Assembly: GCA_022843945.1 (NCBI GenBank)
Contig: JALHMR010000003.1
Location: 1-64,000 of the forward strand
DNA length: 64,000 nucleotides
Origin: Rhodospirillaceae bacterium
GTDB taxonomy: Bacteria > Pseudomonadota > Alphaproteobacteria > CACIAM-22H2
Direction: 5' to 3'
In this document: piece by piece, positions 1-64,000 of the stretch
How positions within the stretch are numbered: position 1 is the first letter of the stretch
Layout: every line of letters begins with the position of its first letter
The notes under the pieces: generated by a model
Database searches by the model: none
What the model was told of the DNA's origin: nothing
The model's input: only the letters and a program-made list of their open reading frames with translations
Made by a program: the position numbers and the translations under genes

Positions 1-1
1 C

Positions 2-307
2 GGCGGTGTGGCGGTGCGCAGCCGCAGCCACGGCGACAACGCCGCGGTCGAGGCGCTGGCCGCCGAGCACGGCATGCGCGAAACCCGCATCCAGGGCAGC
101 GCCATCAAGTTCGGCCTGCTGGCCGAAGGCCAGGCCGACTTCTATCCGCGCTTCGGCAAGACCATGGAATGGGATACCTGCGCCGGCCACGCGATCCTCG
201 AGGCCGCCGGCGGCCATGTCGAGACCATGGCCGGCGGTCCGCTGCTCTACGGCAAGCCCGGCTTCCGCAACCCCGACTTCGTGGCCCGCGGCGCGTTGGC
301 CGGATGA
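2..307 (+). CDS. cysQ: CysQ-like 3'(2'),5'-bisphosphate nucleotidase, C-terminal part (5-prime end outside window)
   Basis: This is the last 101 residues of an inositol-monophosphatase-fold protein; the frame is open to the left edge, so the start lies outside the window. The motif SRSHGD near the fragment's start and WDTCAGHAILEAAGG (Trp-Asp plus a Gly-rich helix start) about 50 residues later are hallmarks of the family; the Asp of the WD pair is a metal ligand. CysQ hydrolyses 3'-phosphoadenosine-5'-phosphate to AMP and supports sulfate assimilation. The usual family length is about 260 residues, so roughly 60 percent is missing. Another IMPase subfamily is possible but the motif spacing favours CysQ. 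The stop overlaps the next start (ATGA), so the two genes are probably cotranscribed. Confidence 0.8.
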   Translation, partial: GGVAVRSRSHGDNAAVEALAAEHGMRETRIQGSAIKFGLLAEGQADFYPRFGKTMEWDTCAGHAILEAAGGHVETMAGGPLLYGKPGFRNPDFVARGALAG

Positions 308-981
308 CCGGACGCATCCTGGTCATCAATCCCAACTCGACCGCCGCGGTCACCAGCGGCATCGATGAGGCGCTGCAGCCGTTGCGCATGGCGGGCGGCC
401 CCGAGATCGAATGCGCGACCCTGGCCGAGGGTCCGCCCGGCATCGAGACCCAGGCGCAGGTCGAGAGCGTGGTGCAGCCCCTCTGCCGCATGGTTGCAGC
501 GCGCGGCAACGACGCCAGCGCCTTCGTCATCGCCTGCTACAGCGATCCCGGACTCCATGCCGTGCGCGAGACGACGCGCAAGCCGGTCCTGGGCATCGCC
601 GAAAGCGGCATACTGACGGCGCTGACTCTCGGCTGGCGCTTCGGCGTGATCTCCATCCTGGCGAAATCCATACCGCGCCATCGGCGCTACGTGGCGCAGA
701 TGGGCGTGCAGGACCGCCTGGCCGGCGACCGCGCCGTCGGGCTCGGCGTGGTCGAACTGGCCGACGAGAGCCGCACGCTGGGCCGCCTGATCGAAGTCGG
801 CAAGACGCTGCGCGACAGCGACAGCGCCGACGTGCTGGTCATGGGCTGCGCCGGCATGGCGCGCTACCGCCAGCGGCTGCAGGATGCCGTGCATCTCCCG
901 GTGGTCGAGCCGACGCAGGCGGCGGTCGGCATGGCCATCGCCCGCGTTCGCCTGGGCTGGGAGCGGTTGTCGGGCGCTTAA
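304..981 (+). CDS. Asp/Glu/hydantoin racemase family protein
   Basis: 225 residues, starting at an ATG that overlaps the cysQ stop by 4 bases. The N-terminus has the family motif VINPNST. Two cysteines sit where the two-base racemase mechanism needs them: Cys78 in IACYSDPG and Cys182 in MGCAGM. Hydantoin racemases invert the C5 centre of 5-substituted hydantoins so that a stereospecific hydantoinase can use both enantiomers. Less than 2 kb away on the opposite strand lie a D-hydantoinase and a D-carbamoylase, which makes hydantoin racemase more likely than aspartate racemase or a Dcg1-type enzyme. The gene converges on the small unknown gene at 994-1284. Confidence 0.8.
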   Translation: MTGRILVINPNSTAAVTSGIDEALQPLRMAGGPEIECATLAEGPPGIETQAQVESVVQPLCRMVAARGNDASAFVIACYSDPGLHAVRETTRKPVLGIAESGILTALTLGWRFGVISILAKSIPRHRRYVAQMGVQDRLAGDRAVGLGVVELADESRTLGRLIEVGKTLRDSDSADVLVMGCAGMARYRQRLQDAVHLPVVEPTQAAVGMAIARVRLGWERLSGA

Positions 982-993
982 GCGAACTGCAGC

Positions 994-1284
994 CTAGGCG
1001 TGGCCGGCGACGACGCAGTTTCGATCAAGCGCCGCGATGGTGGCCCCCAGCTCCTGCTGGGCGAGGATCAGGCTGGTGCGCGAGCGGTCGTCGAGCCGGT
1101 TGGCGAAGCGGTTGAGGAAACTCTGGATGTCGCCGCGCAGATCGGCCAGATCCAAGGCGATTTGCACACGCAGGGCCGGGTTGAGGGCGGCGAGCAGCGT
1201 ATCGGCCACGCGCCGCAGCCGCACGCCCAGAGTCGCGAGCTCGGTGTCGGCGAGGCTGGTCAGGATGCCAGTAGTATCGTGCAT
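994..1284 (-). CDS. hypothetical protein, 96 residues
   Basis: I do not recognise this family. It is short, mainly helical by composition (long Leu/Ala/Arg stretches), with no signal peptide or membrane segment. An upstream in-frame ATG at 1326 would add 14 residues, but the ATG at 1284 has GGAA about 8 bases upstream and gives a more normal N-terminus (MHDTTGILTSL). It lies 93 bases downstream of the flavin reductase on the same strand and may be the last gene of the hydantoin operon. A four-helix or MCP-sensor-like fold is conceivable; no catalytic motif is visible. Confidence 0.5.
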   Translation of the reverse strand: MHDTTGILTSLADTELATLGVRLRRVADTLLAALNPALRVQIALDLADLRGDIQSFLNRFANRLDDRSRTSLILAQQELGATIAALDRNCVVAGHA

Positions 1285-1377
1285 GCTGGCATTCCGCGCC
1301 CGGCCCCGACAGAAGTAAGCAATCAATTTTAGCGCCGAGCTTGCCCGTTATTGCCACGCTCGGAAGTGGCCGCCGGC

Positions 1378-1986
1378 CTACTCCACCACCGCCGGGGGAA
1401 GCTCGAACTGATCACGCGTGCGCGCATAGCGGTTGCCGTAGAAGCGGCCGATGGGGAAGAACTTCTCGCCGCGGATGCGGAAGGTCTCGGGATCGAAGAT
1501 GTCGTCCCGCACGTGGAAGTGCACCCCTTCGCCGAGCAGCAGGCGGCGCGTCTCGCCGATCTCGATGACCTGCCGCAGCCGGCATTCGAGCGAGAACGGC
1601 ACGTCTCGGATGCGTGGCGGCTTCACCGCCTTGCTCGGGGCGAGAGCGAGACCGGTCGCCTCGGCTTCGCTCACCCCGGCCGGGTACTCGGCGCTGGTCT
1701 GATGCATGGTCTCGGCCAGCGCCTCGTCGACGATGTTGACCACCCATTCGCCGGTGCGCTGCGCGTTGACCAGGGTGTCCTTGAGCCGCGCGCCCGGCCT
1801 CGGATTGATGCTGATGATGACGATCGGCGGATCGTCGCCCAGCACGTTGAAGAAGCTGAACGGCGCCACGTTCACCGTACCGGCCTCGTTGAGCGTCGTG
1901 GTCCAGGCGATCGGCCGGGGCACGACCAGGGCGGTCAGCAGCTTGTAGCGCTGACGCGCGGTGAGATCGGCGGCGGCGGCGTCCAT
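1378..1986 (-). CDS. flavin reductase family protein (FMN-binding split barrel)
   Basis: 202 residues. The sequence from residue 9 (TARQRYKLLTALVVPRPIAW) through NVAPFSFFNVLGDDPP matches the N-terminal part of the flavin-reductase-like split-barrel family that binds FMN. The C-terminal part has the typical GRFYGNRYARTRD segment. Members reduce free flavin for two-component monooxygenases or act on small substrates themselves. The start ATG overlaps the stop of the upstream carbamoylase (TGATG), so translational coupling is likely. No oxygenase partner sits in this operon, so the acceptor of reduced flavin is unknown. Confidence 0.8.
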   Translation of the reverse strand: MDAAAADLTARQRYKLLTALVVPRPIAWTTTLNEAGTVNVAPFSFFNVLGDDPPIVIISINPRPGARLKDTLVNAQRTGEWVVNIVDEALAETMHQTSAEYPAGVSEAEATGLALAPSKAVKPPRIRDVPFSLECRLRQVIEIGETRRLLLGEGVHFHVRDDIFDPETFRIRGEKFFPIGRFYGNRYARTRDQFELPPAVVE

Positions 1987-2936
1987 CAGTTCGCCGGCTC
2001 CGCCTTGACGCCGGTGCGCTCGGTGATCAGCTTGTAATGCTCGATGCGCCGGTGCTTGGCGAAGTTGAAGGTCTGCTCGCGCAGGTATTCGCCCAAAGAC
2101 AGGTCGCAATCGTAGGCGATCACCTCGTCGCCTTCTGTCAGGGTCTTGGCCACGATCTCGCCGGTCGGCGCCACGATCAGCGATTCGCCATGCATGCCGA
2201 AACCGTCCTCGCGCCCAGCCTTCGCCGTGGCGATCACCCAGCTGGCGTTCTGATAGGCGCCGGCCTGGCACGACAGGCGGTGGTGGAAGACGCGGATATG
2301 CTGCGGCTCTTCGGGGGTGTGGAGGTTTTCGTTGGGCGTGTTGTAGCCGAGCACGATCATCTCGGCGCCCTTGAGCGCCATGACCCGGTAGGTCTCCGGC
2401 CAGCGCCGGTCGTTGCAGATGCACTGCCCGATCAGGACGTTCTCGTCGAACATGCGCCAGACGTCGAAGCCGAGATTGCCGACGTCGAAATAGCGCTTCT
2501 CCAGATGCTGGAAGGCCGCCTCCGGCAGGTGCTCGCTATGGCCCGGCAGATGCACCTTGCGATACTTGCCGACCAGCTGGCCATTCGGCGCCACCAGGAC
2601 CGAGGTGTTGTAGCGCTTCGTCTTGCCCCCCTCCTCCGTCAGCTCGGCATAGCCGAGGTAGAAACCGACCTTGAGCTGCCGCCCGAGCTCGAACAGCGGC
2701 TGCGTCTCGGGACCCGGCATCTGGGCCTCGAAATAGCGGTCGATCTCCGCCTGGTCGGTCATCCACCAGCGCGGGAAGAACGTGGTCAGCGCCAGCTCCG
2801 GGAAGACGACGAAGCGCGCGCCACTGGCATGCGCCTCGCGCATCATCGCCATCAGGCGCTTGACCACGCTGGCGCGGCTGTCGGCACGGTGGATCGGTCC
2901 CAGCTGGGCGGCAGCGACTTTCAGACGGCGGGCCAT
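1986..2936 (-). CDS. N-carbamoyl-D-amino-acid hydrolase (nitrilase superfamily)
   Basis: 316 residues. The nitrilase triad is visible: Glu47 in VFPELALTTFFPRW, Lys127 in KYRKVHLPGH and Cys174 in ICNDRRWPE. These segments, the conserved spacing and YNTP after the nucleophile closely match D-carbamoylases of Agrobacterium type (about 304 residues), rather than beta-ureidopropionase or N-carbamoylputrescine amidase. The enzyme cleaves N-carbamoyl-D-amino acids to D-amino acid, CO2 and ammonia. The gene follows the hydantoinase after 26 bases and overlaps the flavin reductase start by 1 base. The start ATG at 2936 gives the standard N-terminus MARRLKVAAAQLGP. Cytoplasmic; no signal peptide. Confidence 0.85.
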   Translation of the reverse strand: MARRLKVAAAQLGPIHRADSRASVVKRLMAMMREAHASGARFVVFPELALTTFFPRWWMTDQAEIDRYFEAQMPGPETQPLFELGRQLKVGFYLGYAELTEEGGKTKRYNTSVLVAPNGQLVGKYRKVHLPGHSEHLPEAAFQHLEKRYFDVGNLGFDVWRMFDENVLIGQCICNDRRWPETYRVMALKGAEMIVLGYNTPNENLHTPEEPQHIRVFHHRLSCQAGAYQNASWVIATAKAGREDGFGMHGESLIVAPTGEIVAKTLTEGDEVIAYDCDLSLGEYLREQTFNFAKHRRIEHYKLITERTGVKAEPAN

Positions 2937-2962
2937 GGACAGGTTCCTCAAAAGAGTGGGCT

Positions 2963-4426
2963 TCAAAACAGCGGTTGTCCGATCACCCGTTGCGTCAGGG
3001 CGAGCTCCGGCACGGTGCGGCCGAGAGGCTTGGCAGTCTCCGGCTTGGCGCAAGGCAGGAACTGGCCACTGCCGCGCTCGGCGTGCAGCGTTCCATCCTC
3101 GATCACGACGCGGCCGCGGCTGATCACCGTCATCGGCCAGCCCTTGAGGTGGACTCCTTCGTAGGGCGTGTAGCCGACCTTGTCGTGCAGCATCGAGGCG
3201 GCCACCGTCACCTCGCGCTCCGGGTCCCAGATGGCCAGGTCGGCGTCGGAGCCCACAGCGATCGTGCCCTTGCGCGGATAAAGACCGTACATCCTGGCGT
3301 GGTTCTCGGCCGTCAACGCCACGAACTGCGACAGCGTCAGCCGCTTCTTGCCCACGCCTTCGGAGAAGAGCAGCGGCAGGCGCAGCTCCAGCCCCGGCAC
3401 GCCGTTGGCCATCTCCTTGAAGGTCGTCTTCGCGCCCTTGGGCAGCTTGCCCGTCTCGTCGAAGCGGTACGGCGCGTGGTCCGACGAGTAGACTTGGAAG
3501 ACGCCGTCCTTGAGGGCCTGCCACACCGCTTCCTGGGCCGCGGCATCGCGCGGCGGCGGCGAGCAGCAGAACTTGGCGCCTTCGAGGCCGGGCTTGTCGA
3601 TGTCGTCGGCGGTCAGGAACAGGTATTGCGGGCAGGTCTCGCCGTAGAGCCGCAGGCCGCGCCCCTGCGCCTCGCGGATCACCTCGATTGCCTCGCCGGC
3701 CGAGACGTGGACGATGAGCAGCGGCACGTCCACAAGCTCGGCGAGGGCGGCGGCGCGGTAGGTCGCTTCTTTCTCGGCCAGCCGAGCGTGGCTGACCGCG
3801 TGGAACTTCGGCGCGCCGTGCCCCTGCTCCAGCAGCCGCTTGGCCAGCCACTGGATCATGTCGTGGTTCTCGGCGTGGACCATGACCAGCGCGCCTTCGC
3901 GCCGCGCCAGGGCCAGCACGTCGAGCATCTGGGCGTCGGAGAGCTTCAGCTTGTCGTAGGTCATGTAGACCTTGAACGAGGTGTAGCCGTCGCGGATCAG
4001 CGCCGGCAGCTCCTGGCCGAGGACCTGTTCCGTCGGATCCGAGACGATCAGGTGGAAGGCGTAGTCGATCACCGCCTTGGGCTCGGCGCGGGCGTGATAG
4101 GTCTTCACCACCTCGCGCAGCGACTGGCCGCGGTGCTGCGCGGCGAACGGAATGATCGTCGTCGTGCCGCCGAACGCCGCCGACACGGTGCCGCTGTAGA
4201 AATCGTCGGCGCACATCACGCCCATCGACGATTCCTGCTCGACATGGCAGTGGCTGTCGACACCGCCGGGAAGCACCAGCCGGCCTTTGGCGTCCATGTC
4301 ACGTGTTGCCGGCCCCAGCGCATCGCCGAGCGCCGCGATCCGGCCCTGCCTAATTCCGATATCTCCGACAAAGGACTGGGTGGTCGTCACCACCGTACCG
4401 CCGCGGATCGCCAGGTCGAATTCCAT
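2963..4426 (-). CDS. dihydropyrimidinase / D-hydantoinase
   Basis: 487-residue cyclic amidohydrolase. The dinuclear metal site is present: His59 and His61 in DSHCHVE, Lys152 (the carboxylated lysine) in SFKVYMTYD, His184 in VHAEN, His240 in VHVS and Asp316 in SSDHAPY. It opens 5-substituted hydantoins or dihydropyrimidines to N-carbamoyl acids, which the next gene hydrolyses. The ATG at 4426 has GGAAAGAG just upstream; an ATG at 4438 would add four residues and is less well placed. First gene of the operon hydantoinase, carbamoylase, flavin reductase. Substrate preference (hydantoin versus dihydrouracil) cannot be read from the sequence; the D-carbamoylase partner favours D-hydantoinase use. 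Confidence 0.9.
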   Translation of the reverse strand: MEFDLAIRGGTVVTTTQSFVGDIGIRQGRIAALGDALGPATRDMDAKGRLVLPGGVDSHCHVEQESSMGVMCADDFYSGTVSAAFGGTTTIIPFAAQHRGQSLREVVKTYHARAEPKAVIDYAFHLIVSDPTEQVLGQELPALIRDGYTSFKVYMTYDKLKLSDAQMLDVLALARREGALVMVHAENHDMIQWLAKRLLEQGHGAPKFHAVSHARLAEKEATYRAAALAELVDVPLLIVHVSAGEAIEVIREAQGRGLRLYGETCPQYLFLTADDIDKPGLEGAKFCCSPPPRDAAAQEAVWQALKDGVFQVYSSDHAPYRFDETGKLPKGAKTTFKEMANGVPGLELRLPLLFSEGVGKKRLTLSQFVALTAENHARMYGLYPRKGTIAVGSDADLAIWDPEREVTVAASMLHDKVGYTPYEGVHLKGWPMTVISRGRVVIEDGTLHAERGSGQFLPCAKPETAKPLGRTVPELALTQRVIGQPLF

Positions 4427-4504
4427 CGCTCTTTCCATAGCATAGGGGGCGGCCCCGCAACACCGCCGCACCCGGGAACCGCGGGCTAGCGGGGGGGGGC
4501 CGGC

Positions 4505-4520
4505 TGTGACACCTGTCACT
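4505..4520. promoter_or_regulatory. CRP/FNR-like palindrome in the hydantoinase-caspase divergent region
   Basis: TGTGAC-N4-GTCACT, matching the classical CRP half-site pattern TGTGA-N6-TCAC. It sits 57 bases upstream of the caspase start (4578) and about 79 bases upstream of the divergent hydantoinase start (4426). The same 6-base arms recur at 27769-27784. A run of nine G lies just upstream at 4491-4499. Binding by a CRP-family protein is inferred from pattern only. Confidence 0.4.
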
Positions 4521-4577
4521 GGGCCGGCAACCGAGGGGTGTGCTAATTTCCTCCCGGTTTGGCTGGCTTAGGGGGCC

Positions 4578-6260
4578 ATGTCGCTACGGCTGTCGATCTT
4601 CGTCGCTGTGTTTTTCCTGCTGCTGCAACCGGCGGCAGCGCAGCAGTCGCGCGTGGCGCTGGTCATCGGCAACGCGCGCTACGCCGAAGCGCCGCTCAAG
4701 AATCCGGTCAACGACGCCCGCGCGATGGCCGCCGCCCTCAGGGCCCGCGGCTTCGAGGTGCTCATCCGGGAAAACGCCACCAAGCAGCAGATGGAGGCAG
4801 CGGTCGCCGATTTCGGCGAGAAGCTGAACGAGAACGCGACCGGCCTGTTCTTCTACGCGGGCCACGGCATCCAGGTGCAGGGCCGCAACTACCTGATGCC
4901 GGTCGACGCCCGTATCGTCTCCGAGCAGCGCATCCGGCTGGAAGCCTTCGATGTCGAGGCGGTCCTCGACCAGATGCAGGCAGCGCGCAGCAAGGTCAGC
5001 ATGCTGATCCTCGACGCCTGCCGCAACAACCCGTTCGAGCGTCGCTTCCGCTCGACCGGCAGCGGCCTGGCCCAGATCAACGCGCCCGAAGGCACGCTGA
5101 TCGCCTATGCCACGGCGCCCGGCAAGGTGGCGGCGGACGGCGACGGCACGAATGGGCTCTACACCCAGGAGTTCCTCAAGGCGCTGGGCACGCCCGGCCT
5201 CAAGGTCGAGGACGTGTTCAAGCAAGTGCGCATCAACGTCAGCCGGGCCTCGGATGGCCTGCAGGTTCCCTGGGAGGCCTCCTCACTGACCGGAGACTTC
5301 TACTTTGTTCCCCCGGCACCCGCGACGGCCACGCCGAGCCTCGACAGGGCGTTCTGGGAAGCCATCAAGGGCAACAACACCCCCGCGGTCTTCCAGGCCT
5401 ATCTCGATGCTTTTCCCGCCGGCGCCTTCGCGCCGGAAGCGCGGGCGCGGATGGCGGCATTGGGTGGATCCTCGATGCCGGTCGGCGACTCTCGCCCGCC
5501 GGGCCCCGTGACCACGGCCCCGATCGTCCCGGCTCCGGCCCCCAAACCCGTCCAGCAGGCCGCCTTGCCGCCCGCCGGCGCGCCGCTCTCCGCCCCGGGC
5601 AAGTTCGACGGGCTTTACGTCGCGACCTCCAGTGACGCGCGTGGCGTCGTGACGTCAACCATCGAAATCTCGGACGCGACGATCAGCGGGTTCAGCGTCA
5701 ACCAGGGCGCCGGCGGCGTCTGCCGGGCGACCGGCTCAATCGAACCCGCCACCGGCGAAGTGAGACTGTTCCAAATGAACTGCCCGAACAACTCGCTGAC
5801 CTACACGGGCCGCTTCACCGGAGGCGATACCGAACTCGCGACACGCGCCACCATCCGTTCGGGCGAGCACACGACGCTATGGAAAAAGACCCAGTCCGCC
5901 GTGCAGCGGGCCGCGCTGGCTCCCGCCGGCGCACCCCTGCCGGCCGGTGCCATCGATGGCCGCTATATCGCCGTGCTCCCGAGCATCGACGGCCTGCCCA
6001 TGACGATGACCATCGATGTGGCCAATCACAGGATCACCGGCTGGGGCACGGCACCCTCGATTACCGGTGTCTGCCGCCTCTTCGGCACGGTGGACGCCTC
6101 CGGCGTCATCCAACGACTGGAGATGGATTGCCGGCTGGCTGGCTGGAATTTCTTCGGAAAGTTCGCCCCGACGGCGGACGGCAGCTACACCGCCGAGACC
6201 GAGGCCCGTAGCCCGACCATGGGCAACCGCACGATCGTCTGGAAAAAGGTCAGTTCATGA
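4578..6260 (+). CDS. secreted caspase family (peptidase C14) protein, paralogue 1
   Basis: 560 residues. A signal peptide (residues 1 to about 21, ending PAAAQ) precedes a caspase-like domain that begins SRVALVIGNARY. The catalytic dyad is His96 in FYAGHG and Cys148 in LDACRNNPF. After the p20-like domain (to about residue 245) comes a short helical segment of the type FWEAIKGNN...AYLDAFP, common behind bacterial caspases, and then a Pro-rich linker. Two copies of an unnamed module of about 100 residues follow (about 338-440 and 455-560). Each runs from a G-x-Y start through a I-x-G-F strand to a Cys-containing C-R and a C-P-N or similar motif. Predicted to act in the periplasm or outside the cell. 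It overlaps paralogue 2 by ATGA. Confidence 0.85.
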   Translation: MSLRLSIFVAVFFLLLQPAAAQQSRVALVIGNARYAEAPLKNPVNDARAMAAALRARGFEVLIRENATKQQMEAAVADFGEKLNENATGLFFYAGHGIQVQGRNYLMPVDARIVSEQRIRLEAFDVEAVLDQMQAARSKVSMLILDACRNNPFERRFRSTGSGLAQINAPEGTLIAYATAPGKVAADGDGTNGLYTQEFLKALGTPGLKVEDVFKQVRINVSRASDGLQVPWEASSLTGDFYFVPPAPATATPSLDRAFWEAIKGNNTPAVFQAYLDAFPAGAFAPEARARMAALGGSSMPVGDSRPPGPVTTAPIVPAPAPKPVQQAALPPAGAPLSAPGKFDGLYVATSSDARGVVTSTIEISDATISGFSVNQGAGGVCRATGSIEPATGEVRLFQMNCPNNSLTYTGRFTGGDTELATRATIRSGEHTTLWKKTQSAVQRAALAPAGAPLPAGAIDGRYIAVLPSIDGLPMTMTIDVANHRITGWGTAPSITGVCRLFGTVDASGVIQRLEMDCRLAGWNFFGKFAPTADGSYTAETEARSPTMGNRTIVWKKVSS

Positions 6261-7960
6261 TTGCCTCGCCTCTGCGGCGGATCTGCGGGACGGCGGCGAT
6301 CGCCGCGGCGGTCCTGCTCGCCCAGCCAGCCGAGGCGCAGGAGTCGCGCGTGGCCCTGGTCATCGGCAACGCGCGCTATGTCGAGGCGCCGCTCAAGAAC
6401 CCGGTCAATGATGCGCGCGCCATGGCGGCCTCGCTCAAGGCCCGCGGCTTCGAGGTGATCGCCCGCGAGAACGCGACGCGCTCCCAGATGGAATCCGCGA
6501 TCGCCGACTTCGGCGAAAAACTCAACGAGGGCGCGACCGGCCTGTTCTTCTTCGCCGGCCATGGCATGCAGGTCCAGGGGCGCAACTACCTCGTACCCGT
6601 CGATGCCCGCATCACCTCCGAGCAGCGCGTGAAGCTCGAGACCGTCGACGTCGACGTCGTGCTCGACCAGATGCAGGCGGCGCGCACCAGGGTCAGCATG
6701 GTGATCCTCGACGCCTGCCGGAACAATCCGTTCGAACGGCGCTTCCGCTCGCTCAACGGTGGCATGGCGCAGATCAACGCGCCGGAGGGCACGCTGATCG
6801 CCTACGCCACGGCGCCCGGCAAGGTGGCCGCCGACGGCGACGGGAGCAATGGCCTCTATACCCAGGAATTCCTCAAGGCGCTGACCAGCCCCGGCCTCAA
6901 GGTCGAGGATGTGTTCAAGCAGGTCCGCGTCAATGTCAGCCGTGCCTCGAACGGCATGCAGGTGCCCTGGGAGGCTTCGTCGCTCACCGGCGATTTCTAT
7001 TTCGTGCCTCCCGCACCTGTCGCCGCGACACCGCAGATCCAGGCGACGCCGCAGACGCTCGATCTTGCCTTCTGGGAAGCGGTCAAAGGCAGCGCCAACC
7101 CGGTGGAGCTTCAGGCCTATCTCGATACATTCCCGAACGGCACCTTCGCCCCTCTGGCGCGCTCGCGGATGGCCGCGATGCGCGCCCCCAGCCCAACTCC
7201 CACCGCGGGCCCCGCCCCGGCGGCAGCCCCGGCGCGTGTTCCGACACCCCCGCCCGCCGCCCCAATACCCAAGCCGGTTCAGCAGGCCTCTCTGCCATCG
7301 CCCTCAACCCCGGCCGGCGCAGATTCATTCAACGGCCTCTACACCGCCTTCTTTAACGGGTCGCGGGGCGCGCTGCAGGCCCAGATAGAAATCGAGGGCA
7401 CGAAGATCGTTGGCTTCGCCTCCGGCGCCGCCCTCTGCCGGATCGCCGGTGAGGTCGACGCCAGCGGCGTCATCCAGCGCTTCGTCATGGAATGCCCCAA
7501 CAGCAGCTGGAGCTTCTCCGGTCAGTTCTCGATCGAGGGCGAGTCCGAGACGACGGCGCGCAGCGATGTCAACACCCGAACAGTAAAATGGAAACGGATA
7601 ACGGTGGCCCGCACGACGTCCGTCGCCGCGCTTCCTCAAGGCACACTCGACGGCCGCTATGCCGGTCAGGTGCGCGGGCGGCACGGCATACTGGCCGCCA
7701 CAATCGACGTCCAGGGCACCAAGATCACCGGCTTCGCCTCCGGACCTTACATCGCGTCGGTGACCGCCATCTGCAAGATCAGCGGCGTGCTCGACCCCGA
7801 CGGCACCATTCAGCTCCTCGACATGCACTGCCCGAACGATTCCTGGCGCTTCACAGGGACGTTCAAGCTCGCCGGCAACGGCACTTACGAGGCGGAGACC
7901 GCCGCGCGCAGCACTACGGCGAACAACCACACCGTTGTCTGGAAGCGCGAAGGGTCCTGA
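6257..7960 (+). CDS. secreted caspase family (peptidase C14) protein, paralogue 2
   Basis: 567 residues, with the same architecture as the preceding gene: signal peptide ending QPAEA, caspase domain with His102 in FFAGHG and Cys154 in LDACRNNPF, FWEAVKGSA...AYLDTFP segment, Pro/Ala-rich linker, and two further copies of the C-terminal module (about 355-455 and 465-567). The caspase domains of the two proteins are nearly identical along long stretches (for example the segment NAPEGTLIAYATAPGKVAAD), while linkers and C-terminal modules have diverged. This points to tandem duplication followed by divergence of the presumed recognition part. Start is ATG overlapping the upstream stop. The gene converges on the ParA-like gene with no gap. 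Confidence 0.85.
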   Translation: MIASPLRRICGTAAIAAAVLLAQPAEAQESRVALVIGNARYVEAPLKNPVNDARAMAASLKARGFEVIARENATRSQMESAIADFGEKLNEGATGLFFFAGHGMQVQGRNYLVPVDARITSEQRVKLETVDVDVVLDQMQAARTRVSMVILDACRNNPFERRFRSLNGGMAQINAPEGTLIAYATAPGKVAADGDGSNGLYTQEFLKALTSPGLKVEDVFKQVRVNVSRASNGMQVPWEASSLTGDFYFVPPAPVAATPQIQATPQTLDLAFWEAVKGSANPVELQAYLDTFPNGTFAPLARSRMAAMRAPSPTPTAGPAPAAAPARVPTPPPAAPIPKPVQQASLPSPSTPAGADSFNGLYTAFFNGSRGALQAQIEIEGTKIVGFASGAALCRIAGEVDASGVIQRFVMECPNSSWSFSGQFSIEGESETTARSDVNTRTVKWKRITVARTTSVAALPQGTLDGRYAGQVRGRHGILAATIDVQGTKITGFASGPYIASVTAICKISGVLDPDGTIQLLDMHCPNDSWRFTGTFKLAGNGTYEAETAARSTTANNHTVVWKREGS

Positions 7961-8623
7961 TCAGGCGACCGGGTGAGCGGCCCGCGCCCAGAGCTCCTCG
8001 CCCAGTGCCGTGATTTCCTGAGTGGCGGTCGAGTTCGGCTCGCTTTCCGACACCCCTGCGCCCTCGGCCAGCGTCTCGGCAAAAGCCACGCGGTTCCCGA
8101 GGGTTGCCTCGGCCACGCCGATGCCGAGGCTCGTCAGCCGGCTGATCATCTCGTCCGCCAGCCGGGCGCGCGCCGGCATCCGGTTGACCACCAGCATCAG
8201 GGGTCGGCGCTCGGTGACCGCGAGCTCAAGCGTCGGCCGGGTTGCCCACAGGTCCATAGGCGAGGGCTGCACCGGCACGACCACCAGCGACGCGGCGCGC
8301 ACGGCGATCCGCGCCTCGGTCTCGGCATGGGGCGGTGAATCCACCAGGACGGCGTCGTGATCGCGCGCCAGGCGCTCGGCCTCGGTGGCCAGCCGCCAGC
8401 CGGCGATCTGCGAGAAGGTGAAGCCGGGATGGCCGTCGGTTCCCGCCTCGCGGCGCACCTCGCTGCGGATGGCAACCCAGCGGCTCAGGCTGCCCTGCGG
8501 ATCGATGTCGATCACCGCCACCCGGCGGCCGAGGCCGCTCCACAGCACCGCCAGATGGGCCACCAGCGTCGTCTTGCCGGCCCCGCCCTTCTGTTGCGCC
8601 ACCGTGAAGACCCTGCCCGCCAA
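7961..8623 (-). CDS. ParA/MinD-type partition ATPase, orphan
   Basis: 220 residues from a TTG start at 8623, preceded by GGGAGAA at good spacing. This start gives MAGRVFTVAQQKGGAGKTTL, the expected beta strand plus deviant Walker A motif with the signature Lys. Further motifs are DIDPQGSLSRW (switch I) and LVDSPPHAE (Walker B / switch II). The length is that of small ParA proteins without a DNA-binding N-terminal domain. These ATPases position plasmids, chromosomes or protein cargoes. No parB or cargo gene lies next to it, so the partner is unknown. Longer in-frame readings upstream (to 8812) lack a start with a ribosome site and are probably not coding. Confidence 0.8.
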   Translation of the reverse strand: MAGRVFTVAQQKGGAGKTTLVAHLAVLWSGLGRRVAVIDIDPQGSLSRWVAIRSEVRREAGTDGHPGFTFSQIAGWRLATEAERLARDHDAVLVDSPPHAETEARIAVRAASLVVVPVQPSPMDLWATRPTLELAVTERRPLMLVVNRMPARARLADEMISRLTSLGIGVAEATLGNRVAFAETLAEGAGVSESEPNSTATQEITALGEELWARAAHPVA

Positions 8624-8741
8624 AAAAATTCTCCCGATCCCGCACGCCGCCCCAGATTTCGCGAGTGTGACGACCCCGTGCCCCCACCGCAAGCACCGGC
8701 GCGCCCGGAGGCCGCAACGCCCTCGCTTGCAGCAAGGGAGC

Positions 8742-8769
8742 GCCGTCACCTTCGGGTGACGGCTCTTTT
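8742..8769 (+). terminator. strong intrinsic terminator with UUCG tetraloop
   Basis: A perfect 9-bp stem, GCCGTCACC (8742-8750) with GGTGACGGC (8755-8763), closes a TTCG loop in the extra-stable C(UUCG)G context and is followed by TCTTTTC. The T-rich tail is on the + strand only. No + strand gene ends nearby: the last one ends at 7960 and a - strand gene lies between. It must terminate a non-coding transcript, or protect sua5 from readthrough. Confidence 0.75.
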
Positions 8770-8792
8770 CGTTTCGTGGTAGCAGGACGCCG

Positions 8793-9755
8793 ATGAAGCT
8801 CCGCCATGCCATCGAGCGACCGACCAGACGGGCGGCCCTCCGTGCCGCCCGCCTGTTGCGCGCCGGCAGGCTCGTCGCCTTTCCGACCGAAACGGTCTAC
8901 GGCCTGGGAGCCGACGCGACGTCCGACCGGGCGGTCGCCGGCATCTATGCTGCCAAGCGGCGGCCGCGACACAACCCGCTGATCATCCACGTCGCCAGCC
9001 TTGCCGAGGCGCGGCGGCTCGCCCGTTTCGATGCGCGGGCGGAAGCCCTAGCACGCGCCTTCTGGCCTGGCCCCCTGACGCTGGTACTTGCCCGGCGGGC
9101 GGGCGCGCGCCTGTCGCGCCTGGCCAGTGCGGGCCTGCGCACCGTCGCCATCCGGATCCCCGACGATCGCGTGGCGCTTGACCTCCTGCGGCGGACCGGA
9201 CGGCCGCTCGCCGCTCCCAGCGCCAACCGCTCGGGCGGGGTCAGCCCGACGCGCGCCGCGCATGTGCGCCTTTCCCTGGGCGGCCGCGTTTCGCTGATCC
9301 TCGATGGCGGGCCTTGCCGGGTCGGCGTCGAATCCACGGTTCTCGACGTCAGCAGCCCCAGAGCGCGGCTCTTGCGCCCCGGCGGTGTGCCGCTCGAGAC
9401 ACTGGAGGCCACCATCGGCGCGATCGAGGTTGATAGCGCCACGACAGAGGAAGCCCGGCCGGCTTCACCCGGCCGCTTGCTCAGCCACTACGCACCGCAA
9501 CGGCCGGTGCGACCGGGTGCGTCCGAGCCACGCGCCGGCGAAGCCTACCTGGCGTTCGGCCGGACCAACCAGCCGGCGACGCTCAATCTCAGTCCAACGG
9601 GAAATCTGGCGGAGGCAGCGGCCAACCTCTTCGCCATGCTGCAGGCGCTCGACCGCCCGGAATTCAGTGCCATTGCCGTGGCACCGATCCCCCAGCGCGG
9701 GCTGGGGCGGGCGATCAACGACCGGCTGAAGCGCGCGGCAGCGCCGCGCCGCTAG
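8793..9755 (+). CDS. L-threonylcarbamoyladenylate synthase (Sua5/TsaC family)
   Basis: 320 residues. The YrdC/Sua5 domain spans about residues 15-205: GRLVAFPTETVYGLGADA near the start, KRRPRHNPLIIHV, and APSANRSGGVSPT at the nucleotide-binding site. A C-terminal Sua5 domain follows, with its linker motif SPGRLLSHYAPQRP around residue 225. The enzyme makes threonylcarbamoyl-AMP from Thr, bicarbonate and ATP for the t6A modification at position 37 of ANN-decoding tRNAs. The two-domain form is Sua5-type rather than the short TsaC. The start at 8793 is 24 bases after the terminator tail. Confidence 0.9.
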   Translation: MKLRHAIERPTRRAALRAARLLRAGRLVAFPTETVYGLGADATSDRAVAGIYAAKRRPRHNPLIIHVASLAEARRLARFDARAEALARAFWPGPLTLVLARRAGARLSRLASAGLRTVAIRIPDDRVALDLLRRTGRPLAAPSANRSGGVSPTRAAHVRLSLGGRVSLILDGGPCRVGVESTVLDVSSPRARLLRPGGVPLETLEATIGAIEVDSATTEEARPASPGRLLSHYAPQRPVRPGASEPRAGEAYLAFGRTNQPATLNLSPTGNLAEAAANLFAMLQALDRPEFSAIAVAPIPQRGLGRAINDRLKRAAAPRR

Positions 9756-9762
9756 CCGACGA

Positions 9763-9888
9763 TCAGAAGCGGACCGCCAAGGTGACGGCGACGATCGCTG
9801 CCATCAGCCAGAGGGCAACAAACACCAGGCGCTCGTTCGTCACCTCGGTCGCTACGCGGATCTGTGCTTCGCTGGGCCTGCGGGTCAT
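9763..9888 (-). CDS. small membrane protein, 41 residues
   Basis: A short open frame from ATG 9888 to TGA 9763, with AGAGAGGA placed 6 bases before the start, a strong ribosome site. The first half is charged and polar (MTRRPSEAQIRVATEVTNER). The second half is a single hydrophobic segment (LVFVALWLMAAIVAVTLAV) ending RF. This looks like a single-pass inner-membrane microprotein. It converges on sua5 with an 8-base gap. I know no family for it; the evidence is the ribosome site plus the clean amphipathic/hydrophobic layout. Confidence 0.6.
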   Translation of the reverse strand: MTRRPSEAQIRVATEVTNERLVFVALWLMAAIVAVTLAVRF

Positions 9889-10109
9889 CGGAAATCCTCT
9901 CTGCTTGTCCGTGGTCGATATGTACCGGGAAGAGCTTGCCGGGCCCTTAAGCCTTATGGTTCACCGCCCGTAAAAATTCGCCCGCAACTTGTGGAGATTT
10001 CTAACGAATTGGAGGCACACGCAGCCGGCTGAGAGCTTCGGCCGGCTACTGAGTCCAACGTGGGACGACAACCTTGCCCCTGCCGGGGCGCTGCGATACG
10101 TCTTGCGGC

Positions 10110-11558
10110 ATGGCAACCGTGCTGCACCAGCCCTCCGCGGTCTCCCTCGAACGCATCAAATCCGTGGTCGGGCCCAAGGGCTGGACGACCGACCCCGCCG
10201 ACATGGCGCCGCTGCTGCTGGAGGAACGTGGCCACTACCGCGGGCGCGCCGCGTTGCTGGTCCGGCCGGCCTCCACCGCCGAAGTCGCCGAGGTCGTACG
10301 CATCTGCGCTGAAACCGGCACGCCGGTCGTGCCCCAGGGGGGCAACACGGGGATGATGGGCGGCGCCACGCCGTTCGAGCACGGCGGCGAGGTCCTGCTC
10401 AGCCTGTCGCGTATGAACCGCATCCGCGCGATCGACCCGCTCAACTACACGATGACGGCCGAAGCCGGCTGCGTCCTCGCCAACCTGCAGAAGGCTGCCG
10501 ACGACGCCGACCGGCTGTTCCCGCTGAGCCTGGGCGCCGAGGGTACGTGCCAGATCGGCGGCAACCTCTCGACCAACGCCGGCGGCGTCCAGGTGCTGCG
10601 GTACGGCATGGCCCGCGATCTCGTGCTTGGCCTCGAAGTGGTGCTGCCCGATGGCCGCGTGCTCGAGGGCCTGCGCGGCCTGCGCAAGGACAACACCGGC
10701 TACGACTTGAAGCAGCTCTTCCTGGGCGCGGAAGGTACGCTCGGCATCATCACTGCCGCCGTGCTGAAGCTCTTCCCCCGGCCGCGGGAAAACGAAACGG
10801 CCTTCCTCGCCGTGCGCGACCCGGCGGCGGCGATCGAATTGCTCGCCCGTATCCGCAGCGGCACCGGCGACGCGGTCACCGCTTTCGAGCTGATCTCGCG
10901 CACGGCGCTGGGCATGGTGCTGCGCCATATCCCCGGTACCAGCGATCCGCTGGCCGAGCCCCATCAGTGGTACGTGCTGGTCGAGTGCGCTTCGGGCGAT
11001 AGTGGCGGCGGCCTGCGTGACGCGCTGGAGCGCGCGCTTGCTGGGGCCCTCGAGGCCGGGCTGATTCTCGACGCCACGCTCGCGGCCAGCGCCCAGCAGT
11101 CAAAGGCGATGTGGCGGCTGCGCGACAGCATCACCGAGGCGCAGAAGCACGAGGGCGGCAGCATCAAGCATGACGTGTCCGTTCCCGTGTCGTCGGTTGC
11201 CACCTTCATCGCCGAGGCCTCGACCGCCGTGGAACGCGCCGTTCCCGGCATACGCCCCGTCGCGTTCGGGCATGTCGGCGACGGCAATATCCATTTCAAC
11301 GTCAGCCAGCCCGGCAGCGAGCCGCGTGAGGGCGCGCCGCTGGCGGCCTTCCTGGCCCGCTGGGAAGAGGTCAATCGCGTCGTCCACGACATCGTGGCGC
11401 GCATGAACGGCAGCATCTCCGCCGAGCACGGAATCGGCCGGCGCAAGGTCGGCGAGCTCGCCCACTACAAATCGCCGATCGAGATCGAGCTCATGCAGAC
11501 GCTCAAGCGGACACTCGACCCCAAGAACATCATGAATCCCGGCAAGGTCGTGCCATGA
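10110..11558 (+). CDS. FAD-linked dehydrogenase (D-lactate / D-2-hydroxyglutarate dehydrogenase family)
   Basis: 482 residues. An N-terminal PCMH-type FAD domain carries the pyrophosphate loop PQGGNTGMMGG (about residues 75-85) and the LGAEGTCQIGGNLSTNAGG segment. The C-terminal FAD-oxidase domain has HVGDGNIHFN and ends with EHGIGRRK near residue 440, both seen in D-2-hydroxyacid dehydrogenases, where the His residues bind a divalent metal. It oxidises a D-2-hydroxyacid to the 2-oxoacid and passes electrons to a flavoprotein or quinone. It is first in an operon with an acyl-CoA ligase (ATGA overlap) and an acyl-CoA dehydrogenase. The ATG at 10110 is preferred to an in-frame ATG at 10074 because family proteins begin close to the FAD domain. 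Confidence 0.85.
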   Translation: MATVLHQPSAVSLERIKSVVGPKGWTTDPADMAPLLLEERGHYRGRAALLVRPASTAEVAEVVRICAETGTPVVPQGGNTGMMGGATPFEHGGEVLLSLSRMNRIRAIDPLNYTMTAEAGCVLANLQKAADDADRLFPLSLGAEGTCQIGGNLSTNAGGVQVLRYGMARDLVLGLEVVLPDGRVLEGLRGLRKDNTGYDLKQLFLGAEGTLGIITAAVLKLFPRPRENETAFLAVRDPAAAIELLARIRSGTGDAVTAFELISRTALGMVLRHIPGTSDPLAEPHQWYVLVECASGDSGGGLRDALERALAGALEAGLILDATLAASAQQSKAMWRLRDSITEAQKHEGGSIKHDVSVPVSSVATFIAEASTAVERAVPGIRPVAFGHVGDGNIHFNVSQPGSEPREGAPLAAFLARWEEVNRVVHDIVARMNGSISAEHGIGRRKVGELAHYKSPIEIELMQTLKRTLDPKNIMNPGKVVP

Positions 11559-13399
11559 ACGATACCGGCACCTCGGCCTGGCAGCGCTTCCACCTGCCGA
11601 CGCTCGACATCCAGCGCCGCAGCGACGGCAGCGTCCTGATCAACCCCAAGGAGCCGGTCGGTCCCTATGAGCGCTGTATCGGCGAGATGCTGGCGCGCTG
11701 CGTCCGGGAGTTTCCGACACGCCTTTACATGGCGGCGCGCGAGAACAGCGGCCCGTGGCGCAAGCTGACCTATGCCGAGGCCGGCACGGCAAGCCGCGCC
11801 ATCGCCCAGGCGCTGCTCGACCGCAAGCTGGGACCGGAACGGCCGGTCCTGATCGTGGCCGAGAACGGCATCGATCACGCCCTCCTGGCGCTGGGCTGCC
11901 TCGTAGTTGGCGTGCCCTTCGTCCCGGTCTCCGCCGCCTATGCGCGCCCGGGCCAGGGCTTCAGCAAGCTCAAATACATTCTTGATCTCATCCAGCCCGG
12001 AATGATCTTCATCGACACCTGGGCCCGCTATGCCGGGGCGCGCGAAGCGCTCGACGCCGCCGGCGTTGAAACGGTCGTGGCCGGCGAGCTTCCGGCCAAC
12101 GCGGGCGTGACCCCGTTTGCCGAGCTCACCCGCGCCACGCCGGGGGCAGCGGTCGACAAGGCCGCCGCCGCGGTCGGCCCCGATACCATCGCCAAGGTGC
12201 TGTTCACTTCCGGCTCGACCGACATGCCCAAGGGCGTGATCAACACCCAGCGCATGATCTGCGCCAACCAGAACCAGATCGAATTCAGCTGGCCGTTCCT
12301 CAAGGAACGTCCGCCGGTGCTGGTCGACTGGCTGCCCTGGAGCCACACTTTCGCCGGCAACCACAACTTTCACCTGATCCTGCGCCACGGTGGCACGTAT
12401 TACATCGACGAGGGAAAGCCCGCCCCGGGCCTGATCGAGAAGACAGTGGCGAATCTTCGAGAAGTCTCGCCGACCATGTACCTCAACGTGCCGCGAGGCT
12501 ACGCCCTGCTGCTCGATCATCTGGAGCGTGATACGGCGCTGCGCGACCGGTTTTTCGCCGACCTCTATTTCGTCTTCTACGCAGGTGCGGCGATGGCCGA
12601 GAATCTGCAGGAGCGCCTGCGCAACCTCGCCCGCCAGGTGAAGGGGGAGCCGGTGCCGCTGGTCTCGGCCTGGGGCGCCACCGAGACCGCGCCGCAGGCG
12701 ACCGGCGTCAACTATCCCAACCAGTATCCACCCTGCATCGGCCTGCCCTCACCCGGGGTCGAGATCAAGCTGGCGCCGGTCGGCGACAAACACGAGATCC
12801 GCGTCCGCGGGCCCAATGTCACGCCGGGCTACTGGCGCCGCCCCGACGCCACCCAGGCGGCCTTCGACGAAGAAGGGTTCTATCGCTCCGGCGACGCGGC
12901 GCGCTTCTGCGAGCCCGCCGACCCGATGAAGGGCCTGATGTTCGACGGCCGCATCACCGAGAACTTCAAGCTCTCGACCGGCACCTGGGTGCATGTCGGC
13001 ACGTTGCGCGTGGCCCTGATCGCCGCCGGCGCCCCGGTGATCGAGGACTGCGTGATCACCGGGCACGACCGCGACGAGATCGGCGCGCTGATCTTCCCCA
13101 GTGTCGCCGGGTGCCGTTCTCTGTGTAAGGACTTGCCGGCCGACGCGCCGCTCACGGCCCTGGTCGAGCATCCGGCCGTCCACCAGGCCCTGCAGGCGGG
13201 CCTCAAGCGCCTCGCCGACCAGGGCGGCGGCAGTTCGATGCGGGTGGCACGGGCGATCTTCGTCACCGCCCCGCCGACCATCGACGCCAACGAGATCACC
13301 GACAAAGGGTACCTCAATCAGCGCGCCGTGCTGGCCAATCGCGGCGCCGTGGTCGAGCAGCTCTACGCGGGCGGCTCCTCTGTCATCCAACTGAAATAA
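11555..13399 (+). CDS. feruloyl-CoA synthetase-like AMP-dependent acyl-CoA ligase
   Basis: 614 residues. The adenylate-forming motif FTSGSTDMPKGVI lies at about residues 217-229, and the second core motif (SAWGATETAP) near residue 370. The N-terminal part (LPKEP-like NPKEPVGPYERCIGEMLARC) and the continuation VINTQRMICANQNQ after the P-loop are typical of bacterial feruloyl-CoA synthetases. Those activate hydroxycinnamates with ATP and CoA. No enoyl-CoA hydratase/aldolase or vanillin dehydrogenase is adjacent; instead an acyl-CoA dehydrogenase follows. The true substrate may therefore be another aryl- or alkyl-carboxylate degraded by beta-oxidation. Starts inside the stop of the previous gene. 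Confidence 0.8.
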   Translation: MNDTGTSAWQRFHLPTLDIQRRSDGSVLINPKEPVGPYERCIGEMLARCVREFPTRLYMAARENSGPWRKLTYAEAGTASRAIAQALLDRKLGPERPVLIVAENGIDHALLALGCLVVGVPFVPVSAAYARPGQGFSKLKYILDLIQPGMIFIDTWARYAGAREALDAAGVETVVAGELPANAGVTPFAELTRATPGAAVDKAAAAVGPDTIAKVLFTSGSTDMPKGVINTQRMICANQNQIEFSWPFLKERPPVLVDWLPWSHTFAGNHNFHLILRHGGTYYIDEGKPAPGLIEKTVANLREVSPTMYLNVPRGYALLLDHLERDTALRDRFFADLYFVFYAGAAMAENLQERLRNLARQVKGEPVPLVSAWGATETAPQATGVNYPNQYPPCIGLPSPGVEIKLAPVGDKHEIRVRGPNVTPGYWRRPDATQAAFDEEGFYRSGDAARFCEPADPMKGLMFDGRITENFKLSTGTWVHVGTLRVALIAAGAPVIEDCVITGHDRDEIGALIFPSVAGCRSLCKDLPADAPLTALVEHPAVHQALQAGLKRLADQGGGSSMRVARAIFVTAPPTIDANEITDKGYLNQRAVLANRGAVVEQLYAGGSSVIQLK

Positions 13400-13413
13400 A
13401 AGTTTCATACTCG

Positions 13414-15198
13414 ATGAGCTACACGGCCCCGATCCGCGACATGCAGTTCGCCCTGGCCATTGCCGGGCTCGACAAGGTGGCGCCCCTGTTTGGCGAGAAC
13501 GCCGCGCCCGACCTGGTCGGCCAGGTTCTCGAGGAGGCCGGCAAGCTGGCGAACGAGGTGCTGGCGCCGATCAACCGCTCCGGTGACATCGAGGGCTCGG
13601 TGCTGGAGAACGGTGTCGTGCGCACGCCCAAGGGCTTCAAGGAAGCCTACAAGGCCTACGCCGAGGGCGGCTGGAACGGCCTGCCTTTCGATCCGGAATA
13701 CGGCGGCCAGGGCCTGCCCTGGACGATCGCCATCCCGGTCCAGGAGATGTGGAACGCCGCCAATCTCGGCTGGGCGGTCGGGCCGCTCCTCACCTTCGGC
13801 GCCGTCGAGGCCCTGACGGCGCACGGCACGGCCGAGCAGAAGCAGACCTACCTGCCCAGGCTGATCTCCGGCGAGTGGGCCGCCACCATGAACCTGACCG
13901 AGCCGCAGGCGGGCTCCGACGTGGGGGCGCTGCGCACCCGGGCGGTGCGCGAGGGCAGCCACTACCGGATCAGCGGCCAGAAGATCTTCATCACCTACGG
14001 CGACCAGGACTGGACCGACAATATCATCCACCTGGTTCTGGCCCGGCTGCCCGATGCGCCGACCGGCCCCAAGGGAATCTCCCTGTTCATCGTGCCCAAG
14101 TTCATGGTGCGGCCCGACTGCAGCCTCGGCGAGCGCAACGACCTCCGAGTCGTCTCGCTCGAGCACAAGATGGGCATCAACGGCTCGCCGACCTGCGTGA
14201 TGGCCTACGGCGATGGCGGGGGCGCGCTGGGCTATCTCGTCGGCCAGGAGAACGAAGGCCTGGCCTGCATGTTCACCATGATGAACAACGCCCGCCTCCA
14301 GGTCGGGCTGCAGGGTGTCGCCATCGCCGAGCGGGCTTACCAGCAGGCCCGCGACTACGCCCGGAGCCGCGTGCAGAGCCGGGAACTGGGCAGCCGCAGC
14401 CCCTCAGGCGTGCCGATCATCCGGCACCCCGACGTCCGGCGGATGCTGCTGACCATGAAAGCCCTGACCGAGGCCTCCCGGGCCCTCGCCTACTCGGCCG
14501 CGGCGTCGCTTGACCTCGCCAAGCGCGCTCCTGACGAAGCTGAACGCGCCCGCCACCAGGCCCGCATGGACCTGCTCACGCCGGTGGTCAAAGCCTGGAG
14601 CACGGATATCGGCGTCGAGGTGGCCTCCCTGGGCATCCAGGTGCATGGCGGCATGGGCTTCATCGAGGAAACCGGAGCGGCCCAGCACTATCGCGACGCC
14701 CGGATCACGCCGATCTACGAAGGCACCAACGGCATCCAGGCCAATGACCTGGTGTTCCGCAAGCTGGGGCGCGACAAGGGCGAGGCGGCCCGGGCCTTTC
14801 TGGCCGAGATCCGGGAGACCGAGGCGGCGCTGTCCGCCGGACCGGGTGATGACCTGGCGGCGATCCGCCGGCAGCTCGCCGGCGGTCGGGAGACATTGGA
14901 GGCCGCTACCCAGGCGGTGGTCGCCGGACTCGACGGCGACCCGAGGCGCTCCGCCGTCGCGGCAGTGCCGTATCTGAAGCTCTTCGGGACCGTCGCGGGG
15001 GGCCATTTCCTCGCCCGTGGCGCCGTGTCGGCCGTCGAGCACCTGGGCGGCGGCGCCAGCGACTCGGATTTTTACGAGGCAAGGTTGGCCGTCGCGCGCT
15101 TCTACGCCGACCATATTCTGAGCCAGGCGCCCGCCTTGCTCCATCCGATCCGTGACGGCGCTTCCGCCGTGCTCGCTCTCGCCGAAGATCAGTTCTAG
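13414..15198 (+). CDS. acyl-CoA dehydrogenase, DmdC-like (3-methylmercaptopropionyl-CoA dehydrogenase family)
   Basis: 594 residues, the length of the long DmdC-type subfamily rather than the 380-residue classical enzymes. The N-terminus MSYTAPIRDMQFAL is typical of the subfamily. FAD/substrate motifs include MNLTEPQAGSDVGALRT (about residues 160-175) and the catalytic-base region RITPIYEGTNGIQ, with Glu near residue 435. A C-terminal extra domain (about 470-594) completes the family form. It inserts an alpha-beta double bond in an acyl-CoA. Located 14 bases after the ligase, so it probably acts on the CoA ester that the ligase makes. Whether that is an aromatic side chain or methylmercaptopropionate cannot be told. 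Confidence 0.85.
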   Translation: MSYTAPIRDMQFALAIAGLDKVAPLFGENAAPDLVGQVLEEAGKLANEVLAPINRSGDIEGSVLENGVVRTPKGFKEAYKAYAEGGWNGLPFDPEYGGQGLPWTIAIPVQEMWNAANLGWAVGPLLTFGAVEALTAHGTAEQKQTYLPRLISGEWAATMNLTEPQAGSDVGALRTRAVREGSHYRISGQKIFITYGDQDWTDNIIHLVLARLPDAPTGPKGISLFIVPKFMVRPDCSLGERNDLRVVSLEHKMGINGSPTCVMAYGDGGGALGYLVGQENEGLACMFTMMNNARLQVGLQGVAIAERAYQQARDYARSRVQSRELGSRSPSGVPIIRHPDVRRMLLTMKALTEASRALAYSAAASLDLAKRAPDEAERARHQARMDLLTPVVKAWSTDIGVEVASLGIQVHGGMGFIEETGAAQHYRDARITPIYEGTNGIQANDLVFRKLGRDKGEAARAFLAEIRETEAALSAGPGDDLAAIRRQLAGGRETLEAATQAVVAGLDGDPRRSAVAAVPYLKLFGTVAGGHFLARGAVSAVEHLGGGASDSDFYEARLAVARFYADHILSQAPALLHPIRDGASAVLALAEDQF

Positions 15199-15389
15199 CG
15201 ATTTTTAGCGGCTTCGTGAGAGGTCGCGCTTTTCGGCACGCGAAAATTCGTGATGCAGCCGCGTCACAGCGCGGCATTTCTTAAAGAATTTTTAGCTCAA
15301 ATCTGCTTTTTTTCTTGCATTGCTAGTCGGTTGGTCCCAAATAGCGAAATTCGCGTTTTGGCCACTTTTTGACGAGGTGTGGACAAGGA
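15199..15389 (+). promoter_or_regulatory. AT-richer leader region upstream of speD
   Basis: 191 bases without a gene, markedly richer in A/T than the flanking coding DNA (for example TTTCTTAAAGAATTTTTAG near 15280-15296). It holds several short inverted motifs such as TTTTCG/CGAAAA around 15235-15247. It must contain the speD promoter. I could not match it with confidence to a known polyamine- or SAM-responsive leader family. Confidence 0.35.
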
Positions 15390-15929
15390 ATGGGAACGAA
15401 GGCGACGGTCACGAAATCTGGCGTCAAGTTGGGAGTCGTGTCTGGGGGGCGTCGCAGTGACGCCATGGCGGTCAAGGCAGCGAAATCTGCCACTGTTGCG
15501 CAACCCGTTCTGCTCACCGAGGCCAACTCGAACGCAGCAACGCCGGATGTGGTCGCCAAGGACCACTTCGTCGAGCGCAACGGCGTCAAGTTCGCCGGAA
15601 CGCACCTCCTGATCGAACTCTGGAATGCCAAGAACCTCGGCGATCTCGCGATCACCGATCAGGCGCTCCGCGACTGCGCGTCGGAGGCAGGGGCCACCCT
15701 GCTTCACCTGCACCTGCACCATTTCGGCCCCAATGCCGGCCTCTCTGGCGTGGCGGTGCTGGCGGAAAGCCACATCTCCATCCACACCTGGCCGGAGCGG
15801 GGCTATGCCGCGCTCGACGTGTTCATGTGCGGCGTCTGCGACCCGTACAAGGCGGTCCCGGTCCTACGTCGCGCCTTCGAGCCGGGTAACGTCCAGCTCT
15901 CCGAGCAGAAGCGGGGAGTGATCGCGTGA
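15390..15929 (+). CDS. speD: S-adenosylmethionine decarboxylase proenzyme
   Basis: 179 residues from ATG 15390. The conserved core starts near residue 58 (DHFVERNGVKFAGTHLLIELW). The self-cleavage site is AES127HISIHTWPE, where Ser becomes the pyruvoyl group, followed by CGVCDP with the catalytic Cys. It makes decarboxylated SAM, the aminopropyl donor for the next gene. The bacterial class 1b core is about 120 residues, so there is an unusual N-terminal extension of about 55-60 low-complexity residues. A second ATG at 15465 would shorten it to about 30; neither start has an ideal ribosome site. It overlaps speE by GTGA. Confidence 0.9.
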   Translation: MGTKATVTKSGVKLGVVSGGRRSDAMAVKAAKSATVAQPVLLTEANSNAATPDVVAKDHFVERNGVKFAGTHLLIELWNAKNLGDLAITDQALRDCASEAGATLLHLHLHHFGPNAGLSGVAVLAESHISIHTWPERGYAALDVFMCGVCDPYKAVPVLRRAFEPGNVQLSEQKRGVIA

Positions 15930-16813
15930 CCTCTCCGACCGCGAGCCCCGCAACGGGGCTCGAGATCGGCGGCTGGTTCAAGGAAAAGCTCTACAAGGAC
16001 GTCCGACAGACCTACCGGGTCACGGACGTCCTTTTTCATGAGCGCTCCGAGCACCAGGACGTCGTCATCTTCGAAACACCGGTCTATGGCCGGGTCCTCG
16101 CCCTCGACAACATCGTCCAGGTCACCGAGAAGGACGAGTTCGTCTATCACGAGATGCTGACCCATGTGCCGATCCTGGCGCATGGCAAGGCACCCGACAT
16201 CCTGATCATCGGCGGCGGCGACGGCGGCATCCTGCGGGAATGTCTGCGTCACAAGTCGGTCAAGCGCGTGACCATGGTCGAGATCGACCGCTACGTGGTC
16301 GATATGTGCCTCAAGCATATGCCATCGATCCCGCAGAAGGCGTTCAGCGACAAGCGCACGAACCTCGTGATCACCGACGGGGCCAAGTTCGTTGCCGAGA
16401 CCAAGGACCGCTACGATGTCATCATCGTCGATTCGACCGATCCTGTCGGGCCGGGCGAGGTTCTGTTCACCGAGGAGTTCTACCGGAACTGCAAGCGCTC
16501 GCTGAAGCCGGGCGGCATTTTGACCAACCAGAATGGCGTGCCCTTCATGCAGGCGGACGAGGTCACCATGACTTATCGCCGGCGCAAGAAGTCGTTCAAG
16601 GATTCCGGCTTCTACGTGGCCGCGATCCCCAGCTACTACGGCGGCTTCATGGCCCTCGGCTGGGCCTCGGACAACACCAAGGCGCGGGCCGTACCGCTGG
16701 CGACGATCAAGAAACGCTTCCAGGCCGCGAAGCTCAAGACCAAGTACTACACGCCGGAGATCCACGTCGGCTGCTTCGGCCTTCCCGCCTTCGTCCAGCA
16801 GCACATCCGCTAG
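15926..16813 (+). CDS. speE: spermidine synthase (polyamine aminopropyltransferase)
   Basis: 295 residues from a GTG start that overlaps the speD stop. The dcSAM-binding loop ILIIGGGDGGILRE is at about residues 90-103. The catalytic Asp region IIVDSTDPVGPGEVLFTEEFY follows near residue 170. The N-terminal domain LYKDVRQTYRVTDVLFHERSEHQDVVIFETPVYGRVLALDNIVQVTEKDEFVYHEMLTHVP is typical in order and spacing (read in parts along residues 18-75). It transfers the aminopropyl group to putrescine. Cotranscription with speD is almost certain. Confidence 0.92.
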   Translation: MTSPTASPATGLEIGGWFKEKLYKDVRQTYRVTDVLFHERSEHQDVVIFETPVYGRVLALDNIVQVTEKDEFVYHEMLTHVPILAHGKAPDILIIGGGDGGILRECLRHKSVKRVTMVEIDRYVVDMCLKHMPSIPQKAFSDKRTNLVITDGAKFVAETKDRYDVIIVDSTDPVGPGEVLFTEEFYRNCKRSLKPGGILTNQNGVPFMQADEVTMTYRRRKKSFKDSGFYVAAIPSYYGGFMALGWASDNTKARAVPLATIKKRFQAAKLKTKYYTPEIHVGCFGLPAFVQQHIR

Positions 16814-16829
16814 CCGGCACCGGCGACGC

Positions 16830-17120
16830 ATGGACTTCCGTCGCCTCGGCCTGCTGCTAATCACCGGCGGCGGCGTCCTTGTCGTCGCGGCGGTGGCCTG
16901 GTGGCTGCATTTCTACGCTCCGCTGGCCCAGGACTTGAACGTCGATCTCGGCCGGGCGCTGCGCTGTCTCTATTCCACGTCGGGCGCTTGCGGCCTGGTA
17001 ACCGGCGTCGCCCAGCTCGGCGGCAAGACTCCTTACGAGCCCATGCTGCTCTGGATCGGGCTCGGAGCCCTCGCGGCCGGCATCCTGATCCGTTTCTCGT
17101 CGGTCCGCTCGCGGCCGTAA
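16830..17120 (+). CDS. hypothetical small membrane protein, 96 residues
   Basis: Two hydrophobic segments, about residues 6-27 (LGLLLITGGGVLVVAAVAWW) and 70-88 (PMLLWIGLGALAAGILI), flank a loop of about 40 residues with two Cys (CLYSTSGAC). It follows speE by 16 bases and may share its transcript. No recognised family; an inner-membrane protein with a periplasmic disulfide loop is plausible. Confidence 0.55.
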   Translation: MDFRRLGLLLITGGGVLVVAAVAWWLHFYAPLAQDLNVDLGRALRCLYSTSGACGLVTGVAQLGGKTPYEPMLLWIGLGALAAGILIRFSSVRSRP

Positions 17121-17127
17121 CCGGCCC

Positions 17128-18099
17128 TTAGTCGGCAAACCCGGCCGGGTTCGCCCGGTCAGCCAAGACGATCGCCCAGTTCCGGAAAGCCCCGTCGACC
17201 AGCCGCCCACCGGCATCGGTGGCGTGTGCGCTGAGCGACACGGACTGCATCAGATTGCCGCCGATCGCCAGCATCCGCCCCTCGTGGCCCGATATCTGCA
17301 CCGCCACCACGATGTCGCAATGCGCAGCCCCCAGCCGCCAATCGGCGGCCTCCGGCGTCCAGGGCGGCCGCGCCGCCTGGGCGCGATAGCTGCAGGCGAT
17401 GTCGCCCGGCCGGGGCGCGAAACGCGCGGCCTGCCGCGCCACGTAACGCTGCCCGGGATCCGCCAGCACAGCGCCGGTATAGGCATCGTGGGCCTCGCCA
17501 TAGACGAAGCTTCCCGCCCCCGGATGTTCCCGGATGGCCGTCGTCACGACGTAAGAGATGAAGGCCGCCGACCAGGGGATGGTCCAGCTGGCCGGCCGGC
17601 CTGCGCTGACCGCCAGGGCCCCGTCGCGGAAATCGCTCTCCAGCCGCTCGCGCGCCCGCTCTGTCGGCGCCGCGTCGCCATAGAGCGGCTGCCAGTAAGC
17701 TTTCACCCGGGAGAACAGGCGCAGATCGTTCTCCCAGCAGCCGGCCGCGGCCAGCACCGGATAAGGTCCCGCGGCATCGTCGCCCGAGAGCCGGCGCACC
17801 GCCTGGGTACGCACCGTATCCAGGGCGCGGAAATCCACGATCTGCCCGCCCCAGCTCCGCCACTCGGCGAGCGCCTGCGCGACCACCGCCCGGGTTGCCG
17901 GCGGCAGGTCGGACGGCACGGCAAAGGAATACTCCGGCAATAGCGGACCCTGCCCGCAATCGCGCTGGGCGGCCGTCGTTTCCGCCACCGGCACGGGCTG
18001 GCCCACCGGCACGGCGCTGCAGCCGGCCAATCCGGCAGCAACGAGCCCGGTTGCCAGGGCCGCTAAAACCGGAATTAATCGCCACCCCGGAGGCTTCAT
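17128..18099 (-). CDS. DUF2272 domain lipoprotein
   Basis: 323 residues. A type II signal peptide with lipobox LAGC (Cys about residue 28) predicts membrane anchoring. The DUF2272 domain occupies most of the C-terminal half, with PWSAAFISYVV, a central H-D-A-Y segment (YGEAHDAYTGAVL), FAPRPGDIACSYRA and AAHCDIVVAV. The spaced Cys/His pattern recalls CHAP/NlpC-type amidases, but no activity is established that I know of. The start at 18099 uses the first Met before the hydrophobic core; Met at 18117 is possible. Its start codon faces, and overlaps by two bases, that of the divergent monooxygenase. Confidence 0.75.
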   Translation of the reverse strand: MKPPGWRLIPVLAALATGLVAAGLAGCSAVPVGQPVPVAETTAAQRDCGQGPLLPEYSFAVPSDLPPATRAVVAQALAEWRSWGGQIVDFRALDTVRTQAVRRLSGDDAAGPYPVLAAAGCWENDLRLFSRVKAYWQPLYGDAAPTERARERLESDFRDGALAVSAGRPASWTIPWSAAFISYVVTTAIREHPGAGSFVYGEAHDAYTGAVLADPGQRYVARQAARFAPRPGDIACSYRAQAARPPWTPEAADWRLGAAHCDIVVAVQISGHEGRMLAIGGNLMQSVSLSAHATDAGGRLVDGAFRNWAIVLADRANPAGFAD

Positions 18100-19142
18100 G
18101 ACGCCCACGCCCACCATCGATAGACCCGCTCCCATGCAGCTCTCGTTCTTCACCGTCCAGGACCACTCCGGATCGCGAACGGGACATTCCGCAATTGTAC
18201 GACGCCGTCATGGCGCTCGCCGAACACGCCGATGCCCTGGGTTACGATACCTTCTTCTCCGCCGAGCACCATTTCCACGAATACGGGGTGGTCCCCCATC
18301 CGGCCGTGCTGCTATCCGCCCTCGCCCAGCGGACCAAGCGCCTGCGCCTGGGCTCGGCCATCGCCACCCTGCCCTTCCACAACCCGGTCAATATCGCCGA
18401 AGCCTACGCCATGGTCGACGTGATCTCGGGCGGGCGCATGGTCCTCGGTGTCGGCTCCGGCTATCTCAAGCACGAGTTCGCCGGCTACGGCATCGATGGC
18501 GCCGAAAAGCGCGAGCGTTTCGACGAGGCGCTGACAATCCTCCGCCGTCTGTTGCGGGGCGAGCGGGTGACGACCGATGGGCGATTTACCCGGCTGCAGG
18601 ACGTCGCCATCAATGTCCGCCCGGTGCAGAAGTCCGTGCCCATCTACGTGGCCGTGCTCAACAAGGACGCGCTCTATCATGTCGGCCGGCAGGGCAACGA
18701 CGTGATGTGCGTACCCTATGCGTCGGTCGATCGCTTCGACGAGGTGGAGGGGATGGTGAGCGCCTATCGGCGCGGCCGGTCCGAGGCCGGCCTCGATGCC
18801 GCAGAAACCGGCCTATGGACCTTTCATACCCATGTGGCCGAAACCAGCGCGGAATGCCGCAGCCAGGCCGAGGGACCGTTCAACCTCTACGTCGCGACAC
18901 GGCTTTACGCAAAGCAGCAGACCTATGACGACATCCTGGCGAGCGACCTTGCCCTGTTCGGATCCGTCGAGCAGGTCATCGAGAAGATGCTGCGGATCTA
19001 TGACATGGGCATTCGCCACGTCGTGGCCCTGCAGAATTTCGGGTTGATGCCGCAGGCGCAGGTGCGCGCGGCCATGACTCTGATGTCGCAGGAAGTCATG
19101 CCGGCGGTTCAGGCGCGCCTGGCACGCCGGACAAACCGCTAG
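18098..19142 (+). pseudogene. LLM-class (luciferase-like) flavin monooxygenase with N-terminal frameshift
   Basis: From ATG 18098, with GGAGG at 18089-18093, the frame reads to MQLSFFTVQDH (Met at 18134), the usual N-terminal strand of bacterial luciferase-like monooxygenases. Right after GACCAC (DH, 18161-18166) the homologous sequence continues in another frame as PDRERDIPQLYDAVMALAEHADALG, running intact to TAG at 19142. Two bases appear to be missing where a Tyr/Pro codon pair is expected. The downstream frame (from TTG 18195, 315 residues) keeps the FFSAEHHFHEYG motif, GRMVLGVGSGY and the rest of the TIM barrel. Either a recent mutation, a sequencing error, or initiation inside the gene. 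The stop overlaps the msrB stop through CTAG. Confidence 0.75.
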
Positions 19143-19558
19143 GCTTTCGGCTCGCCCTCGGGCGTGAATTTCATCGCCACGCCATTCATGCAGTAGCGCA
19201 GGCCGGTCGGCTTGGGGCCGTCCTCGAAGACGTGACCGAGATGGCCGCCGCAACGCGAGCAGTGCACTTCCGTCCGGGTCATGAAGAAGGAGCGGTCGCT
19301 GGTTGTGCCCACGGCACCGTCGATCGGCTGCCAGAAGCTCGGCCAGCCCGTGCCGCTGTTGAATTTGGTCTGCGAAGCAAAGAGCGGCTGGTCGCAGCCG
19401 GCGCAGATGAATTGCCCGGGCCGGTATTCCTTGTCGAGCGGGCTGGTGCCGGCCCGCTCCGTGCCGTGCTTTCGCAAGACGTAGAACTGGTCCGGCGACA
19501 GTCGGGTCTTCCACTCGGCGTCCGTGTGACTGACCGGATATTTCGTGTCGCTGCTCAT
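19139..19558 (-). CDS. msrB: peptide-methionine (R)-S-oxide reductase
   Basis: 139 residues. Zinc-binding CxxC pairs are at 52/55 (CAGC) and 100/103 (CSRC). The active-site Cys is C123 in LRYCMNGVAM. The signature TKFNSGTGWPSFWQP is present in the middle. It reduces the R-epimer of methionine sulfoxide in proteins using thioredoxin. The ATG at 19558 is preferred, with GGAG just upstream; a TTG 9 bases earlier is in frame. No signal peptide, so cytoplasmic. Convergent with the broken monooxygenase. Confidence 0.92.
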   Translation of the reverse strand: MSSDTKYPVSHTDAEWKTRLSPDQFYVLRKHGTERAGTSPLDKEYRPGQFICAGCDQPLFASQTKFNSGTGWPSFWQPIDGAVGTTSDRSFFMTRTEVHCSRCGGHLGHVFEDGPKPTGLRYCMNGVAMKFTPEGEPKA

Positions 19559-19596
19559 GGTCTCCAATATAGGCGCGGGCGCCGCGAAGACCAGTC

Positions 19597-20898
19597 TCAG
19601 GTCCCGGTGGCGGTTCGCGGCTCCGGCATCGTGGCGCCGTCAAGCGTCGCCCCCTCGAGATTGACGTTCTCGAGATTTGCGCCGGCGAGCACGGCTTCCG
19701 TCAGGTTGGCGCGCGTCAGCAGGGCGTCGGTGAGGTTGGCATTCTTCAGCATCGTCGATTTGAGCGTCGCCTCGGTGAGATCGGCACCGGCGAGGTTGGC
19801 CGGCCACAGGCGCCCCGTCGGCTTGCCGTCCGGTCCCTTCATGTCGACCGCCGCGATGCTGGCGCTCGACAGGTTGGCCTTGGTCAGCTTGGCGGTCGAG
19901 AGATTGGCGCCGTCGAGCACCGCTCCGGTCAGATCCGCACCCGTGAGATCAGCGCCGAACAGATCCGACATCACCAGCGAGGTGCCGATCAGCCGCGCCC
20001 CGACGAGCTTGGCGTTGCGCAACGAGGCGCCGCTGAGGTTGAGATGCGAAAGATCGATCTGGGTCATTTCGGCGCCGGTGAGATTGGCGCGCGCACCCTG
20101 CTTGCCGTCGGTCTTGATCCAGGCGATATGCGCCCGGATCGTGGTCTGCACGACGTCCGAGAAGGAGTCGGCCGGCTTCGCCGTATTGACGCCCGCCGTA
20201 TTGGCCCGGGACAGGTCCAGGCCGTCAGTCTTGGCGCCGACAAGATTGGCTCCCTGGAGATTGGCGCCGTCGACCGCGGCACCGGAGAGGTCGGCGCCCT
20301 TGAGATTGGCCCCGACCAGGCTCGCGCCTTCGAGATTGACCCCCTTGAGGTCGGCATTGGTGAGGTTCGTCTTGTTGAGCTGCGCCTTGACGAGGTTGCA
20401 GCCGCTCATCCGGGCGCCGGAGCAATCCGCCTCATTCAGGGTGGCTGACGACAGGTCGGCTCCCGAGATGTTGGCTTTGGCGGGAGCGGCCTTCTCCTGG
20501 CCGGGCGCCGACGTATCGGAGGTCCGCGTGGTCGGCCCGGCCTTGGTGTCGCTGGTCAGCAGCGTACCGCCGCGCAGGTCGGCGTCGCGGAGGTTGGCCC
20601 CCTTCATCTTGGTGCCGCGCAGATAGGCGCCCCGCAGGTCGGCGCGCACGCATATTGCATTGCTCAGATCGGCACGATCGAGATTGGCGGCAAACAGGTC
20701 GGCCTCGGTGAGGTCGGCGCCGATCAGAACCGCACGCGCCAGATTGGCACCCGAGAGCTTGGCGCCCTTCAGGTTTGCCTTCGGCAAGGTAACGCCCTGC
20801 AGGTCCGCCATGGCCAGATTGGCACGGACCCCGCCGGGCTTTCTGCCCAACCAGCGCTCATGCAGCGCCAGCACCTTCATCAGTTCCTGCGGCGTCAT
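19597..20898 (-). CDS. pentapeptide-repeat protein
   Basis: 433 residues. After an N-terminal helix (TPQELMKVLALHERWLGRKPGG) nearly the whole chain is A-(D/N)-L-x-x pentapeptide repeats (ANLAMADLQGVTLPKANLKGAKL and similar). One interruption at about residues 105-130 (TSDTKAGPTTRTSD, Pro/Ala-rich) and a second at about 220-250 (no repeats, VVQTTIRAHIAWIKTDGK) split the solenoid into three blocks. The fold is a right-handed quadrilateral beta helix. Function unknown; some members mimic DNA. ATG 20898 is preferred to the in-frame TTG 6 bases earlier. It lies on the same strand upstream of MsrB. Confidence 0.85.
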   Translation of the reverse strand: MTPQELMKVLALHERWLGRKPGGVRANLAMADLQGVTLPKANLKGAKLSGANLARAVLIGADLTEADLFAANLDRADLSNAICVRADLRGAYLRGTKMKGANLRDADLRGGTLLTSDTKAGPTTRTSDTSAPGQEKAAPAKANISGADLSSATLNEADCSGARMSGCNLVKAQLNKTNLTNADLKGVNLEGASLVGANLKGADLSGAAVDGANLQGANLVGAKTDGLDLSRANTAGVNTAKPADSFSDVVQTTIRAHIAWIKTDGKQGARANLTGAEMTQIDLSHLNLSGASLRNAKLVGARLIGTSLVMSDLFGADLTGADLTGAVLDGANLSTAKLTKANLSSASIAAVDMKGPDGKPTGRLWPANLAGADLTEATLKSTMLKNANLTDALLTRANLTEAVLAGANLENVNLEGATLDGATMPEPRTATGT

Positions 20899-20987
20899 TG
20901 GCAACCAGTCTAACCTTGGTTTTCCTCAACGGCAAACGGGCTTACCGAACAGTTCGGAATCTCTTCACCAGCGTGCTTGAGGGAAAA

Positions 20988-22409
20988 TTAACGGCCGGCG
21001 GGGGCGGCCTCCCGCCCTTCGATCTCCGGATCGGCGAGCCCCAGCACCGGGAACAGGCTGTAGGTCGCCGCCAGCAGCCGAAATTCACCGAACCGGGCCG
21101 TCAGTTCACCGGTGACGAGCCCACTGGCCGCGCCGAAATAGTCCGCCTCGGCATCCAGCAGGTCGATAACCGTCTTGCGGCCCACCTCGAATTGCTCGCG
21201 GTAGGCCCCGCGCGCCAGCGACGACTGGCGAACCTGCTCCTGAAGGACCGGTATGCGATCGAGCGCCGTGGTCAGCGCGTTCCAGGAAAGCTGTGTCTCC
21301 TGCTCGAGATTGCGCCTGGTCTGCAGCAGCGTGTTGCGCGAGCGCGCGATGCGCTCCAGCGAGGCCCGGCGCCGGGCGACATCGGCGCCGCCCGAGTAAA
21401 GATTGTAGCGCATGACCAGCAAGGCCGAATTGTCGTTGTTCATGCCCATGACGCCGTCGACGTTCTTGTTGCGGTTGGCGCCCAATTCGAGATCGACCCG
21501 CGGCCAGAAACGCCCGTCCGCCTGCTGCAACTCACCGCTTGCCGCCTCGATATCCTTGTTCGCAGCGCGAATTCCGGGGCTGCGATCGACGGCCCGGTCG
21601 AAGGCCTCGGTCTCGTTGGCGGGCAGATCCGTCCGCATCGGGGCGATGGGCGCCAGGACACTGGGCCGGATGCCCACCACACGGAAAAAAGTTGCTTCGG
21701 CATCACGCAGGCGGCCGCGCGCCTGCGTAAGCGCGGCCTGAACGCCGGCGCGCCGGGCTTCGGCGCGGGGGAGCTCGGTCGTGTCACCGCGCCCGAGGCC
21801 CGCCGCCGGCCGCTCGGCACGCGGATCGTCGCTCAGCCCGGCCCGGGCCCGGGCCCGCCCCAGGACCTCGGCATGGCTGGCGACATTCTCCTCGGCCAGC
21901 CGCACGAGTTCACGGTTTCGCAGAACTTCCAGGTAGGCCTCGACGGCAGCCAGGGCGACCGTGTTGGCCGAAACCTTCACCCGCTCGCCGGCGGCGCCTT
22001 CGCGCGCCCGCGCACGGTCCACATCGCCGGCGGTGGAAAACCCATCGAACAGGTTCTGACGCAGCGTGATACCGGCCTCATTGCGCCAGAGCGTCGGGTC
22101 GGTGCCGGATTGCAGCCGGGTCGTCGGGGTACTGCTGTGCTCGATGCCCGTCGCGCCGCGCAGGTCCAGCAGCGGGTAATAACCGGAGCGGGCCTGGCGG
22201 GTCTCCTGCTCGGCTATCCGCACATCGTCACGCGAGATCAGAACGTCGGGATTCGTCCGCAGGGCGCCACGCACCGCCTCGTCGAGGGTGAGCGCGCTGG
22301 ACGGCTCGGACGTAACCGCAACCAAGGCTACTGCCGCGAGGAGCCAGGGCCCGATTTTTCGCCAATTGGCGACGGGCCGCGGCAGGCGCACGGAAAGGGC
22401 AGCTTTCAT
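20988..22409 (-). CDS. TolC-family outer-membrane channel of the type I secretion system
   Basis: 473 residues. Signal peptide to about residue 40 (ending SSALT), then two outer-membrane-efflux repeats. The first begins LTLDEAVRGALRTNPDVLISRDDVRIAEQ and the second near residue 255 with EAFDRAVDRSPGIRAANKDIEAA. YNLYSGGA and QFEVGRKTVIDLLDAEADYF are characteristic of the type I secretion (LapE/AggA-like) subgroup. It forms the outer-membrane exit for the exporter encoded divergently 242 bases away. A long coiled-coil content with many Ala/Arg/Glu fits the alpha barrel. Confidence 0.88.
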   Translation of the reverse strand: MKAALSVRLPRPVANWRKIGPWLLAAVALVAVTSEPSSALTLDEAVRGALRTNPDVLISRDDVRIAEQETRQARSGYYPLLDLRGATGIEHSSTPTTRLQSGTDPTLWRNEAGITLRQNLFDGFSTAGDVDRARAREGAAGERVKVSANTVALAAVEAYLEVLRNRELVRLAEENVASHAEVLGRARARAGLSDDPRAERPAAGLGRGDTTELPRAEARRAGVQAALTQARGRLRDAEATFFRVVGIRPSVLAPIAPMRTDLPANETEAFDRAVDRSPGIRAANKDIEAASGELQQADGRFWPRVDLELGANRNKNVDGVMGMNNDNSALLVMRYNLYSGGADVARRRASLERIARSRNTLLQTRRNLEQETQLSWNALTTALDRIPVLQEQVRQSSLARGAYREQFEVGRKTVIDLLDAEADYFGAASGLVTGELTARFGEFRLLAATYSLFPVLGLADPEIEGREAAPAGR

Positions 22410-22650
22410 CAACCTACTAGTTGCCTGTTAAGCCTTGCTCTTTCCTTAATCCGATTCGTGCTAATAGCCTAAAACTCCTTGATCGGACTGTTCTCTTCCA
22501 TACCGAAACATTCCACTTCCATCCCCGAGCGAAATTCTTGAATATTCTTGATAAATTGCAAGTGTCTAAGAGCGAGTCGCGAACGAGCGCATCGCCCCGC
22601 TTGCCCTCCCCACGCCTTTTGCGCCGGAATGCCAAGGACTCGACCGGATC
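22410..22650. promoter_or_regulatory. divergent intergenic region between tolC-like and ABC exporter genes
   Basis: 241 bases, A/T-rich compared with the flanks, especially 22436-22570 (stretches such as TTCTTGAATATTCTTGATAA). It should hold promoters for both the outer-membrane channel (-) and the exporter operon (+). I see no clear operator palindrome. Confidence 0.4.
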
Positions 22651-24864
22651 GTGAGCCCCAACGACGCGGATACGCCCCAAGGCACCGAAGCCGGACGCGC
22701 CCTCGCCGTACCGGCCGCAGAAACAGCGCCTGCGTGGCCGATAGCCGCGGGCCCGGTAGATCCGTTGCTCCAATGCCTGACTATCATGGCGGCGCTTTTC
22801 GAGCGCCCGCGCGGCGCCGAAGCATTGAGCGCCGGCCTGCCCTTGGTCGAGAACCGGCTGACGCCGGAACTGTTCGTGCGCGCCGCCGCCCGCGCCGGCC
22901 TGTCCGCGGCAACCGACCGGCGGCCGCTGCACAAGATTCCCAACTACACCCTGCCCTGCGTCCTGCTGCTCGCCGGCCGCAACGCCTGCATCCTGCGCCG
23001 CATTGAGAACGGGGTGGCTGAGGTCATCCTGCCGGAAAGCGGCCGCGGTACGACGCGCCTGCCGCTGGCCGAGCTCGACGGCCTGTACGCAGGCTACGTC
23101 ATTTTCGTCCGACCGGACGTGCAATTCGACGACCGCCGCGACGGAATCGAGGAAACGGCGCCCAAAAGCTGGTTCTGGGGCACGATCTTCAGCTTCTGGC
23201 CGGTCTATCTCGAGGTCGCGCTGGCGGCGCTGGTGGTCAACATCTTCGCGCTCACCGGCTCGCTCTTCGCCATGAACGTCTACGACCGGGTCGTGCCGAA
23301 TAACGCACTGGAGACGCTGTGGGTGCTGGCGCTGGGCGCCGGGGTGGTCTTTACCTTCGATCTGATCCTGCGCTCCGTGCGCACGTACTTCCTCGACAAT
23401 GTCGGCACCCGCGCCGATGTGCTGCTCGCCAGCCGCATCTTCGAGCATGTGCTGGGCGTCCGCATGGCCGGACGGCCGGCCTCGGCCGGCGCCTTCGCCA
23501 GCCACTTGCGCGAATTCGAGACGCTGCGCGACTTTTTCACCTCCTCCACGCTCACCGCCCTCATCGATCTGCCTTTTGCCCTGCTGTTCATGCTGGTGAT
23601 CTGGCAGATCGGCGGGCCACTCGCCGCGATACCGGCGATCGCCTTCCCGGTCGTCGCCATCCTCGGCTTCCTGATACAGATTCCGCTCAATCGTGCCATC
23701 CGCCGCAATTTCCAGGACACCACGCATAAGCACGGCATCCTGGTCGAGACGATCGGCGGCCTGGAGACGATCAAGGCGCTCGGCGCCGAGGGACGGATGC
23801 TGGGCCGCTGGGAGAGCATCGTCGCCAGAACCGCGCGTTCCGGCACCCAGGCCCGCACCTTCTCGGCGCTGGCCATCAACTTTTCGCTCTTCGCCCAGAA
23901 CGCCGTGTCGATCGTCATGGTCATCGCCGGCGTCTACATGATCGGCGATGGCCTGCTGACGCTCGGTGCCCTCATTGCCTGCACCATGCTGGCGGGCCGC
24001 GCCATGCTGCCGCTCTCGCAGGTCGCCGCACTTGCCACGCGGCTCGAGCAATCGCTCGCCTCGCTTGATGCCCTCAACAAGGTCATGGCGCTGCCGGTGG
24101 AACGCCCGCCCGGTGCGCATTTCGTTCACCGCGCGGATATGCGGGGCGAGATCGAGTTCCGCAATGTCAGCTTCGCCTATCCGAACCAGAAGCTCGGTGC
24201 GCTCAACGGGCTCAGCCTTTTCATCCGGGCCGGCGAGCGGGTCGGCATCATCGGCCGTATCGGTTCCGGTAAGAGTACCATTGCCCGGCTGATGCTCAGC
24301 CTCTACGAGCCGCAAGGCGGCTCGATCCTGGTCGACGGCACGGATCTGCGGCAGCTCGATCCGGCGAGTCTGCGCCAACGTACCGGCTGCGTGCTGCAGG
24401 ATGTCTATCTGTTTCACGGGACGGTCCGCGACAACATCCTGGCCGGGGCACCCGCCGCCGACGACGCCGCCCTGCTGCGTGCCGCCTATGTGTCGGGCGT
24501 CGACGAGTTCGCCAATCGCCATCCGCTCGGCTACGACATCCCGGTCGGTGAGCGCGGCGAGCTGCTCTCGGGTGGCCAGCGCCAGGCCGTTGCCGTGGCC
24601 CGGGCGCTGATCGGCGATCCGCCGATCCTGATCCTCGATGAACCGACCAGCGCCATGGACAACAGCTCCGAGACGCTGTTCAAGATGCGCCTCGGCGAGA
24701 TGCTCCCCGGCAAGACGCTGATCCTGGTCACTCACCGCTCGTCCCTGCTCAGCCTGGTCGACCGGCTGGTCGTCATCGATGGCGGCCGCGTGGTGGCCGA
24801 TGGCCCGCGCGAGACCGTGATGGCCGCCCTCGCTCAGGGCAAGGTCAAGACAGGTAAGGGCTGA
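22651..24864 (+). CDS. type I secretion ABC transporter (LapB/RtxB-like) with degenerate C39 domain
   Basis: 737 residues from a GTG start. The N-terminal 140 residues form a C39-peptidase-like domain without the catalytic Cys (LLQCLTIMAALFERP... RLTPELFVRAAARAGL), as in exporters of RTX and LapA-type proteins. A transmembrane domain follows (about 165-460, containing WPVYLEVALAALVVNIFALTGSLFAMNVYDRVVPNN). The nucleotide-binding domain has Walker A GRIGSGKST near residue 535, signature LLSGGQRQ and Walker B ILILDEPTSAMD. It energises export of the two repeat proteins encoded downstream. Gap to the adaptor gene is 3 bases. Confidence 0.92.
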   Translation: MSPNDADTPQGTEAGRALAVPAAETAPAWPIAAGPVDPLLQCLTIMAALFERPRGAEALSAGLPLVENRLTPELFVRAAARAGLSAATDRRPLHKIPNYTLPCVLLLAGRNACILRRIENGVAEVILPESGRGTTRLPLAELDGLYAGYVIFVRPDVQFDDRRDGIEETAPKSWFWGTIFSFWPVYLEVALAALVVNIFALTGSLFAMNVYDRVVPNNALETLWVLALGAGVVFTFDLILRSVRTYFLDNVGTRADVLLASRIFEHVLGVRMAGRPASAGAFASHLREFETLRDFFTSSTLTALIDLPFALLFMLVIWQIGGPLAAIPAIAFPVVAILGFLIQIPLNRAIRRNFQDTTHKHGILVETIGGLETIKALGAEGRMLGRWESIVARTARSGTQARTFSALAINFSLFAQNAVSIVMVIAGVYMIGDGLLTLGALIACTMLAGRAMLPLSQVAALATRLEQSLASLDALNKVMALPVERPPGAHFVHRADMRGEIEFRNVSFAYPNQKLGALNGLSLFIRAGERVGIIGRIGSGKSTIARLMLSLYEPQGGSILVDGTDLRQLDPASLRQRTGCVLQDVYLFHGTVRDNILAGAPAADDAALLRAAYVSGVDEFANRHPLGYDIPVGERGELLSGGQRQAVAVARALIGDPPILILDEPTSAMDNSSETLFKMRLGEMLPGKTLILVTHRSSLLSLVDRLVVIDGGRVVADGPRETVMAALAQGKVKTGKG

Positions 24865-24867
24865 GCG

Positions 24868-26199
24868 ATGACATCGCCATCGACCGACCGCTGGACCGAT
24901 CTCGACTTCGCGCCCGATAGCCGCGCCGCCCGTCGGCGCGGGCCGGCCGGCGGGGCACACCTGCTGCTCCTGCTGATCCTGCTGTTCATGGCGGCCTTCG
25001 TCTACTGGGCCTACCGCGCCGATATCGACGAGGTCACGCGCGGCGATGGCCGTGTCGTGCCGTCAGGTCAGGTGCAGATCATCCAGCATCCCGATGGCGG
25101 CGTCGTGCAGGAGATTCTGGTCCACGAAGGCGACATCGTCGATCGCAATGAATTGCTGATCCGCGTCGAGAGCACGATTACCGAGAGCGATTTCCGCGAG
25201 AAACGCGGTCGCTTCCTTTCCCAGATTGCCGCGATCGCCCGGCTTGAGGCGGAGCTGGAAGACAAGCCGATCCAGATGCCGCCGGAAGTCACCCGCGAAG
25301 CGCCGACGGTGGCCCAGGCCGAGCTCGACCTCCACCGCGCTCGCCAGAACGAGAACCGCACCGCCCTCGAGGTCCTGCGGAACCAGTCCGAGCAGCGCCG
25401 GCAGGAGCTTGCCGAGCTGCAAAGCAAGGAGAGGCAGCTCCGGCGCTCGGTCGACCTTGCCGCGGAAGAGCTCAAGATTACCGAACCGTTGCTGGCGCGC
25501 GGCGGCGTCAGTCGCGTCGAGGTCCTGCGCCTGCAGCGCGAGGTCAACGACCTGCGCGGCCAGCTCGAGGCCACTGGCCTTGCCATCCCGCGCGCGCAGT
25601 CGGCCATGGCCGAGGCGCAGCGGCGGATCGAGGAACGCGCGGCAACTATCCGCCGCGAGGCGCTGGGCGAGCTCAGCCGGCGCCGTGGCGAGGCCGCCTC
25701 GATCGGCGAGAGCGTCACCGCGGAAGGCGTGCGCGTGACACGCTCGGAGCTGCGCTCGCCGGTTCGTGGCGCCATCAAGCAGATCAAGATCAACACCGTA
25801 GGCGGCGTCATCCGGCCGGGGCAGGACCTGGTGGAGATCGTGCCGCTCGACGAGACCCTGCTGGTCGAGGCGAAGATCGCGCCGGCCGACGTCGCCTTCC
25901 TGCGGCCCGGGCAGAACGCGATGGTCAAGATCACGGCCTACGATTTCTCGATCTACGGCGGCCTGCCGGCCAAACTGGAGGAGATCAGCGCCGACGCCAT
26001 CCAGGACGAGAAGGGCAACAGCTTCTTCCGCATCCGCGTGCGTACGGACCGCAATTCTCTCGGCCCGGCGGACAAGCCGCTGCCGATCATCGCCGGCATG
26101 ACGGCCTCCGTCGACGTCCTGACCGGCCAGAAGACCGTGCTCGACTATCTCCTCAAGCCGATTTTCAAGGCCCGCGATCGCGCCCTTCGTGAGAGATAG
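24868..26199 (+). CDS. HlyD/LapC-type periplasmic adaptor (membrane fusion protein)
   Basis: 443 residues. A cytoplasmic N-terminal tail, one transmembrane segment (about residues 30-52, LLLLLILLFMAAFVYWAY), then a biotinyl-lipoyl half motif (GRVVPSGQVQIIQHPDGGVVQEILVHEGDIV). A long coiled coil (about 105-260) and the second lipoyl half plus beta barrel (LRSPVRGAIKQIKINTVGGVIRPGQDLVEIVPLDETLLVEAKI) complete it. It bridges the ABC exporter and the TolC-like channel. Third component of the type I apparatus and in one operon with the exporter. Confidence 0.9.
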   Translation: MTSPSTDRWTDLDFAPDSRAARRRGPAGGAHLLLLLILLFMAAFVYWAYRADIDEVTRGDGRVVPSGQVQIIQHPDGGVVQEILVHEGDIVDRNELLIRVESTITESDFREKRGRFLSQIAAIARLEAELEDKPIQMPPEVTREAPTVAQAELDLHRARQNENRTALEVLRNQSEQRRQELAELQSKERQLRRSVDLAAEELKITEPLLARGGVSRVEVLRLQREVNDLRGQLEATGLAIPRAQSAMAEAQRRIEERAATIRREALGELSRRRGEAASIGESVTAEGVRVTRSELRSPVRGAIKQIKINTVGGVIRPGQDLVEIVPLDETLLVEAKIAPADVAFLRPGQNAMVKITAYDFSIYGGLPAKLEEISADAIQDEKGNSFFRIRVRTDRNSLGPADKPLPIIAGMTASVDVLTGQKTVLDYLLKPIFKARDRALRER

Positions 26200-26282
26200 G
26201 GGCGCGAGCGTTAGAAGGCGAAATCTGACACCTATTTGACACCGGCAATACCGCGGCCGAGCGCGCACCATGGCGCCCGGTC

Positions 26283-27461
26283 ATGGCGGAACTCGGTTTT
26301 CGACAAACAGGATTTCTGGCGCCGCTCGTCTCCGACGCGGCGGAGGCCGCGTTTCTCCCGACCCTGCCTGGCGCGGATGTCGATCTCTCGGCGTTGGTGG
26401 ATACCAATGCCTCGATCCGGATCGAGAACGGCAATCTCATCCTCGCGCCGGCCTTCGGACCCGTGGTCGTTCTCGAGAATTTCGTCGCCGCCACGGCGGA
26501 CCGGCCGATCGCCGTCCTGCTGCCGGGTGGCACCGTCATACCATCGGACCAGCTGATCGACCTGCTGGCCACCCCCGTGGATTTTTCGGTGGCCGATATC
26601 ATCGCCATGCGGCTTGCCGCCACCGTCCCACCCGCCGATCCGACGTCGGAAACCACCGGCTCACCGCCCGAGCCCGACCCTAGTCCGGCCCGTCTCTTCC
26701 GCGATGAGGAGAGCCAGCTTCGGATCGCCGACATCGCCCCGCCTGAAACGGTTCGCGGCCGTTCGGTCGAATTCATCGATCAGGAGTCGGTTGCCGGACC
26801 GCGCCCCGAGATCGCCCTGGCGCCTCCCGCACCGGACGACAGCTCGGCCCGCACACCCGCGCCACTCCCGATCGATGAGCGCGCGGCAACCACGCCGCCG
26901 CCGCTCGACGGCAATACGCCCGCGCCCAGCACCGTGTCAGGCAGCTCCGGCGACGACGCGCTGACCTTGTCGGCCCCGGCGGTCGGCGTCACCGTCGATC
27001 TCGGTAACGGTAGCGACACGCTGACCCTGGCTGACGGAGTCAACGATGTCACGGTCACCCATACCGAAACCATCCATGGCGGCGCCGGCGACGATACCGT
27101 GCGCCTCGCCGATGTGCCTTCGCTCATCGATCTGAGCGATGGCATCGACACGCTCGATTTCAGCGCTCTCGCTGCGACGGATCTGAGCGCTGCCGGTGCG
27201 CAGTATCAAAACATAGAGGCTGTCGACCTGAGCGGCGGCGGCGGGACGACATTGAGCCTCAACGCGCAGGACGTCCTCGATCTGTCACCCGATACCGATA
27301 CGCTGCTCGTGTACGGGGACAACGATGTCGTCGCTATGGGTTCCGGCTGGACCGTGACGCCTGGCACCACGCCCTCGGGTGAGGTCGCGGATGTCTACAC
27401 GCAAGCCCTGGGCGGACGGATGGCCACGATCATCGTCGACGGGGACGTCTCGGTCGCCTGA
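26283..27461 (+). CDS. small type I-secreted repeat protein, miniature paralogue of the giant adhesin
   Basis: 392 residues, no classical signal peptide. The N-terminal region (about 32-116, with SIRIENGNLILAPAFGPVVVLENFV) aligns with residues 56-139 of the giant protein. A Pro/Ser/Thr-rich linker (about 117-220) follows, then only one to two RTX-like repeats (SGSSGDDALTL, GGAGDDTVRLA). The C-terminal 100 residues (SLNAQDVLDLSPDTDTLLVYGD... ending VDGDVSVA) match the C-terminus of the giant, the type I secretion signal region of VCA0849-like adhesins. It sits 83 bases after the adaptor gene. Possibly a second adhesin, a secretion-priming partner or a relic. An ATG at 26270 lies in another frame. 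Confidence 0.8.
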   Translation: MAELGFRQTGFLAPLVSDAAEAAFLPTLPGADVDLSALVDTNASIRIENGNLILAPAFGPVVVLENFVAATADRPIAVLLPGGTVIPSDQLIDLLATPVDFSVADIIAMRLAATVPPADPTSETTGSPPEPDPSPARLFRDEESQLRIADIAPPETVRGRSVEFIDQESVAGPRPEIALAPPAPDDSSARTPAPLPIDERAATTPPPLDGNTPAPSTVSGSSGDDALTLSAPAVGVTVDLGNGSDTLTLADGVNDVTVTHTETIHGGAGDDTVRLADVPSLIDLSDGIDTLDFSALAATDLSAAGAQYQNIEAVDLSGGGGTTLSLNAQDVLDLSPDTDTLLVYGDNDVVAMGSGWTVTPGTTPSGEVADVYTQALGGRMATIIVDGDVSVA

Positions 27462-27466
27462 CGGTT

Positions 27467-27769
27467 TCAGACAGGCTCCGCGCCGAACAGCAGATTGGTG
27501 TCAGACGAGCAGTAAAGCGTCACGCCACTGTCGAGCTGATAGTAACGCAGCCCCGCCACGTTCTCGCCGGCCGCCGTGACATGCGCATCCGCCAGCCCGG
27601 TCGCGGCGACAGCCTGTTCGGTGGTCACCGCCAACGTCTCCACTCCAGCCATCCGGAGCACGATCTCACCCCCCGAATCGGGCAGCAGATCGCTGAGCTG
27701 GAGCACGACCCTCCCCTCGTCCGGAGCGGGCGCCGGCGATTCAGCGGATGAGGATGGATCGGTGGACAT
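27467..27769 (-). CDS. hypothetical protein, 100 residues, in the adhesin locus
   Basis: I do not recognise this family. The N-terminal 18 residues are Ser/Pro/Ala-rich. The rest (about 20-97) is acidic with alternating hydrophobic residues, including LQLSDLLPDSGGEIVLRMAGVE and a Tyr-rich YYQLDSGVTLYCSSDTNLLF, suggesting a small beta domain. No signal peptide or membrane segment. The start ATG at 27769 lacks a good ribosome site and abuts the palindrome at 27769-27784, which may cover its promoter. It ends 6 bases from the end of the small secreted protein, on the opposite strand. A role in adhesin secretion is only suggested by position. Confidence 0.5.
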   Translation of the reverse strand: MSTDPSSSAESPAPAPDEGRVVLQLSDLLPDSGGEIVLRMAGVETLAVTTEQAVAATGLADAHVTAAGENVAGLRYYQLDSGVTLYCSSDTNLLFGAEPV

Positions 27770-27784
27770 GTGACGACGGTCACT
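27769..27784. promoter_or_regulatory. CRP/FNR-like palindrome in front of the adhesin region
   Basis: TGTGAC-N4-GTCACT, with the same 6-base arms and 4-base spacer as the site at 4505-4520. It begins on the first base of the 100-residue protein's start codon and lies about 205 bases upstream of the giant adhesin start. Its recurrence in two promoter regions argues for a real operator, probably of a CRP/FNR-family regulator. Confidence 0.4.
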
Positions 27785-27988
27785 CTACCGCGATCCTAAG
27801 AAAAGTTAAGTAAAACAACTGGATGACTAGCACAGCCGAGTGTGTAGTTAGGCTGTGGAATTTAACGCAATTTAACTCAATTGCCATTGTATGGGTTAAG
27901 CACTCCGTTAGATTATTACCCGCATAATTGAACTGAGGACGGTGTTGGGACACCAGCGCCGCCGGTTCGTTCTGGGGTTTAGCGGTCG
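27785..27988. promoter_or_regulatory. AT-rich upstream region of the giant adhesin gene
   Basis: 204 bases, strongly A/T-rich between 27795 and 27935 in an otherwise GC-rich window (for example AAGTTAAGTAAAAC and TTTAACGCAATTTAACTC). Repeated TTAA/TTAAC blocks occur at about 27809, 27858, 27869 and 27895. The combination of A/T richness, length and an adjacent palindrome suggests complex transcriptional control of adhesin expression, perhaps with a nucleoid protein. Confidence 0.45.
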
Positions 27989-30900
27989 ATGGCCGAAGAC
28001 GGCATGGTTGGACAGGAGCAGACCACGGGTCCTGCAGCGGACTCGCTCGGCCCAACTGCGCCTGCTATCACGCCGGCCGGTCCTGCTCCTGCTGCCCCGA
28101 CTGCCAACGCACCTGGACAGGCCACCGTCACCATCCAGGTGACCCCTGGCCAGAATGTTGATCTATCCTCGGTACTCACCTCGAACGCCGAAGTCCGGGT
28201 CCAGGGCCGTGACCTGCTGATCACGCGGCCCGACGCGGCCCCCGTCCTCGTACAGAACTTCGTCGTTGCCGCAAACGCCGCGCTGCCGCAGGCCGTGACG
28301 CTGGCCAACGGCGTGGTCATCGCGGCGCGTGAACTGCTCACCGTTACGCAGCAGTTTGGCAGCGTCTCGGCCTCCGACGTTCTCGGCAACCGCGTCGCCC
28401 AGGTCGCGCCGGCCGCCGGCCCCACACCGGGAGCCACGGCACCCCAGAGCTCAACGTCGGGATCCACGGCTTCGCACAGCGCCGCCAACCCCAACCCGCC
28501 AAGCGGCGGTGTCGCTGACGGTAACAACCAGGGCGGCAATAGCAGTGTCCGTCCCGACGCCCCCATCGGCGTGCGCCCGGAGGCGCCCGGCAACAGTGGC
28601 GGCTCAGCAGCTCCCGGATCTCCGGGCGCCGGCACCGGCCGAGGTGCTGCGCCTCTGGATGAAGGCGGAAGCTGGGGCGGTGCGCAGCAGGCCGAAGCCC
28701 CGCGCGACATGAACCCGCCTCGGGCTCCCACGAGCCTGGCCGTCGCACCGAGCGTGGTGGTCGAGAACCAGTTGGGCGGCATCATCGGCATCATCAGTGC
28801 CAGCGACCCGAATCCGGGCGAGACCTTCACCTACGAGATCGTCGGCGGTCCGCACGCTGCGCAGTTCCAGATCGTCGACAACCAGCTGATGATCGGCACC
28901 GACGGGCTCAACTTCGCTCCGGGCGAAGAACGGGCCCTGCTCATCAAGGTCACCGATTCGAGCGGCCTGTCGTCGAGCTTCCCCGTCAAGGTGCAGCTCA
29001 CCAGCGTCGCCACCGACAGCGGCGACCAGGTCACCATGTCGTTCGCGGTGGCGAACGGCACCATCGATCTCGGCGGCGGAACCGATACGCTGACCCTCGC
29101 CAACGGCACGAACCGGGTGACGCTTCAGAACACCGAAACGGTGGTCGGCGGTGCGGGCACGGATAGCGTCACCATGGGGACCGCCGGCGACATCAACGTC
29201 AGCGGGGTCGAGATCCTCTTCGGCTCCGGCGGCACCGATGTCGTAACCATGGCGGCCGGCGGCACGCTGGCGATCTCCTCGGTCGAAAGCGTGGTCGGCT
29301 CGGCCGGCGGCGACGTGCTGATCCTCGGCTCCAACGAGAGCGGGGTGGTGGTCAACCTCGGCGGCGGCGCCGATCGCGTGGTCATGAGCGCCAGCGGTGG
29401 CGAGATCGTTGTCTCGAATGTCGAGACGGTTGTCGGCGGTACGGGCACAGACGCCGTCACGCTCGGCGCCGCGTCCACGATCACTCTCGGAGACGTCGAG
29501 ACCGTTACTGGCAGCGCCGACAACGATGTCGTGACGATTTCGAGCGCCGGCAACCTGACCGCCGATCTCGGCGGCGGCACCGACGTTCTCAACCTCGCCG
29601 GTGGAATGAGTACACTGGCCGCGACGGGCATCGAAACCATCACTGGCACGGTCGGCGACGAGAATCTGACGCTGACGCGCGCGGCGAGCGGTACGGTGAA
29701 CCTCGGAGCCGGCTCGGACACGCTCACGCTCGGCGACTTCGCCAACAGCCTGACGGTCGGCGGCATCGAAAGCCTGATCGGTGGCGCCGGCGCCGACACG
29801 GTCACGCTCGCCTCGGCTTCGGTCATGACAGTCGAAGGCGTGGAGACGCTGACCGGCAGCGCCAGTTCGGATGTGGTCACGCTGGGGGACAGTGTCGCCG
29901 GCATGACCGTGGCCCTGGGCGGTGGTTCAGCCGACCGGCTCAACCTCGCGGCTGGCGCCAATACCTTGGCCGTGTCCGGCGTCGAGAGCATCACCGCCTC
30001 AGGCGCGGACGACGCCCTGACCCTCACGGCGACGATGGGCAGCGGCACCATCGACATGGGTGCGGGCAGCGACACGCTGGCCCTGGCCGGCGGGGCGAAT
30101 ACGCTGCGCATCACCGGCGCGGAGACGGTGCTTGGCTCGACCGGCGCCGACACGCTGACTCTGAGCGGAGCGTTCATCGGCGGCACGATCGATCTCGGCG
30201 ACGGCGCCGACACCGTGATCCTGGCGAGCGGCAGCAATTCGACGATGGCCATGGCCGGCGTCGAGACGGTCACCGGTACGACCGGAAGCGAGACCGTCAC
30301 CCTCACCAGCAATGTCTCCGGGCTCAGCCTCAATCTCAGCTCCGGGACCGATACTCTCAATCTCGCCGCCGGCGCCAATACGCTGAGCGCGACGGGCGTC
30401 GAGACGATCGTCGGAACGGCCAGCGACGACACCTTGACGCTCAACAGCGCCGCAACCGGGACGATCGATCTGGGCGCGGGCGCCGACACGCTCAACCTCG
30501 CCAACGCTACCAACACGCTGACCGCCCTCGGTGCTGAGACCATCGTGGGCGGCACGGGCACCGACGCCATCACCCTGGGTGCTGGCGCCAATACCCTGGC
30601 GGCGACCGATGTCGAAACCCTGACCGGCTCGGCGAGCGCCGATGCGCTGAACCTCACTGGCGGCATGGCCGGCACCACGATCAATCTCGGCGCCGGGAGC
30701 GATACGCTCACGCTCGCCGATGCCGCAAACACGTTATTTGCCACGGGTATCGAGACGCTGATCGGCGGTACGGCCGCCGACACGGTGACGCTGACGGGCG
30801 GCGTGACAGCGTCGATCGATCTGGGCGCTGACGCCGATGCCGTAAACCTCGCCAGCAGCAGCACCTCGTCGCTGACCCTTTCCGGTGTCGAGACCCTCAC

Positions 30901-33900
30901 CGGTGCGTCCGGCAACGAGACGCTCACCCTGCAGAACAACCAGGCCGGGCTGAGCATCAACCTTGCCGGCGGCACGGACATTCTCAACCTGGCGGCCGGC
31001 ACCAACACGCTTGGCGTTTCCGGCGTCGAGAGCATCGTCGGCACAAGCGGCGACGATGCGCTGACGTTGACCGGCGGCTTGTCCGGCAGCACGGTCAATC
31101 TGGGCGGCGGCAGCGACACGCTGACCCTCGCCGATGCAGCCAATACGCTCTTCGCCAGCGGCATCGAAACACTGATCGGCGGCACGGGCACCGATACGGT
31201 CACGCTGACGAGCGCCGTAACCGACGCCTCGATCGACCTGGGCGCTGGCGCCGATGCCGTGACACTCGCCAGCGGCACGTCCTCGCTATCGCTCGCCGGC
31301 GTCGAGACGCTCACCGGCACGTCCGGTGGCGAAACCCTTACGCTGCAGAACAACGCCTCCGGCCTGACCGTTAATCTCAGCACCGGCATCGACACGCTTA
31401 ACCTCGCGGCCGGCACGAACACGCTCACCGCGACCGGGATCGAGACGATCGCCGGCACCGACAGCGCCGACACGCTGATCCTGGGTGGCGCCGTGACAGG
31501 CACCATCGACCTCGGCGACGGAACCGATGCGCTGTCTCTGGCCAACGCCACCAACACCGTAACCGCCGTTGGCGTCGAGACGATCACCGGCGGAACCGGC
31601 GCCGACAGCGTCACCATCATCGGCTCTGGCAGCGCAGTCTCCGTGGATCTCGGTACCGGTACCGATGTCCTGACCGTGAGCGGCGCGATCGGCGCTCTTA
31701 CGACCACCGGTGTCGAAACGATTGTCGGCGCGAGCTCCGACGATTCGCTGGTCCTGACTGCGAATCCGGGAAGCGGCACGATCAATCTCGGCGCGGGCAC
31801 CGACACGCTGACCTTGGCTGACGGCGGCAACACGCTGACGATGGTCGGTGTAGAGACCGTGATTGGCGGCACGGAAGCTGATGCGGTCACCCTGGCGGCC
31901 GGCGCCAATAGCCTGGCGGCGACCGGAATCGAAACCATCACCGGTACGACAAGCGCCGATGCGCTGATGTTGACCGCCGCGCTCTCCGGCGCGACCGTGA
32001 ACCTCGCCGGCGGCACCGACACGCTGACCCTGGCCGACGCCACCAATGTGGTGTCGGTGACCGGCGTCGAGACGGTGGTCGGCGGCGCGGGCAGCGACAC
32101 GGTCACCCTGACCGCCGCCGCCAGCGGCGTTTCGATCGGCTTGGGCGATGGCAGCGATGATGTACTGAATATCGCCGCCGGCGCCTCGTCTCTCCAGGTC
32201 TCGGGGGTCGAGACCCTGGCCGGCACCGCCGGCAATGAAACTCTCACCCTGACGGGTGCCGTCAGCGACATCTCGATCGATCTCGGCGCCGGCACCGACG
32301 CGCTCACGATCGCGGCGGGATCGTCTTCGATGGCCCTTGCCGGCGTGGAGACGCTAACCGGAACCACGGGCGCCGAAGCGGTCACGCTGCAGAACAACGT
32401 TTCCGGGCTCTCGGTCAACCTCAGTACCGGGATCGATACCCTCAACCTCGCGGCGGGCACCAACTCCCTCTCGGCCAGCGGTGTCGAAACCATTCTCGGC
32501 TCGGACTCGATCGATGCGCTCACGCTGACGACAGCCGCCACGGGCACGATTGACCTCGGCGGCGGCATCGACGCCCTTGCCCTCGCCAACGCGACCAACA
32601 CGATCACGGTTGCCAACACGGAAACGATTTCCGGCGGCACCGGAGCAGACACGGTCACCCTGGCTGACAATGTCAGCGGCGCAACCGCCGCTCTCGGCGC
32701 GGGAACGGATATCCTCAACCTGGCGGCCGGCGCCAATACGCTGACCGCTTCCGGCGTGGAGACCCTTGCCGGCACGGCCAGTGACGACACGCTGACTCTG
32801 GCAACGGGCGTCACGGGCGCGACGGTCAATCTGGCGGGCGGCAGCGATACCCTGACGCTGGCGGATGCGGAGAACACCCTGACATTGACCGGTGTCGAGA
32901 CCGTCCTCGGCGGTAGCGGTGGCGACTCGCTGACGCTCTCGGGTGCCGTTACCAACATGAGCGTCAACCTCGGCGACGGCGCCGATGCCCTGACTCTCGC
33001 CGCCGGCATCAGCAGCCTCGCCCTCACCGGCGTCGAGACTCTGGCCGGCACCACCGGCAGCGAGACCGTCACTCTCCAGAACAATGCCGCCGGGCTAACC
33101 ATCAGCCTGGGCAGCGGCACCGATGTGGTGAACCTGGCCGCCGGTGCCAACGAACTGATCGCCAGCGGCGTGGAAACCCTGGTCGCTTCCAGCGGCGACG
33201 ACACGCTGACCCTCGGCGCTACCTTCACGGGCGGCACCGTGGACATGGGCGCCGGTACTGACACGCTGGCCCTGGCCAGCGGCGCCAGCAGCCTCGCTGC
33301 GGTGGGTGTCGAGACAATCGTCGGCACGGCAAACGCGGATAGCCTGACCCTGACGGGTGCCGCATCGGGGACGATCGATCTCGGCAGTGGCAGCGATGCG
33401 CTCATCCTTGCCAATGCAACGAATACCATCACCGTTTCAGGCATCGAGACCCTCACCAGCGGGACCGGTGTCGACACCGTGACGCTGGCCGGCAATGTCA
33501 GCGGCGCCACCATGAATCTCGGCACCGGAACCGACACTCTCAACCTTGCGTCAGGCGCCAACACCCTGGCCGCGACCGGCATCGAGACGATCGCCGGCAC
33601 CGCGAGCGCCGATGCCCTGACGCTGACTGCCGCAGTGACTGGCACGATCGACCTGGGCGGCGGGGGCGATGCCCTGACCCTGGCCAACGCCACCAATACG
33701 GTCACCGTTTCCGCTGTCGAGACCATCACCGGCGGCACGGGCGCTGACAACGTCACCCTGATCGGAGCCGGCGACGTCTCGGTCGATCTCGGCGCCGGCA
33801 CGGACGTTCTCACCGTCGGCGGTGCCGTTAACCTCTTGAGCGTCGCAGGCGTCGAAACGATCAGTGGCGCCGCCACCGACGACGCCCTGACCCTCGGCAC

Positions 33901-36900
33901 CGGCATGTCCGGCGCCACCGTCAACATGGGGGCCGGTAGCGACACTCTCACGCTCGCCGATGCCACGAACACACTGACGGTGGTCGGCGTCGAGACGCTC
34001 ATCGGCGGCTCGGGCGGCGATACAGTGACGGTGAGCGGCACGGTCAGCGGCCTCACCGCCAATCTCGGTGACGGCACCGATGCGCTCAACCTGGCGGCCG
34101 GCGCCAATACGCTCGCGGCAACCGGCGTCGAAACGATCACCGGCACGACCAGTACCGACGCTCTCACCCTGAACGCCGGACTGACCGGGGCCACGGTGAA
34201 CCTGTCGTCGGGCACCGACACCTTGACGCTTGCCGATGCCACGAACGTGGTCTCGGTAACCGGCGTCGAGTCGGTTGTGGGTGGCAGCGGCGCGGACACG
34301 ATCACCCTGACCGCGGCCGCAACCGGCGTCTCCATCAATCTCGGCGCCGGCGGCGACGATGTCGTCAACATCGCGGCCGGCACCTCGTCACTCGGCCTCA
34401 CCGGCGTCGAATCGGTGGGCGGCACCGGTGGCGCCAACGTCCTGACGCTGACCAATCTGGCATCGGATATCAGCGTCGACCTGGGCGCGGGCGCCGACGC
34501 CCTGACGCTGGCGGCTGGCGCAAACAGCCTGGCGGCCAGCGGCATCGAAACCATCACCGGCTCCGCCAGCGGAGACGCGCTGACCCTGACCGCCGGCCAT
34601 ACCGGCACGGTCAACCTCGCCGGCGGAACGGATACGCTAACACTGGCGGATGCCACCAACGTTGTCTCCGTCACGGGCATCGAGACGGTCGTCGGCGGTG
34701 CTGGCAGCGATACGGTTACGCTGACGGCGGCAGCCACCGGGATATCGGTTGATCTCGGCGCGGGCACCGACGCGGTGGCCCTCGCCGCCGGGACCAATAC
34801 GCTCAGCGTCACCGGGGTCGAAACGATCACGGGCTCGGCCAGCACCGATGCCTTGACGCTTTCTTCCGCCTACTCCGGGACTGTCAATCTTGCGGGCGGG
34901 ACCGACACGCTGCATCTCGCGGACGGTGTCGACAACACGCTGTCCGTCATGGGTGTCGAGACCCTCACCGGCGGCGACGCAACGGATGTCGTCACGCTGG
35001 CGGCCGGCGGCACGATCGCCGTCACCGCCGTCGAGACCGTGTTCGGCAGCATCGGCAACGACATCGTCACGGTCACCGATTTCGAGGGCCAGAGCGGCAA
35101 CAGCAGCGACGATGTCCGCGTCGAGCTCGGCGCCGGCGACGACGCCTTGACCGTTGTCGGCCGCATCCGTGATCAGACGATCGACATGGGATCGGGCACC
35201 GACACGCTCACGCTCGGCCATACCGACAACGATTTCGCGATTACGGGGATCGAAAGCATCGTCGGAACCGCCGGTAATGACGACCTGCAACTGACCAACA
35301 ATGCCAGCGGGCTCATCGTCAATCTGGGTGCCGGCAGCGCGGATACGCTCGAGCTGAGCGCGGGGGCCAACACCGTCGGGCTGGTCGGTGTCGAGAACGT
35401 GCGCGGCTCGGACGACGATGATGCGCTCACGCTGACCGGTTCGGTGACGAGCGGCACCATCGACCTGCGCGATGGGAACGACACGCTCATCCTCGGAGCC
35501 GGCCCGAATACCCTCTCCGTCGATCACCTGGAGACTCTCACGGGTGGTTCCGGGACGGACGTCGTGACCATGGCCGGTGCCGGCACGATGACCGTGACCG
35601 GCGGGGTTGAAACGCTGACCGGCAGCGGCAGCGCCGACACCATCACGCTTGCCGGCAACGTCAGCAGCATGACGGTCAACCTCGCTGGCGGCACCAACGA
35701 CGAGCTTTATCTCGCGGCCGGCGCCAACACGCTCACCGTCACCGCCGTCGAGACCGTGACCGGCACGGCGAGCGCGGACGACCTGACCCTGAGCGGCGCA
35801 ATCACGGGCAGCACCCTCGATCTCGGCGACGGGGCCGATACCCTGACCCTGGCCAATGCCACCAACTCCCTGCTCGTGCGCAATGTCGAGACGATCACCG
35901 GCGGCACCGGGGCCGACACCATAACGCTCGACGCCAATGTCAGCGGCATCAGTGTCAATCTCGGTGCGGGCACGGACATTCTCAACCTCGCCGCCGGCGC
36001 CAACACGCTCGAGATCGGCGGCATCGAAACCCTGGCCGGCTCGAGCAGCGCCGACACCGTCACTCTGACCGGCGCGGTGACGGGCGGCACTGTCGATCTC
36101 GCCGGCGGCAGCGATCACCTGAGCCTCTCCGATGCCGGCAACACGCTGAATGTCAGAAACGTCGAAACCGTCGCTGGTGGCAGCGGCATCGATACCGTAA
36201 CGATGGCGGCGGCAGGCGCGATCGTCGTCAGCGGCCTCGAGACGCTGCTCGGCAGCACCGGCGCCGACACGGTGTCGCTGGCGGATGCCGCCTCCGGCAT
36301 CTCCATCAGCCTCGCCGGTGGTACGGACCGCCTCACGCTGGGCGACTACACCAACGTCGTCAGCATTTCCGGTGTCGAGTCTCTGACCGGCGGTAGCGGC
36401 GCGGACGCTGTCACGATGACCGCCGCGGGCTCGGTGACGATGTCGGGCATCGAGACCCTGGCCGGCAGTTCGGGCAACGACACTGTGACCCTGTCGGGAA
36501 CCGTGTCCGGCATCTCGGTCGATCTCGGGGCCGGCAGCGCCGATCGCCTGATCCTCGCCGGTGGCCTCAACGACATCACCGTCGGAGGCATCGAGACGAT
36601 CGCCGGGGCGAGCAGCGCCGATACGCTGACGCTGAGTGGCAGCGTGTCGGGCAGCACCATCAGCATGGGCAACGGCAACGACACGCTGACCTTCAGCGAT
36701 GCCGCAAGCAATGCCCTGATCGATCTGGGCGCCAACAACGACCTGATCACCTTCAACGGCGCCGCTACCGGCGTGTCGATCATCGGCGGCTCGGGCACGG
36801 ATCGCGTGGTACTCGGCGACTTCGATAACCAGATCACTGCCACGACGGTCGAAACCATTACCGGCGGCTCGGGTGTCGACGATGTGGCGCTGACGGCGAC

Positions 36901-37267
36901 CGGCGCGACGGTCAACCTGGGCGCCGGCGACGCGGATATCCTCGACCTCAGCGCCATTGGCGGAAACGTCAGCCTCGGCGCCGCCGGCACTCAGTACACG
37001 GGCATCGAGAAGCTCGACCTGCGCGGCGGCGTGACCAACACGATCACGCTCGATGCCCAGGACGTGCTCGATCTTTCGGACTCGACCGACACGCTGCTGG
37101 TGCGCGGCGATTCCGGCGATACGCTGTCGATCAGCGTCGGCGGCTGGACCAATGGCGGCACCCAGGACAATCCCTCGGGCGAGCTGGGCACCTTCAACGT
37201 CTGGACGCGCTCGGTCGGCGCCAATACCGCCACCCTGCTGGTCGAAAACACCGTCAGCGTGGCGTGA
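27989..37267 (+). CDS. giant type I-secreted repeat adhesin (BapA/LapA-like), 3,092 residues
   Basis: No Sec signal, as expected for type I export. Order of parts: Pro/Ala-rich start (1-45); Bap-prefix-like domain (about 46-135, VRVQGRDLLITRPDAAPVLVQNFVV); Gly/Pro/Ser-rich linker (about 136-245) with a PAAG tetrapeptide at 141-144; one cadherin-like domain (about 247-340, VVENQLGGIIGIISASDPNPGETFTYEI). About 60 degenerate repeats of roughly 45 residues follow (about 350-2970), then a C-terminal secretion region (last about 120 residues). Each repeat has three beta-like thirds: G-x-E-T-(L/I)-x-G, (D/S)-x-L-T-L and L-G-x-G-x-D-T-L-x-L. Some contain a GGxGxDx(L/V)-type nonapeptide. Very rich in Gly, Thr, Asp, Leu; no Cys seen in the repeats I read. 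Probably a surface or biofilm adhesin. Confidence 0.88.
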   Translation: MAEDGMVGQEQTTGPAADSLGPTAPAITPAGPAPAAPTANAPGQATVTIQVTPGQNVDLSSVLTSNAEVRVQGRDLLITRPDAAPVLVQNFVVAANAALPQAVTLANGVVIAARELLTVTQQFGSVSASDVLGNRVAQVAPAAGPTPGATAPQSSTSGSTASHSAANPNPPSGGVADGNNQGGNSSVRPDAPIGVRPEAPGNSGGSAAPGSPGAGTGRGAAPLDEGGSWGGAQQAEAPRDMNPPRAPTSLAVAPSVVVENQLGGIIGIISASDPNPGETFTYEIVGGPHAAQFQIVDNQLMIGTDGLNFAPGEERALLIKVTDSSGLSSSFPVKVQLTSVATDSGDQVTMSFAVANGTIDLGGGTDTLTLANGTNRVTLQNTETVVGGAGTDSVTMGTAGDINVSGVEILFGSGGTDVVTMAAGGTLAISSVESVVGSAGGDVLILGSNESGVVVNLGGGADRVVMSASGGEIVVSNVETVVGGTGTDAVTLGAASTITLGDVETVTGSADNDVVTISSAGNLTADLGGGTDVLNLAGGMSTLAATGIETITGTVGDENLTLTRAASGTVNLGAGSDTLTLGDFANSLTVGGIESLIGGAGADTVTLASASVMTVEGVETLTGSASSDVVTLGDSVAGMTVALGGGSADRLNLAAGANTLAVSGVESITASGADDALTLTATMGSGTIDMGAGSDTLALAGGANTLRITGAETVLGSTGADTLTLSGAFIGGTIDLGDGADTVILASGSNSTMAMAGVETVTGTTGSETVTLTSNVSGLSLNLSSGTDTLNLAAGANTLSATGVETIVGTASDDTLTLNSAATGTIDLGAGADTLNLANATNTLTALGAETIVGGTGTDAITLGAGANTLAATDVETLTGSASADALNLTGGMAGTTINLGAGSDTLTLADAANTLFATGIETLIGGTAADTVTLTGGVTASIDLGADADAVNLASSSTSSLTLSGVETLTGASGNETLTLQNNQAGLSINLAGGTDILNLAAGTNTLGVSGVESIVGTSGDDALTLTGGLSGSTVNLGGGSDTLTLADAANTLFASGIETLIGGTGTDTVTLTSAVTDASIDLGAGADAVTLASGTSSLSLAGVETLTGTSGGETLTLQNNASGLTVNLSTGIDTLNLAAGTNTLTATGIETIAGTDSADTLILGGAVTGTIDLGDGTDALSLANATNTVTAVGVETITGGTGADSVTIIGSGSAVSVDLGTGTDVLTVSGAIGALTTTGVETIVGASSDDSLVLTANPGSGTINLGAGTDTLTLADGGNTLTMVGVETVIGGTEADAVTLAAGANSLAATGIETITGTTSADALMLTAALSGATVNLAGGTDTLTLADATNVVSVTGVETVVGGAGSDTVTLTAAASGVSIGLGDGSDDVLNIAAGASSLQVSGVETLAGTAGNETLTLTGAVSDISIDLGAGTDALTIAAGSSSMALAGVETLTGTTGAEAVTLQNNVSGLSVNLSTGIDTLNLAAGTNSLSASGVETILGSDSIDALTLTTAATGTIDLGGGIDALALANATNTITVANTETISGGTGADTVTLADNVSGATAALGAGTDILNLAAGANTLTASGVETLAGTASDDTLTLATGVTGATVNLAGGSDTLTLADAENTLTLTGVETVLGGSGGDSLTLSGAVTNMSVNLGDGADALTLAAGISSLALTGVETLAGTTGSETVTLQNNAAGLTISLGSGTDVVNLAAGANELIASGVETLVASSGDDTLTLGATFTGGTVDMGAGTDTLALASGASSLAAVGVETIVGTANADSLTLTGAASGTIDLGSGSDALILANATNTITVSGIETLTSGTGVDTVTLAGNVSGATMNLGTGTDTLNLASGANTLAATGIETIAGTASADALTLTAAVTGTIDLGGGGDALTLANATNTVTVSAVETITGGTGADNVTLIGAGDVSVDLGAGTDVLTVGGAVNLLSVAGVETISGAATDDALTLGTGMSGATVNMGAGSDTLTLADATNTLTVVGVETLIGGSGGDTVTVSGTVSGLTANLGDGTDALNLAAGANTLAATGVETITGTTSTDALTLNAGLTGATVNLSSGTDTLTLADATNVVSVTGVESVVGGSGADTITLTAAATGVSINLGAGGDDVVNIAAGTSSLGLTGVESVGGTGGANVLTLTNLASDISVDLGAGADALTLAAGANSLAASGIETITGSASGDALTLTAGHTGTVNLAGGTDTLTLADATNVVSVTGIETVVGGAGSDTVTLTAAATGISVDLGAGTDAVALAAGTNTLSVTGVETITGSASTDALTLSSAYSGTVNLAGGTDTLHLADGVDNTLSVMGVETLTGGDATDVVTLAAGGTIAVTAVETVFGSIGNDIVTVTDFEGQSGNSSDDVRVELGAGDDALTVVGRIRDQTIDMGSGTDTLTLGHTDNDFAITGIESIVGTAGNDDLQLTNNASGLIVNLGAGSADTLELSAGANTVGLVGVENVRGSDDDDALTLTGSVTSGTIDLRDGNDTLILGAGPNTLSVDHLETLTGGSGTDVVTMAGAGTMTVTGGVETLTGSGSADTITLAGNVSSMTVNLAGGTNDELYLAAGANTLTVTAVETVTGTASADDLTLSGAITGSTLDLGDGADTLTLANATNSLLVRNVETITGGTGADTITLDANVSGISVNLGAGTDILNLAAGANTLEIGGIETLAGSSSADTVTLTGAVTGGTVDLAGGSDHLSLSDAGNTLNVRNVETVAGGSGIDTVTMAAAGAIVVSGLETLLGSTGADTVSLADAASGISISLAGGTDRLTLGDYTNVVSISGVESLTGGSGADAVTMTAAGSVTMSGIETLAGSSGNDTVTLSGTVSGISVDLGAGSADRLILAGGLNDITVGGIETIAGASSADTLTLSGSVSGSTISMGNGNDTLTFSDAASNALIDLGANNDLITFNGAATGVSIIGGSGTDRVVLGDFDNQITATTVETITGGSGVDDVALTATGATVNLGAGDADILDLSAIGGNVSLGAAGTQYTGIEKLDLRGGVTNTITLDAQDVLDLSDSTDTLLVRGDSGDTLSISVGGWTNGGTQDNPSGELGTFNVWTRSVGANTATLLVENTVSVA
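29030..36900 (+). repeat. array of about 60 degenerate coding repeats inside the giant adhesin gene
   Basis: Counting the marker (G/A/N)-(V/I)-E-(T/S) by eye gives about 60 units with a period of about 43-47 codons (130-140 bases). Units differ in sequence and codon choice, so the DNA repeats are far from exact. Some multi-unit blocks are alike at the protein level, for example around 31920-32330 and 34130-34560. Confidence 0.85.
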
Positions 37268-37898
37268 CACCGGTCGACGCCCTTGGGGCACCGCCGTCGC
37301 CGAGCATGATCAGGATCAGGAAATCGTCAGGCCTGCTGCGCGCCACCGGCATCAGCCGCGCCGGCGACGACACCACGCGCCCGGGCGCCACGTAGAGCAG
37401 GTGCGCCCGGCTGGCGTTGATCTGTCCCGCTCCGAAGGCGGCGACCAGCGCCTCGTAGCCCATGTCCATTCTCAGCTTGAAGAAATGGTCGAGCGCCTTG
37501 CCCGGGAGATTGGCATAGGCCGAGCCGTACCAGCCGCCGAACCCCGTATTGACGCGCAGGATGCGCCGGTCGCGCGCCATGATCAGGCACGGTGCGGGAC
37601 AGATCTCGACCAGCGTATCGACATCCGTGCTGCCCAAGGACAGGCCGGCCCGCCGGGCGGCCTCCTCGGCTTCCTGGTGCCGGCGGCTGGCCTCGGCCAG
37701 ACAGAACAGGCGAAGCTGCGACGCGAGATTGGCGCCGCGCGGCCCCTGCGCGGCGAGGTCGGCCACCAGGCGCCCGAGCTTCACCCCGCGCTCGCGAGCG
37801 GCCTCGGCGAGAGCCGACCAGAAAGCCGGCTCGAGCTTGAGCGAGTAGCGGCGACCGTCCGCCTGAAGGATCCGCTGCTTCGCCGCACTTGTTTCCAT
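37254..37898 (-). CDS. ribbon-helix-helix plus PAS-like domain regulator
   Basis: 214 residues. The N-terminal segment (about 10-50, RRYSLKLEPAFWSALAEAARERGVKLGRLVADLA) matches the RHH_4 ribbon-helix-helix domain, a DNA-binding fold. A helical linker rich in Ala/Arg/Glu (55-85) follows. The C-terminal region (about 95-200, ICPAPCLIMARDRRILRVNTGFGGWYG ... FLILIML) has the layout of a PAS sensor domain. The combination suggests a ligand- or redox-responsive regulator. Its 3-prime end overlaps that of the giant adhesin by 14 bases on the opposite strand. ATG 37898 is used; an in-frame GTG at 37910 is possible. Confidence 0.65.
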   Translation of the reverse strand: METSAAKQRILQADGRRYSLKLEPAFWSALAEAARERGVKLGRLVADLAAQGPRGANLASQLRLFCLAEASRRHQEAEEAARRAGLSLGSTDVDTLVEICPAPCLIMARDRRILRVNTGFGGWYGSAYANLPGKALDHFFKLRMDMGYEALVAAFGAGQINASRAHLLYVAPGRVVSSPARLMPVARSRPDDFLILIMLGDGGAPRASTGVTPR

Positions 37899-37952
37899 GG
37901 TAGGCCACACCCCGATGTAAAGGTGAGGCCAAGCTGAGCCTGCATCAAGGGT

Positions 37953-39260
37953 TTATGTGTTAACGCGACGCCCTTTTGGTTTCTGCCGGGGCGGCAGCCC
38001 CCGGCCGAGACCAATCGCCTCGTCGCCAAACTTGTCCCGCACGCTGTCCATGGCCCGCTCGAGGGCCGCCCGCTTTCCGGGTGCGGCGTCGAACAAGTTT
38101 GGCGCGGCATGGGGAGTGGCCTTCTCCAGATCGGTGGCGCCGACGCCGATCAGGCGGAAGCGGACGGCCCCGCGCGCCTCGCGCTCCAGCAGCGGCGCAG
38201 CCACGCGGAAGATCTCGTCGGCGAGCTGGGTCGGCGTCTCCACCTGGCGGCGGCGCGTCAGCAGCTTGAAATCGCCGGTTTTGAGCTTGAGCACCACGGT
38301 GCGGCCGGCCAGCGCCGCATTCTTCAGGCGCCGCGACACCTTCTCGCATAACGGCCAGAGCTCGGCGCGCAGGGCCGCGAAATCACGCAGGTCCTTCTCG
38401 AACGTCGTTTCGGCGGAGATCGACTTGGCCTCGCGCTCGGGCTCCACCGCCCGCGGATCGATGCCGCGGGCCACCTCCGCCAGATGGGCGCCATGGGCGC
38501 CATAGCGTCGCGCCAGCTCGGCCGGCGATGCCTGCTGCACGGCGGCGATCGTGCCCAGGCCGCCCGCCTCGAGGGTCTGGGCGAAGACACGGCCGACGCC
38601 GGGCAGGATGCGCACCGGCCGGGCCGCCAGAAACGCCTCGGCCTCGGCGCGGCCGATGACTCCGAAACCGCGGGGCTTGTCCATCTCCGACGCCAGCTTG
38701 GCCAGAAGCTTGTTGAAGCTGAGCCCGATCGACACGGTGATGGCGAGCTCCTGCTCCACGCGGCGGGCGATGTGGGCGAGGGTCGCCGCCGGGCTGCGGC
38801 GATGCAGCGCCTCGGTGCCGGAGAGATCGAGGTAGGCCTCGTCGAGGGACACCGGCTCCACCAGCGGCGTCGAGTCCAGGAAAATCGCCTGGACCTGCTC
38901 GCTGACGCCGGCGTACTTGGCCATGTCCGGCGGGATGACCACGGCCTGTGGACAGAGCTCCAGCGCCTTGAACATCGGCATGGCCGAGCGCACGCCGTAG
39001 CGCCGCGCGATGTAGCAGCAGGTGGTCGCGACCCCGCGCCGGCCGCCCCCGACGATCACCGGCTTATCGGCCAGGGCGGGATTGTCGCGCTTCTCGATCG
39101 TGGCGTAGAACGCATCGCAATCGATATGCGCCAGCGCCAGACCGACCAGTTCCGGATGGCGGACCAGGCGCGCCGAGCCGCAACGCGGGCAACTGCCGGC
39201 CGGCGCGTCCGCAAATTCGGTCAGGCAATCCCGGCACAATCCGGAAGCGGACTCGTCCAT
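37953..39260 (-). CDS. dinB: DNA polymerase IV (Y-family) with N-terminal zinc ribbon
   Basis: 435 residues. An N-terminal zinc ribbon (Cys9, Cys12, Cys24, Cys27) precedes the Y-family palm: IDCDAFYATIEKRDNP with catalytic Asp, and SLDEAYLDLSG with the Asp-Glu pair. Next are the thumb/HhH motif ILPGVGRVFAQTLEAGGL and a little-finger domain (about 290-400). The zinc-ribbon version is common in alphaproteobacteria and longer than the 350-residue E. coli enzyme. It performs translesion synthesis. GGAGAG stands just before the ATG. No LexA box was recognised upstream. Confidence 0.92.
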   Translation of the reverse strand: MDESASGLCRDCLTEFADAPAGSCPRCGSARLVRHPELVGLALAHIDCDAFYATIEKRDNPALADKPVIVGGGRRGVATTCCYIARRYGVRSAMPMFKALELCPQAVVIPPDMAKYAGVSEQVQAIFLDSTPLVEPVSLDEAYLDLSGTEALHRRSPAATLAHIARRVEQELAITVSIGLSFNKLLAKLASEMDKPRGFGVIGRAEAEAFLAARPVRILPGVGRVFAQTLEAGGLGTIAAVQQASPAELARRYGAHGAHLAEVARGIDPRAVEPEREAKSISAETTFEKDLRDFAALRAELWPLCEKVSRRLKNAALAGRTVVLKLKTGDFKLLTRRRQVETPTQLADEIFRVAAPLLEREARGAVRFRLIGVGATDLEKATPHAAPNLFDAAPGKRAALERAMDSVRDKFGDEAIGLGRGLPPRQKPKGRRVNT

Positions 39261-39611
39261 GGCTCTCCGCTGGGTCGCCCGGAGATTTTACCCCAAAGCG
39301 CGCCAGCGCAGACTCTAGCGGCGGTCTCGGAGCGGAACTATCGGGAGGGGGCGAATGGTGCCCAGGGCCAGGCACGATTCTGAGGGCGAAATCAAATAGT
39401 TGAACACCTTTCGAGTCCCTGATTCGGCCACTGCTTCATTATGTTTTTCGACGCCGGTGTCCCACCGTCGGGTGGCTCCGAGTTAGGAGATCCTATGGTC
39501 CTCCACCCGGCCGAGCACGGCAGGTTTGTGCCAGAAGCGGACCCTCTAGCTATGTAGGCTATCTGTCGAGCCGCCAAATATCATGAATCCGCAACAGACC
39601 CTGCAGAGCAG
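39261..39611. other. 351-base gap holding the left copy of the cassette-flanking repeat
   Basis: No gene is supported here. The region includes the direct repeat at 39356-39465 and, from 39466 on, unrelated sequence with short inverted pieces, for example CCCACCGTCGGGTGG near 39461-39475. It marks the left boundary of the catabolic cassette. Confidence 0.5.
39356..39465 (+). repeat. imperfect direct repeat, left copy, flanking a 5.3-kb catabolic cassette
   Basis: 110 bases that align with 44763-44873 in the same orientation, about 78 percent identical in a hand alignment (87 of 111 columns). Both copies begin TGGTGCCCAGGGCC, share the block GATTCGGCCACTG and end GGTGTCCCAC. They may be remnants of insertion-sequence ends or recombination sites. 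Confidence 0.7.
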
Positions 39612-40511
39612 TTAGTTAGCACCGAGCTCATTCGCATGCGTCTTGATCGCCTCGATCAATGCGCGCATCGCTGGTGTGACTCCAGCTGATGAGCGATAGA
39701 GGATGCCCGCAGACCGGGTCATCACCAGCCCCGGAACATGGAGCGGCGTCACCCCTCCCATTTCACGGCGCAAAACCTGTGACGTGGCGAATGACAGCAT
39801 GTCGCTGGTGCGCAGCGCAGCCGCAATAAACGAAATCGAATCCGACTCGATCTTGGCCGCCGGCGGCTCCAGTCCGGCTACACGGAATAGAGCCTCGAGC
39901 CGCTGCCGAAGGAGTACATCACGGCCAGGCAGAGCCCATGAATAGGCCAACGTACTGGACGGCTGCGGCCGGCGCTTGGCGCGTAGGGGATGATTCCGCC
40001 GGGCAACGACCGTGATCGTATCTGTTGTGAGCGGGATCGACTGCAAGCCCGCGAGACTGCGATCTGGCAAGGCCGAAACCACCAGATCCAGATCGCCGGC
40101 CTGAAGCGCCTCGATCAGGCCTCGGTCGAAGCCGCCCGACAAGCGGAAGTCTAGGCCCGGATACTCCCTGCTCATCTCGGTGACTATTCCAGGCAACGCG
40201 CGGCTCAACCACGATGGCCCCGCCCCGATCTTGAGACAACCAGCGGCGCCACGCGTCAGCGCGCGCACCTCCTCCCGTGCATCTCTCAGCTGAACCTCGA
40301 TCACGTTGGCATGCCGCTGCAGCGCTTCCCCTTCCGCAGTGAGTGCAACGCCGCGTGGCAGCCGGACGAAAAGCGTGCGCTCCAGCGATGCCTCCAGCCG
40401 ACGCACCGCTTTCGTCAGACCGGGCTGGGTGATGCGTAGCGCCCTGGCGGCAGCACCGAAGCTGCCATGTCGTGCCACGGCGCTGAAATAGCGGAGATGA
40501 TCCAGATCCAT
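39612..40511 (-). CDS. LysR-type transcriptional regulator
   Basis: 299 residues. The N-terminal winged helix-turn-helix has the family pattern (LRYFSAVARHGSFGAAARALRITQPGLTKAVRRLEASLERTLFVR, residues 5-50). A substrate-binding-protein-like effector domain follows (about 90-295). AGGAA lies 7 bases before the ATG. It is divergent from the solute receptor gene with 108 bases between them, the standard LysR layout, so it probably controls the receptor-sulfatase-monooxygenase operon in response to a substrate or intermediate. Confidence 0.9.
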   Translation of the reverse strand: MDLDHLRYFSAVARHGSFGAAARALRITQPGLTKAVRRLEASLERTLFVRLPRGVALTAEGEALQRHANVIEVQLRDAREEVRALTRGAAGCLKIGAGPSWLSRALPGIVTEMSREYPGLDFRLSGGFDRGLIEALQAGDLDLVVSALPDRSLAGLQSIPLTTDTITVVARRNHPLRAKRRPQPSSTLAYSWALPGRDVLLRQRLEALFRVAGLEPPAAKIESDSISFIAAALRTSDMLSFATSQVLRREMGGVTPLHVPGLVMTRSAGILYRSSAGVTPAMRALIEAIKTHANELGAN

Positions 40512-40536
40512 GTGCCATTCCTATGAGTTATGGCAG

Positions 40537-40546
40537 AGGCATGCCT
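40537..40546. promoter_or_regulatory. palindrome in the LysR-receptor intergenic region, candidate operator
   Basis: AGGCATGCCT is a perfect 10-base palindrome lying 26 bases upstream of the LysR start and 74 bases upstream of the receptor gene start. GTTAT occurs on both sides (40527-40531 and 40548-40552). LysR regulators usually bind such dyads in the shared region. Confidence 0.35.
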
Positions 40547-40619
40547 TGTTATCTTGCCGTTTACCCGTTCGGCTGGCAACGTCGATGCAACGTTCCGACG
40601 CAATCAAGGGAGGCAGATC

Positions 40620-41612
40620 ATGACGATGCTGAGCCGTCGACAGATGCTGACGCTCACCATGGCGGCGGGGGTCGTCCCGCTCGGCCACGGCCGTGCCTGG
40701 GGGGCGGCCTATCCGGAAAAGCCGCTCCGGATGATCATCCCGATTGCTCCGGGCGGTCAGACCGACGTCGTGGCAAGGCTGCTGCAATCCACGGTCGACA
40801 AGAGAAAGCTGCTTCCGCAGCCGATTGCCGTCATCAATAACGCGGCTGCGGGTGGCAGCACCGGCACCCGGCAGATCAGGGATTCGGAGCCCGACGGCTA
40901 TACGATCGGCATGTTCCACATGGGCTTGCTGACCGCGCCCGCCATGGGGGTCGTCGACTACGACCACAGTGCGTTTGAGCTGATTGGTCAGGTTGGTCGT
41001 ACGCAGGTGGGTATGGGCGTTCCGGCCGACAGCCGCTTCAAGACCATCCAGGACGTGCTCGCCGAAGCCAAAGCGAAGCCGGATACCATAACGGTCGCCA
41101 TGAATATCGGGCTTCTGCCGCACTTTGTCCCGTTGATGTTCCAGCAGGACGCGGGCGTGCGGTTTCGCTACGTGCAGGCTGGCGGCGGCGCCGTGCGGCT
41201 CAAGTCCCTTCTGGGCAAGCACACGGAGATCTCGCTCTTCTCGGGTCCCGAACTGCTCCTCTACGAGCCTCAAGGCATCCGACCGCTCGTCATGTTCTCC
41301 GAAGAACGAGCGCCGGATCTGCCCAAGATCCCAACGGCACGCGAGGTCGGAGCCAATACGGTCTTTGAGGAGCGGATCATCGCATTCGCCCCCAAAGGCA
41401 CACCGAAAGATCGCATTGAGGTCGTGGCTGCCGCACTGCGGACAGCCATGGACGACCCGGAGCTTGCCGAGCGCTACAAAGGCCTCGGGATCGACGGCGT
41501 GTTCTTCGATGGGGTAAAGCTCAAGGGCATTCTCGACGGCCTAAAGGGACCCATCACGAGGGTCAGCGAAGTCGTCCGCAATGCCAAAGCAGAGCAGGAG
41601 GGCAAGAAATAA
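40620..41612 (+). CDS. tripartite tricarboxylate transporter (Bug/TctC-type) substrate-binding protein
   Basis: 330 residues from ATG 40620, with GGGAGG 6 bases upstream. The signal sequence carries a twin-arginine-like motif (LSRRQMLTLTMAAG), cleaving near AWGAA. The mature start YPEKPLRMIIPIAPGGQTDVVARLL is the Bug-family signature. The second family loop, NNAAAGGSTGTRQI, is also present. Bug proteins bind carboxylates in the periplasm. The membrane partners TctA/TctB are absent from the window, as is common for orphan receptors, so it may be a sensor or use permeases elsewhere. Followed by the sulfatase gene after 29 bases. Confidence 0.88.
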   Translation: MTMLSRRQMLTLTMAAGVVPLGHGRAWGAAYPEKPLRMIIPIAPGGQTDVVARLLQSTVDKRKLLPQPIAVINNAAAGGSTGTRQIRDSEPDGYTIGMFHMGLLTAPAMGVVDYDHSAFELIGQVGRTQVGMGVPADSRFKTIQDVLAEAKAKPDTITVAMNIGLLPHFVPLMFQQDAGVRFRYVQAGGGAVRLKSLLGKHTEISLFSGPELLLYEPQGIRPLVMFSEERAPDLPKIPTAREVGANTVFEERIIAFAPKGTPKDRIEVVAAALRTAMDDPELAERYKGLGIDGVFFDGVKLKGILDGLKGPITRVSEVVRNAKAEQEGKK

Positions 41613-41641
41613 TCGACCAGTACGCACCCCAGGAGGGCTCC

Positions 41642-43084
41642 ATGAAGCCGACCAATCTCGTGTTCATCATGTCGGATGAGCACAACCCGCGCCTGCTGGG
41701 CTGCGCCGGCCACAAGATCATCAAGACGCCGAATCTCGACCGGCTTGCGGCGCGCGGCACCTGGTTCCCGGACGCGCATTGCAACTCGCCGATCTGCGTC
41801 CCCAGCCGCGCCAGCTTCGCCACCGGCCACTACGTCCATAAGGTTCGCTTCTGGGACAACGGCAATCCCTACGACGGCAGCGTGCGCGGCTGGGGCCACC
41901 GGCTGATCGATACCGGTCACCGCGTGGTGTCAATCGGCAAGCTACACTACCGCAGCGCCGACGACCCCAACGGCTTCGACGAGGAGATCATGCCGCTCCA
42001 TGTCGTCGACGGGATCGGCGACCTGCTCGGCATGCTGCGCCGGCCCTCGCCAGTACGTACCGCCTCGCGCAAGCTGGCGGAGGAACTGGGTCCGGGCGAG
42101 TCATCTTACGCCGGTTACGACCGGCGCATCACCCGGGCGGCGCAGGACTGGTTGGCGCGCGAGGCTCCCAAATGCGACAAGCCCTGGGTGCTGTTCGTCT
42201 CGCTGATCTGCCCGCATTTCCCGTTAATCGCGCCGCAGCAGTTCTACGACCTCTATCCACCCGAGAGCCTGCCCCTGCCGGGGCGGCGCGACGGTGCGGC
42301 GCATCCGTTCTATGAGGAGCTGAAGCGCGTTACACCCTATGACAAAGGCTTCCCCGATGACGCCACGCGACGGCGGGCGCTGGCCAATTATTTCGGCATG
42401 GTGTCTTTCGTCGACGACAATGTCGGCCAGATCCTGGCGGCGATCGAGGCCAACGGGCTCGGGGACAGGACGCGGGTGATCTACACGACCGATCACGGCG
42501 ACAACCTCGGAACGCGCGGGCTGTGGGGCAAGTCGACGATGTACTACGAGTCGGCTGGTGTCCCGCTGATCATGGCCGGTCCGGACATCGCCGCCGGCCG
42601 GGTCTGCCGTACGCCGGTGACGCTGGTTGACGCCTATCCCACGATCATCGAATGCGTCGGCGAGAAGGCGACGGCGGAGGACGCGACGCGGCCCGGCCGT
42701 TCGCTCTTCGCCATTGCCGATGTAGCGCATGCCGAGCGCACCGTGCTGTCGGAGTACCACGCCGCCGGCGCCGTCACGGGCTCGTTCATGATCCGTCACG
42801 GGCGCTGGAAATACGTCTATTTCGTCGGCATGGCGCCACAGCTTTTCGATCTCGAGGCTGATCCGCTGGAGAGCCGCGATCTCGCCAGCGATCCGGCCTA
42901 TGGCCAGGCGTTGCGGGACTGCGAGGCGGCGCTGCGCAAGATCTGCGATCCTGAGGCCGTCGATCGATTGGCTTTTGCTGATCAGGAAGCTGTCATTGCC
43001 CGACACGGCGGGCGCGAAGCGGTTATCAGGCGTGGCACATTCGGCCACTCACCGGTCCCGGGCGAGAAAGCGGTCTACGCCTAG
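41642..43084 (+). CDS. sulfatase family hydrolase (choline-sulfatase / phosphonate monoester hydrolase-like)
   Basis: 480 residues. The formylglycine signature is C52-V-P-S-R in SPICVPSRASFATG. Metal ligands are visible as SDEHNP (Asp11 or Asp12) near the start and TTDHGDNLGTRGLWGKSTMYYE around residue 280. The layout fits type I sulfatases active in the cytoplasm (no signal peptide). The substrate is likely a sulfate or phosphate ester taken up by the cell; the neighbours (carboxylate receptor, aromatic-type monooxygenase) suggest an aryl or organic sulfate, which is inference. GGAGG precedes the ATG. Formylglycine installation would need a maturase from elsewhere. Confidence 0.88.
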   Translation: MKPTNLVFIMSDEHNPRLLGCAGHKIIKTPNLDRLAARGTWFPDAHCNSPICVPSRASFATGHYVHKVRFWDNGNPYDGSVRGWGHRLIDTGHRVVSIGKLHYRSADDPNGFDEEIMPLHVVDGIGDLLGMLRRPSPVRTASRKLAEELGPGESSYAGYDRRITRAAQDWLAREAPKCDKPWVLFVSLICPHFPLIAPQQFYDLYPPESLPLPGRRDGAAHPFYEELKRVTPYDKGFPDDATRRRALANYFGMVSFVDDNVGQILAAIEANGLGDRTRVIYTTDHGDNLGTRGLWGKSTMYYESAGVPLIMAGPDIAAGRVCRTPVTLVDAYPTIIECVGEKATAEDATRPGRSLFAIADVAHAERTVLSEYHAAGAVTGSFMIRHGRWKYVYFVGMAPQLFDLEADPLESRDLASDPAYGQALRDCEAALRKICDPEAVDRLAFADQEAVIARHGGREAVIRRGTFGHSPVPGEKAVYA

Positions 43085-43272
43085 GAAGCAGGCCGAGTCC
43101 TGTCCAGGCAAGAAACCCAAATCCGGGCCTAAGATGGCGTCGGCCGCCGAGAATTCGCCCAAGTCGAGCCCGTCAGGCGCTCAAAATTTGTTGCCGGCAG
43201 CGGCGTGCTGCGTCAAGTTCGCCAAGGGCATCGATTTCACTCCAGTCATCAGGCCGCAGACCGATTTAGCAA

Positions 43273-44574
43273 GTGACGAACAATCCGGTCATCATAGCCG
43301 GCGGCGGCATCGGCGGGCTGGCAACCGCGCTGACGCTCCATCAGATCGGCGTGCCCTGCATCGTTCTCGAGGCGGTGCGGGAGATGCGGCCGCTCGGTGT
43401 CGGCATCAACATGCAGCCCAATGCCGTGCGCGAGCTTTACGATCTTGGCATCACCGGGGAAGACCTTGACCGCGTCGGCATACCGGCAAGGGAATGGGCG
43501 CTGGTCGGGCTCAACGGCAACGATATCTATGCCGAGCCAAGGGGAATTCTAGCCGGCTACAAATGGCCGCAATACGCGGTCCATCGCGGCCGCTTTCACA
43601 TGCTGCTCCATGACAAGGCGGTGGAGCGGCTCGGTCCCGAGGCGGTCAGGCTGGGCAGCCGGGTGACTGGCTACAGAAAAAAGCCCAAAGGCGGCGTGAC
43701 AGCGCTGGTTGAACACGCCGACGGTTCGGCCTCGGAGATTGACGGTGGCCTACTCATTGGCTGCGACGGCATCAACTCCGCCGTCCGGGCGCAGATGCAT
43801 CCGGATCAGCCGCCGATCCACTGGGGCGGCGCTGTCATGTGGCGCGGCACAACCTGGGGAAAGCCCATCAGGAGCGGATCGTCCTTCGTCGGCCTTGGCA
43901 CGCATCGCCAGCGCGTCGTCTTCTATCCGATCTCCCATCCTGACCCGCAGACCGGCCTGTCGATGATCAACTGGATCGCGGAGGTCACGATGGATAACAG
44001 CGAGGGCTGGAAGCGGGCCGGCTGGTTCCGGCAGGTCAGCGCGGCCGACTTCGCTCATCATTTTGACAATTGGATCTGGGATTGGCTCAATGTCCCCGCC
44101 TTAATTTCGCGGGCGGACAGTATCTTTGAGAATCCCATGATCGACCGCGATCCGGTTCACACCTGGCAGGACGGACCCGTATTGCTGCTGGGCGACGCGG
44201 CACACGCCATGTATCCGACCGGCTCGAACGGCGGAAGCCAGGCCATCGTCGATGCCCGCATCCTGGGGCAGACACTCATCGAGCATGGCGTCACGCAGGA
44301 GGCGCTTGCCGCCTATGACAAGAAACTGTGCGGCCCGATCTCGCAGCTCGTCCTGCGCAATCGCGGCGCTGGGCCGTTCGGTCTTCTCAACATGGTGGAT
44401 GAACGATGCGGCGGTACGTTCGACAATATCGACGAGATCATCCCGTCCCGCGAGCGCGCCGAATTCATGGCGGGCTACAAGGCCGCCGCGGGCTTCGCTA
44501 TCGAGAATCTCAATAAAGCGCCGCAGACAATCCCGGCTGGCTCGCGAGTACGCATTGAGCCACAAACAGTCTGA
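43273..44574 (+). CDS. FAD-dependent aromatic-type monooxygenase
   Basis: 433 residues from a GTG start. The Rossmann motif IIAGGGIGGLATALTLHQIG binds ADP of FAD. The second fingerprint (GCDGINSAVRAQM, about residue 160) and third (VLLLGDAAHAMYPTGSNGGSQAIVDA, about residue 300) identify a single-component class A flavoprotein hydroxylase, of the salicylate / 3-hydroxybenzoate 6-hydroxylase kind. It would hydroxylate an aromatic or heterocyclic acid using NAD(P)H and O2. It is 188 bases after the sulfatase and ends the cassette. The gap contains no convincing gene. Confidence 0.85.
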   Translation: MTNNPVIIAGGGIGGLATALTLHQIGVPCIVLEAVREMRPLGVGINMQPNAVRELYDLGITGEDLDRVGIPAREWALVGLNGNDIYAEPRGILAGYKWPQYAVHRGRFHMLLHDKAVERLGPEAVRLGSRVTGYRKKPKGGVTALVEHADGSASEIDGGLLIGCDGINSAVRAQMHPDQPPIHWGGAVMWRGTTWGKPIRSGSSFVGLGTHRQRVVFYPISHPDPQTGLSMINWIAEVTMDNSEGWKRAGWFRQVSAADFAHHFDNWIWDWLNVPALISRADSIFENPMIDRDPVHTWQDGPVLLLGDAAHAMYPTGSNGGSQAIVDARILGQTLIEHGVTQEALAAYDKKLCGPISQLVLRNRGAGPFGLLNMVDERCGGTFDNIDEIIPSRERAEFMAGYKAAAGFAIENLNKAPQTIPAGSRVRIEPQTV

Positions 44575-44590
44575 GCCCTGATCGCCTGCC

Positions 44591-44623
44591 CCATCAAAAG
44601 CTCAGATTCGAACATTTTGATGG
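44591..44623. repeat. inverted repeat after the monooxygenase gene
   Basis: Perfect 9-base arms CCATCAAAA (44591-44599) and TTTTGATGG (44615-44623) with a 15-base spacer, 17 bases after the stop codon. No run of T follows, so it is not a standard terminator; it may still end or stabilise the cassette transcript. Confidence 0.5.
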
Positions 44624-44762
44624 TTCACGCCACCAAGGACGGACCGCGCAATTTCTCTCCACGATGGTGGGACAAATAACCGGAAAACTATCGATCAATC
44701 AAGCCGAGTGGTTCCCAAGACTGGGACCGCGATCTACCACAACATCAAGCAGTTGGGATCGG

Positions 44763-44873
44763 TGGTGCCCAGGGCCGGACGAGATTCTGAAAGCGAAACC
44801 AAATAGCTGGACACTCTTTACGACCCCGATTCGGCCACTGGTTGATTATGCTTTCCGGCACTGGGTGTCCCAC
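44763..44873 (+). repeat. imperfect direct repeat, right copy, flanking the catabolic cassette
   Basis: 111 bases aligned to 39356-39465 in the same orientation (about 78 percent identical). The first 17 bases, TGGTGCCCAGGGCCGGA, equal the reverse complement of a common alphaproteobacterial tRNA-Phe 3-prime end including CCA, but no tRNA body follows. Confidence 0.7.
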
Positions 44874-45188
44874 TTTTTCGAGCGCCCCCTCCCCCTACTT
44901 CGCTTCAGCGCGAAGTGCATCGGGAGTTGGAATGTTGTTGCGCACGCAAAGGCCGTCCCCCTGCCTCTCCACCCCTAGTTTTGAATGCCAGAGGTCGGCT
45001 CATCGGCCTCTAGATCAGCAGTAACACCGCCCTTCCCTACTTTACGCCCGCCTTTGCCAATAGCAGACATCGCTGACCCGGCTGCCGACGTTTTGCAGCC
45101 TGGGTCTGCATTCCCGTGTCGTCGCGTGACGGAATGCCGCACGAAACACTCACGTGTAAGCTTGGCTGTGTCAGCACATATTGCTGCC

Positions 45189-45518
45189 ATGACCAGTTTT
45201 TATTATCCCCGACAGACCACGGCGCCGCGCTACATCTCGGCTGCACGGCTTTATTCCATCCTGCGGACCAAGCTCGGATGCGTCGACGGCGGTTGGCGTG
45301 ACCAGGAAGCCTGGTATTGGGTCACCCCCAATGGCATTCCCTTCCCCGTCGCCGATCCCGCCGCGGATCCGAACTGCCGCCCCGTCGTCGGCACCCGGGC
45401 TCGCCCGGAGCTCTGCTATCCCTACGACTACGCCCGCGAACTGCTCGCCAAAGTTCGCGATATGACGGTCGGCCACGCACCGGCGAGCAAGCCGTTGCCG
45501 CGCCTGGCCGTGATCTAG
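45189..45518 (+). CDS. hypothetical protein, 109 residues
   Basis: From ATG 45189 the reading is MTSFYYPRQTTAPRYISAARLYSILRTK, with normal codon use for this genome. Upstream in-frame sequence to 44985 looks non-coding. It contains five Tyr and three Cys among 109 residues, no signal peptide and no known motif. It lies between the cassette boundary and the tad locus, on the same strand as both. No clear ribosome site. Unknown function. Confidence 0.45.
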   Translation: MTSFYYPRQTTAPRYISAARLYSILRTKLGCVDGGWRDQEAWYWVTPNGIPFPVADPAADPNCRPVVGTRARPELCYPYDYARELLAKVRDMTVGHAPASKPLPRLAVI

Positions 45519-45977
45519 TCCACCCGCAGGCTGTCGAGAGCAGCCCTCGCGTCGCTCCAATCTGCCGGCGCCTATCTTCCCTGCCTTTCGGGCCGGAGGG
45601 CTGCACGCGCGCCCCGTTTCAGAAGCGTGCTTTTTCACTGAAGTCTTTTACGTCTCATGACGTCCGGTCGGCGCACGTCGCGCACGCCAGCGCGAACTAC
45701 TAGGGAGTACGTGCTGCGTCCCGTATGGGCATTTCACCCGCACGAAGGTGGAAGGTCAAACGCGAGCAGCACGAGACGGCGTGCCCAGCGTGAGAAAAAC
45801 CAAACTATCACAGCCCTTTAGCGACACGGCCCAAAGCCAACAACTCTCATAAAATTTATCGTAACTATCATCTTTACTTTGCTGAATTGAGCCCTTTCGA
45901 GGAACCCCGGTAGAGGGCGGTTCAAGTGACTCACCGCCTCTCCATATCCGTCGAGGTCTCAACACGAAAGGCTCACC
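45519..45977 (+). promoter_or_regulatory. 459-base regulatory region upstream of the flp-tad operon
   Basis: No gene is supported. The region turns A/T-rich at about 45790-45890 (for example CATAAAATTTATCG), as expected for the main promoter of the pilus operon. A hairpin lies in the probable leader at 45912-45941. The first half (45519-45720) is GC-rich and featureless to my reading. Confidence 0.45.
45912..45941 (+). other. leader hairpin upstream of flp
   Basis: AGAGGGCGGT (45912-45921) pairs with ACCGCCTCT (45933-45941) with one bulged G and an 11-base loop, 36 bases before the flp start. No T run follows, so it more likely stabilises the abundant pilin mRNA than terminates it. Confidence 0.4.
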
Positions 45978-46142
45978 ATGCTCTCGCAGCTCGCCCGTCT
46001 CCGCAAAAACATCGCCGGCGTCACCGCTCTCGAATATGGGTTGATCGCCGCGCTCATCGCCGTCGTCATCACCGCCGGCGTCAAGCTCGTCGGCACCAAC
46101 GCCGCCGCGAAGTTCAACGCCATCGCCACCAGCCTGCAGTAA
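45978..46142 (+). CDS. flp: Flp/Fap type IVb pilin
   Basis: 54 residues. A short basic leader (MLSQLARLRKNIAG) ends in Gly, and the mature chain begins VTALEYGLIAALIAVVI with the invariant Glu+5-Tyr+6 pair of Flp pilins. A hydrophobic segment and a short polar tail (KFNAIATSLQ) follow. It is the major subunit of the Tad pilus, processed by the next gene's product. AAAGG stands close before the ATG. Confidence 0.9.
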   Translation: MLSQLARLRKNIAGVTALEYGLIAALIAVVITAGVKLVGTNAAAKFNAIATSLQ

Positions 46143-46161
46143 GACGCGAAGGGGCAAGGCG

Positions 46162-46650
46162 ATGGCTACCGACCTATCGACTTTGCTCGCCTTGTTGGCT
46201 GTCATCGTCTACGCCTGGATTGCGGTCAGCGACATACGCAGACGCGAAATCCCCAATGCGCTGGTGCTTGCCGTGCTGGCACTGGGTCTCGTCCGGCTGG
46301 TCGCGCTGCGAACACCGACCGAGATCCTTTTCAGCCTTGCTGCCGCCCTTCTCGTCTTCGCGGCAGTCGTGCCGCTCTTCGTGGGCGGGCTGATCGGCGG
46401 GGGCGACGCGAAGCTGATTCCGGTCTCGGTCCTGCTCGTCGGCTACGACGAAGTGCTCGGTTTCCTGGTCTGCATGAGCCTGATCGGCGGCGTCCTGTCG
46501 CTCATTATCATTGGGCACCGCCTGGCCAGACGCCATGCAGTCGCGGCCGGCTCCGCCCGCGTCGCCCCGACACAGAAAGAGACTGTGCCTTATGGGGTGG
46601 CCATCGCCGGCGCCGCGATCACGGCTCTAATTCAGCTGCCTCAAGGATGA
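46162..46650 (+). CDS. cpaA: prepilin peptidase CpaA/TadV
   Basis: 162 residues, four to five membrane segments. The two catalytic aspartates of the A24 family are seen in DIRRREIPN (about residue 22) and GGGDAKLI (about residue 81). This is the short single-domain form used in Tad loci. It cleaves the Flp leader at the Gly. Nineteen bases after flp. Confidence 0.9.
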   Translation: MATDLSTLLALLAVIVYAWIAVSDIRRREIPNALVLAVLALGLVRLVALRTPTEILFSLAAALLVFAAVVPLFVGGLIGGGDAKLIPVSVLLVGYDEVLGFLVCMSLIGGVLSLIIIGHRLARRHAVAAGSARVAPTQKETVPYGVAIAGAAITALIQLPQG

Positions 46651-46657
46651 CGGAAAC

Positions 46658-47554
46658 ATGCAGGTCCGCACGATCCTTACCTTTACGATCATGGCGTCGC
46701 TGATCGCCACGACGTTCGTCCTGTTCAGCACCGATTTTTCCACTGAGAGCGCGGCCGCCGCGCCAAACGAACGAACCCTACCAGTGCTCGTGGCCGCCCG
46801 CCCCCTCGAGGCAGGCGCGCTGCTCCAGCCCAAGGACGTTCGCTGGGAGAGCCTTGCCGTCGAAACACTGCCCTCGGGCCGGATCGAGCGGCCGGTACTG
46901 AACGTCATCCGGAACCAGGAAGCCGCCGATGCCATCACCCAGGTCCAGGTGATCGGTGCCGTGCTGCGAAACGATGTGCCGGCCGGCACCGTGATCGTCA
47001 ACGACAACGTGATCCGGGCGGGAGACCGCGATTTCCTTGTCGCGGTCCTGCAGCCCAACATGCGGGCCATCTCCGTTGCCGTGAACGCAGTCTCGGGCGC
47101 TGCCGGCCTCATCTACCCGGGGGACAGGGTCGACGTGATGCTGACGCAGAGCTTCACCTCAGGTGATTTCCCGCTGGCCAAGCGAGCCGTCGGCGAGACC
47201 ATCGTCGAGGATCTCCGTGTCCTGGCCATCGACCAGCGGGTCCAGGGCAAGCCGGACAACAGCATGACCGGGGACGGCCGTATTGCCCGCACCGTCACTC
47301 TGGAGGCCAGCCCGAACCAGGCACAGAAGATAACGGTGGCCACCGAACTGGGACGAATTTCACTTTCGCTGCGCAGCCTGAACGCGCGCCCGGAGGCGCT
47401 GCGCGATGCCGGAGTGCAGTCGATCTGGGCCGATGACGTTTCACCGGCCCTCAAATCCCGGCCGGTCGCAAAGACGGCCGCGCCGACGACCAGCCGCTCC
47501 GTGATCCAGGTCATGCGCGGAAGCCAGGTCGAGACACTTCAACACCAAAACTGA
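46658..47554 (+). CDS. cpaB: Flp pilus assembly protein CpaB (RcpC)
   Basis: 298 residues. An N-terminal membrane anchor or signal (about 8-27) is followed by a SAF domain (PVLVAARPLEAGALLQPKDVRWE, about residues 45-67). The conserved core AISVAVNAVSGAAGLIYPGDRVDVMLTQ comes next. Periplasmic partner of the secretin. It starts 7 bases after cpaA. Confidence 0.9.
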   Translation: MQVRTILTFTIMASLIATTFVLFSTDFSTESAAAAPNERTLPVLVAARPLEAGALLQPKDVRWESLAVETLPSGRIERPVLNVIRNQEAADAITQVQVIGAVLRNDVPAGTVIVNDNVIRAGDRDFLVAVLQPNMRAISVAVNAVSGAAGLIYPGDRVDVMLTQSFTSGDFPLAKRAVGETIVEDLRVLAIDQRVQGKPDNSMTGDGRIARTVTLEASPNQAQKITVATELGRISLSLRSLNARPEALRDAGVQSIWADDVSPALKSRPVAKTAAPTTSRSVIQVMRGSQVETLQHQN

Positions 47555-47590
47555 CGACGCCGCTGAACGCGTTCCGTCGGGGGAACTGCA

Positions 47591-48973
47591 ATGAGGCGAT
47601 GGTTCTGGATAATTCTGCCGATGGTCCTGCTGGCCGCCGATGGCGGCATACGGAAGACCTGCGCCCAACAGGCGGAGATCCGGATCGACGTCAGCAGCGG
47701 CCAGATGGTCCAGCTCAGGGCTCCCGCGGGCAACGTCTTCGTTGCCGATCCTTCGGTAGCCGACGTCCAGGTGCCGACTCCCCGCACCGTCTTCGTCTTC
47801 GGCAAGAAGATCGGGCACACGACCCTGTTTGCGCTCACCCCCGAAGGAGCGACTCTCGCCGCGTTCCGCGTCGTCGTCACGCAGGACATGGCCGAACTCC
47901 GCCGCTCTGTTGACCTGGAATCGGGCGGAGCGCTGGTCGAAATCCAGGCAACGCCGAATGGCGTCGTCCTGTCCGGAACCGTCGACGACGCGGGAACCGC
48001 CGAACGGATCCGCAGCATCGCTGCCACGCATCTGGGCGAGAAGCAGGTCGTCATCAACCGGCTGAAGGTCGCCGCACCACAGCAGATCAACCTGCGCGTT
48101 CGCGTGGCGGAAGTGGCCCGCTCCGTCTCGAAGGAGTTCGCCTTCAACTGGGACGCCGGACTGTCCGCCGGATCTTTTCTCCTCGGGTTCGCCAGCGGAC
48201 GAAGCATCCTCGATCCAACAACGGGCCTTTTCACACGCTCCCCGACGGGCGCCGGGAGCCTGGGCGCCGGTGTGCGCGCCCATCGTACCAATCTCAACGG
48301 TCTGGTCGATGCCCTGGCCGATGAAGGACTGGTGACGGTCCTCGCGGAGCCCAATCTCACGGCCATCTCGGGAGAAACAGCGACCTTTCTCGCCGGCGGC
48401 GAATTTCCCATACCGGTGGCGGTCTACCGCGACCAGTTGTCGATTCAGTTCAAGAAGTTCGGCATCAGTCTCGATTTCATACCAACCGTCATTTCCGCGG
48501 ATCGGATCAGCATCAAGGTTCGGCCGGAGGTCAGCGAGCTGTCGGACCAGGGCGCTATCGAACTCCAGGGCTTCCGCATTCCCGGTCTGACCGTTCGCCG
48601 CGCCGAAACGACGGTCGAACTGGGGAGCGGCGAAAGCTTCGCCATCGCCGGGTTGCTGCAGAACAATATCAACGCCGCCATGAGCAAGGTACCCGGCCTG
48701 GGCGACATCCCGATCCTGGGCGCCCTCTTCCGCTCGAACCGCTTTCGGAAGCAGGAAACCGAGCTCGTGATCATCGTCACGCCGTATCTCGTCCGCCCGG
48801 CGGCCGCCGTGGGCTCCTTTCAGATGCCCACAGACGGGCTCGTGCCGGCAAACGACGTCGAACGCATCTTCCAAGGGCAGATCCTGAAGACCCAGCCCAA
48901 TGCTCCCATCGGTAACCCGCTTGGTCTCAACGGCGTCCGTCTTCACGGGAATGCCGGCTTCATCGTCCAATAA
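47591..48973 (+). CDS. cpaC: outer-membrane secretin CpaC (RcpA)
   Basis: 460 residues. Signal peptide to about residue 25. An N-terminal pilus-biogenesis domain (MVQLRAPAGNVFVADPSVADVQVPTPRTVFVFGKKIGHTTL) is followed by a BON-like part and the type II/III secretin core. That core runs from TVLAEPNLTAISGETATFLAGGEFPIPV to IPILGALFRSNRFRKQETELVIIVTPYLVRP. It forms the outer-membrane pore of the Tad pilus. GGGG lies a few bases before the ATG. Confidence 0.92.
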   Translation: MRRWFWIILPMVLLAADGGIRKTCAQQAEIRIDVSSGQMVQLRAPAGNVFVADPSVADVQVPTPRTVFVFGKKIGHTTLFALTPEGATLAAFRVVVTQDMAELRRSVDLESGGALVEIQATPNGVVLSGTVDDAGTAERIRSIAATHLGEKQVVINRLKVAAPQQINLRVRVAEVARSVSKEFAFNWDAGLSAGSFLLGFASGRSILDPTTGLFTRSPTGAGSLGAGVRAHRTNLNGLVDALADEGLVTVLAEPNLTAISGETATFLAGGEFPIPVAVYRDQLSIQFKKFGISLDFIPTVISADRISIKVRPEVSELSDQGAIELQGFRIPGLTVRRAETTVELGSGESFAIAGLLQNNINAAMSKVPGLGDIPILGALFRSNRFRKQETELVIIVTPYLVRPAAAVGSFQMPTDGLVPANDVERIFQGQILKTQPNAPIGNPLGLNGVRLHGNAGFIVQ

Positions 48974-48988
48974 AGGCGGAACCAGTTC

Positions 48989-49675
48989 ATGCGCATGACT
49001 CATGCATCACTCGTCATGCTGATAGCCGTGATCGGCCTATCCGGCTGCACGCCCGAATCCGAAATCTCGGTCAACTACGAGCAGCCGCGCCAGGTGGTGG
49101 TGACAAAGAACCGCTCGCAATACGTGGCGTATGTCGATGCGCAGACGGGAGAACTGTCGGCGGAGGAACGCTACCGCCTGGTCAGGAACCTGAGGAGTCT
49201 CGGTCCACTGCACGGCCTGTCCGTGGCGATCCAGGAGAGCCACCCGCCCAGTCATGGCCAGCGGCTCATCCAGGCCCTCGTATCGTCCGGCATCTCCCGG
49301 GAAAAGATAACCATCGTGGCCAGCGGCGCGGTCTTTCCCGGCCTACCGGGCGCTCCCCCGCCCCCGCCTAATGCCCAGGTCAAGGCGGCGACGGTGGCCG
49401 TGGACTATTTCACGGCGGAGGTTCCGGGCTGCCCCGATTGGCGCCGGGCGAACCTTAACGACGGCAGCAACGCCTACAGCAGCAACTTCGGCTGCTCAAA
49501 CCTCACCAACTTCACCCGCATGATCGTCAACCCCGGCGACATCATCGGGGGCGTGCCCAGCGGCCCGGCGGATGGCGCGCGGGCGGCCGATGCAGTCCGA
49601 TTCTACCAGGAATGGAAGACGACGCTACCGCCCCCGGCCGACCAGCCGTTCATCATCCGGCCGGGGCGGGAATAG
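48989..49675 (+). CDS. cpaD: pilus assembly lipoprotein CpaD
   Basis: 228 residues. Lipoprotein signal with lipobox LSGC (Cys about residue 20). The C-terminal part has the family motif GCPDWRRANLNDGSNAYSSNFGCSNLTNFTRMIVNPGDII. It is thought to help the secretin insert or stay stable. Between cpaC and cpaE, short gaps. Confidence 0.88.
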   Translation: MRMTHASLVMLIAVIGLSGCTPESEISVNYEQPRQVVVTKNRSQYVAYVDAQTGELSAEERYRLVRNLRSLGPLHGLSVAIQESHPPSHGQRLIQALVSSGISREKITIVASGAVFPGLPGAPPPPPNAQVKAATVAVDYFTAEVPGCPDWRRANLNDGSNAYSSNFGCSNLTNFTRMIVNPGDIIGGVPSGPADGARAADAVRFYQEWKTTLPPPADQPFIIRPGRE

Positions 49676-49677
49676 CC

Positions 49678-50873
49678 ATGACCGCGCTCCAGAAAGACCA
49701 GTCGTCCGGCATGGACGGGCACCGATCGGTCCTCGCTTTCCTCAACGACGCCGAAAGCGAGCACGCCTGCAGGCAGTGCCTCGCAGAGCTCAATCTCACC
49801 GCGGCCGAAGTCCGGCGCGGGAGCGTCGATGACGCCATCGCTCACCTGGCGGCAAACCGTTCGCCGAACACGCTGATCGTCGACATCAGCGGCGCGGAGC
49901 TGCCCCTGAGCGCCATCAACCGCCTCGCCGAGGTCTGCGAGCCCAATGTCGAACTCATCGCGGTGGGCGACCGCAACGACGTCGCGCTCTACCGCGACCT
50001 GACCCACGCGGGCGTAACCGACTATCTGGTAAAGCCGGTTCCGCTGCCCATTCTGCGCAGCACGCTCACTTCCGGCTCCCGCGTCCCGACCGACAGGGGC
50101 TCGAAAAAACAGGGGAAGCTTATTGTGGTTGCCGGCGCACGAGGCGGCGTCGGAACCAGCACCCTCGCGGCGAACATCTCCTGGATCCTTTCCCATCGGA
50201 GCAGCCGTCGCGTCGCGCTGCTCGATCTCGACCTCTACAACGGCGACTGCGCTTTGCTTCTCGGCGCCGAGCCGACAACGGGCCTGCGCGATGCCCTCGA
50301 GACGCCGGATCGCGTCGATTCGCTATTCGTCGAGCGGACCATGACCCGCTGCGGTGACAACCTCTTCGTCATGAACAGCGAAACCCGGCTTGACGCCACG
50401 CTTGACTTCAACCCGGAGGCAATCGACCCGCTGCTCAACATCCTGCGCGCGCAGTTTCACTACGTCGTCGTCGATCTGCCCCGGAGCTTGCAGAGGATTC
50501 ATCACCGCGTCATCGCGCCGGCAAATGTTCGAATCATCGTGGCGGACCTCACACTGAGAGCGCTTCGTGACACGGTAAGGCTGCTCAGCCACTTCGGTCC
50601 TGACAGCGAGACAGCTCGTTCCATCGTCGTGATCAATCGCCGCGGCGAGCACGCCGGGGCCGAGATTCCGCTGGAGGAGTTTAGCAAGACCGCCCGCAAC
50701 ACGCCGCGCCACATCATCCCGTTCGACCCAAAGGCGATGATCAATGCCGCGAATATGGGAAAGCCGGTGGCCGGCAGCCGTGGCCGGGTCTCCGGGGCCC
50801 TTGCGGCGCTCGCAGCCGACATCGGCGGTCAAGCCGCTGAGCGGATCAAGTGGTCCCCACTGAGGCTGTTCAA

Positions 50874-50877
<4 letters not shown>
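49678..50877 (+). CDS. cpaE: CpaE/TadZ pilus-localisation ATPase
   Basis: 399 residues. A receiver-like N-terminal domain (about 12-120, with LIVDISG in the phospho-acceptor region and LVKPVPLP) is followed by a ParA/MinD-like domain. The Walker A is degenerate, GARGGVGTSTLAANI: the signature Lys is Arg and the P-loop Lys is Thr. The usual KGGVGKT is therefore lost, as in several TadZ proteins. DLDLYNGDCALLLG follows as switch I. It positions the pilus machine at a pole or site. An in-frame upstream ATG (49612) lies inside cpaD and is rejected. Confidence 0.88.
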
Positions 50878-52237
<1,360 letters not shown>

Positions 52238-52238
<1 letters not shown>

Positions 52239-53179
52239 TGAGCAAATCACTGATCATCCTCGCACTTGTTTTTCTGCCGACCCTCCTCGCCGCGGCGTTC
52301 CTGCTGTCGGGAAGCCGCCGTACAGCCGGGCATCTCCAGGATCGGATAGGACGAATCGTTCTGCCGACGGTTGCCGCCGAGGTGCCGGCCGATCGTAAAT
52401 CCCTTCAGCGCTCGACGATCTCGGGGCTGATCTCCTGGAAACGTCTTATCGAGCATGCGCAGGCAGCCCTTAACGGCAAACCCCGACCGGCGCTGCTTGC
52501 GGCGTTGGCAGGAGGCGCGACGACGGCCCTGATCGCCCAAGTGCTGTCCCTCTCCTTGCTAATCACCATGCCAGCGGTAGCCGCAGTTTCTTTTGCTTCG
52601 GCAGTGGCCCTCGCACTCCGCGCCCGGGCACGGCGCAAAGCAAAAATTCTGGCATCATTTCCCGACGCCCTGGATCTGATTGTCCGCGCGCTACGCGCCG
52701 GCCTTCCTTTGGCGGAAGCCTTCAACAGCCTTGCGACGGAGCTACCCGGGCCGCTGGCCGAGGAGTTCCGCAACCTCAATGGCGAACTGTCGATCGGCGT
52801 CCCTCTCGATGAGGCCATGAGGAACGCTTCCCGGCGTATCGGCCTGCCGGATTTCGGTTTCTTCACTGCGAGTATCGCCCTGCAGCGGGAAACCGGCGGC
52901 AACCTGACAGAAACCCTGCAGAACCTCAGTCAGATAATCCGGCGCAGAAAAGAACTTCAGCTCAAAGCCCGCGCGCTCACTTCGGAGGCGCGGACCTCCA
53001 GCCTGGTTATCGGCGCGTTGCCCTTCGTGGCAAGCGGTGCCCTGGCCATCATAAATCCGGAATACATCAGCAAGCTGGTGACCGACCCGCGCGGCGTCTA
53101 CCTGCTGGCGGCGGCCGGGACAAGCATGCTTTGCGGCGTGCTCGTGATGCGGCAGCTCATCCGCAGGAGCGTCGGCTGA
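52238..53179 (+). CDS. tadB: Tad inner-membrane protein TadB
   Basis: 313 residues. A GspF-type platform protein with membrane segments near 3-22, 85-125 and the C-terminus. The conserved core FPDALDLIVRALRAGLPLAEAFNSLA lies near residue 140. A GTG at 52235 would give one extra residue; the ATG overlaps the cpaF stop by one base (TGATG). Pairs with TadC as pilus platform. Confidence 0.88.
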
Positions 53180-53180
53180 C

Positions 53181-54122
53181 ATGTTCTCGACCAAGGCCGC
53201 CCTCCAGATTCTGCCTTTCGCCGCGGCGATACTCTGCGCCGCCGTCTGCACCTGCCTGCTTGCCTTATCCGACCGCCGCCAACGCCTCCGGCAGCGCATC
53301 GCGGTGATAATGCGGGTTCATGGCGCCGCAGATCCCATGCTCCAAGCCAACGGGTTGAGCTGGTACCTTCGGCTGGGCGCCGCGCTCTCCAACAGTCCGC
53401 TCGTCGGCCGAACGGAGTACGAGAAGATCACCGCGGCTCTGGCCCAAGCCGGGTTCCGAAGCGAGCAGGCGGGACTGACATTCGTCACGGTGAAGTTCGG
53501 GAGCTTCGCGGCCGCCGTGCTTGCCGGGCTGGTTGCCGGTCTCATGCTCGGCTGGGTCCGCGACCTGTCATTACTGGAGACCAGCCTGCTGCTTGCTGCA
53601 GGCCTGCTGGGGTGGCGCCTGCCCGATCTTCTTCTGTCACGGATGACTCTCCGCCGACGGCGCCGGATCGAAGCTGGGCTCTCCGATGCCGTCGACCTGC
53701 TGGTGATATGCGCCGAAGCCGGCTTGAGTCTCGAGATGGGACTGGCGCGAGTCCGCCACGACCTCAAAGAAGCCCATCCGGCGCTATCGGACGAGCTGCA
53801 GATCACTCTTGCGGAGATGAGAATGATCGCGGATCGCCGCGTGGCGCTGGATAATCTCGCGGCCCGTACCGGGCTCAACGCGGTCCGCAGCATCGTCACG
53901 ACGCTGTCGCAGACCCTGCGATATGGCACGCCACTGGCAGCGTCGCTGCGGACGATAGCGTCCGAACTGCGCCAAGCCCGCATGCTGCGCATCGAGGAAA
54001 GGGTCGGACGGCTGCCGGTCCTCCTGACCCTGCCCATGATCATCTTCATTCTGCCCTGCCTGTTCATGGTCATCGCCGGGCCGGCGGCCTTCGATCTGAT
54101 CGACGCCATCAATGCCGGCTAA
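53181..54122 (+). CDS. tadC: Tad inner-membrane protein TadC
   Basis: 313 residues. GspF-type core GLSDAVDLLVICAEAGLSLEMGLARV near residue 165. C-terminal motif RVGRLPVLLTLPMIIFILPCLFMVIAGPAAFDLI ends in a membrane segment. Starts one base after the tadB stop. Confidence 0.88.
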   Translation: MFSTKAALQILPFAAAILCAAVCTCLLALSDRRQRLRQRIAVIMRVHGAADPMLQANGLSWYLRLGAALSNSPLVGRTEYEKITAALAQAGFRSEQAGLTFVTVKFGSFAAAVLAGLVAGLMLGWVRDLSLLETSLLLAAGLLGWRLPDLLLSRMTLRRRRRIEAGLSDAVDLLVICAEAGLSLEMGLARVRHDLKEAHPALSDELQITLAEMRMIADRRVALDNLAARTGLNAVRSIVTTLSQTLRYGTPLAASLRTIASELRQARMLRIEERVGRLPVLLTLPMIIFILPCLFMVIAGPAAFDLIDAINAG

Positions 54123-54134
54123 AGGAGACCCGCC

Positions 54135-54965
54135 TTGAAGCTCCGCACCATGATATTTGCCGCAAAGCTGGTGCTGCTCGCCGCCGCTCTTGGCGGCTGC
54201 GTAACCACTGGCCCCAACCCGCTGGCCGAAGGATCGAGCGGCGGCCTTGACGGGCGAGACCGTTCGATGACTCGCATCGCATTGGCAGCGAGCGAAAGCG
54301 GCGACCATGCCACCGCCATCAACCTTTATCGCAAGCAGAGCGCCGCCTATCCCAACAAGATCGAGCCGGTGCTCGCCCTGGGCCACGCCCTTCTGGCGGC
54401 CGGCGCGGCGGACGAAGCGCTGCCGGCCTTTCAGCGTGCTGTCGTCCTGGATTCCGGCTCGCTCGAAGGGCATCTCGGCATCGGCCGCGCTTGTCTCGCG
54501 CTACGCAGACTGGACGAGGCAACCGCGGCGTTCGATACCGTCCTTGCCAGGCAGCCGCGCAATACCCGTGCCTTGAATGGGAAAGGCGTGGCCGCCGACC
54601 TTGCCGGGCGGCACGCCGATGCCCAGAACCTCTATCTGTCCGGACTCGAAATCGCGCCGGATGACAGGACACTGTGGAACAACCTGGGCCTGTCTTTGAC
54701 CTTCAGCCGCCAGTACCGGGACGCGGTCGAAATTCTGACCCGGGTGGCCACGGAAGTCGGTGCTACCGCCCGCATGCGGCAGAACCTTGCCCTTGCCTTG
54801 GGCCTGAGCGGGCAGGATGCGGCCGCCTCCCAGGTCTCGCGGGTCGATCTCAATGAGACGGCGGTTGCGAGCAATCTCCGGTTCTATGCCGTCGCCCAGC
54901 AGTTGCACCGGCCCAGCTCCCTGCCGCGACCCGTCGCCGATGCCGGCGGCTTCGTGCAGCAGTAA
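54135..54965 (+). CDS. tadD: TadD tetratricopeptide lipoprotein
   Basis: 276 residues from a TTG start, decided by the strong ribosome site AAAGGAGA 6 bases upstream. Lipobox LGGC (Cys about residue 22). Several TPR units (for example HATAINLYRKQSAAYPNKIEPVLALGHALLAAGAADEALPAFQRAV). Typical TadD pilot-like protein, thought to aid secretin assembly. Confidence 0.88.
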   Translation: MKLRTMIFAAKLVLLAAALGGCVTTGPNPLAEGSSGGLDGRDRSMTRIALAASESGDHATAINLYRKQSAAYPNKIEPVLALGHALLAAGAADEALPAFQRAVVLDSGSLEGHLGIGRACLALRRLDEATAAFDTVLARQPRNTRALNGKGVAADLAGRHADAQNLYLSGLEIAPDDRTLWNNLGLSLTFSRQYRDAVEILTRVATEVGATARMRQNLALALGLSGQDAAASQVSRVDLNETAVASNLRFYAVAQQLHRPSSLPRPVADAGGFVQQ

Positions 54966-54966
54966 G

Positions 54967-55464
54967 ATGAAGCGGATCTTTTATCGCCTGACCACCGCCA
55001 GCGATGGCGGAAGCGCGCTGGAATTTGCCCTCACCGCTCCGCTGCTGGTCGCTCTCCTCATCGGCATGGCGGAGTTCGCCCGCATCGCCACGACGCAGAT
55101 CCTCCTGGAAGGCGCAGCGCGGGACGCCTCCCGCTACGGCGTGACGGGCAGCCTTGCTCCCGGCCAGCCGCCAATGAGTCAGGCCGAGCGGGAGGTCCAG
55201 ATCAAGAACGTGGTGGCGCGCGAGACCGTCGGCCTGGTGGACATGTCGAAGATAACAGTCGGCCTGAAGGCGTACTCCGATTTCGACGATATCGATACTT
55301 CCCCCGGCAAAACCGGTGCCGGCGGTTCCGACGACGTCGTGGTCTACACGCTCACCTACGACCAGCCGCTGATAACCGGCCTGTTCGCCGGGCTGATCAA
55401 ACGCAGCACTTTCCGCCATGAGGCCCGCGTAGTGGTCCGCAATGAACCCTTCTCGGCCAACTGA
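54967..55464 (+). CDS. tadE: TadE-like minor pilin
   Basis: 165 residues. A leader with a pseudopilin-like segment, GGSALEFALTAPLLVALLIGMAEFARI (Glu after the G-S-A-L motif), matches TadE/TadF prepilins. The start codon lies just after the tadD stop. A long in-frame extension to 54817 lies within tadD and is rejected. It overlaps the next gene by 23 bases. Confidence 0.85.
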   Translation: MKRIFYRLTTASDGGSALEFALTAPLLVALLIGMAEFARIATTQILLEGAARDASRYGVTGSLAPGQPPMSQAEREVQIKNVVARETVGLVDMSKITVGLKAYSDFDDIDTSPGKTGAGGSDDVVVYTLTYDQPLITGLFAGLIKRSTFRHEARVVVRNEPFSAN

Positions 55465-56026
55465 CCCCGCCGCGCTGTGGCGCGATCGCCGCGCTTCGGC
55501 GGCGACGGAAATAGCGCTTACTCTCCCGCTCCTGCTGCTCTTTATCTTCGGTACAGTCGACATAGCCCGCTACCTGATGACGGTCGACCGGATCCACCGG
55601 CTGGCCTCGGCTTCCAGCGACCTGCTGGCGCGCGCGCAGACGCTCAGTCAAGCAAATGTCGGTGACGTGCTCGATGCCGTGGCGGAGATGGCCAGGCCGC
55701 TCGATCTCCTCGGCAATGGCGGCGTGATCGTCACCGGCGTGGCGAGGATCGACGGCGATGGCGGGCAGCGCGTGCGCTGGCAGCAGAAGATGCCGGCCAC
55801 CCTGGGCGCGGCGAGCCGGGTCGGCAGCGTCGACGGGGCGCCGAACCTGCCGGCGGGCCTGTCGCTGCAGGAGGGCGATACCGTCATCTTCGGCGAGACC
55901 TTCTACACGTTCCGGCCCTTCGTCTTCAGCAAGGGCCTCTTCGGGCTCGGAGACCCTTCCGTCCAGCTCTACGCCGAAGCCGCGCACCGCCCGCGCCTCG
56001 GCAGCCTGTCCTCCCTCTCGCCTTGA
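55442..56026 (+). CDS. tadF: TadE/TadF-like pilus protein
   Basis: 194 residues. Single N-terminal hydrophobic segment with the TadE/F motif ASAATEIALTLPLLLLFIFGTVDIARYL. The rest is periplasmic (about 50-190). Position between tadE and tadG suggests TadF. Overlaps both neighbours, so tightly coupled. Confidence 0.8.
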   Translation: MNPSRPTDPAALWRDRRASAATEIALTLPLLLLFIFGTVDIARYLMTVDRIHRLASASSDLLARAQTLSQANVGDVLDAVAEMARPLDLLGNGGVIVTGVARIDGDGGQRVRWQQKMPATLGAASRVGSVDGAPNLPAGLSLQEGDTVIFGETFYTFRPFVFSKGLFGLGDPSVQLYAEAAHRPRLGSLSSLSP

Positions 56027-57525
56027 CCGCGCGCCACAACCTCATCGGGCGCCTGATAAGCGACCGGTCCGGCGCCGCCGTCCTCGTGGTCGCAGTCGCT
56101 CTCGCCACCTTGACGCTGCTGGCGGGGTTGGCGGTCGACGCGGGCCGCGCACACCTCGTCAAGGGTCGGCTCGCAGCGGCTCTGGATGCAGGCGCGTTGG
56201 CTGGCGGTCGTGTCCTCGGCTCCGGCAACCCGGCCGCGGACGCCAAGATGTTCTATTACGCCAACCTCGCCGGAGGGCTGAGCGGCGTCACCCTGAGCGA
56301 CCCCATCGTCACCATCGGGGCCGACCAGATGTCGCTGACCATGTCGGCTTCCGCCTCCCTGCCGACCACCTTCCTCAAGATCGCCGGCCGCAACTCGCTG
56401 GACGTCGCCGTCTCCAATACGGTGCGCCGGGTCAATTACGGCATGGAGCTGGCGTTGATCATGGACAACACCGGGTCGATGGACTCCAACGGCAAGATGG
56501 TGGCATTGAGAGCGGCTGCGACCGACCTGATCAACATCCTTTACGGACAGCAGAGCATCATCCCGGACTTCTGGGTGTCCGTCGTACCCTATTCGGCGAC
56601 GGTCAATATCGGCCCGCAGCGGACCAGCTGGATCGATCAGACCGACTTCGCGACCAAGGACTACTCCAACACGACATGGAAAGGTTGCGTCGAGGCCCGC
56701 CTCGGAGCGGGGAACGCCGACAGGGAAAACAATGACGACCCGCCTTCCGTTCAGCGCTGGAAGGCGTTCTACTATCCTTCAACAAGCAGCCTGTACGCCG
56801 CCGAGCGCAATACCATCGATCCCGCGACGGGCGCCCGCTACAAAGGCGACAACGACTGGACGAAGACCTCGATCAAGGAACAAGCCAATCCCGGCGAGGA
56901 TGGCAACCACATCCATGGACCGAATGTCGGCTGCCCGGATCCGATCCTGCCGCTGACCGCCGAGAAGGCCACGATTCTCCAGGCGATCCAGAACATGAAG
57001 CCCTGGTTCAGAGGCGGCACCTTCAGCAATCTGGGGATGGCCTGGGGCTGGCGAACCCTGTCGCCCCGCTGGCGTGGATTGTGGGGGGGCGCCACACCCT
57101 CCAAACTTCCACTGAAGTACGATGCAAAGCTCTCCAAGAAGGTGGCGATCCTGCTCACCGACGGCGTGAACGAATGGTACGACTGGCCGGGGGGGCTGCC
57201 CGGCGCCCCGATGGCCGGGAAGTATCCCGACGCCGACTACACCGGGTACGGCCGGCCAAGCCAGAACCGGCTGGGCACCACGAACAACGCCAATGCCCCG
57301 GCGATCATCAATACCCGCCTGGCCGGTCTGTGCACGGCCATGAAAAGCGAGGGTATCAACATCTTCACGATCACCTTTCAGGCGAACAACGCCGCGCTTC
57401 AGGCGGTCTACCGCGCTTGCGCGTCGGCACCCAACCAGTATTTCAACTCACCCACCGCCGCCGAATTGCAGCAGGTGTTCCGCCAGATCGGCTCGCAAAT
57501 CAGCAACCTGCGCCTGGAACAGTGA
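56023..57525 (+). CDS. tadG: TadG-like pilus protein with von Willebrand factor A domain
   Basis: 500 residues from a TTG start overlapping the previous stop (TTGA). N-terminal TadE-type anchor (GAAVLVVAVALATLTLLAGLAVDAGR). A vWA domain begins near residue 145 with a MIDAS-like DNTGSMDSN. Two later inserts rich in Gly/Asn/Thr/Pro (about 215-300 and 350-420) interrupt the fold, as seen in many TadG proteins. Probably anchors the pilus or adhesion complex. Confidence 0.85.
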   Translation: MTARHNLIGRLISDRSGAAVLVVAVALATLTLLAGLAVDAGRAHLVKGRLAAALDAGALAGGRVLGSGNPAADAKMFYYANLAGGLSGVTLSDPIVTIGADQMSLTMSASASLPTTFLKIAGRNSLDVAVSNTVRRVNYGMELALIMDNTGSMDSNGKMVALRAAATDLINILYGQQSIIPDFWVSVVPYSATVNIGPQRTSWIDQTDFATKDYSNTTWKGCVEARLGAGNADRENNDDPPSVQRWKAFYYPSTSSLYAAERNTIDPATGARYKGDNDWTKTSIKEQANPGEDGNHIHGPNVGCPDPILPLTAEKATILQAIQNMKPWFRGGTFSNLGMAWGWRTLSPRWRGLWGGATPSKLPLKYDAKLSKKVAILLTDGVNEWYDWPGGLPGAPMAGKYPDADYTGYGRPSQNRLGTTNNANAPAIINTRLAGLCTAMKSEGINIFTITFQANNAALQAVYRACASAPNQYFNSPTAAELQQVFRQIGSQISNLRLEQ

Positions 57526-57534
57526 GGACGGCCC

Positions 57535-57858
57535 ATGAACACATTCATTGAGTGGACGATCTACCTCGACGGCAAAAGCGGTGACCCCAGCCAGGACCGC
57601 ATCTGCATCACCTGCCTCGGCTCTCCGCGGATCGTCCTCGAGGTCGAATGCCCGGGTATCCGTTCGGCTGGCGAGGGCCAGAGAGACAAGGTGCGGGCGG
57701 CCATCAAGGGCGCCCTGGCTGACCTAGATAAAGCTCTCGATAGCCCCATGGCCTTGCCGGGACTGCAGTCGGCGTCATCGGCTACGCCCAATACCGGCGC
57801 GACGAAGGGCGTTGAAACAATACTGCAGGAGTTGGCGCGCACCTTGGCACGGGCCTAG
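57535..57858 (+). CDS. hypothetical protein at the end of the tad operon, 107 residues
   Basis: GAGGA precedes the ATG by 7 bases and the gap to tadG is only 9 bases, so cotranscription is likely. The first half has alternating hydrophobic residues (IEWTIYLDG...RIVLEVECPG). The second half is helical and Ala/Leu-rich. Three Cys in the N-terminal half. No signal peptide. Not recognised; a cytoplasmic accessory of the pilus locus is possible. Confidence 0.6.
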   Translation: MNTFIEWTIYLDGKSGDPSQDRICITCLGSPRIVLEVECPGIRSAGEGQRDKVRAAIKGALADLDKALDSPMALPGLQSASSATPNTGATKGVETILQELARTLARA

Positions 57859-58134
57859 CGCTGCTTACGCCCTTTTGAGACTATAATGCCGCCCTGCGAA
57901 CCCTTAGCTTTAGACGCTAAAGATTTCTGGCGACATTGGGGCGTGAATGCGGCCCTGCCCTGCTACGTCGGCTTCGTGCCGATAGTGTTGAAAAAGTTCG
58001 GAAGCTGTTCTAGCCAGAAGCTGGCTGACTTCTTCCGGTGCGACATCACGCAGCGCAAACTCCGTGACGGGGTGGAGGCCTTTTTTTTCTCTCGGCTTGG
58101 CCTGTCGGAGCCCGATCTACTACTATCCACTGCC
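57859..58134 (+). promoter_or_regulatory. intergenic region between the tad operon and the deacetylase gene
   Basis: 276 bases without a supported gene. It contains a perfect TATAAT at 57882-57887 (no convincing -35), a palindrome CTTTAG-ACG-CTAAAG at 57908-57922 and a run of eight T at 58081-58088. The frame is open through it into the deacetylase, but that reading has no family similarity. Confidence 0.4.
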
Positions 58135-59019
58135 ATGCTCACCACCCACGGCCGCTATCCCTTCAACCCGATCGTCGAACGCCCTGCCTGGGACTGGCCG
58201 GGAGGTCAGCGCCTCGCCCTCTATATCGCGGTCAACATCGAGCATTTTCCGTTCGGGGAAGGCCTGGGCGTGCCACTAGCGCCGGCCCAGCCCGAGCCCG
58301 ATGTTGTCAACTACTCGTGGCGCGACTATGGCAATCGCCTCGGCGTCTGGCGGCTGCTCGAGCTCTTCGACGAGCTGACGCTGCCGGCGGCCGCCCTGGC
58401 CAACTCAGCGATCTACGACCATGCGCCGCAAGTGATGGCGGCGTTCCGCAAGCGCGGTGACGAGGTGGTGGGGCACGGCCGCACCAACGCCGAACGCCAG
58501 GGGCAGATGAGCGAAGCGGAGGAGCGCGCACTTATCGAGGAAGCGACGGCGATCCTGACCCGCCATGAAGGCAAGAAACCGGCCGGCTGGATGGGGCCGT
58601 GGGTCTCGGAAAGCCGGGTGACGCCTGACCTGCTGCAGGAATGTGGCTACCAGTACCTGATGGATTGGGGTCATGACGACCAGCCGGTCTGGCTGAAGAC
58701 GCGCGGCGGGCGGATCCTATCGATCCCCTACCCCAAGCCGACCAACGATCTGCCGGCGTTGCACGGCCACGGCGCGCCACCGGCCGACTGGGCGGACATG
58801 CTGATCGACACGTTCGACGAGATGCTGCACCAATCGCGCCGCCATGCGCTCGTCTGCTGTCTGTCGCTGCATCCGTTTCTGGTCGGCTTTCCCGCCCGCC
58901 TGCGGCAGCTGCGCCGGGCGCTTACGCACATCGCCGCGCATCGCGACCGGGTGTGGATCACCCATCCCGGCGCGATCGCCCGTCACGCCGCCGGGCTTCC
59001 CGACGGCGTGATCGTCTGA
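58135..59019 (+). CDS. polysaccharide deacetylase family protein (allantoinase PuuE-like)
   Basis: 294 residues from ATG 58135, beginning TTHGRYPFNPIVERPAWDWPGGQRLALYIAVNIEHF, the start seen in PuuE/hydantoinase-type members of this family. Later parts include SAIYDHAPQVMAAF, VGHGRTNAERQ and GWMGPWVSES. The usual deacetylase Asp-His-His pattern is only partly visible. PuuE proteins hydrolyse the cyclic ureide allantoin, which would fit a window rich in cyclic-amide genes; a true polysaccharide substrate is less likely. Convergent with the binding-protein operon. Confidence 0.75.
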   Translation: MLTTHGRYPFNPIVERPAWDWPGGQRLALYIAVNIEHFPFGEGLGVPLAPAQPEPDVVNYSWRDYGNRLGVWRLLELFDELTLPAAALANSAIYDHAPQVMAAFRKRGDEVVGHGRTNAERQGQMSEAEERALIEEATAILTRHEGKKPAGWMGPWVSESRVTPDLLQECGYQYLMDWGHDDQPVWLKTRGGRILSIPYPKPTNDLPALHGHGAPPADWADMLIDTFDEMLHQSRRHALVCCLSLHPFLVGFPARLRQLRRALTHIAAHRDRVWITHPGAIARHAAGLPDGVIV

Positions 59020-59026
59020 TGGGCCG

Positions 59027-60031
59027 CTACGGCGCGAGGCGCCGCTCGGCGGCGGATGCAAGGTAGCTCCGGTCGAACACCAGATCGGTCGGAATCTTGC
59101 GTGGCAGCTGGAAGCCTTCCGTTACCAGGTCGATGTTCTTCTGCAGCCGCGCCGGATCGACATCGCCAATGCCGTTGCGCTTGACATTGTCGGTGGCGAT
59201 GAACTCGAACGCCATGGTCAGGCGTTGCAGCTCCACCGCCTCGTTGGTCAGCGGCTCACGGGCCTTCAGCGCGGCGATCGCCGTCTGAGGACTGGCGATC
59301 GAATCGCGCCACGCCCGGATCGTCGCCTTGACAAAGCCGCGCACGACCTGGGGATGCTTCTTGAGGAAGTCCGGCGAGACGACCACCGCGTTGGAATACA
59401 TGTCGAGCCCGTGGTCGCGCAGCATGAGCGTCGTGATCTCGTCGTCGGCGACGCCGAGGCCACGGAGCGACAGCCGCGACGTGAAGCTGAACCCGGCGAT
59501 CGCCTCGGTTTCGCCGCGCGCCAGCATCGGCTCGCGCAGTTGTGGCGCCACGTTCGACCATGTGACACTCGCCGGGTCGATGCCGTTGACCTTGGCGAAG
59601 ACGTTGAACAACCGGAAGGTCGAATCGAAGGCCGGCGAGGCGCCCTTCTTGCCCTTGAGATCGGCCGGCTTGGCGATGCCGTGCTTCTTCAGCGACACGA
59701 TGGCGAACGGCGCCTGGTCGTAGATCATGGCGACCGCAATCATCTCCTTGCCCGGATTCTTGGCGTTGAACTCGATCAGCGACGACAGGTCTCCGAAGCC
59801 GATCTCGTAGACGCCGCTGGCGATGCGGCCGATCGTATCGCTTGAGCCGCGGCCGGCGTCGACCGTGGCCAGATTGACGCCCTCGGCGGTGTAGTAGCCT
59901 TTCTCGTGGCCGAGGATGAACGGCGCCTGCTGGCCCTGGAGTATCCAGTCGAGCGAGAATTTTACAGTGGGATTCTGCGCCGCCGCCGGCGTGGCCAGCA
60001 GCAGCGCGGTTGCAACGGTCAGCAGGCGCAT
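59027..60031 (-). CDS. NMT1/THI5-like ABC substrate-binding protein
   Basis: 334 residues. Signal peptide to about residue 19 (TPAAAQ). Mature motif VKFSLDWILQGQQAPFILGHEKGYYTAEGVNL and GYEIGFGD-like VYEIGFGDLSSLIEF are typical of the NMT1/SsuA family that binds pyrimidine precursors, sulfonates or aromatic acids. ATG 60031 is supported by GAGGAGA 6 bases upstream; an upstream TTG was rejected. It is 83 bases downstream of the next gene and ends the operon. Confidence 0.85.
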   Translation of the reverse strand: MRLLTVATALLLATPAAAQNPTVKFSLDWILQGQQAPFILGHEKGYYTAEGVNLATVDAGRGSSDTIGRIASGVYEIGFGDLSSLIEFNAKNPGKEMIAVAMIYDQAPFAIVSLKKHGIAKPADLKGKKGASPAFDSTFRLFNVFAKVNGIDPASVTWSNVAPQLREPMLARGETEAIAGFSFTSRLSLRGLGVADDEITTLMLRDHGLDMYSNAVVVSPDFLKKHPQVVRGFVKATIRAWRDSIASPQTAIAALKAREPLTNEAVELQRLTMAFEFIATDNVKRNGIGDVDPARLQKNIDLVTEGFQLPRKIPTDLVFDRSYLASAAERRLAP

Positions 60032-60114
60032 GGATCGTCTCCTCAAATCGGGTTGCGATTAGGGACGGGCGCCCTCTCCCCAGCGCCCGTCCGCCAAAGC
60101 AGCAAGCGGTCGTG

Positions 60115-60903
60115 TCAGCCGCCGAACCATTGCTTGTCGAGCCGCTCCAACGTGCCGTCCTTCTGCATGGCCTCGATGTGCTTGTTGATCTCCGCCAGGA
60201 GGTCTGTGTCCTCCTTGCGGGTATTGATGCCGACGACCCGCTTGTCCCACACGCTCGTTGTCGTCAGGCCCTTGAGGCCCTTGGCGTTGTGCCGCAGGAC
60301 GGGGATCGGGTTGACCACCGCCTGAACACGGCCATTGTCGAGGTCCTTCACCGCCAGAAGAATCGTGTCGTAGGTCTTGATCTCCTTGACCTTGGTGCCG
60401 AGCGTCTGGCGCACGAACGCATCACCCGAGCTGCCGAGCTGCACGCCGACAATCTTACCGGCGAGATCATCGGGCTTGGCGATGCCCGAGCCCTCTTTGA
60501 TGATCGCCCCGATGCCGGCATCGTAGTACGGCACCGAGAAGGCGATAGCGTTGGCACGCTCCGGCGTATAGGTCAGCGCGGTGATCAGCGTGTCAACCCG
60601 CTTCGAGGTCAGCGAGGCAAGCAGGCCCTTGAAGTCCATGACCTCGAACTTGACCTGGATGCCGCCCATGCGCTTGCCGATCTCGTCTGCCATGTCGACG
60701 TCGAAGCCAATGAGCTTCGTGCCCTCCATCATCTCGAAGGGCGGATAGGAGCCGGAATTGCCGGCGGTCATCACCTTGGTGCGCTTGACCTTCTCCAGCG
60801 TGGTCTCGGCCGCCGCGCTTTGCGGCAGCATAAGCAGGCCAGAGAGCGCCAGGGCCGAGACAGCCAAGATCGCGCGGCGGGTGCGTTGCAGGGGTGCGTT
60901 CAT
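60115..60903 (-). CDS. amino-acid-type ABC substrate-binding protein (family 3)
   Basis: 262 residues. Signal peptide to about residue 32 (AAAET). Motifs: YPPFEMMEGTKLIGFDVDMADEIGKRMG and GVQLGSSGDAFVRQ, the family 3 solute-binding signature. Strong ribosome site GGAGAT before the ATG. It probably supplies the amino-acid ATPase encoded at 63309-64000. Confidence 0.88.
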   Translation of the reverse strand: MNAPLQRTRRAILAVSALALSGLLMLPQSAAAETTLEKVKRTKVMTAGNSGSYPPFEMMEGTKLIGFDVDMADEIGKRMGGIQVKFEVMDFKGLLASLTSKRVDTLITALTYTPERANAIAFSVPYYDAGIGAIIKEGSGIAKPDDLAGKIVGVQLGSSGDAFVRQTLGTKVKEIKTYDTILLAVKDLDNGRVQAVVNPIPVLRHNAKGLKGLTTTSVWDKRVVGINTRKEDTDLLAEINKHIEAMQKDGTLERLDKQWFGG

Positions 60904-60920
60904 GAATATCTCCTTTGGAA

Positions 60921-62033
60921 TCAGGCGTTGAACTCGAGGATGTCGAGGCCGCCGAGCCGGTCGTAGAGGTAGATCAGCCCGTCCCGGCGGTCGTAGAAGA
61001 CGTCGTTGCTCTGCACGATCGTGTGGCCCATCCCCGGCTTGGGGTCATAGTGACCGACCTCGCGCGGGTTGTAGGGATCGCTGATATCCACAGCGCGCAG
61101 GCCGCCAGCGAACCAAGTGACGAACAGGATGTTGCCGCTGACCTGCTCCTGCGGCTGATGGGCGCCGAACCAGCAATCCTTGTTGAACGGTTTGTCGTGC
61201 GGCACGCGAAAGGTCGAGACCGGTATCGGCTTGGTCTCGTCGGTAATGTCGACCAGCCAGAGAAAGGCGTTGGGCGTCGGCGTCAGCCGATCCGACACTT
61301 CTTCATCCGTGCACACCAGCCATCTTCGCCCCTTGATCTCATGCGGGATCGGCAGCGCGGTGTGCGTCGGGCAGGGATAGGGCGGGCTCCAGTCGAGATG
61401 ACTGACCATGGTTGGCCTAGTCATGTCGTCGATGTTGAGGATAACGAAGCCGCCGTGCCAGTAGCTGGTGTAAAGCCGGTTGCCCAGACGCAGCGGGTGA
61501 TGGCAGCGGTGCCGGGCGTTGGGCCAGGTCGGCTTTTCGCCGCCGGCCACCCACTGGCCGGGCAGCCACCAGCGCGACACCTCCTTGGGCTTCGATGGCT
61601 CGCGCACGTCGACGATCATCGCGACGTTGCCGTACCAGCCATGGACCTGCGGCGAGATGTAGGCGTATTCGCCGTCGTAGTCGAAGCGGTGCATGCCGCC
61701 GCCATCGCATTTGAAGAAGGCGATCTCGCGCGGTTTGGCCTTGTTGGAGATGTCGAAGATCTTCATCCCACCCTGGAAATCCATCTCCAGGCGGCCGAAC
61801 TGCTCGTAGTTGATCAGCATGACGTCGCCATGCACGCGCACCTTGTGCGAGTGGGTGTGCGAGGGCACCTCGATGGTCGAGACGAGCTTGGGATTCTTGC
61901 GGTCCGAGATGTCGACGATCGACGTCCCATAGGGAGGCTCGAGATGCCCGAGATAGGCAAAGTCGCCCTGCACGGTGACCTGTCCGCCCCCCGGGATCTC
62001 AAGGCGGCCGACTTGCTTGAAGCCTTTGCTCAT
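60921..62033 (-). CDS. LVIVD-repeat beta-propeller-like protein
   Basis: 370 residues, no signal peptide. Repeats of the form G-x-x-x-V-D-I-S-(D/N)-x-x-x-P (GTSIVDISDRKNPKL, GGMKIFDISNKAKPREI, AMIVDVREPSKPKEV, LRAVDISDPYNPREV) predict a blade-like propeller. Many His and Asp residues in between. Known homologues are largely uncharacterised. In the operon between the amidohydrolase and a binding protein; an enzyme or sensor for the imported substrate is possible. Confidence 0.8.
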   Translation of the reverse strand: MSKGFKQVGRLEIPGGGQVTVQGDFAYLGHLEPPYGTSIVDISDRKNPKLVSTIEVPSHTHSHKVRVHGDVMLINYEQFGRLEMDFQGGMKIFDISNKAKPREIAFFKCDGGGMHRFDYDGEYAYISPQVHGWYGNVAMIVDVREPSKPKEVSRWWLPGQWVAGGEKPTWPNARHRCHHPLRLGNRLYTSYWHGGFVILNIDDMTRPTMVSHLDWSPPYPCPTHTALPIPHEIKGRRWLVCTDEEVSDRLTPTPNAFLWLVDITDETKPIPVSTFRVPHDKPFNKDCWFGAHQPQEQVSGNILFVTWFAGGLRAVDISDPYNPREVGHYDPKPGMGHTIVQSNDVFYDRRDGLIYLYDRLGGLDILEFNA

Positions 62034-62058
62034 TGCCGTTGTGTGTCCTCTCTGTTTT

Positions 62059-63300
62059 TTAGAACCATGTCTGGCGCCGGACTTCGGTCTCGGCGACCAC
62101 CTTGCCGCGCTTGATCACCCAGCGCCGTGGCGCCTGCAGCCGGATAGCCTCGGCGGCATCGGGCGCCTCGATGATCACCGCGTCGGCGAGCGCGCCAGGC
62201 TTGAGGCCGTAATCCTCGATGCCCAGGATGCGGGCCGCATTTACCGTCGGCATGGCGAAGAGCTGCTCGATCTGCGTCGGCTGGCTCAGGTGGGCGGCGT
62301 GCGCGGTGATCAGTGCCACCTCGAGCGTATCGTCCCGGCCGAAGGGGTAGAAAGTATCGCGCACGCAGTCCTGGCCGAAGGACACGTTGATGCCGGCGGC
62401 GAGCAGCTCCTGCACGCGGGTGATGCCGCGCCGCTTGGGCTGGGCATCGAGGCGGCCCTGCAGCATCAGATTGGTCGCCGGGTTGGTGATCATGTGCAGA
62501 CCCGCCTGCTTCACCTTGGCGATCACCTTGGCGGCGTAATCCTGCGGATAGCCCGCCAGCGCGCAGGTATGGCCGGCGGTCACTCGCCCCTGCCAGGAGT
62601 TGGCCATCGTCTGGTCGGCGAGCATCTCCAGGGTGCGGGCGTTGGGATCGTCGGTTTCGTCGACATGCATGTCGATGTCGGCATCGTGCTTGCGGGCGAT
62701 CTCGAAGGCGATCTCGATGTGTCGCTTACTGTCGGCCGGCGAGGCCTCGTTGAACGGCATGCCGCCGACCACGTCGGCGCCCATTTCCATCGCCTTCCAC
62801 ATCAGCTCTTCCGCACCCTTGTCGCGCAGGATGCCCTCCTGCGGAAAGGCGACGATCTGGATGTCGGCGATGTGCCTGTACTTCTCGCGCGCCGCGAGCA
62901 CGCCTTCCATCGGCTTGAGGCCGCCGATCGTATCGACATCGACATGGGTACGGAAATGCAGGACACCGTTGGCGACGCCGGATTCGATGATCGAGCCGGC
63001 ACGCGCCACGACCTCCGCGGTCGAATAAGTCCTCTTCTTCTCCCAGATGATCTCGATCGCCTCGGTGAGCGTGCCGGAACTGTTGGTCCGCACCTCCTTG
63101 TTGATCATCACTTTGTCGAGATGGATATGCGGCTCGATGAAGCCGGGGATCGCGAGGCGCCCCGCGGCGTCGATCGTCCGCTTCGCGGTCATGCCGACGG
63201 TGGGCGCTATGAATCGGCCGCCGACAGCGGCAAGATCAACGGTCTTGGCCTCACCCCAGGGCTTGAGGTTGCGCAGCAACAGGTCAACGGTGGCCGTCAT
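62059..63300 (-). CDS. amidohydrolase, cytosine-deaminase (CodA) family
   Basis: 413 residues. Metal ligands: His58 and His60 in GFIEPHIHLDK, His in IDMHVDETDD (about 210) and TAGHTCALAG (about 240), and Asp in FGQDCVRDTFYPFG (about 310). Overall match to the N-isopropylammelide/cytosine deaminase family, which acts on cyclic amidines and ureides. Its position with two ABC receptors suggests catabolism of an imported nitrogen heterocycle. Eight bases from the ATPase gene. Confidence 0.85.
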   Translation of the reverse strand: MTATVDLLLRNLKPWGEAKTVDLAAVGGRFIAPTVGMTAKRTIDAAGRLAIPGFIEPHIHLDKVMINKEVRTNSSGTLTEAIEIIWEKKRTYSTAEVVARAGSIIESGVANGVLHFRTHVDVDTIGGLKPMEGVLAAREKYRHIADIQIVAFPQEGILRDKGAEELMWKAMEMGADVVGGMPFNEASPADSKRHIEIAFEIARKHDADIDMHVDETDDPNARTLEMLADQTMANSWQGRVTAGHTCALAGYPQDYAAKVIAKVKQAGLHMITNPATNLMLQGRLDAQPKRRGITRVQELLAAGINVSFGQDCVRDTFYPFGRDDTLEVALITAHAAHLSQPTQIEQLFAMPTVNAARILGIEDYGLKPGALADAVIIEAPDAAEAIRLQAPRRWVIKRGKVVAETEVRRQTWF

Positions 63301-63308
63301 GATCGAAC

Positions 63309-64000
63309 CTAGTGAGTCTGGAGACGGCGCAGGAAGGCGCGCGTGCGGTCATTGCGCGGATTGCCGAAGATCTCGGCCGGCGCGCCCTGCTCGACGATCA
63401 CCCCGCCGTCCATAAAGACGACGCGGTCAGCGACATCGCGGGCAAACCCCATCTCGTGGGTGACGAGCAACATGGTCATGCCGTCGCTGGCCAGCTGGCG
63501 CAGGACGGCCAGCACCTCGCCGACCAGCTCAGGGTCGAGCGCCGAGGTCACCTCGTCGAACAGCATGAGGTTAGGCTCCATGGCGAGCGAGCGGGCGATA
63601 GCCACGCGCTGCTGCTGGCCACCCGAAAGTTCTCCCGGATAGGCACCAGCCTTGGCCGACAGGCCGACCTTGGCGAGCAGCGCCTCGGCGCGCGCTACGG
63701 CCTTATCGCGCGGCAGGTCGAGAACCTGGATCGGCGCCTCAATGATGTTCTCCAGCGCCGTCATGTGCGGGAATAGGTTGAACTGCTGAAACACCATGCC
63801 GATATGGGTGCGCATCCGATTGATATGGTTTTCCGGCTGTTTCACCCGCGCACCACCGCTGCCGGGCATGTAGCCGATCCACTCGCCGGCGACGCGCACC
63901 GTGCCGGCCTCGAACGACTCGAGCAGGTTGATGCAGTTGAGCAGCGTGCTCTTGCCCGATCCCGACGGCCCGATAATGACCACAACCTCGCCCGGCGCCA
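63309..64000 (-). CDS. amino-acid ABC transporter ATP-binding protein, N-terminus outside window
   Basis: About 230 residues visible; the frame is open to the window edge and only the first few residues are missing. Walker [11 protein letters not shown]-loop [17 protein letters not shown], signature [19 protein letters not shown], Walker [15 protein letters not shown] and switch [13 protein letters not shown] are all intact. Belongs to the polar amino-acid importer family (GlnQ/HisP-like). The permease gene or genes presumably lie beyond 64000. Confidence 0.92.

Follow-up and report, generated by a model that had tools for sequence, protein, structure and literature searches.

A tandem pair of probably exported caspase-like proteases with fast-changing C-terminal modules in a Rhodospirillaceae bacterium

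What could be the role of two adjacent caspase-like proteases that have kept their catalytic parts close to one another and differ so much more in the modules at their C-terminal ends? The question is raised by a gene pair in the window analysed here, i.e., a stretch of 64,000 nucleotides (positions 1 to 64,000 of contig JALHMR010000003.1, assembly GCA_022843945.1; Table 1). The two genes lie on the same strand, the start of gene 2 overlapping the stop of gene 1 by four bases (ATGA), and p1 and p2 are sisters (99/97) in a tree of related caspases. The pair arose by a tandem duplication, specific to this lineage, of a C14, paracaspase-like protease that is probably exported. The initial annotation, made from the sequence alone, had described adjacent caspase-like proteins with two modules each, four in all; this observation is confirmed by the reading frames, the PF00656 matches and leave-one-out profiles, and its interpretation, target recognition outside the cytoplasm, is partly supported.

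Table 1 Features of the caspase gene pair (positions in the window)
Feature	Positions	Strand	Basis
Gene 1 (p1), caspase-like protease, probably exported, two C-terminal modules	4578..6260	+	ORF, 560 aa; PF00656 E 1.6e-43
p1 residues 1 to ca. 22, probable signal peptide	4578..4643	+	Hydrophobic 11-residue window 3.06, then AAAQ
C14 domain of p1	4650..5303	+	PF00656; His96 4863-4865 and Cys148 5019-5021 read from sequence
Helical stretch with YLxxFPxGxF motif, p1	5332..5458	+	Repeat D3
Module M1 (Cys382, Cys402)	5601-5897	+	p1; profile, motifs
Module M2 (Cys499, Cys518)	5940-6257	+	p1; profile, motifs
Gene 2 (p2), paralogue of gene 1	6257..7960	+	ORF, 567 aa; PF00656 E 5.7e-44
p2 residues 1 to ca. 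28, probable signal peptide	6257..6340	+	Hydrophobic 11-residue window 2.4, then AEAQ
C14 domain of p2	6347..7000	+	PF00656; His102 6560-6562, Cys154 6716-6718
p2 acidic residues D52, D152, D193	within C14 domain	+	Align with MALT1 S1 residues (phmmer alignment)
Helical stretch with YLxxFPxGxF motif, p2	7050..7176	+	Repeat D3; full-length model
Module M3 (Cys394, Cys413)	7322-7612	+	p2; profile, motifs
Module M4 (Cys506, Cys525), predicted eight-stranded barrel	7637-7957	+	p2; profile, motifs, AlphaFold2

The catalytic domains match PF00656 from position 2 to 233 of 233 (149.5 and 151 bits for p1 and p2, cut-off 21.4), and the dyads, H96/C148 and H102/C154, intact as originally described, sit in AGHG and DACR contexts and look active. 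Over residues 22-250 the two proteins are 84% identical, close enough to bear out the earlier "nearly identical" in substance, if not quite in wording. Recent gene conversion of this domain was considered and rejected, since its synonymous divergence is substantial (Ks 0.65), and purifying selection therefore accounts for the conservation. Among solved structures the best sequence match is MALT1 (E 6e-16), whose contact positions were numbered by counting from H415 and C464. All three positions that align with them in p2 are acidic. In the consulted part of PMC4626109, three MALT1 residues contact the P1 arginine, and an acidic S1 pocket of this kind predicts cleavage after Arg or Lys. Behind the protease lies a helical stretch whose YLxxFPxGxF motif recurs in 56 of 75 related caspases; in p2 it is modelled as three helices (residues 268-309, local pLDDT about 75-83). 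The full-length model was used for secondary structure alone, as its overall quality is poor (pLDDT 53.5) and the domain arrangement is for this reason not readable. The 75 frames, out of 89, served for the tree, motif and rate comparisons; 14 were dropped because the caspase domain lies a long way from the start, a contig end cuts the frame or the locus is already represented by another frame.

Both proteins begin with signal-peptide-like sequences and are probably exported, as the initial annotation had held, and such a start is kept in close relatives wherever the 5' end is complete, i.e., the loss that would have spoken against export is not seen. The same test, a crude reading of N-terminal hydrophobicity and an A-x-A-type site rather than a dedicated predictor, finds signal-peptide-like starts in 73 of the 89 related frames. 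An extracytoplasmic location is thus not unusual, contrary to what had been stated, and the consulted part of Asplund-Samuelsson 2012 (PMC3501461) already regards N-terminal helices of bacterial caspases as likely signal peptides and discusses a possible extracellular role. Exported bacterial caspases are already common; what is new is their combination with fast-changing barrels.

The four modules, each of ca. 100 residues, share 31-48% pairwise identity (M3-M4 48%, M2-M4 42%, M1-M3 34%), and the four of the six pairs that were compared by BLAST match at E 3e-12 to 7e-29. Profiles built from any three recover the fourth at 64.6-96.3 bits, whereas the top shuffle reached 7.1-11.9 (485-494 shuffles per module). 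The motifs first reported hold for G-x-Y and I-x-G (4/4) and only in part for C-R and C-P-N, each present in three modules (M4 has C-K, M2 has C-R-L). Across the 12 module copies found, nothing is invariant except two Gly and one pair of Cys common to all 12, and this pair probably forms one disulfide per barrel, in the beta4-beta5 hairpin. The modules are too short and too diverged for a tree to order module doubling against gene doubling.

Two of the checks suggested at the outset, a module HMM against databases and a structure prediction, were run. Compared with Pfam, PHROGs and PDB sequences the module gave no convincing match, distant kinship being possible at this sensitivity; DUF6864 and CHS5_N (E 0.079) and PHROG 3018 (head decoration, E 0.01), each hit by one or two module members, were taken as chance. 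AlphaFold2 modelled M4 confidently as an eight-stranded meander barrel (pLDDT 87.2, pTM 0.79). The model aligns with HphA at Z 10.1 over 97 residues, with TbpB at Z 8.8 over 95 residues and with avidin at Z up to 9.7, which leaves TbpB/hemophilin and the avidins tied, and its best Foldseek match has E 1.4e-3 and a TM of about 0.6; identity in most of these alignments is about 15% or less. The view that the module has no known name thus stands for sequence families, none of those described being matched, and falls for the fold class, which is well known. The barrel fold that the module matches is a common one.

The module was found only in one alphaproteobacterial family, always C-terminal to a probably exported caspase where the gene is readable. 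In its own genome the four-copy profile hits these four places and one chance-level stretch (E 0.32, internal stop), and among 23 genomes of the order it hits the own genome only. With a seven-row profile, 4 of the 385 genomes searched in the class gave matches, and two of these (E about 0.004, in frames of 62 and 1111 aa) were not accepted; a 12-row profile matched 1 of 398 genomes of the phylum; the class and phylum searches scored about a dozen candidates per genome, so that distant copies may escape. The caspase of genome G006, which has the same Sua5 gene beside it as the window pair, carries three C-terminal modules that are by eye in register with those of the window; one profile scores them at 20.8 (shuffle maximum 20.3, 0/150 higher) and another at 20.4 (2/150 shuffles higher). 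C-termini were compared for 72 of the 75 frames (C-terminal part of at least 80 residues), and that of L036, which scores 25.6 where the highest of 72 reversed sequences reached 17.0 (probability 16%), is at most a possible distant relative. Published titles and the openings of abstracts, the portion of most papers that was covered, describe neither the module nor an operon that joins genes for a caspase, a CHAT protein and a CHASE2-cyclase.

Diverged modules on a constant protease, as first proposed, are borne out by the rates and recur in a sister genus: in five of six pairs compared the module Ka is 6-13 times that of the protease, and only in the sixth (G012-G023) does the difference shrink to 2.5-fold. 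Target recognition by the modules would fit this pattern. The average module Ka/Ks (0.10-0.65), however, stays below 1 in every pair tested, short of what would show diversifying selection; at such values relaxed constraint explains the divergence as well. The barrels may accordingly be passive spacers or stability domains, the protease alone being of consequence and the modules drifting neutrally, which we consider doubtful yet deserving of weight. The Ka/Ks averages and the scarcity of invariant residues agree with drift, but a domain freed of all constraint should decay, and here fold, both Cys and reading frame are kept in 12/12 copies, the modules are doubled in both window genes and those of G012 and G023 are still 83% identical.

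Another possibility is that recombination exchanged the modules among caspase genes, instead of their having diverged in situ. This would suit the G006 caspase, 73% identical to the p2 protease and with the same Sua5 neighbour but with three modules lacking a significant match, and also the lower codon identity at conserved residues in the modules (p < 0.05 in 11 of 28 non-independent pairs, all in the same direction). However, low module identity brings misaligned residues, which tilt the codon test towards a difference, and the closest pairs show none (p1-p2 p=0.16, G025-G029 p=0.33, G005-G025 p=0.55, G012-G023 p=0.3). We regard exchange as quite unlikely. Least probable of all appears a caspase for cell death or anti-phage defence, a role to which published work on bacterial caspases would also point. 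The PADLOC model PDLC02987 "caspase" does match p1 and p2 (E 1.9e-15 and 6.2e-15), and presence in the order is patchy, only 12 of 23 genomes giving a strong C14 match; yet the PADLOC match is confined to positions 5-143 of 453, i.e., the shared catalytic part, the NCBIfam model for EACC1-associated caspases (NF047832) scores far below its cut-off (66.6 and 62.7 vs 140 bits), the proteins are probably exported, and the neighbouring genes that were examined are metabolic or housekeeping.

Gene order in the sister genus offers candidate partners. Four complete and two contig-cut loci there run TPR-CHAT, one-module caspase, small exported protein, CHASE2-cyclase; the first has a lipoprotein-like start and TPR and CHAT domains by Pfam, and no Pfam model matches the small protein. 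Against a tie to this operon, four relatives have it without the caspase. The window pair, too, does not adjoin CHAT or CHASE2 genes, and the TPR-CHAT genes of its own genome lie on other contigs, without such small-protein or CHASE2 neighbours; two small exported proteins beside them look barrel-like by eye and have no profile match.

We postulate, as a reading with slightly less than an even chance, that p1 and p2 are duplicated envelope proteases that cleave after Arg or Lys and use their barrels to bind a partner that itself changes, with a possible tie to CHASE2 signalling. The signal peptide would take each caspase out of the cytoplasm, and the protease would be followed by the helical stretch, a Pro-rich linker and two eight-stranded meander barrels of avidin/TbpB-like type. 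These are most likely the binding part and could bring the protease to a periplasmic or cell-surface partner; their fast change would follow from that of the partner, the protease remaining constant. As a one-barrel caspase sits between the TPR-CHAT lipoprotein and the CHASE2-cyclase, proteolysis probably serves envelope signalling as input or as modulator. A bolder version, which we think unlikely, is that the Arg/Lys caspase with its fast-changing barrels, the TPR-CHAT lipoprotein protease and the small exported protein together control the CHASE2-cyclase, a caspase-type cascade outside the cytoplasm with a cyclic nucleotide as output; in the window lineage the caspase would have come to stand outside the operon, with gene and barrels doubled, giving several recognition parts per catalytic engine. 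The set offers a handle on exported bacterial caspases: a near-constant protease with a small, foldable module that is quick to vary among orthologs of a single locus, a predicted cut specificity and, as candidate partners, the TPR-CHAT lipoprotein, the small exported protein and the CHASE2-cyclase. Should its barrels indeed bind partners, caspase-type proteolysis would be tied to cyclic-nucleotide signalling across the envelope.

The closest known systems each share a part of this design. Bacterial metacaspases and orthocaspases (PMC3501461) likewise have an N-terminal C14 domain behind a likely signal peptide and a C-terminal accessory domain, but in p1 and p2 the latter is a duplicated module of predicted avidin fold, without a Pfam model and unmentioned in the passages of that paper that were compared. 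MALT1 resembles p2 in the acidic residues at its P1-Arg contacts (PMC4626109, in the part consulted), whereas p1 and p2 are bacterial, probably exported, and carry no other MALT1 domain that Pfam finds. Avidin/streptavidin and TbpB/HphA are eight-stranded meander barrels as the module is predicted to be (Z 8.8-10.1), yet the Pfam and PDB sequence searches gave the module no match to them, and its likeness to these binders of biotin, haem and transferrin is one of predicted fold. TPR and CHAT are also joined in Csx29 of the type III-E CRISPR system (Craspase), but, judged by the portions of the literature compared, the sister-genus protein differs in its lipoprotein-like start and in its company, a probably exported caspase and a CHASE2-cyclase. 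Finally, in the Burkholderia FecR/LysM - CHASE2 histidine kinase operon, as outlined in the section of PMC5192318 consulted, the gene of a small exported protein adjoins that of a CHASE2 receptor, as here, whereas the receptor of the sister genus has a nucleotide cyclase domain at its end, the small protein there matches nothing in Pfam, and protease genes belong to the set.

The two caspase-like genes of the window (locations are listed in the table) lie on one strand and overlap by an ATGA, which makes their co-translation probable. Their proteins, p1 and p2, both begin with a signal-peptide-like stretch, followed by a complete Peptidase_C14 domain (Pfam). Next come a brief helical region that bears the motif YLxxFPxGxF, a proline-rich linker and a module of ca. 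100 residues that is present twice (as M1 and M2 in p1, as M3 and M4 in p2). Each module holds exactly two cysteines, the only others being the catalytic ones and one in the p2 signal peptide. The four module copies proposed by the initial annotation are real repeats, as leave-one-out profile scores of 64.6-96.3 bits, against 7.1-11.9 for the best shuffles, are not expected by chance.

Locations of the caspase genes, their surroundings and related loci
Feature	Location	Strand	Remarks
Caspase gene 1 (p1)	window 4578-6260	+	modules M1, M2
Caspase gene 2 (p2)	window 6257-7960	+	modules M3, M4
Amidohydrolase, nitrilase-like and flavin-reductase-like genes	window 1378-4519	-	last two named by eye
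ParA-like, Sua5-like, FAD-oxidase-like and acyl-CoA-dehydrogenase-like cluster	window 7961-15198		conserved in many family genomes; last three named by eye
Sua5-adjacent caspase (G006)	L030:5346-7760		three tandem ~100-residue C-terminal modules, different Cys spacing
TPR-CHAT / small exported protein / CHASE2-nucleotide cyclase set, sister genus	L179:5200-12816		conserved; counterparts in L176, L177, L178
Third caspase-domain gene of the window's genome	L034:4593-6221 (contig C40)		peptidoglycan-binding domain precedes weak C14 match (E 1.6e-7); SSHG and EACF where dyad expected
Three exported caspases in tandem, Hyphomicrobiales MAG	L110:2124-7541		
Exported caspases, Rhodospirillaceae R-7	L064, L066		two in tandem at each locus

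That the module has no known name, as was also claimed, is borne out for its sequence: the best Pfam match to 12 copies had only E 0.079, and no convincing match to the module profile was seen among solved-structure sequences. Common to all 12 copies are two cysteines and two glycines. The predicted fold, however, is a familiar one. A confident AlphaFold2 model of M4 (seven-row alignment, pLDDT 87.2, pTM 0.79) has eight strands. Among PDB entries, Foldseek ranks designed beta barrels and avidins highest (TM about 0.6, E 1.4e-3 at best), and VIA-align 2 gave Z-scores of 10.1 (hemophilin HphA, C-terminal part), 9.7 (avidin), about 9 (streptavidin) and 8.8 (TbpB) over 88-102 residues. As models without a clear match usually top out at Z 7-8 (the tool's own note), we consider the predicted likeness to avidin/HphA/TbpB barrels good but not overwhelming. 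The fold class predicted for the module is already known, its sequence family is not.

Within the window's own genome, a profile search confined the module to the p1 and p2 genes. A second version, tied to the first by profile-profile comparison (38.4, against at most 21.7 in 200 column shuffles), was recovered in eight copies from 7 of the 23 genomes of the order, all of a single genus; seven copies lie in frames also coding for a whole or partial C14 domain, and for the remaining copy the contig breaks off immediately upstream. Profile searches of class and phylum genomes revealed nothing convincing outside the family. G028, a member of the family, shares its protein with a MAG record that bears the name Azospirillum sp. 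(L035 and L115).

In a catalytic-domain tree (77 rows) p1 and p2 are sisters (support 99/97), so the pair is, on this phylogeny, a lineage-specific duplication. Their divergence amounts to Ka 0.093 and Ks 0.63 in the protease, as against 0.587 (Ka) and 1.01 (Ks) in the modules. In the sister genus, i.e., another genus of the family with one-module caspases, module Ka is 6-13 times protease Ka in four of five pairs and 2.5 times in the remaining one (G012-G023). At one syntenic locus of five genomes (G012, G023, G025, G028, and G029) protease identity is 77-95% and module identity 17-34%, but 83% for G012-G023; the gene upstream is 69-84% identical where complete (four of the five). Modules may instead have been exchanged between caspase genes, and codon identity at conserved residues leans towards modules older than proteases in 11 of 28 pairs; however, the closest pairs bear no such sign, and fast change of the modules in place is therefore the simpler reading. 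Averaged over the modules, Ka/Ks stays below 1 in each pair tested and does not point to positive selection.

The pair is flanked by an amidohydrolase gene (Amidohydro_1 in Pfam, hydantoinase-like by eye), whose minus-strand group may serve to degrade hydantoins or pyrimidines, and by a ParA-like/Sua5-like pair (ParA-type Pfam matches for the former, the latter named by eye). Among the 14 other genomes in which Sua5 surroundings were viewed (14 of the 20 other Sua5 places found), ParA adjoins in 12 and a caspase is present in G006 alone. The protease of this caspase is 73% identical to that of p2, and its three modules, without significant match to the module profiles, possibly share the barrel fold.

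The one-module caspase of the sister genus has a TPR-CHAT gene (lipoprotein-like start) on one side and a small exported protein, then a CHASE2-cyclase, on the other. This order is complete in four loci (G012, G023, G025, and G028) and contig-cut in two (G029 and G026); four more (G005, G006, G009, and G024) carry the set without caspase. In sets of the L176-L179 type the exported caspase, where present, is inserted behind the TPR-CHAT gene. At six further TPR-CHAT places, including all three in the window's genome, the set was absent within the few kilobases examined. The small protein had no Pfam match and resembles FecR by eye only. By guilt by association, the gene order of these relatives, not the window itself, links the caspase to signalling.

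The nearest solved chains are those of MALT1 (E 6e-16 for p2, 7e-15 for p1), whose residues were numbered in the p2 alignment from what we take to be H415 and C464. In MALT1, P1-Arg is held by three acidic residues (PMC4626109), with which D52, D152, and D193 of p2 align, and the predicted cleavage specificity of p1 and p2 would be Arg/Lys. An extracytoplasmic location, initially thought unusual for bacterial caspases, appears to be common: a crude test detects a signal-peptide-like start in 73 of 89 related proteins, and extracellular bacterial caspases with accessory domains are already discussed in PMC3501461. Accessory domains in the 75 of these 89 that were scanned comprise FGE-sulfatase (21), DUF4189 (6), SH3_3 (6), PEGA (6), PG_binding_1 (4), and CsgG (4). 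The window pair is a so far undescribed variant of this architecture of exported caspase and accessory domain, in which, as far as our searches reached, the duplicated module of predicted avidin fold and its apparently fast change on a constant protease are new, as is the operon of the one-module caspase in the sister genus.

What the first reader, a model, noticed from the sequence alone, without database searches (positions are those of the whole stretch)
27989..37267. A giant type I-secreted protein with about 60 unusual repeats
The array is not a classical RTX block of tandem nonapeptides, nor the Ig/VCBS repeats common in LapA-like adhesins. Each unit of about 45 residues carries the invariant marker (V/I)-E-(T/S) plus L-G-x-G-x-D-T-L, with a single nonapeptide-like GGxGxDx(L/V) in some units. 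This may be a distinct solenoid repeat type. The repeated D-x-L/T-x-L rhythm suggests a beta helix with Asp ladders that could bind calcium.
Basis: partly seen in the sequence, partly recalled or inferred. Interest (0 to 1): 0.6.

Follow-up and report, generated by a model that had tools for sequence, protein, structure and literature searches.

The report
Giant secreted RTX-type calcium rod protein
This gene encodes a very large secreted protein built of about 57 copies of a 46-residue unit that is predicted to fold, probably with calcium, into one long stiff rod; the unit is an unrecorded variant of the known RTX (repeats-in-toxin) calcium repeats, not a new kind of protein.

Summary
The ORF is real: 27989-37267, 3092 aa, pI 4.05, no Cys, with about 57 units of 46 aa. 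The array is old and selected: at identical residues, third codon positions agree only as often as codon usage predicts.

Annotation misses it (whole protein: no Pfam hit), but it is RTX-type. PF00353 matches one stretch above its cut-off and 56 of 85 homologous six-unit segments, against 0 of 8 shuffles. A unit profile picks Marinomonas ice-binding protein region IV (3p4g) from the PDB (E 5e-8). In relatives the units run straight into classical nonapeptides.

AlphaFold2 of six units gives a continuous beta-solenoid (pLDDT 97, pTM 0.90); the best matches include 3p4g, RsaA and RTX blocks. There are five strands per 46 residues. Four near-invariant polar positions (E2, D11, D31, N40) and internal lags of 9, 17, 20 and 26 fit a degenerate nonapeptide grid, so VET is the Glu version of an RTX turn. 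Inference: 2.5 coils per unit, a rod of about 68 nm, folding in external calcium.

ABC and HlyD genes and a divergent TolC gene adjoin it, with a 392-aa sister sharing both end modules. LapA-like anchoring is possible, unproven. New variant of a known kind.

The parts
20988..22412 (-). TolC-family outer membrane channel of a type I secretion system, divergent
   Evidence: TIGR01844 268.5 bits (cut-off 225), PF02321
22651..24864 (+). Type I secretion ABC transporter, LssB type
   Evidence: TIGR03375 947 bits (cut-off 693), residues 37-730
24868..26199 (+). HlyD-family periplasmic adaptor
   Evidence: TIGR01843 389 bits (cut-off 209)
26283..27461 (+). 392-aa sister protein with the same N-module and C-module as the giant and only about one unit of repeat between them
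   Evidence: N-module 35% identical, E 4e-15; last 131-138 aa 51% identical; alignments
27989..37267 (+). Giant ORF, 3092 aa, about 293 kDa, pI 4.05, no Cys
28121..28408 (+). N-terminal module (residues about 45-140), shared with the sister protein and with N-termini of other large alphaproteobacterial proteins
28409..28420 (+). PAAG (residues 141-144), the only [T/A/P]AA[G/V/S/T] in the N-terminal 400 residues; possible LapG-type cleavage site
   Evidence: chance about 11% by shuffling; motif from PMC13090378
28421..28708 (+). P/S/G-rich linker
   Evidence: sequence, composition
28709..29023 (+). Weak cadherin-like domain (residues 241-345)
   Evidence: PF00028 21.0 bits, E 5e-4, below its cut-off of 28.8
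29066..36868 (+). Array of about 57 units of 46 aa (some truncated to 25-26), RTX-type beta-roll
36866..37264 (+). C-terminal module: end of the solenoid plus a capping domain, presumably with the type I secretion signal
   Evidence: AF2 pLDDT 87.5; best aligned chains mostly RTX blocks with C-caps; module found in 18 of 289 genomes of the class, in several after classical RTX repeats

Best explanation
A type I-secreted giant whose central 2600 residues are a non-canonical RTX beta-roll. Each 46-aa unit is a fixed string of five strand-and-turn half-coils; in four of them the turn keeps a polar residue at the calcium-ligand position of the RTX nonapeptide (along the chain E2, D11, none, D31, N40), and the fifth has lost it. 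The acidic chain (189 Asp + 78 Glu against 0 Lys + 15 Arg in the array) stays unfolded in the low-calcium cytosol, leaves through the neighbouring ABC-HlyD-TolC exporter C-terminus first, and folds outside on binding calcium into one continuous rod of about 68 nm (2.5 coils of about 18.4 aa per unit). The N-module, followed by an AAG motif, may hold the N-terminus in the TolC channel as in LapA, making this a surface rod. Shown: ORF, period, constraint, RTX relationship, exporter genes, predicted fold. Inferred: calcium binding, 2.5-coil geometry, export direction, anchoring and adhesive or surface role.
For: PF00353 over cut-off in a window stretch, in 56 of 85 homologous segments, 0 of 8 shuffles. 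Unit profile to PDB: 3p4g E 5.4e-8. AF2 of six units pLDDT 97.1, pTM 0.90, five strands per unit at starts 3, 12, 20, 32, 40. Foldseek rank 1 3p4g (E 3e-3, prob 0.99) and VIA Z 16.7 over 257 aa; RsaA Z 15.4, an RTX block Z 14.6. Internal lags 26, 9, 17, 37, 20 (z 9.5 to 5.0) and none at 23. Per-unit conservation E2 100%, D11 97%, N40 92%, D31 83-100% in relatives. Relatives' arrays continue into classical nonapeptides. T1SS genes. Synonymous saturation with conserved residues. N-module at the head of other large proteins, several followed by AAG; LapG-type protease in the genome, 67 bits.
Against: The whole 3092-aa protein has no Pfam hit and the modelled six-unit segment itself misses PF00353 at E 0.01. 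The 3p4g sequence E-value sums several weak stretches (best single one i-E 0.01). No Foldseek match reaches E 0.001, and a calcium-free autotransporter helix (4q1q TibA) has Z 16.1 at lower rmsd, so the fold alone does not prove calcium binding. The alignment consists of repeats, which can raise AF2 confidence. No LapD N-terminal domain found, and the sister protein lacks the AAG motif.
Confidence: 0.78

Rival explanations
1. A shed or crystalline surface-layer or matrix protein (as RsaA of Caulobacter) rather than an anchored adhesin: the rod packs laterally or with the 392-aa sister, and no N-terminal retention occurs.
For: RsaA, an S-layer RTX protein, is among the best structural matches (Z 15.4, 13.8). 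No recognisable adhesive domain. LapD N-terminal domain not found.
Against: N-module with a following AAG motif and a LapG-type protease in the genome. A weak cadherin-like domain is more typical of fibrillar adhesins. RsaA is far shorter (about 1025 aa).
Confidence: 0.3
2. An ice-binding adhesin like Marinomonas MpIBP, using the turn side of the roll as an ice-binding face.
For: Best sequence and structure match is the MpIBP ice-binding region.
Against: The T and N of the xGTGND motif are absent: GTGND occurs 0 times, GxGND once; turn positions 8, 10, 28 and 30 are variable.
Confidence: 0.04
3. A calcium-independent beta-helix of autotransporter or pectate-lyase type that only resembles RTX by composition.
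For: TibA fragment aligns at Z 16.1, rmsd 3.1 over 259 aa; other autotransporters follow.
Against: PF00353 matches real but not shuffled segments; D11 and D31 are conserved across many genera; arrays merge with classical RTX repeats; T1SS rather than type V genes adjoin.
Confidence: 0.08
4. A recently amplified, functionally neutral low-complexity repeat.
For: Strongly biased composition (T, G, A, L).
Against: Units average 45% aa identity, and third-position identity at identical residues is 0.50, as expected from codon usage (0.42-0.55), even in the 83%-identical pair (0.45): old duplications held by selection. The same unit recurs in Alpha- and Betaproteobacteria.
Confidence: 0.01

Closest known systems
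Marinomonas primoryensis ice-binding protein region IV (PDB 3p4g)
   Same: Non-canonical RTX beta-roll with a fixed non-nonapeptide period and acidic turns; the first part of the unit (GxxGxD-TLTL-xxxxxG-xxVxL) follows its XGTGND-XUXU-GGXUXG-XUX pattern; part of a giant T1SS protein.
   Different: 19 aa per repeat, one coil, calcium on one side, 12-13 coils, ice-binding T/N motif. Here 46 aa and five strands per unit, with extra N and E turns, about 57 units, no GTGND.
Canonical RTX nonapeptide repeat (Pfam PF00353)
   Same: GxGxDxU turns and strands; internal lag of 9; matched in 56 of 85 segments.
   Different: Only part of the turns keep G-G-x-G-x-D; period is 46 instead of 9 or 18; Asp is replaced by Glu, Asn or nothing at fixed positions.
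Caulobacter S-layer protein RsaA (6p5t, 5n8p)
   Same: T1SS-exported alphaproteobacterial protein with an RTX beta-solenoid; Z 15.4.
   Different: Forms a lattice and is much shorter; a regular 46-aa array is not known from it (own knowledge, not tested here).
SMc04171 family calcium-binding repeat protein (NF046115)
   Same: Weak match to the array, 51 bits.
   Different: Far below its cut-off of 625 bits; family model of 574 positions.
LapA-type retained adhesins
   Same: Giant, acidic, T1SS with LssB-type ABC, N-module followed by [T/A/P]AAG; LapG-type protease in genome.
   Different: Extender here is a continuous beta-roll, not Ig-like or VCBS domains; no LapD N-terminal domain found; N-module not matched to a LapA retention model.

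Membership tests
RTX proteins (PF00353 calcium-binding repeat) | Sequence match of the repeat to the nonapeptide model | tested here: met
   25.6 bits against cut-off 23 for window 30353-31000; 23.2 with neighbours; 56 of 85 homologous segments; 0 of 8 shuffles
RTX proteins (PF00353 calcium-binding repeat) | Tandem nonapeptides of period 9 or 18 (canonical form) | tested here: not met
   Main period 46; lag 9 is present but secondary (z 8.0), lag 18 z 1.5. Hence a variant like the non-canonical region IV of MpIBP, not the canonical form
RTX proteins (PF00353 calcium-binding repeat) | Parallel beta-roll type solenoid fold | tested here: met
   AF2 pLDDT 97.1, all-beta solenoid; 3p4g Z 16.7, another RTX block Z 14.6. 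Predicted, not solved
RTX proteins (PF00353 calcium-binding repeat) | Calcium binding and calcium-dependent folding | not testable with these tools
   Inferred from conserved D11 and D31 only
RTX proteins (PF00353 calcium-binding repeat) | Type I secretion with C-terminal signal | tested here: inconclusive
   Exporter genes adjoin and a C-module shared with other RTX proteins is present; export itself untested
MpIBP region IV ice-binding roll | 19-aa xGTGND repeat with T and N for ice binding | tested here: not met
   GTGND 0 times; period 46
LapA-type retained adhesin | N-terminal retention module followed by [T/A/P]AAG | tested here: inconclusive
   PAAG at 141-144, 11% by chance; module recurs at other N-termini, several followed by AAG, but no retention-module model was matched
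LapA-type retained adhesin | LapG-type protease (PF06035) in the genome | tested here: met
   C1:251614-251925, 67.2 bits, cut-off 27
LapA-type retained adhesin | LapD c-di-GMP receptor | tested here: inconclusive
   No PF16448 match, but diverged receptors exist (Desulfovibrio, PMC13090378) and the assembly is 97% complete
Adhesin with Ig/VCBS extender domains | Array of separate Ig-like domains | tested here: not met
   One continuous solenoid predicted

The most novel reading that the evidence does not exclude
The 46-residue unit makes 2.5 coils, so consecutive units present the same turns on opposite faces and the true structural repeat is 92 residues and five coils, with two calcium ladders running N-D-D-E-gap along the two edges of the rod. 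That would be an RTX architecture with half-integer units, not described in the papers I could search, used as a long modular extender in many Alpha- and Betaproteobacteria.
Probability: 0.5. Interest if true: 0.5.

Novelty: new variant of a known kind. Interest (0 to 1): 0.38.

Why it matters
A recurrent 46-residue RTX variant builds proteins of 2000-4800 residues in Telmatospirillum-like bacteria, Ferrovibrio, Hyphomicrobium, Asticcacaulis, Rhodoferax and others, yet Pfam and NCBIfam carry no model for it and annotation of the whole window protein returns almost nothing. A model would name many unannotated giants. The unit also shows how RTX turns can be lost at fixed positions while a continuous solenoid is kept, which is testable with a short recombinant piece.

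Tried and rejected
Single-protein Pfam and NCBIfam scans of the whole ORF gave nothing useful, probably because of bias correction; scanning pieces and homologous segments did. phmmer of the full protein against PDB: nothing. A first guess that the unit is two equal 23-aa coils was dropped: identity at lag 23 is 0.105, under baseline, and DSSP gives five strands. N-module, C-module and cadherin-like stretch gave no credible NCBIfam match even at E 10. The long minus-strand ORFs inside the array (29125-34845, 34637-37291) are GC-rich antisense shadows. Literature searches found no paper on this 46-residue unit in the held library. Viral structure library: best hit is again a haemolysin-type calcium-binding repeat, of an uncultured phage (E 6e-3). 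VIA-align also ties several autotransporter and tailspike helices, so I do not use Z alone.

Full report
OBSERVATION. The ORF at 27989-37267 is open for 3092 codons. VET-type markers occur 57-59 times, mostly 46 residues apart, with eight truncated units of 25-26 residues. Identity at lag 46 is 0.27 against a shuffled baseline of 0.116, z about 25. The composition is very acidic (pI 4.05; array 189 Asp, 78 Glu, no Lys, 15 Arg) and free of Cys.

THE ARRAY IS OLD AND CONSTRAINED. Among 31 units of exactly 46 residues, mean aa identity is 45% and the best pair is 83% identical. Where two units carry the same residue, the third codon base agrees in 0.50 of cases, which is what codon usage alone gives (0.42-0.55 per residue), and in the 83% pair in only 0.45. 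So the units are not a recent DNA amplification; their shared residues are held by selection.

FAMILY. The whole protein has no Pfam hit and only a weak match to NF046115. Pieces do better: 30353-31000 matches PF00353, the RTX calcium-binding nonapeptide, at 25.6 bits over a cut-off of 23 (23.2 bits in a genome-wide scan). A 28-unit profile (A1) hits, among PDB sequences, Marinomonas primoryensis ice-binding protein region IV, 3p4g, at E 5.4e-8; this is a sum of several weak stretches, the best single one at 0.01. The same profile finds many giant ORFs in four genomes of another genus of the family, and a consensus query over named genomes finds the unit in Telmatospirillum-named bins, Hyphomicrobium, Asticcacaulis, Ferrovibrio, Belnapia, Siculibacillus, Chthonobacter and, in Betaproteobacteria, Rhodoferax, Curvibacter and Chitinilyticum. 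ORFs of up to 4790 residues carry it. It is patchy: 6 of 398 genomes sampled across the phylum, and no hit in the one other genome of the window's genus. In several relatives the 46-aa array runs into GGxGNDxL nonapeptides and a serralysin-like end. Of 85 homologous six-unit segments, 56 match PF00353, best E 2e-12; 0 of 8 shuffles do.

FOLD. AF2 of residues 875-1150 with those 85 segments (A3) gives pLDDT 97.1 and pTM 0.90, an uninterrupted beta-solenoid with five strands per unit at starts 3, 12, 20, 32, 40. Foldseek ranks 3p4g first (E 3e-3, prob 0.99), followed by RTX blocks and RsaA. VIA-align: 3p4g Z 16.7 (rmsd 5.8) over 257 residues, RsaA 15.4, another RTX block 14.6, but also TibA 16.1 at rmsd 3.1, so the solenoid class is firm while calcium binding rests on sequence.

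ANATOMY OF A UNIT. In relatives E2 is 100%, D11 97%, N40 92% and D31 83% to 100% conserved, depending on how columns are pooled. Counting along the chain, D31 to N40 is 9, N40 to E48 is 8, E48 to D57 is 9, and D11 to D31 is 20. Each sits in a G/N-x-(N, E, D)-T-(L/V) context. Internal lags 26, 9, 17, 37 and 20 are significant (z 9.5 to 5.0) and lag 23 is not. I read this as a degenerate RTX nonapeptide grid in which VET is the Glu version and ANTL the Asn version of GxDxL, and one of five half-coils has lost its polar residue. If strands alternate between two sheets as in RTX rolls, a unit is 2.5 coils of 18.4 residues, faces alternate from unit to unit, and each edge carries N-D-D-E-gap. The rod would be about 141 coils, 68 nm at 0.48 nm per coil.

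SURROUNDINGS. Upstream lie an LssB-type ABC transporter and a HlyD adaptor in tandem, and a TolC gene on the other strand. Between HlyD and the giant lies a 392-aa protein with the same N-module (35% identity, E 4e-15) and C-module (51%) and hardly any array. The C-module occurs in 18 of 289 genomes of the class, often after classical RTX repeats in FG-GAP-like proteins; its model (pLDDT 87.5) is the end of a roll with a cap, most like RTX C-terminal blocks (Z about 8, modest). The N-module recurs at the N-termini of other large proteins, several followed by an AAG. The giant has PAAG at 141-144; [T/A/P]AAG is the LapG cleavage motif (PMC13090378). A LapG-type protease is in the genome; no LapD N-terminal domain was found. 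Other neighbours are unrelated metabolic, repair and pilus genes.

MECHANISM. By analogy with RTX proteins (PMC6891781) the chain is exported unfolded and folds outside on calcium; the result is a stiff extender. Anchoring through the N-module is plausible, about even odds. Ice binding is unlikely because the GTGND motif is absent.

VERDICT. Real, ancient, under selection, and RTX-type; the 46-residue form is a variant without its own database model. Interest moderate.

Noticed in passing
26283-27461 (+): Short sister of the giant with the same two end modules and almost no array, beside the exporter genes; no AAG motif. Could be a cap, partner or competitor for the same exporter.
   Followed up: partly
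27467-27769 (-): Small minus-strand ORF of about 100 aa between sister and giant (starts MSTDPSSSAESP, contains MAGVETLAVTT).
   Followed up: no
37254-37910 (-): Ribbon-helix-helix (PF13467) protein with a further domain, overlapping the last 14 bases of the giant gene in convergent orientation.
   Followed up: no
19597-20904 (-): Pentapeptide-repeat protein next to TolC: another repeat-solenoid protein beside the exporter.
   Followed up: no
G000 C17 (5036-aa open frame), C11, C36: The same genome has other large ORFs full of classical PF00353 repeats.
   Followed up: no
L095, L107, L071: In Ferrovibrio-type proteins the C-module lies inside the protein, between classical RTX repeats and a 46-aa array, so it is not only a terminal signal.
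   Followed up: partly
29066-36868: Lag 138 is slightly stronger than lag 92 (0.214 vs 0.208), and units with ETLTLQNN recur, hinting at old multi-unit duplications.
   Followed up: no
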